IMG/VR virus record: IMGVR_UViG_3300047309_000029
Coordinates: 1 to 39,458 of that record
Reading direction: 5' to 3' (one strand)
DNA from: a virus
Length of the DNA: 39,458 nucleotides
The position numbers and the translations under genes were made by a program. Below, one piece after another: positions 1 through 39,458 of this stretch. How positions within the stretch are numbered: position 1 is the stretch's first letter; each line of letters opens with the position of its first letter. Under the pieces are notes generated by a model, which saw nothing but the letters and a program-made list of their open reading frames with translations, was not told the origin of the DNA and did not search any database.

Positions 1-81
1 GTCATGGCTGGTGCTTTGGGTGTGGCTACCGGGAGCCTCCTAGCGGAGATTATCAAGGCCAACCGCCAAAACAAAGAATGA
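1..81 (+). CDS. C-terminal end of an upstream gene (partial)
   Basis: An open frame enters from the window edge and ends at TGA 79-81, giving 26 residues: a small-residue-rich hydrophobic stretch (about MAGALGVATGSLLAEII) and then a basic tail ending NRQNKE. Its stop overlaps the primase start in an ATGA junction, which is how most genes here are joined and supports real coding. An internal ATG at 4 could in principle start a 25-residue peptide, but a truncated upstream gene is more likely. In cyanopodoviruses RNA polymerase, SSB or an endonuclease lie here; the fragment is too short to decide. Confidence 0.55.
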   Translation, partial: VMAGALGVATGSLLAEIIKANRQNKE

Positions 82-1493
82 CATTCAGCCTAAAGGGTGA
101 AGTCTTACCGTTACCAAAACGAAGGATTAGTGAAGAGGTTTGCCAGAAGTATCGAGTTCATCGAGACGGCAAGCTTCTTTACTTTCATTACTTTGACCTT
201 GATGGTAACTGTGTTGGCGCCAAGGTAAAAACACCAGACAAGACATTCCGCTGGGAGGGTAATCACTCTGACACATTATTTGGACAGCATCTCTTCCCAA
301 AAGGTGGGAAGCGAGTGGTTATCACCGAAGGAGAACTCGATGCGCTTTCGTGTTTTGAGGCTTACTCGGGGAATTGGCCGATGGTATCAATACCAGATGG
401 TGCCAATTCGGCAAAACGCTCGATTCAAAGGCAGCTTGAGTGGCTCCAGAACTACGAGGAGGTCGTCTTGTTCTTCGACAATGACGATGCAGGCCGTCAA
501 GCTGCGAAGGATGCGGCAAGCGTATTGCCACCAGGCAAAGTTAAGATCGCTCACCTCAATGATTGGAAGGATGCTTCCGATGCATTGCAGGCAGGCCAGG
601 CACAAGCGATTAGGGAGGCGATCTGGAATGCAAGCCCATTCCGCCCAGATGGCATTGTCGAAGCGAAGAACCTTTTAGAACAGATCCTCACACCAAACGA
701 CGACGGTCTTTATGAGTACCCCTACTCAGGATTACAGCAGAAATTACACGGGATCCGATCTGGAGAGCTTGTCACAATTACTGCAGGCTCTGGTATTGGT
801 AAATCCAGCTTCTGTCGTGAACTCGCAACTCATCTTCTCAACAGCGGAGAACGGGTCGGCTACTTGGCGCTTGAGGAAAGTAACCGTCGAACCGCCTTGG
901 GACTGATGTCCGTTGCTGAAGGCAAATCATTCCACATTGGTGATCATGATCGACAAACCCTTAATGAAGCATTCGACAGAACACTCAAGCATTGGCCACT
1001 TTATCTTTTTGATGGTTTCGGTAGTTTTGATCCCGATGTTATTTACAACCGTGTGGAGTATCTGGCCCAAGGTTTGGATGTAAAGGTTGTCTTTCTTGAT
1101 CACCTCAGTATTTTGCTGAGTGGATTGGACGGTGATGAACGTCGGGTCATTGATCAAACAATGACACGCCTTCGCAGTCTTGTCGAAAGAACTGGAATCA
1201 CATTGTTCTTGGTGTCACATCTGCGCCGACCAAGTGGCGATCAAAACCACGAAGAAGGTGCGCGGGTCACGCTGGGTTCTCTTAGGGGTTCACACAGCAT
1301 TGCTCAGTTAAGTGATGCCGTTATTGCATTGGAACGTAATCAGCAAACCAACTCCGACACAACTGTACGAGTTCTCAAGAATCGATATACGGGTGAAGTT
1401 GGTGAGTGCTGTCGTCTTGTTTATGACCTTCACACCTGCCGTTTTACTGAACATGAAATTGAACCAGAGTTCGACGCAACAACGGACTTCTAA
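78..1493 (+). CDS. Primase-helicase, T7 gp4-like, lacking the zinc-binding domain
   Basis: A replicative DNA primase fused to a hexameric helicase of the T7 gp4 family. The first 200 residues are a primase core with TOPRIM motifs: the glutamate in VVITEGELDALS (about residue 85) and the acidic triad in FFDNDDAGRQAA (about 133). The rest is a RecA/DnaB-type helicase: Walker A GSGIGKSS (about 236), Walker B VVFLDHLS (about 337), LFLVSHLRRP (about 372) and the C-terminal arginine region LKNRYTGEVG. T7 gp4 begins with a four-cysteine zinc ribbon; this protein starts directly at the region matching T7 gp4B, so template recognition by the zinc domain is absent or supplied by another protein. At 471 aa it is correspondingly shorter. 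It overlaps the upstream gene by 4 bp. Function is clear; the missing domain is the oddity. Confidence 0.97.
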   Translation: MTFSLKGEVLPLPKRRISEEVCQKYRVHRDGKLLYFHYFDLDGNCVGAKVKTPDKTFRWEGNHSDTLFGQHLFPKGGKRVVITEGELDALSCFEAYSGNWPMVSIPDGANSAKRSIQRQLEWLQNYEEVVLFFDNDDAGRQAAKDAASVLPPGKVKIAHLNDWKDASDALQAGQAQAIREAIWNASPFRPDGIVEAKNLLEQILTPNDDGLYEYPYSGLQQKLHGIRSGELVTITAGSGIGKSSFCRELATHLLNSGERVGYLALEESNRRTALGLMSVAEGKSFHIGDHDRQTLNEAFDRTLKHWPLYLFDGFGSFDPDVIYNRVEYLAQGLDVKVVFLDHLSILLSGLDGDERRVIDQTMTRLRSLVERTGITLFLVSHLRRPSGDQNHEEGARVTLGSLRGSHSIAQLSDAVIALERNQQTNSDTTVRVLKNRYTGEVGECCRLVYDLHTCRFTEHEIEPEFDATTDF

Positions 1494-1614
1494 GCTTGTC
1501 CGACCGAATCCTCCAACTGAGGAAATGGTGCGACGTGCTCAGCCGTTTCGTGCTGACACGTTGAAGGAGCTTGAAGCTGTGATTAAACACCCGCAGACTC
1601 AGAATGGATACTGA
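1453..1614 (+). CDS. Small hypothetical protein (53 aa)
   Basis: An open frame begins inside the end of the primase-helicase gene (ATG 1453, 41-bp overlap) and ends at TGA 1612-1614. The product is basic and hydrophilic with no membrane segment. It fills the otherwise empty gap between the primase and the next small gene and overlaps that gene by 11 bp, so coding is plausible. There is no strong ribosome binding site, and a shorter start at 1525 is possible. I do not recognise a family. Confidence 0.4.
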   Translation: MKLNQSSTQQRTSKLVRPNPPTEEMVRRAQPFRADTLKELEAVIKHPQTQNGY

Positions 1615-1771
1615 GACAATCATTATTTGCACAAAGGAGGAGTTAGTCGCCATGCATAAGCGTGGTGAGATTGAAGGTGACGGTTTCGTGATCAACACGG
1701 AAGCGTTGTTTGAAGTCCTTTGTGACTACTACGGAACAGATCCCCATTGGCAACCGAATGATGTCTACTGA
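1604..1771 (+). CDS. Small hypothetical protein (55 aa, or 39 aa from 1652)
   Basis: This short gene runs to TGA 1769-1771. ATG 1604 gives 55 residues beginning MDTETIIICTKEEL. An internal ATG at 1652 has a perfect Shine-Dalgarno sequence AAGGAGG at 1634-1640, 11 nt upstream, so the shorter 39-residue form (MHKRGEIEGDGFVINTEALF...) may be the main product, or both may be made. The protein is acidic with two adjacent tyrosines (DYYGTD). It overlaps both neighbours by about 11 bp within a cluster of tiny genes before the polymerase. No function can be assigned. Confidence 0.6.
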   Translation: MDTETIIICTKEELVAMHKRGEIEGDGFVINTEALFEVLCDYYGTDPHWQPNDVY

Positions 1772-1937
1772 CGCTTTCAAGCTGCGGAACCTGCGTGGTG
1801 CAATCTGCGAATACATCGATGAAGGTAACATTGATGAGTTACTCAGCGACCTGAAAAATGTACTTGAGGAAGAGGAGCAGGATTTCTTGAACAAAGCAAA
1901 GCTTTACAAGAGTGTTCGTAGGCAGTTGTTTAAGTGA
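1761..1937 (+). CDS. Small helical hypothetical protein (58 aa)
   Basis: ATG 1761 (a second ATG sits at 1758) opens a frame ending at TGA 1935-1937, which overlaps the GTG start of the exonuclease gene by 4 bp (GTGA). The product looks helical and charged, with an acidic middle (NVLEEEEQDF) and a basic end (KSVRRQLFK). It belongs to the run of tiny genes between primase and polymerase, where T7-like phages often keep small accessory replication or host-takeover genes. No family recognised. Confidence 0.65.
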   Translation: MSTDAFKLRNLRGAICEYIDEGNIDELLSDLKNVLEEEEQDFLNKAKLYKSVRRQLFK

Positions 1938-2446
1938 ACCTCCTATTTGACATCGAAACCAACGGTCTTTACAACAACGTCACTGAGATTCATTGTGTTG
2001 CTATCAAAGACCTTGATAACGGTGAGACTTATGTCTTTAACGATCAAGGTAATCGTGAGCCAATTGTCCGCGCTATCACAATGCTGGAAGAGGCTGACAC
2101 GATTATGGGTCACAATGTCATCAACTATGACATTCCCGTAATCCAGAAGTTCTATGGATTTTTCAAACCACCTCGGACTCTTGACACTCTTGTTCTTAGC
2201 AGGCTTTATCACCCTGGCCTACTTAAGATAGATCAGACACGCAAGTGGTTACATATGCCACTACAGCTGTACGGTCGGCATTCACTGGAAGCTTACGGCT
2301 ACCGATTGGGTGAGTACAAAGGTGGCTTCGCTAAACAGACTGACTGGAAAGAGTGGTCTCAAGACATGGAGGACTATTGCGTACAGGATCTTCAGGTGAC
2401 ACACAAACTATGGAAGCATTTCCAAAAGAAATTCCAGGATGGGTAG
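1934..2446 (+). CDS. DNA polymerase 3'-5' proofreading exonuclease part (DnaQ-like)
   Basis: This 170-residue protein is the proofreading half of a T7 gp5-type family A polymerase. Exo I is FDIETNGL (D6, E8), Exo II is GHNVINYDIP (about N61-D66) and Exo III is YCVQDLQVTH (D152), so all metal-binding acids are present. It starts with GTG 1934 overlapping the previous stop. It stops at TAG 2444-2446, exactly where T7 polymerase passes from exonuclease to polymerase domain, and the polymerase domain continues in the -1 frame from an overlapping ORF. It probably works with that protein as a two-subunit enzyme, unless the two are joined by frameshifting at about 2425. Confidence 0.92.
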   Translation: MNLLFDIETNGLYNNVTEIHCVAIKDLDNGETYVFNDQGNREPIVRAITMLEEADTIMGHNVINYDIPVIQKFYGFFKPPRTLDTLVLSRLYHPGLLKIDQTRKWLHMPLQLYGRHSLEAYGYRLGEYKGGFAKQTDWKEWSQDMEDYCVQDLQVTHKLWKHFQKKFQDG

Positions 2447-3684
2447 AGCTAGAGCACCGGGTTGCTGAGATCCTCACTGAACAGGAATTGTATGGTTGGT
2501 ACTTCGATGAACGATCCGCTCATGAGTTGGAATCAGAACTTCGATCTACACTTGAATCGCTGCAAAGCTCTCTTAGACAGCGACATCCTTTCGTTGCGGG
2601 AAGCGAGTTTACTCCTCGTCGTCCTAACAAGACCCAAGGATATTCAACTGGATGCTCTTTTACGCGCATCAAGGATCTTAACCCAACCAGTCGGGACCAC
2701 ATCGCTTGGGTAATGCAGCAGTTCTATGGATGGAAACCCACTCAATTTACTGAAAAGGGGAAACCAACCATTGACGAAGTTGTACTAACGGATATCGGTA
2801 CTCCAATTGCACTTGAGTTTCTTCAGTGTTTGGATCTTGGCAAGCAGTTAGGCATGTTGTCGGAAGGCACCAATGCTTGGACAAAGCTAGTCAGGAAAGG
2901 TCGTATCCATCACCACTGTTCAGTTGCTACTAACACCCATCGCTGCGCCCATCGAAATCCCAATCTTTCCCAAGTTCCATCGGATGCACGATTCCGACGA
3001 CTCTTCACAGCAACTCCAGGACTATGCATGGTTGGCGCCGATCTTAGCGGCATCGAGTTGCGAATGTTCGCGCACTACCTTAGTCGGTTTGACGGTGGCC
3101 GCTATGGTGAGATCCTGCTTAATGGGGATATACACCAAGTTAATGCCGACAAGATTGGAATTAGCCGTAAGCTTGTCAAGACCGTTACCTATGCCTTTCT
3201 TTATGGTGCAGGGAACGAGAAGATCGGACTTTCCTATGACCCTCAGCTTTCAACAAGTAAAGCACGGGAAAAGGGAAAGGAAATACGCCAAGCGTATCTT
3301 GATGCAATTGAAGGTCTTGATGATCTTGTTAAGGCCGTCCAGAAAAAGGTTCAATCAGTTGGCTACATCAGTTCAATTGATGGACGGCGTATCGCTGTCG
3401 ATGTACCCCACAAAGCTCTGAACTATCTCCTGCAATCAGGAGCTGGTGTCATTGCGAAGCGGTGGATGGTCATCGCTAACGACAACCTTAAACAACTCAA
3501 TATCGAAGCTCATCAGCTGGCATTTGTTCATGATGAGCTTCAGTTTGAATGTAACCCCGCACATGCGGACACACTAATGTTTAATCTTGAACTCGCAGCA
3601 GCTCAAGCTGGAGAGTATTACAACCTCCGAATCCCAATCGCAGCTGAAGGTAGTACCGGATCTAACTGGTCAGATACTCACTGA
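2410..3684 (+). CDS. DNA polymerase I family polymerase part (T7 gp5-like)
   Basis: Replicative polymerase domain of family A, 424 residues from ATG 2410; an earlier in-frame ATG at 2353 lies deep inside the exonuclease gene. The upstream AGGTGA at 2392-2397 could serve as ribosome binding site. It opens with the T7 pattern EHR (VELEHRVAEILTEQELYG), then AWTKLVRKGRIHHHCS, motif A GADLSGIELRMFAHY, the fingers helix motif B RKLVKTVTYAFLYGAGNEKIG and motif C FVHDELQFE, with HDE intact. T7 gp5 is one polypeptide of about 700 residues; here exonuclease and polymerase are separate overlapping ORFs with no residues missing between them. It overlaps the exonuclease by 37 bp and the following nuclease ORF by up to 98 bp. 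Confidence 0.96.
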   Translation: MEAFPKEIPGWVELEHRVAEILTEQELYGWYFDERSAHELESELRSTLESLQSSLRQRHPFVAGSEFTPRRPNKTQGYSTGCSFTRIKDLNPTSRDHIAWVMQQFYGWKPTQFTEKGKPTIDEVVLTDIGTPIALEFLQCLDLGKQLGMLSEGTNAWTKLVRKGRIHHHCSVATNTHRCAHRNPNLSQVPSDARFRRLFTATPGLCMVGADLSGIELRMFAHYLSRFDGGRYGEILLNGDIHQVNADKIGISRKLVKTVTYAFLYGAGNEKIGLSYDPQLSTSKAREKGKEIRQAYLDAIEGLDDLVKAVQKKVQSVGYISSIDGRRIAVDVPHKALNYLLQSGAGVIAKRWMVIANDNLKQLNIEAHQLAFVHDELQFECNPAHADTLMFNLELAAAQAGEYYNLRIPIAAEGSTGSNWSDTH

Positions 3685-4108
3685 ATTGCTAGGTGAGCCA
3701 TACAGAATCGACTGCGCTCACAGAAGTAAAGGTATAAAGCTAGAGATTCGCGTTATGCATCTTCTGCATCGGTACGGTTATGACGCCAGATTGAGCGACT
3801 CTAATAGACCATGGGACATAGAAATTTATTTGCCGACTAAGATTTCAAGAGTCCAAGTTAAAGGTGGCTGGTGGACTTCCCAGGGTTATTGGAGGCACAA
3901 CCTCAAAAAAAATAATGGGGTTAAATCAAAGCAACCATATCAGCGTTGTGACTTTGATTTCTTAGCTTTCGATGGCCCAGATTGCAGACTGTATATGGTA
4001 CCTACAAGTGCGATTCATGACAGCATTCGAAAGACAGGTGCAATGCCAACTGCTATTTCAAACATGCATGCAAAGTATTCCGAGTATTTAATTCATGCCC
4101 CCAACTAA
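3587..4108 (+). CDS. PD-(D/E)XK nuclease (PDDEXK_5 / group I intron endonuclease-like)
   Basis: The conserved core runs KGIKLEIRVMHLLHRYGYDARL, then RPWDIEIYLP and RVQVKGGWW: an N-terminal helix with glutamate, a metal-binding aspartate and a QxK motif, the standard PD-(D/E)XK layout of the family named after group I intron endonucleases and also found as phage resolvase-like nucleases. T7 has endonuclease I (gp3) for branched DNA; this unrelated fold could fill a similar recombination or host-DNA-degradation role, which is inference. The start is uncertain: ATG 3587 overlaps the polymerase by 98 bp, while TTG 3686 directly after the polymerase stop would give about 140 residues and keep the whole core. 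Confidence 0.8.
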   Translation: MNSQQLKLESITTSESQSQLKVVPDLTGQILTELLGEPYRIDCAHRSKGIKLEIRVMHLLHRYGYDARLSDSNRPWDIEIYLPTKISRVQVKGGWWTSQGYWRHNLKKNNGVKSKQPYQRCDFDFLAFDGPDCRLYMVPTSAIHDSIRKTGAMPTAISNMHAKYSEYLIHAPN

Positions 4109-4235
4109 ATCCAAAACAAACCTAGCCAAAAAACAATTTGAATCTCGTGCCAAATTCAAGCACACACGCCAAGGAAACGGAACTCGCTCACTTCCAAAAG
4201 CTGGGAGGAAACTACGTCGAGGCCAGGGGAAATGA
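4095..4235 (+). CDS. Small very basic protein (46 aa)
   Basis: ATG 4095 to TGA 4233-4235, starting in the end of the nuclease gene and sharing an ATGA junction with the next gene. The product is strongly basic, with lysine or arginine in about a third of positions, and contains QGNGTRSLPKAGRK followed by RRGQGK. Short phage proteins with the pattern QGxGT...KxxRGQGK are, to my knowledge, widespread in cyanophages, but no function is established. A nucleic-acid-binding role is a guess from charge. The tight coupling on both sides makes coding likely despite the small size. Confidence 0.75.
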   Translation: MPPTKSKTNLAKKQFESRAKFKHTRQGNGTRSLPKAGRKLRRGQGK

Positions 4236-4438
4236 CTAAAGAGTACTACACAAAGGTGACTGTCACTGTCGATTCTAACAATGGAAACTTGGAGGACTAC
4301 CCGTCCAAAACATTTGATACCTATAGCTTTGATGCCACTGACCTGACCATCTGGGCCTGGGGAGAGCAGTTCCGAAAGATCCTTCGTGGTGAGGGGTTTG
4401 CTGAAGCGAACATCATCGAACTCCTGGGTGAACGATGA
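4232..4438 (+). CDS. Conserved hypothetical protein (68 aa)
   Basis: Begins at the ATGA overlap with the basic 46-residue gene and overlaps the exonuclease start by 4 bp. Its N-terminal half is rich in alternating hydrophobic and threonine/serine residues, suggesting beta structure; the C-terminal half (WAWGEQFRKILRGEGFAEANIIELL) looks like an amphipathic helix. No membrane segment or catalytic motif is visible. It lies in a translationally coupled chain of replication genes. Confidence 0.75.
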   Translation: MTKEYYTKVTVTVDSNNGNLEDYPSKTFDTYSFDATDLTIWAWGEQFRKILRGEGFAEANIIELLGER

Positions 4439-5229
4439 GCCTACTTATTGACGCTGACTACCTTGCATACAAGACGTGTGCAGCTTGTGAAGATGAGATC
4501 GATTACGGTGATGATCTAATCGTTGTCACAAGTCGATTCTCCAATGTGCTGGAGATGTTTCAGAACGAACTGATGTCCATTGCTGAATGCATGGGCATGT
4601 TTGATGACTTCATCTTGTTCTTCAGTAGTCCGAAGAATTTCAGGAAAAAAGTTTATCCTGAATACAAGGGTCATCGAAATCGCAAGAAACCCTGCGGGTA
4701 CAAACGTCTCCTCAACTGGTGTGGAGATAACTACACCACGATGGTCGTTGATAATCTGGAAGCTGACGATGCCATTGGTATCTACGCAACAGATCCTATC
4801 GAGGCTGGCTGTGGTCACATTGTTTGTAGTCCTGACAAAGACATGCGTCAGATCCCTGGTCAATTGTTTGACCTAACAAATCCTGTGATTGAAATCACCA
4901 AGGAAATGGGGGATCGATGGCATCTCATCCAAACAATGAGTGGTGACCAGACTGATGGATACGCAGGTGCTCCAGGGATTGGTGTGAAACGTGCCGATGC
5001 AATCCTCGATAAGAAGGGTTGTAACTGGAAGGCTGTTGTAGAAACGTTTGAAGAAAAGGGCATGACTGAAGATGATGCTCTTCTTAATGCTCGCCTCGCA
5101 CGGATCCTTCGCTACACGGACTTCAATCACGAAACCAATGAACCAAGACTTTGGACCCCCGCCTCCAGTGATGGAGTTGACGATGGAGCAGAGCTTCAAG
5201 CTGAGACGGTTGCAGGATCTGCTGCCTGA
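4435..5229 (+). CDS. 5'-3' exonuclease (T7 gp6 / FEN-like)
   Basis: A structure-specific 5' nuclease, used by T7-like phages to remove primers and process recombination ends. Motifs in order: LLIDADYLAY (about residue 4), the arch region RKKVYPEYKGHRNRKK (about 70-85), DNLEADDAIGIYA (about 106-118), CSPDKDMRQIPG (about 130-141) and the helix-hairpin-helix metal site SGDQTDGYAGAPGIGVKRA (about 169-187). The acidic residues that hold the two metals are all present. At 264 residues it is near the size expected for a gp6-type enzyme. The C-terminal 30 residues are acidic and alanine-rich and overlap the NblA-like gene. Confidence 0.93.
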   Translation: MSLLIDADYLAYKTCAACEDEIDYGDDLIVVTSRFSNVLEMFQNELMSIAECMGMFDDFILFFSSPKNFRKKVYPEYKGHRNRKKPCGYKRLLNWCGDNYTTMVVDNLEADDAIGIYATDPIEAGCGHIVCSPDKDMRQIPGQLFDLTNPVIEITKEMGDRWHLIQTMSGDQTDGYAGAPGIGVKRADAILDKKGCNWKAVVETFEEKGMTEDDALLNARLARILRYTDFNHETNEPRLWTPASSDGVDDGAELQAETVAGSAA

Positions 5230-5365
5230 TGCACGAAAGGAGGACATCATCACTGTGTTTCTCTCTCTTCAACACCAGAACTTTGTGTTATCTAATTCGC
5301 TATCTAACCTCGTAAAGAAATGGCCGACGCCAAAGGCCCCGGATACTACAAGCGTGGACAAGTAG
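5138..5365 (+). CDS. nblA: NblA-like phycobilisome degradation adaptor
   Basis: The 75-residue product (start ATG 5138; alternatives 5171 and 5183) contains MELTMEQSFKLRRLQDLL, a middle helix, then LQHQNFVLSNSLSNLVKKW. This follows the NblA plan: an L(S/T)xEQxFxxR helix, about 15 residues, then a second helix with LxxQ, an aliphatic face and a K/W end. NblA of cyanobacteria is about 60 residues, binds phycobiliproteins and directs them to Clp protease. Phage nblA genes are known from freshwater cyanophages such as Ma-LMM01 and have been reported in marine ones. It overlaps the exonuclease by 92 bp and DUF3310 by 46 bp, and the proline-rich start (FGPPPP) is specific to this version. The call rests on motif pattern only. 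Confidence 0.68.
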   Translation: MNQDFGPPPPVMELTMEQSFKLRRLQDLLPDARKEDIITVFLSLQHQNFVLSNSLSNLVKKWPTPKAPDTTSVDK

Positions 5366-5604
5366 AAGTCTGGGATTTTATTCGTGACCAACAACTTAAC
5401 TACCATCTTGGATGCGCCATCAAGTACATCACTCGTGCTGGACACAAGGATGACGCAATCTCTGACCTCAGTAAAGCAATCCACTATCTTGAAAACGAAC
5501 GTGAGTTTTTACGAAACAGCAGCACACGAGTTTCGGAACAAGTTCGAGCTGCCGCTCGGATTGACGACTACCTCTTTGAAGCTTCAGCAGAATTTGATAG
5601 ATGA
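5320..5604 (+). CDS. DUF3310 (SaV-like) protein
   Basis: The 94-residue protein contains YYKRGQVEVWDFIRDQQL, NYHLGCAIKYITRAGHKDDA and DLSKAIHYLENE. That is the DUF3310 signature shared by many phages, in which a tyrosine-rich start is followed by a helix with the N-x-x-AIKYI.R motif and a lysine-aspartate pair. The domain is often linked to nucleotide metabolism genes, and here it sits directly before a MazG-like gene, but its biochemical activity is not established. It overlaps the MazG-like gene by about 104 bp if that gene begins at GTG 5501. Confidence 0.9.
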   Translation: MADAKGPGYYKRGQVEVWDFIRDQQLNYHLGCAIKYITRAGHKDDAISDLSKAIHYLENEREFLRNSSTRVSEQVRAAARIDDYLFEASAEFDR

Positions 5605-5881
5605 GGAACACCTAGAGGTTGCTCATGCTTACCTTGATTTGAAGGATGACATCACCAACAAACGAGCGCGAGAGCATCTTCTGAAAGAGCTTGCTGATCT
5701 GGTGTATGTATGTCATCAGATGGCTGCTGCGTTTGGGTGGGACCTACAGACTGCACACAACCGTGTTCACGCAAGCAACATGAGCAAGCTTGGTGAAGAC
5801 GGTAAACCTATTCGGCGTGAGGACGGGAAGATCCTCAAGGGACCGAACTACTTTGAACCTTCTCTAATTGATCTTGTCTAA
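5501..5881 (+). CDS. MazG-like nucleoside triphosphate pyrophosphohydrolase
   Basis: All-alpha NTP pyrophosphohydrolase of the MazG / PRA-PH type. The Mg-binding pattern appears as EEHLEVAHAYLD followed by HLLKELADLVYVC, an ExxxE helix then ExxD. I chose GTG 5501 because the product then opens with FYETAAHEFRNKFELP, the usual start of phage members, and the upstream part of the frame lies inside DUF3310 and looks like a shadow; that gives 126 residues. The C-terminal part (LGEDGKPIRREDGKILKGPNYF) is the family's usual lid segment. In phages such enzymes clear non-canonical nucleotides or alter nucleotide pools; the substrate here is unknown. Confidence 0.85.
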   Translation: MSFYETAAHEFRNKFELPLGLTTTSLKLQQNLIDEEHLEVAHAYLDLKDDITNKRAREHLLKELADLVYVCHQMAAAFGWDLQTAHNRVHASNMSKLGEDGKPIRREDGKILKGPNYFEPSLIDLV

Positions 5882-5890
5882 TTAAAACGT

Positions 5891-6469
5891 GTGCTTGTGG
5901 CCTGTGAATATTCAGGCAGAGTGCGAGACGCATTTATTAGGAACGGTTGCGAAGCAGTATCGTGTGATTTACTACCGACTGACCAGCCAGGCCCACACTA
6001 CCAAGGTGATGTATTTGACATCATCAATGATGGTTGGGATTTAATGGTTGCTCATCCACCTTGCACACACTTGGCTGTGTCTGGTGCTAGATGGTTTCAC
6101 AAAAAGGAAAGGGAGCAGGAAAAGGCTCTCGATTTTGTTCGGCAGTTGATGGCTGCTCCAATTCCTCAGATTGCAATCGAGAATCCAGTAAGTGTAATCT
6201 CGTCAAAAATAAGAAAACCTGACCAAATTATTCAGCCTTGGATGTTTGGTCACGGAGAGACAAAGGCAACCTGCCTTTGGTTGAAAGATCTTCCACTATT
6301 ACAGCCAACACAAATAGTAGATGGTCGAGAAAATAAGGTACACAGGATGCCGCCATCTGAACATAGGTGGAAGTTAAGGAGTCTGACGTACCAAGGAATT
6401 GCTGACGCTATGGGAGACCAGTGGTCAGTCCAAGTTGAACAACAGTTGCAACTCAACATCAATGTCTAA
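5891..6469 (+). CDS. DNA C5-cytosine methyltransferase-like protein
   Basis: Starts with GTG 5891. The first residues LVACEYSGRVRDAF match motif I for S-adenosylmethionine binding, HPPCTHLAVSG contains the catalytic PPC loop (motif IV), and AIENPVSVIS contains the ENP of motif VI. The end (RMPPSEHRWKLRSLTYQGIADAMGDQW) is the family's C-terminal return helix. At 192 residues it lacks a sizeable target-recognition domain, as do many short phage members annotated as DNA methylase. It may methylate phage DNA to evade restriction, but specificity cannot be read from the sequence. It overlaps nrdA by 8 bp. Confidence 0.85.
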   Translation: MLVACEYSGRVRDAFIRNGCEAVSCDLLPTDQPGPHYQGDVFDIINDGWDLMVAHPPCTHLAVSGARWFHKKEREQEKALDFVRQLMAAPIPQIAIENPVSVISSKIRKPDQIIQPWMFGHGETKATCLWLKDLPLLQPTQIVDGRENKVHRMPPSEHRWKLRSLTYQGIADAMGDQWSVQVEQQLQLNINV

Positions 6470-7856
6470 AACAACCAAAGAACTGATCGCACGCACTGGC
6501 CGTGTACAAAGTTGGATTGATGATCCAACATCCCGACTTCCGGTGAGCTGCACCGTGTTTGTCGTTGAAGATGAAATGGAGGGACCAAATGGAATCGAAG
6601 CCAGTTGGAGATTCGTCTCCCACGCACTCCGATACGGAGCAGGAGTTGCTGTCCACCTTTCTAAGCTTCGTGAACGAGGTAGCGAAAATGGAAGAGGACT
6701 TGTGGCGTCAGGCCCTGTGTCATTCGCAAAGATATACTCCACCCTCAATGAAATCTTGAGGCGTGGTGGGGTCTATAAGAATGGAGCTGTGGTCTGCCAT
6801 CTGGATCTTAATCATCCTGATGTCCTTGAGTTTATCACTGCTAGTCGGGCTGATCTTCCTTGGGTCAAGCGTTGCGTCAACATTAACTACCACTGGTGGA
6901 GTCGCGCCTCCCAAGAAGTCAAGGATGCCCTAATTGTAGGCATTAAGAAGGGAGACATTTGGCTGAACAAAACCAAGGTAGACAAACAAGGTAATCGGAT
7001 TTATGGAAACGTTTGTCTGGAAGTGTACCTGCCCTCACGGGGAACCTGTCTACTGCAGCATGTCAACCTTGGCAGTTGTGAATTCGATGACATTCAGCGT
7101 GCATTCACAGACGGAATGTCCCAGCTGTGCCAACTCCATGCCACTACAGGTGTCGAAGCTAGCGGGGAATACCTCGCTCCAACGATTGATCGCCAGGTCG
7201 GTTTGGGAATGCTCGGACTGGCTAACCTGCTCCGTCGCCAAGGTGTGACGTACAAAGAGTTTGGTGAAGCACTTGAAGCGATTAACAACCGACAACCGCT
7301 TCATCGCAATGCAGCTGCTGAGCTGGCTCTAGAGCTGCAGGCAGGTATCCAAGGTGCAGCGCAGATTGCCAAGGCTGCTGGCATGTACCGAGCCTTTGCC
7401 ATTGCTCCTACTGCTTCGTGCAGCTACCGCTACAAGGATTTCGATGGGTACACCACTACCCCTGAGATCGCTCCTCCCATTGCCCGTCAGGTGGACCGTG
7501 ACAGCGGTACGTTTGGCGTCCAGAGCTTCGACTACGGTCCGGTTGAGATCGCGTCTGAAGTTGGCTGGGATGATTATTTCAAAGTAGCTAACGGCATCGT
7601 TCGGATGCTGGATATTACGGGACTTCTTCATGGCTACTCGTTTAACTCGTGGTCCGATGTGATCACGTATGACGAGGAGTTTATTGAAGAGTGGCTGCGT
7701 AGCCCCCAAACTTCCCTTTACTACTCCCTTCAGGTGATGGGCGATGTTCAGGATAAGTCGGATGCTTATGCAGCACTAGACGAAACTGATGTCGCTGATT
7801 ACCTGGAGTCAATTCTTAATGACAACCCTGCTCCAGATTGTAATTGCGGCGAATAA
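6462..7856 (+). CDS. nrdA: Ribonucleotide reductase catalytic (alpha) subunit
   Basis: Makes deoxyribonucleotides for phage DNA. Start ATG 6462 overlaps the methyltransferase-like gene and gives 464 residues. Active-site features are complete: C30 in PVSCTV, the N-x-C-x-E triad in GNVCLEV (N183, C185, E187), C196 in TCLLQHVNLG, the phosphate loop APTASCSY, the tyrosine pair in TSLYYSLQ and a C-terminal cysteine pair CNC (460/462). The protein is far shorter than class Ia NrdA (about 760) and has no N-terminal ATP cone, so overall allosteric activity control is absent. This fits the cyanopodovirus RNR group reported to descend from a class II-like enzyme but work with a class I beta subunit, and nrdB follows directly. 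Confidence 0.94.
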   Translation: MSKTTKELIARTGRVQSWIDDPTSRLPVSCTVFVVEDEMEGPNGIEASWRFVSHALRYGAGVAVHLSKLRERGSENGRGLVASGPVSFAKIYSTLNEILRRGGVYKNGAVVCHLDLNHPDVLEFITASRADLPWVKRCVNINYHWWSRASQEVKDALIVGIKKGDIWLNKTKVDKQGNRIYGNVCLEVYLPSRGTCLLQHVNLGSCEFDDIQRAFTDGMSQLCQLHATTGVEASGEYLAPTIDRQVGLGMLGLANLLRRQGVTYKEFGEALEAINNRQPLHRNAAAELALELQAGIQGAAQIAKAAGMYRAFAIAPTASCSYRYKDFDGYTTTPEIAPPIARQVDRDSGTFGVQSFDYGPVEIASEVGWDDYFKVANGIVRMLDITGLLHGYSFNSWSDVITYDEEFIEEWLRSPQTSLYYSLQVMGDVQDKSDAYAALDETDVADYLESILNDNPAPDCNCGE

Positions 7857-8566
7857 TGAACCCCTATCAAAAACTACTGAATCGTAAGCGTAAGTGGTCT
7901 CCTGTTCAGACCACAGCTGGAAAAGTTGCTGATGGTGCGGAGGAAACAATCTTCCGTGCCTTGGCAATGCGTCACATGGAACTACCCGTTGGTGGATTTA
8001 TTGAAGCATCGCTTTCTGAAATTCCAGTTCTATCACAAGAGCTGCTCCGATCTAACATCACAGACGAAGAGAACCACGACTTGGCTCTCGGTTACATCGC
8101 CAATGCTCTCGGAGTGGATCCTCAAGCGGAGGCAGAAGCCAAGCGAATTCGATCTGCGTGGGAAGCGCATCCTGATCACACAGTCCTCAAAGCACTGGTG
8201 GCCGAGCGTGCAATTTTCTTCGTTCTACTCCCGTTCTTTCGATTTAATGGTGACGCTGGTCTCCGCACCGTGTCCGCTGACATCAGCCGAGATGAGCAAG
8301 TCCACGTGGCTGCAAACTCTATCGTCTGCCGGGAACTTGGACTCACGGTTTCTCCTTCTCTCGACAAGCTCAGGAAGGCGACGATCAACTGGGTTATGAG
8401 TCCGCTCAAACAGTCATCCAATAAGTACCTCGACAAGAAGTTCTGGTTGGATGCAAGTGATCGTCTGATGTACGAAGGTAAGGCACCCGAACTTTCTGAC
8501 ACAAAGCGTGCTCGTATGCCTGCGTTCTTTGAACATGCAAACCCCAATCTACCTCAATACGCTTGA
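7856..8566 (+). CDS. nrdB: Ribonucleotide reductase small (beta) subunit, ferritin-like
   Basis: ATG 7856 overlaps the nrdA stop by one base (TAATG). The 236-residue product has the ferritin-like ligand set: E71-x-x-H74 (EENH), E118 (VAERAIFF) and E147-x-x-H150 (DEQVH). The residue four after H74, where class Ia/Ib enzymes keep the radical tyrosine, is leucine (L78); a tyrosine lies at Y80, two residues later. This suggests a radical cofactor other than the standard tyrosyl one, in line with non-tyrosyl class I subclasses. It is much shorter than the usual 320-375 residues. It clearly pairs with the alpha subunit by position. Confidence 0.9.
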   Translation: MNPYQKLLNRKRKWSPVQTTAGKVADGAEETIFRALAMRHMELPVGGFIEASLSEIPVLSQELLRSNITDEENHDLALGYIANALGVDPQAEAEAKRIRSAWEAHPDHTVLKALVAERAIFFVLLPFFRFNGDAGLRTVSADISRDEQVHVAANSIVCRELGLTVSPSLDKLRKATINWVMSPLKQSSNKYLDKKFWLDASDRLMYEGKAPELSDTKRARMPAFFEHANPNLPQYA

Positions 8567-8729
8567 GACCCACGGTCTTCAGCTCAGTACACTCATCGCT
8601 GAACTTGATGAGAATTTCCCACCAACAAATCCAAACCCTAGTGAAACGCTTTCACAAATAATGTACCGCTCGGGTCAACGTTCTGTTGTCGAGTGGATTC
8701 AACATCGACTAACGGAGGACAATGGCTAG
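8535..8729 (+). CDS. Small conserved hypothetical protein (64 aa)
   Basis: ATG 8535 lies inside the end of nrdB (32-bp overlap) and the stop overlaps the next gene by 8 bp. The C-terminal half (IMYRSGQRSVVEWIQHRLTED) resembles a short conserved motif I associate with small proteins beside the head genes of T7-like phages. Its function is not known. Position between nucleotide metabolism and head genes suggests a minor head or assembly role, which is inference. Confidence 0.7.
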   Translation: MQTPIYLNTLETHGLQLSTLIAELDENFPPTNPNPSETLSQIMYRSGQRSVVEWIQHRLTEDNG

Positions 8730-9555
8730 CAACAGGAACAACCGTAGGACAGAGAACAGAACTGTAACAACTCAGACCAGAAACAGTAACTATGGTGGTA
8801 CGACTACGAGTACCAACCAAGTACGGGTAGCAGCTGGAACACCAGCTGGACAAACAAATCGCTTTGCGGATAAACCTGCATCACACTGGTCTAATGCACA
8901 ATATGGCTCCAACTTTGGTAGGGGTGATATTGGCAAACTCCAAGGCAAGGGGTTTAATAGCAACCAGATCATGAAGATTGCCCAGATGGCTTATGCGTCT
9001 GGGAATGTTGGTAAGGTCAACAAGACCAACCAAGCGTTGTACGATCTGAGTAGTGGCTCGATGCGTGTTGGTCAGAACACGTCAATGCGTCAGGGTCAAG
9101 AAACAATAAACTTCTACCTACCTGGGCGTGGTGGAAGTGTGATTGGTGATTCACCTAAGAAGTTTGGGTGGAATGGTTTTGGTGACAGCATGTCTATCAA
9201 CCGCTATGGCGGTGGTGACAGCTATACGCAGACTGGTGTGTGGTCCTTGCCCAGTAAGTATCGTGCTGCTCCATCGGCTGGTGGTGGTACGTCTGCTGGT
9301 ACTGAAGCTACAGGTACAACTAGTACAGGTACTGATGCAGAAACACTGGCACCTGATTACACCCCTCCGACACAACAGGTTGCTGACACACAACCTGAAA
9401 TGCCTGGCATGATGTCTGGTGGAGGAGCTGGTATCAACAGTGCAATGAACATCCGCCGAGCCAAGTCACAAGCCAAGCGGTTGGGTTATAGCGGTCAAGG
9501 CGCAAAGCAATTTAGCCGTGACTTCATGAAGATTTATAGTAAGATAAACGTGTAA
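8722..9555 (+). CDS. Probable virion protein upstream of the portal
   Basis: A 277-residue protein with asparagine/threonine-rich ends, a glycine-rich middle (repeated GGG), a threonine/glycine stretch (about 190-210) and a basic helical C-terminus (RRAKSQAKRLGYSGQGAKQFSRDFMKIYSK). The central part (residues 70-110) looks helical. It occupies the place before the portal where T7-like phages carry small tail or head-assembly proteins such as gp7.3. No sequence motif confirms this, so the structural role is inferred from context. An upstream GGAGG at 8715-8719 (ctaacggaggacaATGG) is a strong ribosome binding site. Confidence 0.65.
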   Translation: MASNRNNRRTENRTVTTQTRNSNYGGTTTSTNQVRVAAGTPAGQTNRFADKPASHWSNAQYGSNFGRGDIGKLQGKGFNSNQIMKIAQMAYASGNVGKVNKTNQALYDLSSGSMRVGQNTSMRQGQETINFYLPGRGGSVIGDSPKKFGWNGFGDSMSINRYGGGDSYTQTGVWSLPSKYRAAPSAGGGTSAGTEATGTTSTGTDAETLAPDYTPPTQQVADTQPEMPGMMSGGGAGINSAMNIRRAKSQAKRLGYSGQGAKQFSRDFMKIYSKINV

Positions 9556-9559
9556 TTCT

Positions 9560-11158
9560 ATGTCCGCTAAAACTCGCTATGACTATTTGTCCAGCGACCG
9601 TTCTCAGTTTCTAAACGTAGCAAGACAAGCGGCAGACCTAACTCTTCCTTACCTCATTCGTGGTGAGGAGGAATGGCAGAAAGGAGCACGTCCACTTCCG
9701 ACACCATGGCAAAGCGTTGGTGCAAAGGGGGTTGTCACTCTGGCATCTAAATTGATGCTGGCACTACTTCCCCCTCAAACCAGCTTCTTTAAGCTGCAGT
9801 TGGATGACAATGCTCTTGGTACTGACATCCCCCCAGAGGTACGGTCTGAACTTGATCTGAGCTTTGCCAAGATTGAACGCACTATCCTTGAGTCAATTGC
9901 TGCATCCAGTGATCGAGTCGTTGTCCACCAAGCATTGAAGCATCTGGTGGTTGCAGGTAATGCGTTGATCTTCATGGGTAAAGATCAACTTAAGTTGTAT
10001 CCGCTGAACCGTTACGTTGTCGATCGTGATGGCAACGGCAATGTGATTGAAATAGTCACCAAAGAACGAATCAGCAAGAAGCTCCTAATGAAGGTGCTTC
10101 CCGAAGGTCTTCCTAATCGTCCCGACGGTAATCCTACTGATCGGAATGATGAGGCTGACATCTATACTCACATCAAACGAGACAACAATCGTTTTGTGTG
10201 GCACCAAGAGTACGAGGATAAGATCATCCCTGGCTCTATGGGTAAAGCTCCACTTGAGGCAAACCCGTGGATGGCACTTCGCTTCAATACCGTTGACGGA
10301 GAAGTGTATGGAAGGGGTCGAGTGGAGGAATTCATTGGTGATCTTCGCTCCCTTGAAGCACTCTCTCAGGCCCTCGTAGAAGGCTCTGCAGCAGCCGCTA
10401 AGGTCGTGTTCGTGGTGTCACCCTCAAGCACCACCAAACCCCAGACGCTGGCCTCTGCAGGCAACGGTGCAATCGTTCAAGGAAGGCCTGATGACATTGG
10501 TGTTATCCAGGTTGGAAAGACCGCTGACTTCCGCACTGCTTATGAGTTGATGGCTCAGCTTGAGCGTCGTCTCAGTGAAGCATTCCTCATCCTTTCAGTG
10601 AGGCAGTCCGAGAGGACTACAGCTGAGGAGGTACGGATGACTCAGATGGAACTGGAACAGCAGCTCGGTGGACTCTTTAGTTTGCTGACGACTGAGTTCC
10701 TTGTTCCGTATCTGAATCGTAAGCTGAATGTATTCCAAAAGACTGGGGAAATTCCACGTCTTCCAAAGGATATTGTGAAGCCAACGATTGTTGCTGGTGT
10801 CAATGCGTTGGGTCGTGGTCAGGATCGTGAAAGCCTGGCTGCATTCCTGACAACTATTGCCCAGACCATGGGTCCAGAGTCAATCGCTAAGTACATCAAC
10901 AGCAACGAAGTTATCAAACGACTTGCTGCTGCACAAGGCATTGATGTGTTGAACCTTGTCAAGAGTATTGATGAGATGCAACAAGAACAAATGCAGAACA
11001 TGGCGATGCAGAAAGACATGGCTGTTACTGAACAGCTTGGTCAACTTGCTTCGACACCTCTGCTGGATCCCAGCAAGAACCCCCAAGCAATGGAGATGAT
11101 TAACGGTGGACAAGGCCAAGCCGTCCCGCCCGGAACGGGCCAAGAGAACCTCGTTTGA
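9560..11158 (+). CDS. Portal (head-tail connector) protein, T7 gp8-like
   Basis: The 532-residue protein matches the T7-type portal from its first residues (TRYDYLSSDRSQFLNVARQAA, LTLPYL) through the conserved LTPWQS-like patch PTPWQSVGAKGVVTLASKL, the core YGRGRVEEFIGDLRSLEALSQ, the clip/stem helix LERRLSEAFLI and the TAEEVRM segment. It forms the dodecameric ring at the packaging vertex where terminase and tail attach. Length is close to T7 gp8 (536). The C-terminal 60 residues are methionine- and glutamine-rich and then low-complexity, as in related portals. It is followed by a small ORF and the scaffold gene, the standard order. Confidence 0.96.
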   Translation: MSAKTRYDYLSSDRSQFLNVARQAADLTLPYLIRGEEEWQKGARPLPTPWQSVGAKGVVTLASKLMLALLPPQTSFFKLQLDDNALGTDIPPEVRSELDLSFAKIERTILESIAASSDRVVVHQALKHLVVAGNALIFMGKDQLKLYPLNRYVVDRDGNGNVIEIVTKERISKKLLMKVLPEGLPNRPDGNPTDRNDEADIYTHIKRDNNRFVWHQEYEDKIIPGSMGKAPLEANPWMALRFNTVDGEVYGRGRVEEFIGDLRSLEALSQALVEGSAAAAKVVFVVSPSSTTKPQTLASAGNGAIVQGRPDDIGVIQVGKTADFRTAYELMAQLERRLSEAFLILSVRQSERTTAEEVRMTQMELEQQLGGLFSLLTTEFLVPYLNRKLNVFQKTGEIPRLPKDIVKPTIVAGVNALGRGQDRESLAAFLTTIAQTMGPESIAKYINSNEVIKRLAAAQGIDVLNLVKSIDEMQQEQMQNMAMQKDMAVTEQLGQLASTPLLDPSKNPQAMEMINGGQGQAVPPGTGQENLV

Positions 11159-11318
11159 AACCATTCCTGACCAAGCTCAGGCAATGGATGAATCAAACAA
11201 CAAATACGCACCAAGGAAGAAGATTGGTCGTCCTACGATTGGAGTTCCCAATCGAGTGGAGACTATTGGACTTGGTAAATTGAAAGTAATTACTTCGCAT
11301 GGCTACGCTGACGTATGA
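11106..11318 (+). CDS. Small basic hypothetical protein between portal and scaffold
   Basis: A frame from GTG 11106, or from ATG 11184, to 11318 covers the 140-bp gap between portal and scaffold genes. The part after 11184 (44 residues) reads coherently: MDESNNKYAPRKKIGRPTIG, then VETIGLGKLKVI. GGAG lies 9 nt before GTG 11106. The longer version overlaps the portal end by 53 bp; both versions overlap the scaffold start by 20 bp. No family is recognised. Coding is plausible because the region would otherwise be an unusual gap. Confidence 0.5.
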   Translation: MDKAKPSRPERAKRTSFETIPDQAQAMDESNNKYAPRKKIGRPTIGVPNRVETIGLGKLKVITSHGYADV

Positions 11319-12069
11319 CCCGACTGAATTTCAGGAGGGTGAACTCTCTGCAGATGAACAAGAGTCTCTACAGATTGGTGAGACTCTAGAGCAAGAACAA
11401 CAACAGCTGTTGGCTGGTAAGTTCAAAGATGCAGAGGATCTGGAACAGGCATACATCGAACTTCAAAAGAAGCTTGGTGATCCGAATCAACGCAACCAAC
11501 AACCCGAAGAGGAACAACCTCAAGATGAAGTAGAACCTCCCCAAGAGGAGGTGGACATCGACTTTCTTGATCAGCTGTGGCAAGAGTCATTGGATGAATA
11601 CTCTGATGACACCTTGAACAAACTGCAGGAGATGGATCCAACTGATCTTGCTCAGATGTACCTTGAGTATCGAGCAAAGGTTGAGAACCAAGAGCCTGTA
11701 CAAACACTGCAGGAAGCAGATGTCGAACAGCTGCAGGCAATCGTTGGTGGTCAAGAACAGTACACCAACATGATGGGTTGGGCTAAGGATAACCTTAGTG
11801 AAAATGAAATCGAAATGTACGATGCAGTGATGGATCGTGGTGATCCTCTTGCATGTTTCTTTGCTGTTCAAGCATTGGCATATCGTTTTCAAGATGCCTC
11901 TGGTGTTGACGGTCAACTGCTGACTGGTACTACTCCATCTAGTAGTGCTGATGTATTCCGCAGTCAAGCCGAATTGGTTCGGGCTATGTCTGATCCTCGA
12001 TATGACAGTGATCCTGCGTATCGCATGGATGTAGCTGAAAAGCTGGAACGATCTAATCTTGGTTTCTAA
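11299..12069 (+). CDS. Capsid assembly scaffold protein, T7 gp9-like
   Basis: The product is acidic, glutamine/glutamate-rich and predicted mostly helical, like T7 gp9, which fills the procapsid during assembly and is released later. Runs such as EQEQQQLL and the proline-glutamate linker (about 70-90) separate helical parts, and DAEDLEQAYIELQKKLGD near the N-terminus is a typical scaffold patch. The basic-hydrophobic end (AYRMDVAEKLERSNLGF) is the part expected to touch the capsid protein. It lies after the portal but, unlike in T7, is not followed directly by the capsid gene. Confidence 0.88.
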   Translation: MATLTYDPTEFQEGELSADEQESLQIGETLEQEQQQLLAGKFKDAEDLEQAYIELQKKLGDPNQRNQQPEEEQPQDEVEPPQEEVDIDFLDQLWQESLDEYSDDTLNKLQEMDPTDLAQMYLEYRAKVENQEPVQTLQEADVEQLQAIVGGQEQYTNMMGWAKDNLSENEIEMYDAVMDRGDPLACFFAVQALAYRFQDASGVDGQLLTGTTPSSSADVFRSQAELVRAMSDPRYDSDPAYRMDVAEKLERSNLGF

Positions 12070-12077
12070 ATAGGCTA

Positions 12078-12096
12078 ACTACCTGCGAGTGGTAGT
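12078..12096 (+). other. Short hairpin downstream of the scaffold gene
   Basis: ACTACC (12078-12083) and GGTAGT (12091-12096) form a perfect 6-bp stem with a 7-nt loop in the 72-bp gap before the RlpA-like gene. No T-run follows, so it is not a standard terminator; it may be a processing or stability element at the start of the inserted island. Confidence 0.35.
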
Positions 12097-12141
12097 GAGT
12101 TGGAAGTAGATGGTCATATAAATGTCCTTTGCTTTTGAACA

Positions 12142-12447
12142 ATGCTTACTCTGACACTCACCCTTGCTTCACTTGCTTCGTGGTATGGCTACCCATATCA
12201 CGGTAGGACCACCGCTAACGGAGAGACCTACAACATGAACAGCTTGACTGCAGCACACCGCACTCTTCCGTTTGGAACTAAGGTGCGTGTGTGTAACACA
12301 TCAAACAAACGATGTGTGACGGTACGGATCAATGATCGTGGACCGTTTGCTTACGATCGAGAAATTGATCTAAGTAGGGCAGCAGCTGATGCAATTGGCA
12401 TGAGAAGTGCGGGTGTGGGCCATGTGATGATTACACCGATTCGTTAA
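12142..12447 (+). CDS. RlpA-like double-psi beta-barrel protein
   Basis: The 101-residue protein is almost entirely an RlpA domain: ASWYGYPYHGRTTANGE, SLTAAHRTLPFG, KVRVCNTSNKRCVTVRINDRGPF and REIDLSRAAADAIGM. The residues shown to matter in RlpA lytic transglycosylases, the histidine of AAHRTLPFG (H39) and the aspartate of INDRGP (D65), are conserved. The first 12 residues are hydrophobic (LTLTLTLASLA) but lack a basic start, so a signal peptide is doubtful. Bacterial RlpA has an extra SPOR domain and signal; here only the catalytic-type domain remains. It sits between scaffold and capsid genes, an unusual place, suggesting a virion-associated wall-degrading or host-derived accessory role. 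Confidence 0.9.
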   Translation: MLTLTLTLASLASWYGYPYHGRTTANGETYNMNSLTAAHRTLPFGTKVRVCNTSNKRCVTVRINDRGPFAYDREIDLSRAAADAIGMRSAGVGHVMITPIR

Positions 12448-12449
12448 CT

Positions 12450-12827
12450 ATGACAAGTTCATATGCGCCCTCTGGGCCAAACACATTTAACAATGCAAGT
12501 ACGACACGAAATGTGCCGAACAATCGATATGTTGAACACGTAGAACCGCTTGGCGTGCCTAGTGTTGCACGTCAACTCACTGCAACCAACACGTCTCAGA
12601 GTCAAGCATTGACTTCCAATGTTTCACGTATTAGCATTAGGGCTCGTACTTCTGATATTCGATATGTAGTTGGTGTAGGTACACAAACTGCAAGTGCTAC
12701 AACTAGCCACTTCCTTGCTAATGGGGAACGGGTTGATATTGCTGTACCTATTGGTGCATCCATTGGCCGTATTCGTGACTCCGGTGCAACAGTAGATGGA
12801 GTCCTTGAGGTTACGGAGCTGGTCTGA
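12450..12827 (+). CDS. Probable virion structural protein (125 aa)
   Basis: The C-terminal two thirds are beta-rich: VSRISIRARTSDIRYVVGVG, TTSHFLANGERVDIAVPI, DGVLEVTELV. This resembles small phage proteins with the pattern IRY.VG....A...SHF...GER, which I know as hypothetical head or tail proteins in many phages. The N-terminus is serine/asparagine-rich. It is spaced 2 bp after the RlpA-like gene and overlaps the following spike-like gene by one base, so the three are likely translated together. Function is inferred from context only. Confidence 0.6.
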   Translation: MTSSYAPSGPNTFNNASTTRNVPNNRYVEHVEPLGVPSVARQLTATNTSQSQALTSNVSRISIRARTSDIRYVVGVGTQTASATTSHFLANGERVDIAVPIGASIGRIRDSGATVDGVLEVTELV

Positions 12828-14203
12828 TGAGGCTGAGTGGAACCAAGACAGCTGCTATCCATCAATATCGAGGTCTTGGTAAACAGCTTTACGACCTCGC
12901 TGGTAATAGGCCAAGTCTTGATCTAGATTTTGCAGGCAGTAAGTCACTTGTAGATCAGGTGTCTGGGCAGAACCTTGTCACGTTTACACGAGCAAGTGAC
13001 GGCACCTACGTCGATAGCACCGGCACGCTCAGGACAGCGACGACGAACGAAGCACGCTTCGACCACAACCCCACGACGGGCGAGAGCCTGGGGCTGCTGG
13101 TGGAGGAGCAACGTACTAACAGCATCCGCAACAACACGATGGTGGGTGCGGTGGCTGGTACGCCGGGGACGTTGCCGACGAATTGGGCCACTTATGGAAG
13201 TGGTGGAGTTACTGGCATTACCACTTCAGTCGTAAGTGTTGGGACCGAAGGTGGCGTTTCATACATTGACATTCGCTTTAATGGAACACCATCTATATCG
13301 GCAGTCTGGTCGTTGATAAACGAAATCACGCCAGGGTTCCCCGCTGCCGCTACAGGTCAAACATGGACTTATTCCGCATGGGTGCGGATGATCGCTGGAT
13401 CAGCAGCAAATATTACTTTTCCCGTTATATTCTTTGATGAGAACAATAGCGGAGCTTTTGTTACTGGAGGTACAATTGCAACTTCTTTCCTTGTATCTAC
13501 TGTTGCGCGCTACTCAGCAACTCGCACATTAAGCGGTGGAGCCACGGTTAATCTAGTCAATGGCGGCATACGTTTTAGCGTCACTGCTGGCGCCGCCATC
13601 GACATCACCCTTCGCATTGGCCTGCCCCAGTTAGAGCAAGGCGCGTTTGCTACGAGCGTGATCCCCACCACCACAGCCGCCGCCACCCGCAGCGCAGACG
13701 TGGCAAGTATTACGGGCAGTGCGTTTAGTTCGTGGTATCGGCAGGATGTTCAAACGTGGTTCGGGGAATACGTACCTGTTTACAACGCCTCAGCAACTGT
13801 CCCAGCAAATATACCGCATTTAATGCAAGTGTATAACACGGCGGTGAATACTAATAATTATGCTATCCGTGGCGCTGGTAATTCTATGAATCAAGAGTTT
13901 GTAGCTCGCAACCCAACTGCTGGTGCTCAGTTTATCAACAATCCTGGAATTGGTTTTGGTATTGCTGGCACAAATCGAAAAGTATCTTTTGGGATTGATT
14001 CTTCTACGCTTAACAATTCAACAAATGGAACCATCGGCTCAGTCTCCAACAATGCTGCTGCTCTAATGGCAACGCACGACATTTTGTCTATTGGCAGTGG
14101 TACAGGTGGCAGCCCTCCCTATCAGTTGAACGGCACCATCCGCCGCCTCACCTACTGGCCCGCCCGCCTCCCTAACTCCACGCTCCAGGCCATCACGCAA
14201 TAA
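12827..14203 (+). CDS. Spike-like protein with phage carbohydrate-binding module
   Basis: The 458-residue protein has the phage motif FTRASDGTYVDSTG...EARFDHNPTTGESLGLLVEEQRTN (about residues 50-105), found in many fibre- or head-spike-type proteins. This is followed by a jelly-roll-like region with TYSAWVRM, LRIGLPQLEQGAFATSVIPT (about 270) and a concanavalin-like C-terminal part ending LNGTIRRLTYWPARLPNSTLQAIT. Such modules usually bind glycans and decorate capsids or tails. The DNA is patchy: 13000-13190 and the last 90 bp are clearly GC-rich compared with the middle, pointing to module exchange. It lies between scaffold and capsid genes, so a capsid-surface fibre is a reasonable guess. 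Confidence 0.72.
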   Translation: MRLSGTKTAAIHQYRGLGKQLYDLAGNRPSLDLDFAGSKSLVDQVSGQNLVTFTRASDGTYVDSTGTLRTATTNEARFDHNPTTGESLGLLVEEQRTNSIRNNTMVGAVAGTPGTLPTNWATYGSGGVTGITTSVVSVGTEGGVSYIDIRFNGTPSISAVWSLINEITPGFPAAATGQTWTYSAWVRMIAGSAANITFPVIFFDENNSGAFVTGGTIATSFLVSTVARYSATRTLSGGATVNLVNGGIRFSVTAGAAIDITLRIGLPQLEQGAFATSVIPTTTAAATRSADVASITGSAFSSWYRQDVQTWFGEYVPVYNASATVPANIPHLMQVYNTAVNTNNYAIRGAGNSMNQEFVARNPTAGAQFINNPGIGFGIAGTNRKVSFGIDSSTLNNSTNGTIGSVSNNAAALMATHDILSIGSGTGGSPPYQLNGTIRRLTYWPARLPNSTLQAITQ

Positions 14204-14213
14204 CTGTTGAGTC

Positions 14214-14255
14214 ATGAAAGGTAAAGGATGTAAAGGTGGCGGCAAAGGTAAATGA
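14214..14255 (+). CDS. Possible 13-residue lysine/glycine peptide
   Basis: ATG 14214 opens a 13-codon frame reading MKGKGCKGGGKGK and ends in an ATGA overlap with the next gene. The AAAGGTAAAGG-type sequence could equally be a Shine-Dalgarno-rich leader for the following gene. Only the junction supports coding. Confidence 0.3.
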   Translation: MKGKGCKGGGKGK

Positions 14256-14401
14256 AACCTGGACTGTACGCCAATATTCACGCAAAGCGTCTTCGCATCA
14301 AGAATGGTTCTGATGAGAAGATGAGGAAACCAGGAACTCCTGGCGCTCCTACAGCTAAAGCTTTTAAGCAGTCAGCAAAGACTGAAAAAAGACCTAGGTA
14401 A
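14252..14401 (+). CDS. Small basic conserved protein (49 aa)
   Basis: ATG 14252 to TAA 14399-14401. The product begins MKPGLYANIHAKRLRIKNGS and continues DEKMRKPGTPGAPTAKAFKQ with a lysine-rich end. The pattern GLYANI.AKR.RI..GS.EKMRKPG..GAPTA.AF is one I associate with small conserved cyanophage proteins of unknown function. It is basic and lacks a membrane segment. It closes the inserted island before the gene-free capsid leader, and its AAAGG-rich upstream sequence offers ribosome binding sites. Confidence 0.75.
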   Translation: MKPGLYANIHAKRLRIKNGSDEKMRKPGTPGAPTAKAFKQSAKTEKRPR

Positions 14402-14493
14402 GATAGGTGCCCGCGCCCGTGGCATTGTAACGGCGACAAATGTACACGCTCCGGGTCTGCGGTCACAGGCACGAGCTGTAGCGGTAAGGAAGG

Positions 14494-14526
14494 GGAACAG
14501 AGCACCTCAGAGTCGGACTCTGTTCC
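14494..14526 (+). other. Competing hairpins in the capsid leader
   Basis: GGAACAGAG (14494-14502) pairs perfectly with CTCTGTTCC (14518-14526). Inside it, CAGAGT (14508-14513) pairs with ACTCTG (14517-14522) around a 3-nt loop. The two stems use the same 3' strand and exclude each other. No T-run follows, so this is not a simple terminator; RNA processing or leader control is possible. Confidence 0.45.
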
Positions 14527-14653
14527 TATTGGCCAAGGCCTGTACGCAGACAACCTTTGCCATTGACAGTCGGAGAGACGACAAACAATTTTCAGATAAC
14601 CTGAAATTTCAAAAATAATGAATGGCGATGAATCCTGAAAATTCATTGCAATT

Positions 14654-14667
14654 CCTAAGGCCTTAGG
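14654..14667. promoter_or_regulatory. 14-bp perfect palindrome before the capsid gene
   Basis: CCTAAGGCCTTAGG is its own reverse complement and runs into GGAGAACG. The stretch TTAGGGAGA echoes the +1 region of T7 promoters (TATAGGGAGA), though the upstream half does not match. A 14-bp palindrome is expected a couple of times by chance in this window; its place 36 bp before the capsid start is what makes it notable. Confidence 0.3.
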
Positions 14668-14702
14668 GAGAACGATAAACTCTTTCTCTCTCTTTACTAA
14701 AC

Positions 14703-15719
14703 GTGGCAAACGTAAATCAAACCGTACTCGGTACGCTTAACAAGGCGGTTTCTAACACCGCTGGTGGTCAAGCGTACGATACTAAGTACGGCACCTATCT
14801 CAAGCTTTTTTCTGGCGAGATGTTCAAAGCCTATGAGGCTGCGACGATCGCAAAAGGAACTGTTCAAAGCCGAACTCTGAAGAACGGCAAGTCGATGCAG
14901 TTCATCTTCACTGGCCGTATGCAGGCTGGTTACCACACCCCCGGTACTCCTATCCTGGGTAGTGGGGATCCCCCGGTGGCAGAGAAGACCATCATTTGTG
15001 ACGACCTTCTCATTTCCAGTGCATTCGTTTACGACCTGGATGAGACGCTTGCTCACTACAACCTGCGTAGCGAGATTGCATCGAAGATTGGTTATGCCCT
15101 TGCTGAAGCGTATGACAAAAAGATCTTCCGTCAAATCGCTAAGTCTGCTCGTGAGGCCCACCCCATCACTGCTGCTCCCGGCCCTGAGCCCGGCGGTTCT
15201 GTGATCCAGCTGGGTGTGCAGAAGGAGTATGACGCTCAAGCCCTTGTTGATGCCTTCTTTGAGGCTGCTTCTATTCTCGATGAGAAGAACCTGCCTAAGC
15301 AAGGTCGGACTGCTGTGCTGTCCCCGCGTCAATACTATGCACTGATCTCTCAGGTTGACAGCAACATCCTTAACCGTGATTACGGTAACAACTCTGGCAG
15401 TCTGACCAGCGGTGAAGGTCTCTATGAAATCGCTGGTATCTCCATCAAGCGTTCTAACAACCTGCCCTTCCTGGCCGGTACTGTTGGCCGTGTGTCTGGT
15501 GAGAACAACGATTACTCTGGTGACTTCAGCACCCATTGTGGTCTGATCTACTACAAAGATGCTGCTGGTGTTGTGGAGGCTATTGGTCCTCAAGTGCAGA
15601 CCACTGGTTCTGATGTGCGTACCATGTATCAGGGCGACATCATTGTTGGCCGCCTTGCCATGGGTGTTGGTACTCTGAACCCCGCTGCTGCTATCGAGCT
15701 GCAGTCGGCTCGTTCCTGA
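14703..15719 (+). CDS. Major capsid protein, T7 gp10-like
   Basis: The 338-residue protein has the HK97-fold features of T7-type capsid proteins: an N-terminal arm, an E-loop region around YLKLFSGEMFKAYEAATIAKG and RTLKNGKSMQFIFTGRM, a central DLLISSAFVYDLDETLAHYNLR, and EIAGISIKRSNNLPF in the A-domain. Length is near T7 gp10A (345). It starts with GTG 14703 and has no Shine-Dalgarno sequence; a pyrimidine-rich tract precedes it, perhaps using ribosomal protein S1. Codons shift to CTG, CGT and GCT, as expected for the most abundant phage protein. No gp10B-type frameshift extension is evident. Confidence 0.95.
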   Translation: MANVNQTVLGTLNKAVSNTAGGQAYDTKYGTYLKLFSGEMFKAYEAATIAKGTVQSRTLKNGKSMQFIFTGRMQAGYHTPGTPILGSGDPPVAEKTIICDDLLISSAFVYDLDETLAHYNLRSEIASKIGYALAEAYDKKIFRQIAKSAREAHPITAAPGPEPGGSVIQLGVQKEYDAQALVDAFFEAASILDEKNLPKQGRTAVLSPRQYYALISQVDSNILNRDYGNNSGSLTSGEGLYEIAGISIKRSNNLPFLAGTVGRVSGENNDYSGDFSTHCGLIYYKDAAGVVEAIGPQVQTTGSDVRTMYQGDIIVGRLAMGVGTLNPAAAIELQSARS

Positions 15720-15737
15720 TAAGTGAGGTACTGAGTA

Positions 15738-15959
15738 ATGTCTATTGCTCCTGGATCCTCGCGTGTTGTAACCATTGGTGGTGCCTCTGCTGCACCTAAT
15801 GCTCCCAATGGCAAGATCTTTGGCTCGTCTAAAAGCGTCAAATCGTTCACTGTAAACCCGATGTCTCCTCTGGAGTCTGGTCGTCAAGTGAGCGGTACTG
15901 GCGTACTTGATCGTGCTTCCAGCGCCAGCTCTATTGCTGGTAACACTGCTGCAACTTAA
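15738..15959 (+). CDS. Small serine/glycine-rich virion protein (73 aa)
   Basis: First of three short genes between capsid gene and terminator. The product is rich in serine, glycine and alanine (SSRVVTIGGASAAPNAPNG, RASSASSIAGNTAAT), with no membrane segment, and is probably extended or disordered. Its optimal codon use matches the capsid gene, so it should be abundant, which fits a capsid-associated protein. GAGGTACTGAGTA before ATG 15738 supplies a ribosome binding site. No family recognised. Confidence 0.7.
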   Translation: MSIAPGSSRVVTIGGASAAPNAPNGKIFGSSKSVKSFTVNPMSPLESGRQVSGTGVLDRASSASSIAGNTAAT

Positions 15960-15979
15960 TCTATCAGGACTCTTAACCC

Positions 15980-16468
15980 ATGTCTCTTACTCTTAACGGT
16001 AACTTCGGTGCTGTATATCAGCCCGATGTTCTTACTGCTGGTAACATTGTTGATGCTGATGCAACTGTTACTAACAGCGCAACTCTGGTGACTGTGCCCC
16101 AGCTCACCATTCCCATTGGTGCCAACGAGCGTGTGCTCCTGCGCTATAACATCCAGTTCAACGCTACTGCTGCTGGTGACTTCAAGTACTTCGTGGATGC
16201 TCCGGCTTCCCCGACTCTCTTCCGTCAAGGTGCTATCTCTGTTGACCCTGCTGGTGCTGTGGCTGGTGGCGCCATTCTGACTGCTGAAAGCAACACTGCA
16301 AGTGTTGTCTCCGCTTCTGCTGGTGGTGGTCTGCTGCTGCTGAATGTGATCGTCGCTAACGGCACTACCGCTGGTAATATCACCTTCTCGTTCGCTCAGA
16401 ACACTGCGACTGCTTCTGAGGCTGCAATCGTTCGTGCTGGCTCCTATCTCGAATATCGGTACTTCTGA
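15980..16468 (+). CDS. Probable capsid decoration protein (162 aa)
   Basis: The product is beta-rich, with repeated valine/threonine/alanine strands and almost no charge after residue 40, and ends AGSYLEYRYF. Segments such as ERVLLRYNIQFNATAAGDFKYFVDAP and GNITFSFAQNTATASEAA look like a jelly-roll or immunoglobulin-like decoration domain. It follows the capsid gene with the same expression-optimised codons and precedes the terminator, the usual place for capsid-stabilising proteins. No named family can be assigned with confidence. Confidence 0.68.
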   Translation: MSLTLNGNFGAVYQPDVLTAGNIVDADATVTNSATLVTVPQLTIPIGANERVLLRYNIQFNATAAGDFKYFVDAPASPTLFRQGAISVDPAGAVAGGAILTAESNTASVVSASAGGGLLLLNVIVANGTTAGNITFSFAQNTATASEAAIVRAGSYLEYRYF

Positions 16469-16470
16469 TT

Positions 16471-16755
16471 ATGGCTAACGCTGCAACTAATGCTGGCGGT
16501 AGCGGTGTAGGCGGTACTCGGGCTGCTGGTCTCCCCAGCACCCGTTCCTCCTTCTCCTTTACTGTCGGTACTAACTACAACACGTCCAGCGGCAGCATCA
16601 CCAACACGACTGCTATTCGTCGTTCGGTGGCTCGTACTAGCCGCTCTGCTCCCACCAACTATGGTGGTGTGTTCTCGGAGACCCAAGGTCTTCGTATTGC
16701 TTATCCCGGTGCTGAGCTGGATAGCCCCGCTATCACCCGCTCTGGTACTAGCTGA
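16471..16755 (+). CDS. Small glycine/serine-rich virion protein (94 aa)
   Basis: Begins 2 bp after the decoration-like gene and ends just before the terminator at 16769. The product is rich in glycine, serine, threonine and arginine (NAGGSGVGGTRAAG, TAIRRSVARTSRSAPTNYGG), moderately basic and probably extended. Context and codon use suggest a minor capsid component, with no homology evidence visible. Confidence 0.65.
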   Translation: MANAATNAGGSGVGGTRAAGLPSTRSSFSFTVGTNYNTSSGSITNTTAIRRSVARTSRSAPTNYGGVFSETQGLRIAYPGAELDSPAITRSGTS

Positions 16756-16768
16756 GTACTAACTAACT

Positions 16769-16799
16769 GGGGAGTCCTTCGTGGCTCCCTCTTTTTTTA
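16769..16799 (+). terminator. Rho-independent terminator after the capsid gene block
   Basis: GGGAGTCC (16770-16777) and TGGCTCCC (16782-16789) pair over 7 positions, one of them G-T, with a TTCG-centred loop, followed by seven Ts (16792-16798). It matches the place of T7 Tphi after gene 10 and should raise capsid-block transcripts over tail transcripts. Confidence 0.88.
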
Positions 16800-16821
16800 A
16801 CTTCTTAATAACGCTATCGTT

Positions 16822-17433
16822 ATGCCGTTTCCAACTACTAACGCTCAGACTGAGCTTCAAGCTGTTAATGAAATTCTGGCGTCAGTAGGTCAGGCGCCTG
16901 TTACTACTCTCGATCAAACCAACCCGGACGTTGCGATTGCATACGACACACTAATCCAAGTGTCACGGGAAGTTCAGGCAGAGGGGTGGACATTTAATCG
17001 TGAATATGAATACCCGTTCACTCCCGATAATAACGATGAAATTCAGATTCCTGGTAATGTCTTGCAGTTGGATCTAACACCAGACTACCGGGATAAAGAT
17101 GCAGTAATTCGTAGTGGTAAGCTATATGACCGCACTGCTCACACATACAAGTGGACTGATGCTGAAGTGAAGTGTGACGTGCTTTGGTATTTTGATTGGG
17201 TAGACCTTCCAATTCCTGTCAAGGATTACATCGTGGCACGGGCTGCAACGATTGTCTCCAGTCGGATTGTAGGTGACAGCACTCAATATCAAATGCTCCA
17301 ACAACGGGAAGCATACACCCGTGCTATGGCTTTGGAATATGAATGCAACCAAGGTAACTACACGTTCTTTGGTCACCCTCGTGGTGAGAACTACTACAAC
17401 AGCTATGAACCGTATAAGGCATTGTATCGCTGA
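16822..17433 (+). CDS. Tail tubular protein A, T7 gp11-like
   Basis: The 203-residue protein has the gatekeeper-family start TELQAVNEILASVGQAPVTTLDQTNPDVAIA, then VSREVQAEGWTFNREYEYPFTPD and LDLTPDYRDKDAVIRSGKLYDR, and ends with the GNYTF...Y region. These match T7 gp11 (196 residues), which forms a ring below the portal. It is the first gene after the terminator and overlaps the tail tube B gene by one base. Confidence 0.94.
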   Translation: MPFPTTNAQTELQAVNEILASVGQAPVTTLDQTNPDVAIAYDTLIQVSREVQAEGWTFNREYEYPFTPDNNDEIQIPGNVLQLDLTPDYRDKDAVIRSGKLYDRTAHTYKWTDAEVKCDVLWYFDWVDLPIPVKDYIVARAATIVSSRIVGDSTQYQMLQQREAYTRAMALEYECNQGNYTFFGHPRGENYYNSYEPYKALYR

Positions 17434-19865
17434 TGGCAAGTGTAACACAACGAATCCCAAACTTCTTGGGTGGTGTATCAAAACAACCTGATGACAAGAA
17501 ACTTCCTGGTCAAGTCAAAGAGTGCATTAACTCATACCCTGACCCTACGTTTGGTCTGAGTAAAAGGCCTGGTACAAAGTGGTTACAGAACCTGTCATCA
17601 ACCACCAATGAGTTTCAAAACGGTAAATGGTTCTATATTAACCGCGATGCTACTGAACGGTACATTGGTGTTATCTACGGGACCAGCATTAAGATATGGA
17701 ATGTAGGATCTGGTGTTGCTGCAACAGTTACTAATAATGGCACAGGTTATCTGACATATGGTACATCTAACGCCAAGAACTCGTTGCAGGTGTTGACCGT
17801 TCAGGACACAACCATTGTCACGAACAATACAGTAACTGTTACAACACAAGCTGCACCGTCGTTCACAGCTAACAGCAAAGCGACCATTCGCCTTTATCAG
17901 GCTGATTACGGTTCTGAATACAAAGTCACAATCACACCAAGTGGTGGTTCACCTGTTTCTATCACACCATATGTGACAAAGAACGCTGAACCTGGCACTA
18001 ACTCCAGTACGACAAACAATAAGGTTCTCAACGTTGATGATATTCTCACTGAACTGAAGTCACGTATTGATGGCCTTGCTGTTTCTGGTCTGACTTGTAC
18101 AAAGCTAAAAGGTACACTAGAGCTATCCAGAACCGTCTCAGGCAGCCCTGCGGCGTTCTCTATCACGGTCTCTGGTGGAGTCAATGGTGATGACCTAAGG
18201 GCTTATCAAGACTCCGTAGCGACGCTTGCAGAGCTGCCTGCTGAGACGAATCATAACCGTGTGGTTCAGGTAGCAAACAGTACCCTTCAAGAGGACTCCT
18301 ACTGGGTCAAGTTCATTGCAGATAACGGAACTTCTGGTAAGGGTATCTGGGAGGAAACAGTTGCACCGAATGTATCCACAGGTCTGACTGCTGCAACGAT
18401 GCCTCACCAGTTGAGGAACACAGCACTCAATACTTTTATCTTTGAACCAATTACTTGGGAACCACGTCTTGTTGGTGATGACACGACAAACGAACACCCG
18501 AGCTTTGTAACAAAGAAGATCCAACAAGCATTCTTCCATAACAACAGGCTTGGATTCCTAACGGAAGACAATGTGTCTATGAGTCAATCTGGGGAGTTCT
18601 TCAACTTCTACAGTGTTACTGCTTTGACACAAGTAGCATCAGATCCTATCGACCTGAGCTGCTCTAGTCTTAGACCTGCTGTACTCCATGCTGTGCTGCC
18701 ATCTCCTCAGGGTTTGGTGTTGTTCAGCAAGAGCCAACAGTTCCTGATGTTCTCAGATAGTGGTGTGCTGACACCAGCGACAACAACTATCCGAAGCATT
18801 GCGAACTACGAAAGTGATCCGCTGATTGATCCGGTTGATGTCGGTACAAATATTGTATTCCTGAGTAAGTCTCCAGGTTACACTCGTATCTACGGCATGG
18901 TAACCCGTGGTCAACAGGAGAACCCTGATGTAATTGACATCGGGCGTATTGTCTCTGAATGGGTTCCTGATACTGTCGATTCGCTGATTGCATCACCACA
19001 GAACTCGTTTGTTGCAATGACTGGTACTGAGACTCCATACATTTACTTCTATCGAACGTATGGTGATTCAGAACAGACCATGATGCAGACGTGGTTCAGC
19101 TGGAAGATGGCAGGTAATGTTCAGTTCATGATTGCTGATAGCGATGACATGTATGTTGTCACTTATCAATCTGGACAATACACACTTGCCAAAGCAAACC
19201 TGACTCAGACGCCTGATGATGCCATCCTTCGTGCTGATAGTGGTCAGGTTCTACAAGTATGTCTTGATCTCTACGCAACTGCCAACTCAATCAGTTACGA
19301 CTCAGGTACAGATACTTCTAAATGCTACCTCAAATGTAAGGACATTACAGCGTTGACACCAGCTGTCATCATTGCTGACCCCAACAACACAGGTGAATCT
19401 GGTTACACCTTGACTCCTACTCGTGGGAGTGATGGGACTGGTCCGTACTTTGTTATCCCTGGAGATTGGTCTGGTCAAGCATCGAAGGTGTATCTCGGAT
19501 TCAAGTATGACTTTGATATTCAGCTACCTCGATTCTATTACCAAGTGGGTGAGGGGTTATCTGATTACACAGCAAACCTGACGATCTCCCGTATGAAGTT
19601 CTCTGTTGGTCTATCGAGCAACGTTGGCTTCAAGATGAAATCACGAGGGGCTTCAGAGTGGTACGACGTTCAGTCCATTCAGAATGCTGATTACTATTTG
19701 GCAGACGATGTGCCATTGAATGAACAAACAGTATATACACTACCCATACATCAACGCAATAATAACTTTACATTGAGAGTATTTAGCGACTCCCCGTTTC
19801 CTGTGTCGTTGACATCAATGATGTGGGAAGGGAATTATTCACCTCGATATTATAGGAGGACGTAG
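17433..19865 (+). CDS. Tail tubular protein B (nozzle), T7 gp12-like
   Basis: The 810-residue protein starts VTQRIPNFLGGVSKQPDDKKLPGQVKECIN, the typical opening of T7 gp12 family proteins (RIPNFLGGVSQQPD), followed by PTFGLSKRPGTKWL. The central region NRLGFLTEDNVSMSQSGEFFNFYSV and the C-terminal beta-propeller-like repeats match the nozzle of podovirus tails, which anchors the fibres and forms the DNA channel. Length is close to T7 gp12 (794). Its last codons contain AGGAGG (19855-19860), the ribosome binding site of the next gene. Confidence 0.95.
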   Translation: MASVTQRIPNFLGGVSKQPDDKKLPGQVKECINSYPDPTFGLSKRPGTKWLQNLSSTTNEFQNGKWFYINRDATERYIGVIYGTSIKIWNVGSGVAATVTNNGTGYLTYGTSNAKNSLQVLTVQDTTIVTNNTVTVTTQAAPSFTANSKATIRLYQADYGSEYKVTITPSGGSPVSITPYVTKNAEPGTNSSTTNNKVLNVDDILTELKSRIDGLAVSGLTCTKLKGTLELSRTVSGSPAAFSITVSGGVNGDDLRAYQDSVATLAELPAETNHNRVVQVANSTLQEDSYWVKFIADNGTSGKGIWEETVAPNVSTGLTAATMPHQLRNTALNTFIFEPITWEPRLVGDDTTNEHPSFVTKKIQQAFFHNNRLGFLTEDNVSMSQSGEFFNFYSVTALTQVASDPIDLSCSSLRPAVLHAVLPSPQGLVLFSKSQQFLMFSDSGVLTPATTTIRSIANYESDPLIDPVDVGTNIVFLSKSPGYTRIYGMVTRGQQENPDVIDIGRIVSEWVPDTVDSLIASPQNSFVAMTGTETPYIYFYRTYGDSEQTMMQTWFSWKMAGNVQFMIADSDDMYVVTYQSGQYTLAKANLTQTPDDAILRADSGQVLQVCLDLYATANSISYDSGTDTSKCYLKCKDITALTPAVIIADPNNTGESGYTLTPTRGSDGTGPYFVIPGDWSGQASKVYLGFKYDFDIQLPRFYYQVGEGLSDYTANLTISRMKFSVGLSSNVGFKMKSRGASEWYDVQSIQNADYYLADDVPLNEQTVYTLPIHQRNNNFTLRVFSDSPFPVSLTSMMWEGNYSPRYYRRT

Positions 19866-19868
19866 TAG

Positions 19869-20726
19869 ATGGTTTGGCCTATCATTGGCGGGATCGCCAT
19901 GGGTGCGATTAGTGCTGTAACTGGATCATCTGCTCAAAGTAGTGCCCGTGCCGCTGAGCAACGAAGGATCGAGAATCAGTATAGATATGACACAAAGAAC
20001 TGGCGGTTTAACTGGAGAAATGCAAAGCGTGATTATAACTACCGTCTAGAAGAGACCGGTGTTGCACGTAGCAATCAAGAGCAGAACCTACGGTACATGG
20101 AGCAGACTGCGCTCCGTGATTACCAATATAATCTTGCTATTCGTGACTACGATTACAAGAACCAGTTAAGGCAGTACAACGAATCAGAGCGGATCTACGG
20201 TCTACAACTTGGTTTCAACAATCAAGCTGCTCAGATGGCAATGGCTAATGAGGAGCGTCGGTTCAATGAGATCATGACTGGTATGGCATTTGAACAACAA
20301 GATATGTTGGTCAAAATGCTCCAAGAAGAAGGTGAGATCCAAGCACGAGGACAAAGTGGACGCTCTGCTGCAAAGTCAGTAGGAGCGGCGTTAGCAAGTT
20401 ATGGGCGAAATCAAGCTGTCCTTGCCGAAAGCCTCTTGAGTGCTCAGCGTGAATCGAGCGCCACGAAGCGTCAGATCGGTCTGGATAAGTACGGAGCAGA
20501 TCTCAACGCACAGTCTCGACGGATGCTCAAGCCGTTGCTCGCTCCTGCACCGATGGCTCCGCTCAAGATGCCCAGAGCAACGATCCTCGATCCGCTCAAG
20601 CCGAAGAAGCCGCCGAAGCCGATCAAGGGCACCAACACGATGCCAAGTACAAGCGGTTTATCAATAGCCAGCAGCTTCATTTCAAGTGGATTGGACGCAT
20701 ACAAGTCATTTGGTGGAAAATTCTAA
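19869..20726 (+). CDS. Internal virion protein, T7 gp14-like
   Basis: The 285-residue protein opens with a hydrophobic segment (VWPIIGGIAMGAISAVTG), then has a long helical region with repeated aromatic-acidic-asparagine units (RDYNYRLEE, RDYQYNLAI, RDYDYKNQL at about 57-100), and a proline/lysine-rich part near the end (LKPKKPPKPIK). T7 gp14 is of comparable size, sits at the same place and is ejected first to form a channel in the outer membrane; the N-terminal hydrophobic segment agrees. A perfect AGGAGG lies 8 nt upstream. Assignment rests on position and layout. Confidence 0.75.
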   Translation: MVWPIIGGIAMGAISAVTGSSAQSSARAAEQRRIENQYRYDTKNWRFNWRNAKRDYNYRLEETGVARSNQEQNLRYMEQTALRDYQYNLAIRDYDYKNQLRQYNESERIYGLQLGFNNQAAQMAMANEERRFNEIMTGMAFEQQDMLVKMLQEEGEIQARGQSGRSAAKSVGAALASYGRNQAVLAESLLSAQRESSATKRQIGLDKYGADLNAQSRRMLKPLLAPAPMAPLKMPRATILDPLKPKKPPKPIKGTNTMPSTSGLSIASSFISSGLDAYKSFGGKF

Positions 20727-20736
20727 GGACTTTTAA

Positions 20737-23700
20737 ATGGAACAAATAAGGTATCAAGGGTACGCCCGAGATAGAGGTTTTAACCCCATTCAGGTGTCAA
20801 CTGCCAGTGTTGAGGCAATCGGCCAACAAGGCTCAGCAATGCTACGGCAGATGCGTGAGAACCAAGACATTGAACGTAGTAACCGGAATGCTTTCATTCA
20901 AGCACAACAGAATGCTCAACAACTAGAACGCCAGAATCGAGCCGATAACTTTCAATTCCAGCAACAATCACGTCAGCAATACCAGCAAGGTGTACTGCGT
21001 AACCAAGAGATCAAGATCCAAGATGCAGTTAATGCTCAGCGGAACTTTGATAAGGATATGACTGCACTTGCTGTACTTGGGAATTTTTCAAGTACGATTG
21101 CAAAGCAGGTGGTTGAGTGGAAGAAAAGTAAAGATGAGGCAGAGCGAACACAAGCGTATGTCGACACATACATCAATGGACCTGATCCTGTCAAAGCTGG
21201 ACAGGTTCAGCAAGGTGTTGATGCAATCTACCAAGCCGATGATCGCATTAAAGAGACAGCACTAAATCTCCAAGCCGCAGGTGCGTCACCTGAAGCTGTG
21301 CGTTCTGTCACTAAGCTTTCAGCCGCAGGGAAAATCGGTCGAGCCCAAGCACTTTGGGAAATGGCTGCGATGGACTGGCCGAGCTGGTTACAGCAGCAAC
21401 GATCAGAGAATGAAACACCGCTGCTGCAGATGGTGGATCAAAGCACTGGATTGCCAGTTGCTGTCAGCCCAAAGACAGCTGTTGGCCCTGAGCAGCTTCA
21501 AGCTGTTAATCGTATCTTGTTAAAGCAATACCTAAAGGAACGCGGTCTAGTCGGCATTGGTCGTCCTGAACTTGCTGCTCCAATGCTGCAAAAGATGCGA
21601 GCAGCTGAGATGCAGATGCTTGAAGACGAGCGGATGGCTTACAGCATCAGCAGCTCTGAGCAGCAACTTGACGATGCCAAGGCAGCTGTAGTACCTCAGC
21701 TCAGGTCAGATCCTGGTAAAGCGTTCACTCGATTGGTAACTGCGTACAGCATGTCTCTTGACCAACGTGGACGCCCTCTGGGTCGTTCTACAGGTCGACA
21801 GAAGGCGCTTGATTTTCTCCGTCAGGGGATTGATGCGGGGGACATTGATGCTGCAGCAATTGACAACATTGAGAACAGCCCCACACCTCACCAACCATCA
21901 AAGACGTGGGGTGAGCTATATCCGTATGAATTCGCAAAGCTACGGGAAGAGATCGACAGCAATTACATCGAAGACTCAAACCGTCGAGATGCAATTCAGA
22001 AACAGGAGGGTAAGCAATGGTACGATTCAGTCATTGAAGATCTTTCTCAGAACCCACCATCTCAAGAAACAGTAGCGCAGCTGACAAGGTTCGGACTTAA
22101 CAACTTTGGGTATATTGATGATCGTTTGCAGTATTATGCAAACAATCTGACTCAAGAGAAGCTTGACGCTGATTCACTGAATGCTGAATTTACCAAGCTC
22201 GCCCAGTCGAATCGTCTTACGTTGTCAATGGTTCAAGATCCACGAGTTCCGTGGGATGTTAGACAGCGTTGGGAAGGTACTGCAAAGGCACAGACATCAG
22301 CTCGTGAGCAGACTGGTGATTTCAAAGATGAAAAAGAGGCAATCGAACTTAAGGTTCTCGCTGCAGCACAATGGAATAGTGCAAGTGGAGCGCCCAAGCA
22401 TTACACAATTCCTCTTGCAATAGCAGCTGCCAATGCTAAATTCAATAACTCAGTAGCAGTGTTGATGAAGAGTGGTATGTCACCACAACAAGCTGCTCAA
22501 CAAGCAGCGCAAGACATTATCACTGAGATTGGAGACGGAACTACTGGTAGGTTTAAGTTCAGGACTGAGGATGATACTGGATTCCGTAGTTTTGGATTCA
22601 CTGGCTATGGAACATCTAAAGAAGCAATTGCTGATGCCACAAGGCACTTCAATTTTGTTAAAGCAAAGATTGCCGGCGGTGGTGCTGCTTCGCTTGATCG
22701 GTTTGCATTGATCCCAAAGGAGATCTTGAGGCAAGCAGTTGAGCAAGGTGCTAGCCCTAACTATAAACCGCCTGCCATTGCGAATTATATTTCGGAATTG
22801 TACAATGGAAGCATCAGCCCGTTTGAAGTGCTGTCTCGTCAGGCTGCTGCACAAAAGGTGGGTACTGTTCCGATTCCACTTCCAATGCAAGAAGTGAATC
22901 AGGTAATCAGCCCTAAACTTCGACAGCTGCTTCTTTACAAACCTAGCACAAACAGAACGTATCGTGCATATACAGGTTCAGGTGTCTTTAATGAGAATCT
23001 TGTTCCTAATGGCTACGGCCGTCTGATTGCTCAAGTTGCATCAGCTAATGGTGTTGATCCTGGGTTGTTGGCTGGATTGGTGCGGGTTGAAAGTAATTTC
23101 AATCCCAACGCTGTGTCGCGTGCAGGTGCTGTTGGATTAGGACAGCTTATGCCAGGAACTGCAGGTGAGTTAGGCGTTAATCCACGGGATCCTCAACAAA
23201 ATCTCCAAGGTGCAGCTCGGTATCTAAGAAAGATGATCGACTCATTTGGCGGAGATCTTACAGCTGGTCTGCGTGCTTACAACCAAGGCCCTGGTAATCA
23301 ACAGCGATTCCCAGACGGTGTGTCTGAAGAGGCACGCTCGTATCCACGAAAGGTTCTTCAAGCAGCCGCTGCATTCGGCTTTAATCCAAACGGTGGTTCT
23401 CCATGGCGCAATGGAGCAACAATGCGCCCAAAGTTGGTGTACCGGATTGATGGTATTGGTCCGACATCAACCGGTCCTCACCTTGACGTAAAAGATACAA
23501 CTGGTGGATTGTTCGGTCGATATGACTTGGATAAATATATTGAAGTTGAAGTCAAAGGGAAGCGGCTACCACTAAGCACAGTAATGACTGACGATCAAGC
23601 TGCACATCGTAGACGTGGATCGCATGGTATTGACTTTGCATATGATCGTGGTACTCCAGTTTTCCTCAAAAACGGCGCACGCGTCGTATCAAATACACCG

Positions 23701-23778
23701 ACTGAACATGGTGACAAACTAGTTATCCAGCTTCCCAATGGTCGGACATTCTCATTCTTACATGGTCGTAAGGCTTAA
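20737..23778 (+). CDS. Internal virion protein with lytic transglycosylase and M23-like domains
   Basis: A 1013-residue core protein in the T7 gp15/gp16 position. The N-terminal 350 residues are glutamine-rich and helical. A soluble lytic transglycosylase domain lies at about 758-870, with the catalytic glutamate in LVRVESNFNP (about 784), AVGLGQLMPGTA and LRAYNQGPGN. The last 60 residues resemble an M23/LytM-type domain: HGIDFA, GTPVFLKNGARV and FLHG at the very end. It can cleave the glycan strands, and perhaps peptide cross-links, of peptidoglycan to let the ejection channel pass. T7 puts its transglycosylase at the N-terminus of gp16; here it is near the C-terminus of the earlier core protein and joined to an extra peptidase-like domain. 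Confidence 0.88.
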   Translation: MEQIRYQGYARDRGFNPIQVSTASVEAIGQQGSAMLRQMRENQDIERSNRNAFIQAQQNAQQLERQNRADNFQFQQQSRQQYQQGVLRNQEIKIQDAVNAQRNFDKDMTALAVLGNFSSTIAKQVVEWKKSKDEAERTQAYVDTYINGPDPVKAGQVQQGVDAIYQADDRIKETALNLQAAGASPEAVRSVTKLSAAGKIGRAQALWEMAAMDWPSWLQQQRSENETPLLQMVDQSTGLPVAVSPKTAVGPEQLQAVNRILLKQYLKERGLVGIGRPELAAPMLQKMRAAEMQMLEDERMAYSISSSEQQLDDAKAAVVPQLRSDPGKAFTRLVTAYSMSLDQRGRPLGRSTGRQKALDFLRQGIDAGDIDAAAIDNIENSPTPHQPSKTWGELYPYEFAKLREEIDSNYIEDSNRRDAIQKQEGKQWYDSVIEDLSQNPPSQETVAQLTRFGLNNFGYIDDRLQYYANNLTQEKLDADSLNAEFTKLAQSNRLTLSMVQDPRVPWDVRQRWEGTAKAQTSAREQTGDFKDEKEAIELKVLAAAQWNSASGAPKHYTIPLAIAAANAKFNNSVAVLMKSGMSPQQAAQQAAQDIITEIGDGTTGRFKFRTEDDTGFRSFGFTGYGTSKEAIADATRHFNFVKAKIAGGGAASLDRFALIPKEILRQAVEQGASPNYKPPAIANYISELYNGSISPFEVLSRQAAAQKVGTVPIPLPMQEVNQVISPKLRQLLLYKPSTNRTYRAYTGSGVFNENLVPNGYGRLIAQVASANGVDPGLLAGLVRVESNFNPNAVSRAGAVGLGQLMPGTAGELGVNPRDPQQNLQGAARYLRKMIDSFGGDLTAGLRAYNQGPGNQQRFPDGVSEEARSYPRKVLQAAAAFGFNPNGGSPWRNGATMRPKLVYRIDGIGPTSTGPHLDVKDTTGGLFGRYDLDKYIEVEVKGKRLPLSTVMTDDQAAHRRRGSHGIDFAYDRGTPVFLKNGARVVSNTPTEHGDKLVIQLPNGRTFSFLHGRKA

Positions 23779-23780
23779 CT

Positions 23781-26700
23781 ATGACATACAGTCCACTCAA
23801 CAACATGCTGCATGGTACGCCTGCGGCATCAGTTGATCCTGTAGCTCTTGATGAAGCAAACTCTCTTGTTAAGTCAATGGAGGAGGCTGAAGAGCAACGC
23901 AAACGTGATGAATTAGCTCAACAACAAGAACAGGCAAAGCTAAAGAAAGACGTAGAGCAGCAGAAACAGAATCAAGACAATACCATCGGTAGCAAGATTA
24001 AAGCTGGTTTACGAGGTGGTATTGAAGTTCCGACAGCTCTTGTTGGTGGAACAATTGATTTTGCTGACTCGATTGGTGAACGATATAACCTTCCATGGCT
24101 TGATTTCCCCGATAACTGGACTCCACAGAACAAAACGCCTTGGGGGAAAGCTCTGAGGACTATTAGTGAGCTTGCAGTTCCATCCCTGTCATTAGCTGCG
24201 CTGACACGTACAGGTGTCACAGCAGGTTTAGGTCGTGTTGTTGGACCCGAGAAGGTAGCAAGTACGCCTTGGGTTATTAAGCTACTTGGCAATTCAGGTA
24301 TTGAAGCTGCCAGCGGCCTAGCAGTTGATGCTGTCAGCCGTCAATCAGAAGACCACAACGCGCTGGGTATTCTAAAGAAGAATTTCTTCCCTTGGATTCC
24401 CGATAATATCGCCACACTTGATTCTGATTCTCCAGATGTAAAACGTCAAAAGAATATGGTTGAAGGTGTTGGAGCTAATATGGCGATTGATCTACTTGGA
24501 GCAATCATAAAAGGCTCTAAGTCAATCATGAAGGTTGCTGATGGCGTCCAGTTCAGGCCAAAGGATGAGGTTGCCCAACAGTATTTTGCTCAAGCAACTG
24601 CCAAAGCGGATCCCACAGATGCTGGTGCTGACCACATGATCAAGGCGTCTGGTGATCGAGAGCGGGTTCTCGATGATTGGGCAGAGCAGCAATATGCAAA
24701 AGATCCTGATGGTCTTGAGGGTCCACATCCTGCTGTCAATTCACCACTCTATGACGACCATGAAAAGGCTGTGCTTGGGGTTCGTCAAGATGCTGTGGCT
24801 CAGAACCTTGTTGATGGTGTCAGGATCCAACGAAACATCGGGACTGAGAATGGTCGTATGGCAACGATCATCACTGAGTCTGCTCAAAAGAATGGTCTTG
24901 AGGTTGAGAATCTGCAGCAACGAACACTCGTTCAGGATGTCCAAGATTCCATTCGTGCTACGGGGGAGTTCGATGCAACGATCAACGGCATTCGGATGAC
25001 AAAGAAGGAGATGGTTGAATCAGCAGACTACATGCTGAAGGAGATCATCAATCCAAACAAAGACGTTGATTCGATCAAGAAACTCTTTGTCGACAGACGA
25101 GGTGTTGAGGGTATTTCCCAGGTGTCATTCATCAACGACATCCAGTACAACGCAGCGATGCAGGGAACAAAGCGTCTAATTGACCAATATATTGGTTTAG
25201 ATACAGCCCGTGCTTCAGCTCGAATCCAGACCACTATGGCTGGTGAAGTTGCTGACATTGCTGAAGGTGCTCGGATCATGGGTGATGCCATTGATACCAG
25301 CCGTCAGCAAGAGATGATCTTCGATAAGATCGAATACCTGATGTCTGAGATGGGCATAAATAAGTACATCTCGGGCTGGCTGCTAAACAATAAGAAGACA
25401 TGGGAAGCCACTATGAAGAGTGGTGATCCTGAATCTATTGCTCGGTTTGCTCAAGAGGCAGAGGCTGAAATCTCAGCTGCTACAGCAGAACGCATTGCTC
25501 GCGCTAAAGAGTTCATTGCAACAATGAAGGAAATCAAGGAAACCAATCCTAATTTCCTCAGGCCGCTGATCGAAGCGTATGAATTGACTAATGGTAAGGT
25601 TGACACTATTGATAAGCTAAACCGTTGGTATCAGAACAGCACAGGTGTTCTAAGGAAGGCTGTCATTGATGGTGATCCTGAAGTCCCCAGTGTTGTGATG
25701 CAAGGTGTTTGGGGCACAATCTATAACTCAGTGTTGAGTGCAACCCTAACTCCGATGAAAGCGTTTGCCAACAACATCACAGTGTTGATGAGTAAACCGG
25801 TAACGATTCTTGGTGGTGCAGCCATTGGTGGAGATGTGGATACCTTCAAGCGATCCATTGTTCAGTTTGGAAATGTTGGTGAGCATCTCCAGAAAGCAAT
25901 GGAGCACGCTGGTGATGTCTTCAGAAAGGTTGCTAATGATCCTAATTCTGTAACCTACGGAATGGACGACATTGCAACCAAGAATGCTGATACTTTCATG
26001 GTTCTAGAGAACTATGCAAAAGCGAAGGCAGCACAAGGTGAGTATGGGCCACAAGCTGTTGTTGGTATTGCAAAGGCTCTGAAAGATTTCAATGATCATC
26101 CTTGGGTTCGCTACAGCGCAAACCTGATGACAGCTGGCGATGCCTTTGTCCGTAGCTTCATGGCTAACTTTGAAGCTCGTGGTCGTGCTTACGATGAAAT
26201 GATTGCTAAGTACGGAGATGTTAACTACGAAGGGTTGCGTGAAGCTCAGTCCAAGGTTTACGCAGAGATGTTCGATGAGACAGGTCTGATCACAGATAAA
26301 GCTGTTGAACATGCAAGTCGTGAGGTTGCCATGAACCTTGACTCACCAGCAGTCAAAGGTATCTCAGCAATACTTGCACGATTCCCAGCCATGAAACCGT
26401 TCATTATGTTTCCTCGGACATCAATGAACATCCTAAACTTTGCACATAAGCACTCTCCACTTGCCTTAGCATTTGGTGAATCCAACCGTATCCTAACGGC
26501 TACAACTCCAGCTGAAATCAACGAGATTATGAAATCTCGTGGCATCACTGAGTTTACTGATCAACAGTGGAAACAAGTTGTTGCTGAAACCAAGGGTCGT
26601 ATTGCTCTGGGAACAATCACTACACTGAGTGCAACCATGTTGTATCTCAGTGGTGGTTTGACTGGAAACGGTCCGTATGACAAAGAAGCTAATCGTGCAA

Positions 26701-27665
26701 AGGTAAAAAGTGGATGGGTCCCACGTTCAATCCGTAACCCAATCACTGGTGAGTGGCACAGCTACGAAGCATTTGAACCATTTGCAACGTACTTGGCTCT
26801 CGTTGCTGACATTGGAGACAACGTAAACCAACTTGGTACTGCAACGACTGAAGACCTGTATTCGAAGCTGGCGTTTGCATTCTCAATGAACATCACCAAC
26901 AAATCGTTCTTGTCTGGATTGACTCCGATGACAGACATGCTTGCTGGTAATGAAGCTGGGTTCCAACGCTTTGTTGCAAACCAAGTAAACAATATGCTTC
27001 CGTATGCAGGGCTGAGGAATCAACTTGGTCAGTTAATGTATCCAGGTCTGCGTGAAGTAGATAACGAGTTCCACCAACAGCTGGTACGGAACAGGAATGC
27101 TTGGGTTGACCTGATAGACCCCGCTGGTGCTCTTCCTTATGCTCGTGACTTTATTGATGGAAGCCGGATTCGTGATTACGAACCAATGACTAACATCATG
27201 AATAACTTGCTTCCATTTAAGACAAACCCTTCTGCAGAACCATACCGCAAGTGGTTGATGGATACAGGATTCCAAGCCATGCCGATTCTCAAGAAGAGTT
27301 CTGCTGGTATCGAATACTCACCAAGAGAGCGTGAACTCATTGGTCAATACATGGGTGAATACGGGAATCTACCAACTGAACTGACAAAGCTGATGCGTAG
27401 AAAGGATCTTCAACGTGACCTGCAGTTCTACAAGACAGCACGAAGAGATCTAAACGTATCCAGTGAAGATCTGAACCTTGCCAAGTCACGAGTACATCGT
27501 GAGATTCAACGAGTATTTAGAACTGCTCAAGCTCGTGCAGAAGCGATCATGTATTCCAACTATCCAAAACTACGGCGGGATGCACAGATCAAATCTCTGC
27601 GTGAGAAAGCACAGGTGCGTGGTGACTACAACGCAGTCCAACAACTCATTCAGATCAATAAGTAA
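23781..27665 (+). CDS. Large internal virion protein, T7 gp16-position
   Basis: The 1294-residue protein follows the transglycosylase protein by 2 bp and ends in a one-base overlap with the tail fibre gene, the place of T7 gp16 (1318 residues, similar length). It begins with a charged coiled-coil-like segment (EEAEEQRKRDELAQQQEQAKLKK) and is mostly helical, with hydrophobic parts around 135-175 and 920-1000, the latter including GRIALGTITTLSATMLYLSGG, which could insert in the membrane. No transglycosylase motif is seen here. It probably forms the periplasmic and inner-membrane part of the ejection channel. Confidence 0.8.
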   Translation: MTYSPLNNMLHGTPAASVDPVALDEANSLVKSMEEAEEQRKRDELAQQQEQAKLKKDVEQQKQNQDNTIGSKIKAGLRGGIEVPTALVGGTIDFADSIGERYNLPWLDFPDNWTPQNKTPWGKALRTISELAVPSLSLAALTRTGVTAGLGRVVGPEKVASTPWVIKLLGNSGIEAASGLAVDAVSRQSEDHNALGILKKNFFPWIPDNIATLDSDSPDVKRQKNMVEGVGANMAIDLLGAIIKGSKSIMKVADGVQFRPKDEVAQQYFAQATAKADPTDAGADHMIKASGDRERVLDDWAEQQYAKDPDGLEGPHPAVNSPLYDDHEKAVLGVRQDAVAQNLVDGVRIQRNIGTENGRMATIITESAQKNGLEVENLQQRTLVQDVQDSIRATGEFDATINGIRMTKKEMVESADYMLKEIINPNKDVDSIKKLFVDRRGVEGISQVSFINDIQYNAAMQGTKRLIDQYIGLDTARASARIQTTMAGEVADIAEGARIMGDAIDTSRQQEMIFDKIEYLMSEMGINKYISGWLLNNKKTWEATMKSGDPESIARFAQEAEAEISAATAERIARAKEFIATMKEIKETNPNFLRPLIEAYELTNGKVDTIDKLNRWYQNSTGVLRKAVIDGDPEVPSVVMQGVWGTIYNSVLSATLTPMKAFANNITVLMSKPVTILGGAAIGGDVDTFKRSIVQFGNVGEHLQKAMEHAGDVFRKVANDPNSVTYGMDDIATKNADTFMVLENYAKAKAAQGEYGPQAVVGIAKALKDFNDHPWVRYSANLMTAGDAFVRSFMANFEARGRAYDEMIAKYGDVNYEGLREAQSKVYAEMFDETGLITDKAVEHASREVAMNLDSPAVKGISAILARFPAMKPFIMFPRTSMNILNFAHKHSPLALAFGESNRILTATTPAEINEIMKSRGITEFTDQQWKQVVAETKGRIALGTITTLSATMLYLSGGLTGNGPYDKEANRAKVKSGWVPRSIRNPITGEWHSYEAFEPFATYLALVADIGDNVNQLGTATTEDLYSKLAFAFSMNITNKSFLSGLTPMTDMLAGNEAGFQRFVANQVNNMLPYAGLRNQLGQLMYPGLREVDNEFHQQLVRNRNAWVDLIDPAGALPYARDFIDGSRIRDYEPMTNIMNNLLPFKTNPSAEPYRKWLMDTGFQAMPILKKSSAGIEYSPRERELIGQYMGEYGNLPTELTKLMRRKDLQRDLQFYKTARRDLNVSSEDLNLAKSRVHREIQRVFRTAQARAEAIMYSNYPKLRRDAQIKSLREKAQVRGDYNAVQQLIQINK

Positions 27666-28618
27666 TGGCAACCACACAAAACACATACACAGGGAATGGT
27701 TCCACCACGAACTATTCCTTCACTTTTCCATATCTTGAGACCACTGATATTAAAGCTAGTATCAATGGTACACCGACAACTGCATTCACCTTAGCCAACG
27801 CTACTACTGTCTCGTTTAATAGCGCCCCAGCCAATGGGGCTTCTATTCGTATTTATCGAGAGACAAACAACGATAACCCTCAGGCTACATTCTACCCCGG
27901 TTCTGCTATTCGATCACAGGATCTGAATGATAATATCACACAGATTCTGTACGCTACACAGGAGAACACGAACTACTCTGTACAAGACGCCGGTAATGTC
28001 ACCCTGACTGCTAACTATACCTTCAGTGGTACTGTTTCCGGCCAGACACCAACAGCTAGTGGACACCTAGCCACTAAGGATTATGTCGATGGTGTAGCTT
28101 TTGCTTCAGGAAACCTCACCGTTGGTGACAAAGGTGATGTCACTGTTAACAGCGCCACGAGTTGGACGATTGATAATGGTGCTGTCACTGAAGCAAAGCT
28201 TTCGTTTACTCCGCTAAAGTCTACTGATCTTGGTGTCTCAGTTCAAGGGTATGATGTAGACACTGCTAAGACTGATGTTGTACAGAGCTTTACTGCAGCT
28301 CAACGAGGAACTTACGTCACCCTGACTGATGCTGCCACTATTGCTACTGACCTAAGCCTTGGTAATAACTTCCAAGTCACTCTTGGCGGTAACCGAACTC
28401 TTGGTGCTCCTACCAACGTTGTTGCAGGTCAAAGTGGGATCATCCGTGTTGTTCAGGATGGGACGGGTTCTAGGACATTAGCTTACAATAGTGTCTGGAA
28501 GTTTCCAGGTGGTACTGCCCCAACGTTGACAACCACGGCTAATGCTGTTGACCTGCTGGCTTACCACGTTGAATCTGCAACCCGTATTGCAGTGAGGTTC
28601 ATTGGGGATGTGAAGTAA
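27665..28618 (+). CDS. Tail fibre anchor protein, T7 gp17 N-terminal domain
   Basis: The first 150 residues match the T7-type fibre attachment domain: TQNTYTGNGSTTNYSFTFPYL, FNSAPANGASIRIYRETN, AIRSQDLNDNITQILYATQE. This binds the tail at the gp11/gp12 interface. The rest (about 150-317) contains the repeated-type segment GHLATKDYVDGV and a beta-rich end (NNFQVTLGGNRTLGAPTN, VAGQSGIIRVVQDG) but no receptor domain. Receptor binding is probably passed to the next protein, whose start overlaps by one base. Confidence 0.9.
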   Translation: MATTQNTYTGNGSTTNYSFTFPYLETTDIKASINGTPTTAFTLANATTVSFNSAPANGASIRIYRETNNDNPQATFYPGSAIRSQDLNDNITQILYATQENTNYSVQDAGNVTLTANYTFSGTVSGQTPTASGHLATKDYVDGVAFASGNLTVGDKGDVTVNSATSWTIDNGAVTEAKLSFTPLKSTDLGVSVQGYDVDTAKTDVVQSFTAAQRGTYVTLTDAATIATDLSLGNNFQVTLGGNRTLGAPTNVVAGQSGIIRVVQDGTGSRTLAYNSVWKFPGGTAPTLTTTANAVDLLAYHVESATRIAVRFIGDVK

Positions 28619-31383
28619 TGAGTGTCCTTAATGAAGACCAACTTCTAGGTGCCCCGGCAGCAGCAACTCAGTACCAAATCTCCCGCAGCCTCCGCTTCAA
28701 CAGCGCGGACTCGGCTTACCTGAGTCGGACACCTGCTAGTGCGGGGAACCGGAAGACTTGGACGTGGAGCGGGTGGGTGAAGAGGAGTGCAAATGCTACA
28801 GGAGTCCTGTTTGGAAGTTCGACAGGCACTGTTGATGCGCTGGACTTCTCGACTTCAAACTTGAGGATGTACTTTAACAATACATCCAGCGGCCATCTCA
28901 TAACTTCTCAAGTATTTAGAGACTTTTCTGCTTGGTATCATATTGTCTTGGCGGTAGACACTACTCAGGCGACGGCTAGCAATCGAGCCAAGGTCTACGT
29001 CAACGGAACTGAAATAACAGCTTTTGGCACTGCAGTATATCCGACATTAAATTACGATTCGTCGATCAATAACAACGTTGCAACAGGGATAGGGGATCGT
29101 GGAGCAGGTATTCAGCCCTTCTCCGGCTACCTCGCCGACATCCACTTCATCGACGGCCAGGCCCTGACCCCCAGCAGCTTCGGGGAGACGGATGCCACCA
29201 CGGGTGAATGGATCCCCAAGGCTTACACCGGCACCTACGGCACCAACGGGTTCCATCTCGACTTTGCCGACAACAGCTCCAACACCGCTACCACGCTCGG
29301 CAAGGACACCAGCGGCAACAGCAACAACTGGACGCCGAATAATCTGAGCGTCATCGACGTCAAAAAATACTCTCAGAACTATGTAGCCAACACGCCAAGC
29401 GGCAATACATATTATAGCGACGGATGGACTAGGGGATTCAATTCCGACTTGAGCGACGGGGTACTCGTTTACAACAACGAGGACACCACGCTTACTCTCC
29501 CCTCTGGGGTGACGTGGAGCTCCAAGATACGCATTCGCCTGTACCAGTACGGCGGGGCGATGATTGTCAATGGAGTCACCCTGACCGGCTCTTTTACGAG
29601 CACCCCCACCTGGTATGACTTCACCTCGCAGCTTGGCTCAAGCGGAACGTTAAATACAATCAAGGTGACATCAATAGGATCAAACTACACGGCGTTCTGT
29701 GCAGTCGAGCTAGACAATGTGGTTCTATATGATAACAATAGCGGCAACGACTCCCTCGTAGACACCCCCACCAGCTACGGCACCGACACGGGTGTGGGTG
29801 GGGAGGTGAGGGGGAATTATTGCACTTGGAATCCGCTGGATCAGTTTGGCACACTGACGCTGACAAACGGGAATCTTGATGTCAGACACAGCAGCAATGG
29901 TGCCGGAAATGATGCAATCAGATCAACACTCAGTGTTGGTAGTGGCAAGTGGTACTACGAAGTCACTCCAGCTGTCAGTAACACGCTTTGCTATGTGGGC
30001 CTGTCAACCCCTCAAGAATCACTTGGGCCGGAGATTGGCAATAGCTCGACTTCTTATGCGTGCTACCTCAGCGACGGCACAAAAAGAAATAGCAATACTG
30101 CTACGGCGTATGGCTCTGCATTTGCAGCTGGTGATGTCATGGGCGTTGCGTTTGACATGGATGCCGGAAAAATTTGGTTCTCGAAGAATGGAACATGGTT
30201 TGCAAGTGGAAGCCCGGCAGCTGGCACCGGAGAAGCGTTTAGCGGAATCACCGGCCTGAAGTCTCCCGCACTCTCGCCAGGGGATACCAACGTCGTCTCC
30301 TGCAACTTCGGCCAACGCCCCTTCGCCTACACCGCCCCCAGCGGGTTCAAGGCGTTGTGCGACACCAACCTGCCGACGCCGACCATCGTGAAGCCCAGCA
30401 CGGTGATGGATGTGAAGCTCTACACCGGCAATGGCAGCACGCAGACCATTAGTGGGCTGAACTTCTCGCCTGACTTGGTGTGGATTAAAGAGCGTACTGG
30501 CAGTGGATACTGGCACGCATTGTACGATGTTATTCGCGGAGCTAATACACGGCTGTCTTCCAACACAACGGACGGAGATAACACCACGGCAAACTCCGTA
30601 ACAAGTTTTAACTCCGATGGCTTTAGCCTTGGCAGCTATATAGGAACCAACGACAACACCAAGACATTTGCCGCCTGGTGCTGGGACGCCGGCTCCTCGA
30701 CCGTCACGAACACCAGCGGCACGATTCAGTCCAGCGTGAGGGCGAATGCTAGTGCGGGGTTCTCGATTGTTACCTACACCGGCACGGGATCGGCTGGGAG
30801 CATTGGCCACGGGCTAGGTGTTGCCCCAAAGCTATTTATTGTCAAAAACAGAAGCGCCGCAGCAGCCCCTGCCTGGCCGGTCCTTCATACACTGACAGGT
30901 GTACACCAGTTCCTAGATCTAAGCAGCACCAACGCCAACGGCACTCCGGGTCAATCGGCCCCGACTTCATCGGTTGTGTATAACTTAGGAGATGGGGCCA
31001 CTGGCGCTAATGGAAACAATTACGTCATGTACTGCTTCGCTCCCGTAGCCGGCTACAGCGCGTTCGGCAGCTACACCGGTAATGGCAGCGCGGATGGACC
31101 GTTTGTTTATACAGGGTTCAGGCCGAGGTGGGTGATGGTTAAGGCTACAAATGGGTCAGTAGAGTGGTTTGTGTATGACACCGCTAGGTCAACCTATAAC
31201 GACAGCGGACCTACATTGCGACCCAACAGTCCGACTTCCGAAGCTAGCTTCCCAATTGATATCCTGAGCAACGGGTTCAAACTCAGATACGCTGACGCTG
31301 CGGGTTATACCAACTACTCGACTTTCCCATATATCTACGCCGCCTTCGCGGAGTTCCCGTTCCAATACGCCCGAGCACGATAA
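28618..31383 (+). CDS. Tail fibre adhesin with LamG-like, SPRY and DUF7483-type repeats
   Basis: A 921-residue receptor-binding candidate. Residues about 20-190 form a concanavalin/LamG-like domain (TWSGWVKRS, YLADIHFIDGQALTPSSFGE); about 425-565 form a SPRY-like domain (SVGSGKWYYEVTP, GVAFDMDAGKIWFSKNG). The C-terminal third has three related units, each starting (L/T/S)YTGxGS with a following (P)xxxxVK: YTGNGSTQTISGLNFSPDLVWIK, YTGTGSAGSIGHGLG, YTGNGSADGPFVYTG. I associate these with the DUF7483 type of marine phage fibres. GC-rich blocks (29100-29340, 29740-29800, 30240-30420) alternate with poorer ones, a mosaic expected for exchanged host-range modules. Confidence 0.82.
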   Translation: MSVLNEDQLLGAPAAATQYQISRSLRFNSADSAYLSRTPASAGNRKTWTWSGWVKRSANATGVLFGSSTGTVDALDFSTSNLRMYFNNTSSGHLITSQVFRDFSAWYHIVLAVDTTQATASNRAKVYVNGTEITAFGTAVYPTLNYDSSINNNVATGIGDRGAGIQPFSGYLADIHFIDGQALTPSSFGETDATTGEWIPKAYTGTYGTNGFHLDFADNSSNTATTLGKDTSGNSNNWTPNNLSVIDVKKYSQNYVANTPSGNTYYSDGWTRGFNSDLSDGVLVYNNEDTTLTLPSGVTWSSKIRIRLYQYGGAMIVNGVTLTGSFTSTPTWYDFTSQLGSSGTLNTIKVTSIGSNYTAFCAVELDNVVLYDNNSGNDSLVDTPTSYGTDTGVGGEVRGNYCTWNPLDQFGTLTLTNGNLDVRHSSNGAGNDAIRSTLSVGSGKWYYEVTPAVSNTLCYVGLSTPQESLGPEIGNSSTSYACYLSDGTKRNSNTATAYGSAFAAGDVMGVAFDMDAGKIWFSKNGTWFASGSPAAGTGEAFSGITGLKSPALSPGDTNVVSCNFGQRPFAYTAPSGFKALCDTNLPTPTIVKPSTVMDVKLYTGNGSTQTISGLNFSPDLVWIKERTGSGYWHALYDVIRGANTRLSSNTTDGDNTTANSVTSFNSDGFSLGSYIGTNDNTKTFAAWCWDAGSSTVTNTSGTIQSSVRANASAGFSIVTYTGTGSAGSIGHGLGVAPKLFIVKNRSAAAAPAWPVLHTLTGVHQFLDLSSTNANGTPGQSAPTSSVVYNLGDGATGANGNNYVMYCFAPVAGYSAFGSYTGNGSADGPFVYTGFRPRWVMVKATNGSVEWFVYDTARSTYNDSGPTLRPNSPTSEASFPIDILSNGFKLRYADAAGYTNYSTFPYIYAAFAEFPFQYARAR

Positions 31384-31385
31384 CT

Positions 31386-31820
31386 ATGTTTATTCTAAAC
31401 AACAAACCACTATCGCCGGACGTTGCCTTCACGCACAACGGCGTTCAATACCCTGCTAACTGGCTTCGACTTGCCTCACCAGCTGAACGGGCTGCAATCG
31501 GGATCACAGAGGTTGCTGATCCTCCCACGTATGACCAACGGTTCTATTGGGGACCTAATAACCCGAAGGACCTGGATCAGCTGAAGGCTCAGTGGAAACA
31601 GGAACAGAAAACATCTGCTGGTCAAATCCTTATCCAGACTGACTGGGCTATGATCCGCTCCATTGAGAACCCTGGTAAACCAGTCAGCACTACGTTGAAG
31701 AACTACCGAGCTTCGATCCGTACTACATCAGATAGTCGTGAAGCTGCCATTGATGCAGCTACTACTGTTGAAGAATTGATTGAAGCCATCAATACTCTAC
31801 CTAGCTGGCCTACACTGTAA
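31386..31820 (+). CDS. Tail fibre assembly chaperone-like protein
   Basis: A 144-residue protein directly after the adhesin. Its N-terminal half (FTHNGVQYPANWLRLASPAERAAIG) and C-terminal half (ILIQTDWAMIRSIENPG, LKNYRASIR, VEELIEAINTLPSWP) follow the pattern of phage tail-fibre or tail assembly proteins that end with LxxYRxxLR...W.P. It may help fold the fibre. Assignment comes from pattern and position, not a visible catalytic motif. Confidence 0.65.
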   Translation: MFILNNKPLSPDVAFTHNGVQYPANWLRLASPAERAAIGITEVADPPTYDQRFYWGPNNPKDLDQLKAQWKQEQKTSAGQILIQTDWAMIRSIENPGKPVSTTLKNYRASIRTTSDSREAAIDAATTVEELIEAINTLPSWPTL

Positions 31821-31826
31821 CGGACA

Positions 31827-32033
31827 ATGCTTACTATCTTTGGAGTCAAGGTCTCCTATGAGGCCTTGGCTTTTTTTATTCTCTTTTTGGCGTCTGAGTA
31901 TATCGGACTGAACAAGAAACTTCGCTCTAACAGTGTTGCTCAGGTGATCGTTCGGGCAGCACGTCTTTCTCGTCCCTACCGAAAGGAAGACGACAAACTC
32001 CGCAAGATCGGAGAGATCCTGCGAGGTAAGTGA
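31827..32033 (+). CDS. Small membrane protein, possible holin
   Basis: The 68-residue product has one hydrophobic segment (YEALAFFILFLASEYIGL, about residues 11-28) and a strongly basic tail (RAARLSRPYRKEDDKLRKIG). It sits immediately before the endolysin gene with a GTGATG junction, so a holin or lysis accessory role is plausible; a single-span topology is unusual for a classic holin. Its codons 7-17 also encode a nearly perfect terminator hairpin and T-run. Confidence 0.65.
   Translation: MLTIFGVKVSYEALAFFILFLASEYIGLNKKLRSNSVAQVIVRAARLSRPYRKEDDKLRKIGEILRGK
31847..31877 (+). terminator. Rho-independent terminator embedded in a coding sequence
   Basis: CAAGGTCTC (31847-31855), loop CTAT, GAGGCCTTG (31860-31868) pair over nine positions including one G-T, then GC and seven Ts (31871-31877). 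This lies within codons 7-17 of the small membrane protein gene. It would end transcripts from the tail fibre genes just inside the lysis block unless translation or the phage polymerase passes it. Confidence 0.75.
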
Positions 32034-33010
32034 TGGTTATACTGCCAGTTAAGCAGTATTACCTCCAGACTGATTCAGCAACACGCCATGGTGACAGGAT
32101 GTGCTTCTCCAGTACCTGTGCCATGGCGATTAAATATCTGAAGCCAGATGCACTGAGCGGTAGTAATGCTGATGATGACTACCTTCGTACAGTCCTGAAG
32201 TACGGAGACACAACTGAATACACATCACAAGTCAAAGCATGTAAGGACTACGGCATCCTTGCAACCTTTTACACAAACGGTACAAAAGAAGCTCTTCTTA
32301 AGGAGCTAAAGGGAGGTTATCCAGTCGCTACTGGCATCCTTCATAAAGGACCAGCCTCTGCTCCACGAGGTGGCGGTCACTGGATGCTACTCATTGGGGA
32401 TCAAGGTGAACGTGGTGTCTTTCATGATCCCTACGGTGAGATGGATAATGTCAACGGTGGATACGTCACCATTGGTTCTGGCGGAAAGGATGTTCAATAC
32501 TCCTGGCGTAATTGGCAACGACGGTGGGAAGTTGAAGGTCGAGGCACTGGTTGGTTCATGACCTTCCGCCCAATGGTCAATACACAACCTAAAACTCCAG
32601 TTGCTAACACCTGGGAGGGAGTGATCACTGCTGCAGAACGTGCTGGAGCTAAGTATCCAGAAGTTGTTGCAGCACAGTGGGCACTTGAATCAGGTTGGGG
32701 TAAACACACTTCAGGTAAAAATAACTTCTTTGGTATCAAAGGTAAAGAAGGTCAAGGCACACTTGTCAAAACCACAGAGTTTATACGTGGTATGGAAGTT
32801 AAACTTGACGCTTGGTTCAAGAACTACGAGACTCTCCAAGACTGTATCAACGATCTTGTGATCAAATGGTACAAAGATTATGACGGATATAAAGGCGTCA
32901 ATCGAGCAACTAGTGTTGAAGAGTGCGCTCGACTGTTAGTCATTGAAGGATACGCTACTGATCCTGAATATACACGCAAACTAATCGACATTATCAAGCA
33001 AAAAGCATGA
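32033..33010 (+). CDS. Endolysin: C39-like peptidase plus glucosaminidase (GH73-type)
   Basis: ATG 32033 has GAGG 6 nt upstream; a GTG one codon earlier is possible. Residues 1-180 look like a C39-type papain-fold domain: catalytic cysteine candidates C24/C29 in DRMCFSSTCAM, histidine in GGHWMLLIGD (about 116) and FHDPYGEMDN. Residues about 195-325 resemble an endo-beta-N-acetylglucosaminidase: VAAQWALESGWGKH with the catalytic glutamate, NNFFGIKGKEG, and the C-terminal helices EECARLLVIEGYATDPEY. The pair would cut peptide and glycan bonds of host peptidoglycan at lysis. T7 uses a single-domain amidase (gp3.5), so this is a different solution. The following gene overlaps in ATGA. Confidence 0.85.
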   Translation: MVILPVKQYYLQTDSATRHGDRMCFSSTCAMAIKYLKPDALSGSNADDDYLRTVLKYGDTTEYTSQVKACKDYGILATFYTNGTKEALLKELKGGYPVATGILHKGPASAPRGGGHWMLLIGDQGERGVFHDPYGEMDNVNGGYVTIGSGGKDVQYSWRNWQRRWEVEGRGTGWFMTFRPMVNTQPKTPVANTWEGVITAAERAGAKYPEVVAAQWALESGWGKHTSGKNNFFGIKGKEGQGTLVKTTEFIRGMEVKLDAWFKNYETLQDCINDLVIKWYKDYDGYKGVNRATSVEECARLLVIEGYATDPEYTRKLIDIIKQKA

Positions 33011-33252
33011 TTGAAGCCGTCATAACGGGAGTCATCTCTCTCGTTCTTGGCGTTGGAGGGGGAGTTCTTACTGTCAACTCAAAATCAAACGGTCGTATGG
33101 ATGAAATTGACAAACGTATTGATGCGATTGAACTTCGTCTAGCTGAAAAATACGTCCCACGACAGGAACTCGCCAACGCTCTCCAGAAAATGGAGGATCA
33201 CATGATCAGAATCGAGTCCAAGCTCGATCAAATTGTACTGAGAAATGGCTAA
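33007..33252 (+). CDS. Spanin/holin-like membrane coiled-coil protein
   Basis: The 81-residue product has an N-terminal hydrophobic segment (VITGVISLVLGVGGGVLTV, about 4-23) followed by a long charged helix (MDEIDKRIDAIELRLAEKY, KMEDHMIRIESKLDQIV). One membrane anchor plus a coiled coil, between endolysin and small terminase, is the layout of an inner-membrane spanin such as T7 gp18.5 or of a pinholin-like protein. The sequence cannot separate the two. No separate outer-membrane lipoprotein partner with a lipobox was found nearby. Confidence 0.65.
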   Translation: MIEAVITGVISLVLGVGGGVLTVNSKSNGRMDEIDKRIDAIELRLAEKYVPRQELANALQKMEDHMIRIESKLDQIVLRNG

Positions 33253-33505
33253 AAAGAAAGCTACTGAGGACATGTTCAATGAACTCCATAACATTGTCAC
33301 TCAAGAACTACTTAATCGGATTAAATCCGGTGAAGCAACCACTGCTGATCTAAAGGCGGCTTGTGATTGGCTATCCAAGAACAGTATCAATGGTGTTGCA
33401 ATGGAAGGTTCACCGTTGGATCAACTTGCTTCCATCCTTCCGAAGATTGATCCTGACCTTGTACGGAGTCGTATGAATGGCACGAGACTGGAAAGCAGAG
33501 TATAA
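33245..33505 (+). CDS. terS: Small terminase subunit (DNA maturase A, T7 gp18-like)
   Basis: An 86-residue helical protein: TEDMFNELHNIVTQELLNRIKSGEATTADLKAACDWL, then AMEGSPLDQLASILPKIDP. Length and layout match T7 gp18 (89 residues) and small terminases that start with a helical KxxxELxxxxxxxLxxRIxxGEATxADL segment. It recognises phage DNA and delivers it to the large subunit. It overlaps its neighbours by 8 bp upstream and 29 bp downstream, and is separated from terL by two HNH genes and a large basic protein. Confidence 0.82.
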   Translation: MAKKKATEDMFNELHNIVTQELLNRIKSGEATTADLKAACDWLSKNSINGVAMEGSPLDQLASILPKIDPDLVRSRMNGTRLESRV

Positions 33506-33722
33506 AGCTCGCGCTGAATACCTTAAAGCATATCGTCGCAAGAACAAAGCTAAAGACGCTAGTCGAGCACGAGCACGACGTTCAATGGGTGACATCCCAG
33601 CTGGTCATGAAGTAGACCACAAAGATGGAAACCCAATGAATAACTCACGCGATAACCTTCGTATCATCCCACGGAAGCAGAATCGTGCAAAAGGTGCTCG
33701 TAAAACTAATAGTATGCGGTGA
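33477..33722 (+). CDS. HNH endonuclease (small, phage type)
   Basis: The 81-residue product is very basic in its first half (KAEYKARAEYLKAYRRKNKAKDASRARARR) and then has the HNH core GHEVDHKDGNPMNNSRDNLRII, with the DH pair and the asparagines of the motif. Such genes are common beside phage terminases, either as free-standing homing endonucleases or as packaging-associated nicking enzymes. It starts inside terS and joins the next HNH gene at GTGATG. Which of the two roles applies is not visible. Confidence 0.88.
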   Translation: MARDWKAEYKARAEYLKAYRRKNKAKDASRARARRSMGDIPAGHEVDHKDGNPMNNSRDNLRIIPRKQNRAKGARKTNSMR

Positions 33723-34051
33723 TGACTCCGTTGTTCCCTTCGCCTGATCACTATCTCCAAAACCTAATAACCATGACAAGCCAAGATGCTAAACGTTTAT
33801 GGAAACGCGCCATAAAGGAACATTTTGCGAACACATGTGTTTATTGCGGAGAAACTTATGAACCTGATGAACTTACTCTTGATCATGTACGTCCTAGAAC
33901 TTTTGGAGGCCAGAACCTTACCAATAATCTCGTACCAAGTTGTAGACAGTGTAATCAGGCAAAAGGAAGCAAGAATTGGCTCTCTTGGATGAGAGAGACA
34001 TTCGGGTATAGGCCCGATAAAGAAGAACTCATTTTATCTTGGATTAAGTAA
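33722..34051 (+). CDS. HNH endonuclease with zinc-binding cysteines
   Basis: The motif CVYCG (about residue 40), LTLDHVRPRTFGGQNLTNNLVPSCRQCNQAKGS shows the four-cysteine HNH type with the DH pair and central asparagine. The start could be ATG 33722 or ATG 33773; the latter removes 17 non-conserved residues and keeps the domain whole. It belongs to a different HNH subgroup from the gene before it, so the two are not a recent tandem duplication. Role as for its neighbour: homing or packaging. Confidence 0.88.
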   Translation: MTPLFPSPDHYLQNLITMTSQDAKRLWKRAIKEHFANTCVYCGETYEPDELTLDHVRPRTFGGQNLTNNLVPSCRQCNQAKGSKNWLSWMRETFGYRPDKEELILSWIK

Positions 34052-34056
34052 CTATT

Positions 34057-35217
34057 ATGGCACCACAGAAACCTAAAAAGCCAACGATGCTGCAACGTCA
34101 GCGTCAACTGCGTGCTCAACAACAGCAGGTCCGTCAAGCATCACGTAATCAGCTTCCAGCTAGTGGTGGTAGTAGTGGTAACAGCCGTCAAGCACGCACA
34201 CAACGTGCCAATACAACTCGTGCTCAAGCTGCTAACAATCAACGGGTGATAAACCGTGGTATCGAGGGGTTTATCCGTCGTGGTAACGCACAAGACAAAC
34301 TTGATAAAGCAGCTCAAGGAACTCGTGGTTCTGGTACTCGGACTGCTGGAGCTGGAGGTGGTCTGGCACGTCGACCCTCTTCCTCTGTAACTCCTGCTAA
34401 CCGGGGTCAAGGTGGGGCTGCCACTAACACCCGCGTAGAACCCGTTCGGGTGCGTGATGTCACTAACAAACCTCGTGTTGGTGGATCCAACCCAGCACGC
34501 CTTCCTGGTGGTACTGGTGGTGCTGACACCGTTCGTGGCTCTGGTGTTCGCACTGGTCAACCCGGTCCTAATCGTGCAGCACTTCCCCCAAGTGTTCGTG
34601 GAGCTGCTTCTGCTGCAACTCGTGGTCGCGTTGGTATGGGTGGTCTTGCTGGTGGAGCACTGTACGCAGCTGGATCCAATCTGATTGATCGCTACGGTCA
34701 AGCCCTTGGTCGTGCTATCCGTACTGAACGTGCTGTACGTATGAGTTCAGATGGTGGACGTTATGTTCCCGGTGACCAACAACGTCCCACGCCCGCTGAA
34801 GCACCAAAACCAGCAGCTAAACCCAAACCCCCAACCCGCTCCTCCGGTGGTAATCCTCCAGCCCCTGGTAGTAGCCGTCGAGCCAGCAGTGGTGGTGGTG
34901 GATCGAGTGCTCCGAAACGACCCTCCTCTCCTCAAACCTCCACAGGAACCGCAGGTAAAGGTCAATCGTGGGCTGACTTTAACCCGAATCGTGGCACCAG
35001 TAAATCCAATAACCCGCTTTTGGATAGCAACAGTGGTGGCCTAAACCTTCGTGAACGTATGAAAGCTCGTGAGGATGCCGCTAACAAAAAGTTTGACACC
35101 AAGAGTGATGTCTATACACCCTCAACAAAGGTAGATGGTAGCGGTCTAGATGCTAAGAAGATTGACCAAAAGAAAGTCAATGAATACGACCGTCGCAAGC
35201 GTAAGTACAACGACTGA
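34057..35217 (+). CDS. Large basic low-complexity protein of unknown function
   Basis: The 386-residue product is very rich in arginine, glycine, serine, proline, glutamine and asparagine, strongly basic and mostly disordered by composition. It begins with MAPQKPKKPTMLQRQRQLRAQQQQVRQASRNQ; a hydrophobic glycine/alanine patch (MGGLAGGALYAAGSNLIDRYGQALG, about 195-218) interrupts the disorder, and the end is a charged helix (KKIDQKKVNEYDRRKRKYND). It lies between the HNH genes and the terminator before terL. A virion or DNA-binding role is possible. No family is recognised. Confidence 0.75.
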   Translation: MAPQKPKKPTMLQRQRQLRAQQQQVRQASRNQLPASGGSSGNSRQARTQRANTTRAQAANNQRVINRGIEGFIRRGNAQDKLDKAAQGTRGSGTRTAGAGGGLARRPSSSVTPANRGQGGAATNTRVEPVRVRDVTNKPRVGGSNPARLPGGTGGADTVRGSGVRTGQPGPNRAALPPSVRGAASAATRGRVGMGGLAGGALYAAGSNLIDRYGQALGRAIRTERAVRMSSDGGRYVPGDQQRPTPAEAPKPAAKPKPPTRSSGGNPPAPGSSRRASSGGGGSSAPKRPSSPQTSTGTAGKGQSWADFNPNRGTSKSNNPLLDSNSGGLNLRERMKAREDAANKKFDTKSDVYTPSTKVDGSGLDAKKIDQKKVNEYDRRKRKYND

Positions 35218-35230
35218 TTCATAAACGCAC

Positions 35231-35270
35231 GGAGAGGCCCCCAGGAGCGTCTGTAGGGCCTCTCTTTTTC
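35231..35270 (+). terminator. Rho-independent terminator before the large terminase gene
   Basis: GAGAGGCCC (35232-35240) pairs perfectly with GGGCCTCTC (35256-35264), extended by a G-T pair, with a 15-nt loop and five Ts (35265-35269). It separates the lysis/terS/HNH block from terL, implying that terL is read by a promoter between here and 35290 or by read-through. Confidence 0.9.
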
Positions 35271-35289
35271 TATTTAGGTACAATCTACC

Positions 35290-37035
35290 GTGAATGATAT
35301 TTTAAACGCTCTGAGGGGCGATTTTAAGCTATTCCTCCAAGCCCTGTGGCAACAGCTAGACCTACCCTCCCCAACACGAGCACAATACGCCATCGCTGAT
35401 TACCTACAACACGGACCAAAGCGTCTACAAATCCAAGCCTTCCGAGGAGTCGGTAAGAGTTGGATCACGGGTGCTTTCATCCTTTGGACATTGTTCAACG
35501 ACTCTGAGAAAAAAGTCATGGTGATTTCTGCCTCCAAGGAACGGGCAGATAACATGTCAATCTTCCTACAGAAGCTCATTATTGAGACACCATGGCTATC
35601 CCACCTCAGACCTAAAAGTGATGAGGCTAGATGGAGTCGGATTAGCTTTGATGTCAACTGTTCTCCTCACCAAGCACCATCCGTTAAGTCAGTGGGTATT
35701 ACGGGTCAGCTAACTGGCTCTCGTGCTGACCTGATGATTCTTGATGACGTGGAAGTTCCCGGTAACTCCATGACTGAAATGATGCGGGAGAAACTGATCC
35801 AACTCTGTACAGAGGCTGAGTCTATCCTAACTCCCAAAAAGGATAGTCGAATCATGTACCTTGGCACTCCACAGACTACCTTCACCATCTATCGCAAGCT
35901 TGCTGAACGTAACTACCGTCCATTTGTCTGGCCCTCTCGTTACCCACGTAAAGACAAACTTAGTCAATACGAAGGTCTCCTTGCTCCACAGATCGTTGAA
36001 GACATCGAGATGGGTGCAGAAGAGTGGGAACCAACAGATCCTCACCGCTTTACCCACGATGATCTGCTGGAACGAGAAGCTGCAATGGGTCGAAGCAACT
36101 TCATGCTTCAGTTTCAACTTGATACCACGTTGAGTGATGCAGAAAAGTTCCCACTTAAGTTCAGTGATCTCATCATCACCTCAGTTAACCCGACTCAAGC
36201 GCCGGATTCTGTTGTGTGGTGCAGTGACCCTCGTAATGTTCTCAAAGATTTGCCCACTGTAGGGCTGCCTGGAGACTATTTCTACAGTCCTATGGCACTC
36301 CAAGGTGAATGGAATCCCTATACTGAGACGATCTGCTCCGTAGACCCATCTGGTAGGGGTACAGATGAGACAGCAGCTACCTATATCTCCCAACGAAACG
36401 GCTTTCTATATGTCCATGAAGTCCGTGCTTACCGTGATGGCTACAGTGACAACACCCTTCTAGACATCCTTAGGGGTTGCAAGCGGTATAACGTCACCAA
36501 ACTCCTCATCGAAACTAACTTTGGTGACGGTATCGTAGCAGAACTCTTTAAGAAACACCTTCAACAAACTAAGCAAGCTATTGATGTAGAAGAAGTCCGA
36601 GCCAACGTTCGTAAGGAGGACCGTATCATTGATGCCCTAGAACCAGTCATGAACCAACACCGTCTGGTTGTTGATCGAGGGGTGGTGGAATGGGACTATG
36701 CCTCCAATAAAGACGCTCCTCCCGAAGACAGGCTCCTTTACATGCTCTTCTACCAGATGTCTCGCATGTGCCGGGAGAAGGGTGCCGTCAAACACGATGA
36801 CCGCCTCGATAGCTTGGCTCAGGGGGTGAAGTATTTCACAGATGCCATGTCCATCTCCGCTCACGAGACCGTCAAACAACGACGGATGGAGGACTGGCAA
36901 GACATGCTGGAAACCTTCCTGGATGACCCTCAGAGCGCCACAGACCACCTTGTGATGGGGTTCTCCCTAGACCAGCGAAGAGCTGCTAGAGGTGCCTCTA
37001 AAGGACGTGGTATTCCCACATGGGTCTCACAATGA
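35290..37035 (+). CDS. terL: Large terminase subunit (DNA maturase B, T7 gp19-like)
   Basis: The 581-residue packaging motor has an ATPase domain with Walker A FRGVGKSW (residues 51-58) and Walker B LMILDDVE (148-155), the adenine-motif-like TRAQYAIADYLQHGPKRLQIQA, and the C-terminal RNase H-like nuclease with CSVDPSGRGTDETA (about 352) and the DDRLDSLAQ end motif (about 500). It is close to T7 gp19 (586). Start codon is GTG 35290 with no Shine-Dalgarno sequence; the terminator T-run lies only 20 bp upstream, so its own leader must be very short or the gene is reached by read-through. It is followed by the phiOR-like gene-free region. Confidence 0.96.
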   Translation: MNDILNALRGDFKLFLQALWQQLDLPSPTRAQYAIADYLQHGPKRLQIQAFRGVGKSWITGAFILWTLFNDSEKKVMVISASKERADNMSIFLQKLIIETPWLSHLRPKSDEARWSRISFDVNCSPHQAPSVKSVGITGQLTGSRADLMILDDVEVPGNSMTEMMREKLIQLCTEAESILTPKKDSRIMYLGTPQTTFTIYRKLAERNYRPFVWPSRYPRKDKLSQYEGLLAPQIVEDIEMGAEEWEPTDPHRFTHDDLLEREAAMGRSNFMLQFQLDTTLSDAEKFPLKFSDLIITSVNPTQAPDSVVWCSDPRNVLKDLPTVGLPGDYFYSPMALQGEWNPYTETICSVDPSGRGTDETAATYISQRNGFLYVHEVRAYRDGYSDNTLLDILRGCKRYNVTKLLIETNFGDGIVAELFKKHLQQTKQAIDVEEVRANVRKEDRIIDALEPVMNQHRLVVDRGVVEWDYASNKDAPPEDRLLYMLFYQMSRMCREKGAVKHDDRLDSLAQGVKYFTDAMSISAHETVKQRRMEDWQDMLETFLDDPQSATDHLVMGFSLDQRRAARGASKGRGIPTWVSQ

Positions 37036-37056
37036 GACAGACTGCAGTGGAAGGCG

Positions 37057-37085
37057 TTTGACCGACGTGACACTATAACGGGGGA
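37057..37085 (+). promoter_or_regulatory. Candidate phage RNA polymerase promoter (SP6/T7-like)
   Basis: GTGACACTATA (37067-37077) equals the core of the SP6 promoter (GTGACACTATAG) and shares CACTATA with the T7 promoter; a G-run begins three bases later. It lies 32 bp after the terL stop, the phiOR position. Only one copy was found by eye, so it is a candidate, not a proven promoter family. Confidence 0.5.
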
Positions 37086-37086
37086 T

Positions 37087-37126
37087 GGGGGAGGCGTGTC
37101 TCATTGACATGATCCCCACCTCCCCC
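37087..37126 (+). other. Strong G/C-rich hairpin behind the candidate promoter
   Basis: GGGGGAGG (37087-37094) pairs perfectly with CCTCCCCC (37119-37126). Inside, CGTGTC (37095-37100) pairs with GACATG (37106-37111), one pair being G-T, leaving a 5-nt loop and a 7-nt bulge on the 3' side. No T-run follows. Within the first 50 nt of any transcript from the upstream promoter it would form an early stable stem. Confidence 0.6.
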
Positions 37127-37132
37127 TCTATC

Positions 37133-37249
37133 AATGTCCCTGGGAATGGACATTCTGTGAGTACTGGACTCACACTGACACAAAAACAACCACATAGACA
37201 CAATTACCTATGTCCTCAGTGGAGCGAAGCGGAACGGGTGAATGGACAT
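37133..37249. repeat. Hairpins and repeated ATGTCC/GGACAT arms
   Basis: AATGTCC (37133-37139) pairs with GGACATT (37148-37154), and TGTGAGT (37156-37162) with ACTCACA (37168-37174). A second ATGTCC (37210-37215) and GGACAT (37244-37249) pair lies about 80-95 bp further on, giving four copies of one hexamer in alternating orientation. They could be protein binding sites or RNA stems. Confidence 0.45.
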
Positions 37250-37312
37250 CTAATAATTAACTAACTAAACTCTCAATTTAAATTTGAATTTAATAATTCA
37301 ATTAGAGGAGCC

Positions 37313-37370
37313 TGAATCTGAATCATCCATGATCAACTCTTGAATGTTGATCCATGATGATCAGGATTCA
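37313..37370. repeat. 25-bp imperfect inverted repeat
   Basis: Arms 37313-37337 and 37346-37370 match at 19 of 25 positions in blocks of 6, 6 and 7, split by two symmetric 3-nt internal mismatches, with an 8-nt loop. It lies 43 bp before thyX in an AT-rich region. Candidate cruciform, origin element, terminase site or two-way terminator (no T-run). Confidence 0.6.
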
Positions 37371-37413
37371 TTCTTATTACTAAAAATTTCAAAGAGTTAC
37401 TTACCACCATCCA

Positions 37414-38058
37414 ATGCACACAGCTTGTCTCGTCCACATCACTCCTAACGCTGAAGAACTGATTTCTTACATGGCTAGGGTGTCTAACCCATCTAATCAA
37501 ACTAATACTGAGACCTCCCCTCGACTCATTAGGTATCTAATCGAGCATCAGCACTGGTCTCCATTTGAGATGGTTAATATGTGTGTAGAAATCAATACCA
37601 CTAGAAGTATAGCTGCACAGATCCTAAGGCATAGGAGTTTTAGCTTTCAAGAGTTTAGTCAACGGTATGCAAAAGTTGCTGAACGTCCACTCATGCCAGA
37701 ACTACGGAGACAAGATCATACAAATCGACAGAACAGCATCGATGATTTTGTTGATGAAGCAACACCGTCTAAGTTAAGCTTTGAACAACGGGTTACACAC
37801 CTGTATTCAGCAGCGTATAAGGTGTATGAAGATATGCTTGAAGCTGGTGTGGCTAAAGAGTGTGCAAGAGAAGTGTTGCCGATGTCGACTCCGACTAGGA
37901 TGTATATGAATGGGTCTATTCGGTCTTGGTTGCATTACTGTGACCTGAGGACTGGGAATGGTACGCAGAAGGAGCATCAAGTGATTGCTTCTCAGATACA
38001 AGATATTCTCTATTCGGAATTACCGAATGTTTGTACAGCGATGTGGTCTGATGACTGA
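37414..38058 (+). CDS. thyX: Flavin-dependent thymidylate synthase
   Basis: Makes dTMP from dUMP using FAD and methylene-tetrahydrofolate. The ThyX signature RHR-x5-E-x-S-x-R-Y is present as RHRSFSFQEFSQRY (residues 72-85). Other family parts are ISYMARVSNPSNQ at the start, HWSPFEMVNMCVEI (substrate-side helix) and AKECAREVLPMSTPTRMYMNGSIRSWLHYCDLR at the C-terminal side, with the arginine and asparagine that hold dUMP. At 214 residues it is of normal ThyX length. It works with the nrdA/nrdB pair to supply phage DNA precursors but lies 29 kb away, after terL and a long gene-free region, so it may belong to a separately transcribed block. Confidence 0.96.
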   Translation: MHTACLVHITPNAEELISYMARVSNPSNQTNTETSPRLIRYLIEHQHWSPFEMVNMCVEINTTRSIAAQILRHRSFSFQEFSQRYAKVAERPLMPELRRQDHTNRQNSIDDFVDEATPSKLSFEQRVTHLYSAAYKVYEDMLEAGVAKECAREVLPMSTPTRMYMNGSIRSWLHYCDLRTGNGTQKEHQVIASQIQDILYSELPNVCTAMWSDD

Positions 38059-38185
38059 TGATGATCGTAGGAGGCGTCTCCAAGAGGCTCTAAGGGTTGC
38101 TGAACGGGTTGGGAATACATTCCTGGCTAATAACATTAGAAGGGCCTTACAGGAGCTTCTAGAGGGGTCTGAGAGGGTCCCTTAA
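38051..38185 (+). CDS. Small basic-acidic helical protein (44 aa)
   Basis: ATG 38051 overlaps the thyX end by 8 bp. The product (MTDDDRRRRLQEALRVAERV, then NTFLANNIRRALQELLEG) looks like two amphipathic helices with alternating acid and base clusters. Translation coupled to thyX is likely. No function can be assigned. It is the last gene before a 528-bp gene-free region. Confidence 0.7.
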   Translation: MTDDDRRRRLQEALRVAERVGNTFLANNIRRALQELLEGSERVP

Positions 38186-38188
38186 ATT

Positions 38189-38216
38189 TTGACAAAATTG
38201 TTTTCAACGGTATCGC
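38189..38216 (+). promoter_or_regulatory. Candidate host sigma-70 type promoter
   Basis: A consensus TTGACA (38189-38194) is followed 16 bp later by TATCGC (38211-38216), a weak -10 matching TATAAT only in its first three bases. It lies just after the last coding stop and would read through the hairpin-rich region into the early-like genes. The -35 is good, the -10 poor. Confidence 0.35.
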
Positions 38217-38270
38217 AGTAGTAGGGGCGCAGGTCACCCCCCGTGCCCCCTTCTTTGCCTGGATGTGGTC

Positions 38271-38338
38271 GCGCTAGTTAGTTGATCTGGTAGTGCTGAC
38301 TGGGTTGATGTGGTCAAATGGTACACCAGCACTAGCGC
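38271..38338 (+). other. Two mutually exclusive 8-bp stems (switch-like)
   Basis: GCGCTAGT (38271-38278) pairs perfectly with ACTAGCGC (38331-38338). TAGTGCTG (38291-38298) pairs perfectly with CAGCACTA (38327-38334). Both use 38331-38334, so only one can form fully at a time. A 9-nt repeat GATGTGGTC occurs at 38262-38270 and 38308-38316. Confidence 0.5.
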
Positions 38339-38618
38339 TTGGCTTATTGCGAACCACTCTCAATAGCGTCCCAATCTCATGTTATCTGTAGGCAAACCTG
38401 TGCCAGTCCGCAAACCGTCACACATCACTGGCACTGAGGCAAACGTGCTGTATGTTGGATGCATCGGCAGGGAACACCAGCCGATCCGCACCTAGACAAA
38501 CGATCCCGCGAGACATCACGTCTCAGCCAGCCAGGGCCCGCCTGGTGCATCAACACGGCAGCCAGTGGCAGGGCTGAGGGATCAATAAATCACATGGACG
38601 CACCACAAAACATAATGG

Positions 38619-38666
38619 GCGGCACACTTGTAGCGCGATGCTATGGGATCGAATCCCTGCCGTACC
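38619..38666 (+). other. tRNA 3'-end-like element (possible attP or degenerate tRNA)
   Basis: TCGAATCCCTGCCGTACC (38649-38666) reads like the T-loop, T-stem 3' strand (CCCTG) and 7-nt acceptor strand (CCGTACC) of a tRNA, but the 5' T-stem strand does not match and no GGTACGG acceptor lies upstream. It folds instead as GCGGCA/TGCCGT (one G-T pair) enclosing TAGC/GCTA and GGGAT/ATCCC hairpins. Known cyanopodovirus att sites match tRNA 3' ends, so attP is one option. Confidence 0.4.
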
Positions 38667-38668
38667 TA

Positions 38669-38688
38669 TTCTCTCAAACGTGAGAGAA
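38669..38688 (+). other. 8-bp perfect hairpin before the early-like genes
   Basis: TTCTCTCA (38669-38676), loop AACG, TGAGAGAA (38681-38688). No T-run follows; instead the 17-nt repeated leader begins in its last two bases. A processing site or 5'-end stabiliser of the following mRNA is possible. Confidence 0.55.
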
Positions 38689-38703
38689 CCTTTCCACTCA
38701 CCA
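38687..38703 (+). repeat. 17-nt leader repeat, copy 1
   Basis: AACCTTTCCACTCACCA lies 10 nt before ATG 38714 of the acidic 76-residue protein, which has no Shine-Dalgarno sequence. An exact second copy precedes the next gene. Confidence 0.8.
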
Positions 38704-38713
38704 AACCCACACC

Positions 38714-38944
38714 ATGGAAACAATCAACCTTCGTATCACACTTGATCAAGAATGCCCAGTTGATGAATACTTGGAGGATGGCACTATCACTGCATACTTT
38801 CCACAAGATGATGACACATATCAAGTCATTATCAAGAACGTGGATGAATCACTGATTGAATCACTCAACCCTGATGATCTATGTGAATTCTTAGGTATCG
38901 ACTCTGAGTTTGTGATTGCCACTGAAGTATTGGAGTTTGCCTAA
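38714..38944 (+). CDS. Small acidic protein, early-like (76 aa)
   Basis: The product is strongly acidic (about 20 Asp/Glu and very few basic residues) with a pattern of short beta strands: INLRITLDQECP, DGTITAYFPQDDDTYQVII, then ESLIESLNPDDLCEFLG. No family is recognised. Small acidic proteins in the early region of T7-like phages often act against host functions (T7 Ocr is a DNA mimic), but nothing in the sequence shows that here. It has no Shine-Dalgarno sequence and is preceded by the 17-nt leader repeat. Confidence 0.75.
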   Translation: METINLRITLDQECPVDEYLEDGTITAYFPQDDDTYQVIIKNVDESLIESLNPDDLCEFLGIDSEFVIATEVLEFA

Positions 38945-38960
38945 ACCTTTCCACTCACCA
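38944..38960 (+). repeat. 17-nt leader repeat, copy 2
   Basis: Exact repeat of 38687-38703, overlapping the last base of the preceding stop codon and 21 nt before ATG 38982. The following CAACAACAAC spacer contains no competing structure. Confidence 0.8.
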
Positions 38961-38981
38961 CAACAACAACGGAGCCCACCA

Positions 38982-39458
38982 ATGCTCAAGCCTAAGGGTT
39001 ACATTATCGACCGTGGCTTGTCACCGATTAACGGTCAAGCTTACGTTGCAATTCTCACGCTAAAGAGTAGCAATCGAAAGACTGGTGATATGGCACAAGT
39101 GTGGATCTTATGTGAGGATATCAATCCTGTGGAAGCTGTCATGACTGGCAAGGATGCCACGATCTGCGGCAATTGTCCACACCGTAAACAATCAAACGGC
39201 TCACGTTCTTGTTACGTCAACGTAGGTCAAGGGCCTAACAGCATTTACAAAGCGTACAAACGTGGAGCATACGTAGACTCCACATCCTGGGATCTTAAAA
39301 AGTACGCAGCCATCGTAGGAAAGCGACGCATACGATGGGGAGCATATGGTGACCCTAGTGTTATCAAGCCAGGCATCGTTATAGCGTTGTCAGCGTATGC
39401 TATGGGTCACACGGGTTACACTCATCAATGGCGCAGTGAGTTTGCACAAGTATTTAAG
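38982..39458 (+). CDS. Phage/plasmid conserved protein with CxxCPHR...CYVNVG motif (partial)
   Basis: ATG 38982 (CGGAG seven nt upstream) opens a frame of 159 codons with no stop before the window edge. Conserved parts are KTGDMAQVWIL, DATICGNCPHRK, SCYVNVGQGPNSIYKAYKRG, RWGAYGDPSVI and TGYTHQWR. This pattern is shared by a family found in many phages and plasmids, with cysteines in CGNCPH and CYVNVG that may bind a metal or iron-sulfur cluster. I know of no established function. The 17-nt leader repeat precedes it. Confidence 0.85.
   Translation, partial: MLKPKGYIIDRGLSPINGQAYVAILTLKSSNRKTGDMAQVWILCEDINPVEAVMTGKDATICGNCPHRKQSNGSRSCYVNVGQGPNSIYKAYKRGAYVDSTSWDLKKYAAIVGKRRIRWGAYGDPSVIKPGIVIALSAYAMGHTGYTHQWRSEFAQVFK

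Follow-up and report, generated by a model that had tools for sequence, protein, structure and literature searches.

The present analysis suggests that a 528-bp gene-free region of a cyanophage genome (38186-38713) probably joins a genome-end module (38183-38389) to an early leader RNA (38384-38713). The window, by which we mean the whole 39,458-bp stretch of DNA analyzed, is an IMG/VR virus contig (IMGVR_UViG_3300047309_000029) classed as linear and is, by its sequence, a T7-like cyanopodovirus. Specifically, its large terminase (TerL) shares 91% identity with its counterpart in Synechococcus phage S-CBP3 and is also near those of DSL-LC07, S-CBP1, and S-SRP01, and thyX with its flanking DNA has matches in S-SRP01, S-CBP4, and other T7-like cyanopodoviruses. 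The region lies between the late end of the gene map (terminase, thyX) and the first early gene, the interval in which T7-like genomes have their physical ends. In S-TIP37, S-SBP1, Syn5, and S-CBP4, blastn and tblastn relatives of the late-end gene at 37414-38058 (+) occupy the final or penultimate gene position ahead of the genome end. On the other side, the first early gene (38714-38944, +) encodes a 76-aa protein of unknown function that has relatives in five loci at 66-78% identity. An exact 17-nt repeat, AACCTTTCCACTCACCA, stands just 5′ of the first two early genes (38687-38703 and 38944-38960), and TTCCACT-type leaders recur 5′ of early genes in relatives.

A sequence-only reading had described the region as gene-free and rich in perfect stems, and this description holds. 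Four perfect 8-bp stems with loops of up to 60 nt are present (38271-38278/38331-38338, 38291-38298/38327-38334, 38400-38407/38427-38434, and 38669-38676/38681-38688), against a mean of 0.34 in dinucleotide shuffles, none of 200 of which reach four; the first two do have a strand in common, overlapping at 38331-38334. Stems of 5-6 bp show no excess (22 against 23.0 and 7 against 5.8 expected), and the fold energy of the 528 nt as a whole does not differ significantly from that of shuffles (z -1.28 on the plus and -0.96 on the minus strand). The predicted transcript, 38463-38713, folds better than shuffled sequences (z -4.04, 0/200), part of this value coming from a 9-nt complementarity, 38465-38473/38654-38662, that is absent from the predicted fold of the relative L091. 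Rfam gave no match in the window even with E allowed to reach 10, and ARAGORN detected no tRNA there or in any of 26 related loci. When the region was compared directly with phage isolates by blastn, the one match was weak, to S-SBP1, at the edge of the terminal repeat. The longest internal ORF (74 aa, 38459-38683) was rejected as a conserved short protein, its tblastn match in L091 being split by a stop and a frame change.

The left half of the region, 38183-38389, is very probably a phage genome end, that is, a concatemer junction, as judged from motifs common to isolates with defined ends. Comparison of both ends of linear isolate records gave exact direct terminal repeats of 206 bp in P-SSP7, 237 bp in Syn5, 150 bp in S-TIP37, and 180 bp in S-SBP1; for P-SSP7, the repeat and ends have been determined experimentally (PMC3350473). 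Before and inside these repeats runs a motif consisting of ATTTTGACAnAAATnTnTGAAnCC, then TATACG, about 10 bases, (G)(A/G)CGCA, and a C-run, with Syn5 the most divergent. The motif holds the same position in about 25 left ends, besides or including the four isolates with exact repeats, and a pattern built from it matched 89 IMG/VR stretches. In the window, motif and core occupy 38183-38250. The conserved left flank (AAATTTTGACAAAATTGTTTTCAACGG, 38183-38210, +) belongs to a motif found at equal distance from the repeat in those 25 or so left ends, and the repeat core (GCGCAGGTCACCCCCCGTGCCCCC, 38227-38250, +) resembles an element, CCCCC(A/G)T(A)GGGGG, that both the T7 and the P-SSP7 repeat contain. 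Within the flank, TTGACA is indeed present at 38189-38194, where it had been taken for a consensus -35 box; because it is part of a motif that flanks the repeat and recurs in the same place in dozens of cyanophages, a signal flanking the repeat is the better interpretation.

The extent of the repeat follows from its two boundaries. Its start was placed 16 nt 5′ of the GCGCAG-type core by alignment to the starts in P-SSP7, S-SBP1, and S-TIP37, and its end just before ATCTGT (38384-38389, +), so that the predicted direct terminal repeat spans 38211-38383, about 173 bp, without assigned strand. The boundary motifs are common to the isolates with exact terminal repeats, and the contig spans the junction, carrying the repeat in a single collapsed copy. 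In T7, a 160-bp repeat is followed by ATCTGTT, which at the concatemer junction is a pause site for phage RNA polymerase and is used in packaging. Directly 3′ of the repeat, ATCTGTT is found also in Syn5, ACCTGTT in P-SSP7, and ATCTGT in S-TIP37 and S-SBP1; among left ends, 46 of 47 have ATCTGT or ACCTGT 100-300 nt 3′ of the repeat core, vs. 4.1 expected from shuffling. The two mutually exclusive 8-bp stems (38271-38338, no strand) lie inside the predicted repeat and are not kept in L087 or L091, which of the relatives that have the region in full are the two closest. About a third of the relatives have a covarying hairpin in their terminal repeats, with variants such as CGTTAGTT-CTACA-AACTAACG, GCTGGAT-ACTGA-ATCCAGC, and GACTCGA-TCAACAG-TCGAGTC, and the window version (38261-38300) is imperfect. 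Dyads or repeats of the TTATTG(A/C)GAA..TTCTCAATAA type occur near the right end of the repeat in many relatives and at 38341-38368 in the window. The pattern of the Syn5-type phage promoter, ATTGGGCACCCGTAA, has no match in the window.

The right half of the region probably encodes a conserved structured leader RNA, a conclusion held with somewhat less confidence than that on the genome end. The leader RNA that had been proposed for the region is supported for its right half (about 38463-38690), where it has covariation in relatives and a conserved position, and falls for its left half (38183-38389), which is genome end instead. Transcription would start at about 38463, from a weak σ70-like promoter, CTGGCA-N17-TATGTT (38428-38456, +; 8/12 matches, shuffle p 0.035); in several relatives, a promoter of the form TTGACA-N17-TATGGT or TACAGT ends 10-11 nt before a boxA. 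In the window a boxA-like element, GCACCTAGACAAACGATCCC (38488-38507, +), with the core ACCTAGACAA at 38490-38499, imperfectly resembles the host rrn boxA and occupies the same place as in relatives. Taken alone, its match to the boxA of the UW140 16S leader (13/20, core 9/10) has p 0.02-0.09 against shuffles, and the case for the window copy rests on its position, which is common to L087, L089, L091, and L016. By reading, relatives match the host form at up to 18/20 (S-TIP37), and many have a GAACCT(T/C/A)GACAACTGCATA-like sequence 3′ of the terminal repeat.

The sequence GAACCTTGACAACTGCATAG is the published target of a picocyanobacterial rrn box A primer (PMC9769826), and a scan for it gave matches mostly in Prochlorococcus and Synechococcus, with the 3′ end of 16S no more than 1.5 kb upstream at 69 of 80 loci. 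As positioned with Rfam, it lies between the tRNAs and 23S in WH7803 and after 16S and the tRNAs, before 23S, in UW140, which in both places it in the 16S-23S spacer between tRNA-Ala and 23S; a second form, GAACCTGGACAATCGAAAAG, lies upstream of 16S in UW140. Among phages, the core ACCTNGAMAA occurs in 36 of 54 left ends (0.4 expected by shuffling) and in 0 of 27 control regions, but since some of the 54 loci had been fetched by the boxA motif, the fair count is that 18 of the 30 left ends found without boxA carry the core 3′ of the repeat. These 30 were found via thyX, early genes, isolates, or the repeat edge, and six spurious core matches were excluded by eye. P-SSP7, P-SSP2, and L043 have no canonical boxA but do have the tRNA-like fold described below; S-SRP01-like phages have neither. 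BoxA recruits NusB/S10 (PMC10250234), and its role here would be antitermination; we lean slightly toward a functional element. Early intergenic terminators, which would make antitermination useful, show no clear excess. A terminator-like hairpin with a T-run (GGCCCATCATTAGGTGGGCC TTTCTTT) lies 3′ of an early ORF in L087 (3954-3973) and is a possible reason for antitermination. Many marine phages have a strong inverted repeat, CTCGACTCTCCCTGTTAAGGGTGAGGAGAGTCTCGA, before boxA (e.g., L099 325-360, L095 360-395) that is not found in the window. In another set of IMG/VR phages, a boxA (GCACCTTGACAACTGAATA or GAACCTAGACAACTGAATA) stands shortly 5′ of real tRNA gene arrays (L222, L226, L229, L256, L258, L264, L271, L272, L274, L288, and L296), which at the seven loci scanned hold 6-24 tRNAs. 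Phage tRNA operons of this kind would thus have a leader resembling that of rrn.

The next element of the leader is a tRNA-like fold, in which an acceptor stem is combined with a hairpin of 4-5 bp and a T-arm whose loop resembles that of a tRNA. In the window this structure (38617-38666, +) comprises an acceptor, 38617-38624 with 38658-38666 (bulged A38664), a hairpin at 38630-38644, and a T-arm at 38645-38657 with the loop AUCGAAU. A first covariance model (R1), built from eight marine sequences, found the P-SSP7 copy at E 1.4e-5 and further copies; a second (R2) found copies in Syn5, P-SSP2, S-RIP2, the Mediterranean fosmid phage MedDCM, and the sister locus L087 (E 3.5e-4), with no match reported in the window or in L001. 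The search for covarying pairs in relatives that had been proposed as a check gave a positive answer for this fold. Across 28 aligned copies, 98.3% of cells are paired vs. 70.5% after shuffling and the covariation score is 0.73 vs. 0.215, with double changes in 13 of 15 pairs and none of 500 shuffles reaching any of these measures, numbers that are flattered because the alignment was fitted to the structure. When the pairing partner was slid as a control, paired cells fell to 22-44%, and the sequences also adopt the fold when folded singly. Both arms of the acceptor, and of the hairpin that follows it, have changed in L089 and L016; pairs could not be counted cleanly in the subclade alignment A4 because its sequences diverge too much. 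Where isolates are annotated, the copies map between early genes, to within 15 nt; one locus carries four.

The window copy is of a divergent type, with a 3-bp T-stem and a bulged acceptor. Folded alone, it takes the tRNA-like shape in 99% of the ensemble, vs. 22 of 1,000 shuffles, whereas the minimum-energy fold of the full leader pairs 38465-38473 with 38654-38662 instead. Both the boxA and the tRNA-like fold are weaker in the window than in relatives. Right after the structure comes an 8-bp hairpin (UUCUCUCA-AACG-UGAGAGAA, 38669-38688, +), kept in position with different sequence in L091, L089, L016, and L087; most tRNA-like copies have a hairpin of variable sequence 3′ of them. Upstream, a tentative stem, 38502-38506 with 38579-38583 (38502-38583, +), encloses a variable module with a 7-bp stem (38522-38528/38572-38578); by reading it is kept in L091 (ATCCC:GGGAT), other relatives being too divergent. 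A tRNA gene was rejected, with no cloverleaf bearing an anticodon by ARAGORN and no Rfam tRNA match, and the best hit of the fold in five host genomes had E 0.3.

These elements can be assembled into a model that we favor with a probability of about 60%. At the DNA level, 38183-38389 is very probably the concatemer junction, made of a terminase-side flank, the direct terminal repeat, and ATCTGT, the last serving as a pause site for phage RNA polymerase and a cue for packaging. Host RNA polymerase would initiate near 38463, and the nascent RNA would first expose the copy of the host rrn boxA, on which NusB/S10 could load to yield a terminator-resistant polymerase. Host RNase P, perhaps with RNase Z, might then cut the tRNA-like structure just 5′ of gene 1, leaving an early mRNA that starts with a 5′-terminal, presumably protective hairpin, and tRNA-like copies between subsequent early genes would divide the polycistronic message in the way that RNase III sites do in T7. 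RNase P is reported to cleave acceptor/T-stem model substrates and phage-induced RNAs (review PMC4919922), and we put its cleavage of the tRNA-like fold at a little below an even chance. Sequence, position, conservation, and covariation are observed; the start of transcription, Nus loading, cleavage, and protection belong to the model. A bolder reading, possible although we would not yet bet on it, is that the early operon of T7-like cyanophages is handled in the manner of a host rRNA operon, with a boxA antiterminator at its start and RNase P-cut, tRNA-shaped punctuation at gene borders.

Several other explanations bear on how much of this is RNA biology. The tRNA-like structure could stay uncut as part of the mRNA, where it would affect translation or stability or lure host tRNA enzymes as a decoy, a reading that draws on its position just 5′ of start codons at several early genes, on its lack of an anticodon arm and of CCA, and on comparable tRNA mimicry known in RNA viruses (PMC5723415). 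However, bacterial RNase P recognizes the acceptor, the T-arm, and the following single base, and model substrates of this kind are cleaved (PMC4919922); we consider an uncut element unlikely, while the chief competitor to cleavage. Somewhat less likely again is that genome-end DNA alone matters, through the repeat, packaging or replication signals, and host promoters, the RNA folds being by-products. The left half is clearly a genome end, the stems that had been stressed from sequence lie there, and the fold energy of the whole region is ordinary. Nevertheless, covariation in the tRNA-like fold is strong, copies of it separate early genes at a distance from the genome ends, and the transcribed part folds with the z of -4.04 given above.

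Far less probable are two further readings. A ligand-sensing riboswitch or an attenuator with alternative stems, as the sequence-only reading had entertained, would make use of the two 8-bp stems with a common strand, and pairing of the 9-nt complementary segments 38465-38473/38654-38662 could be an alternative to the tRNA-like fold; yet neither alternative pairing is conserved in relatives, the switch-like stems being lost in L087 and L091, and Rfam gives no match at E up to 10, which leaves this proposal very improbable. The least probable, by a shade, is that a host tRNA gave rise to the tRNA-like element as an attachment site, attP. Some relatives have an integrase nearby, and att sites often lie within tRNA genes. 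Against this origin, which was rejected, 121 picocyanobacterial genomes hold no identity of tRNA length (best matches 17-29 nt), none of the five loci checked has a tRNA by ARAGORN, and the fold covaries freely and is present in several copies per phage.

Both marine and fresh waters hold T7-like cyanophages in abundance, and little is known of how their early genes are controlled. In the literature searched, which was thin on subscription papers, neither a boxA nor a tRNA-like element is reported for these phages, and the cyanophage motifs named in a survey of 104 structured RNAs are all different ones (PMC2864571). The joining of genome ends to a leader RNA with a host rrn boxA copy and a tRNA-like fold may be new, a combination that we have not seen described. 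If the model is true, the boxA copy and the tRNA-like folds at gene borders represent a new viral borrowing of the host rRNA/tRNA pathway, with viral mRNAs made and matured by that machinery. Model pairs of phage and host exist in P-SSP7/MED4 and in S-RIP2 or S-SBP1/WH7803. In addition, many cyanopodovirus records have been deposited as circular, and the boundary motifs allow their genome ends to be located by sequence.

PhotoRC-II, manA, and wcaG are likewise structured RNAs of cyanophages (PMC2864571), but they were reported with metabolic or photosynthesis genes, and the leader element described here has no Rfam match. The left end of T7 is similar in its order, with a terminal repeat bearing a CCCCC..GGGGG-type core, then ATCTGTT, host promoters, and early genes; in contrast, the window has no evident T7-like A1-A3 promoter set, and its leader has a boxA and a tRNA-like fold, neither of which T7 is known to have. 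Compared with rrn boxA and the lambda nut sites, the phage element is near the host rrn boxA in sequence and in several relatives comes soon after a promoter, whereas no boxB or N-like protein was identified here, the setting is the early operon of a T7-like phage, and the window copy is imperfect. Among tRNA-like RNase P substrates, the t-elements of plant mitochondria, mascRNA, and tmRNA also have an acceptor stacked on a T-arm with a T-loop, at mRNA borders. The phage copies differ from these in mostly lacking an anticodon arm, in having no CCA and a short 4-5 bp hairpin instead, in their place in a phage early operon, and in that their cleavage is predicted. In T7, RNase III sites split the polycistronic early transcript and leave 5′ stems. 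The cyanophage elements would likewise be structured elements between early genes that split a polycistronic mRNA, but they would do so as a tRNA-like three-way fold rather than as a long duplex hairpin.
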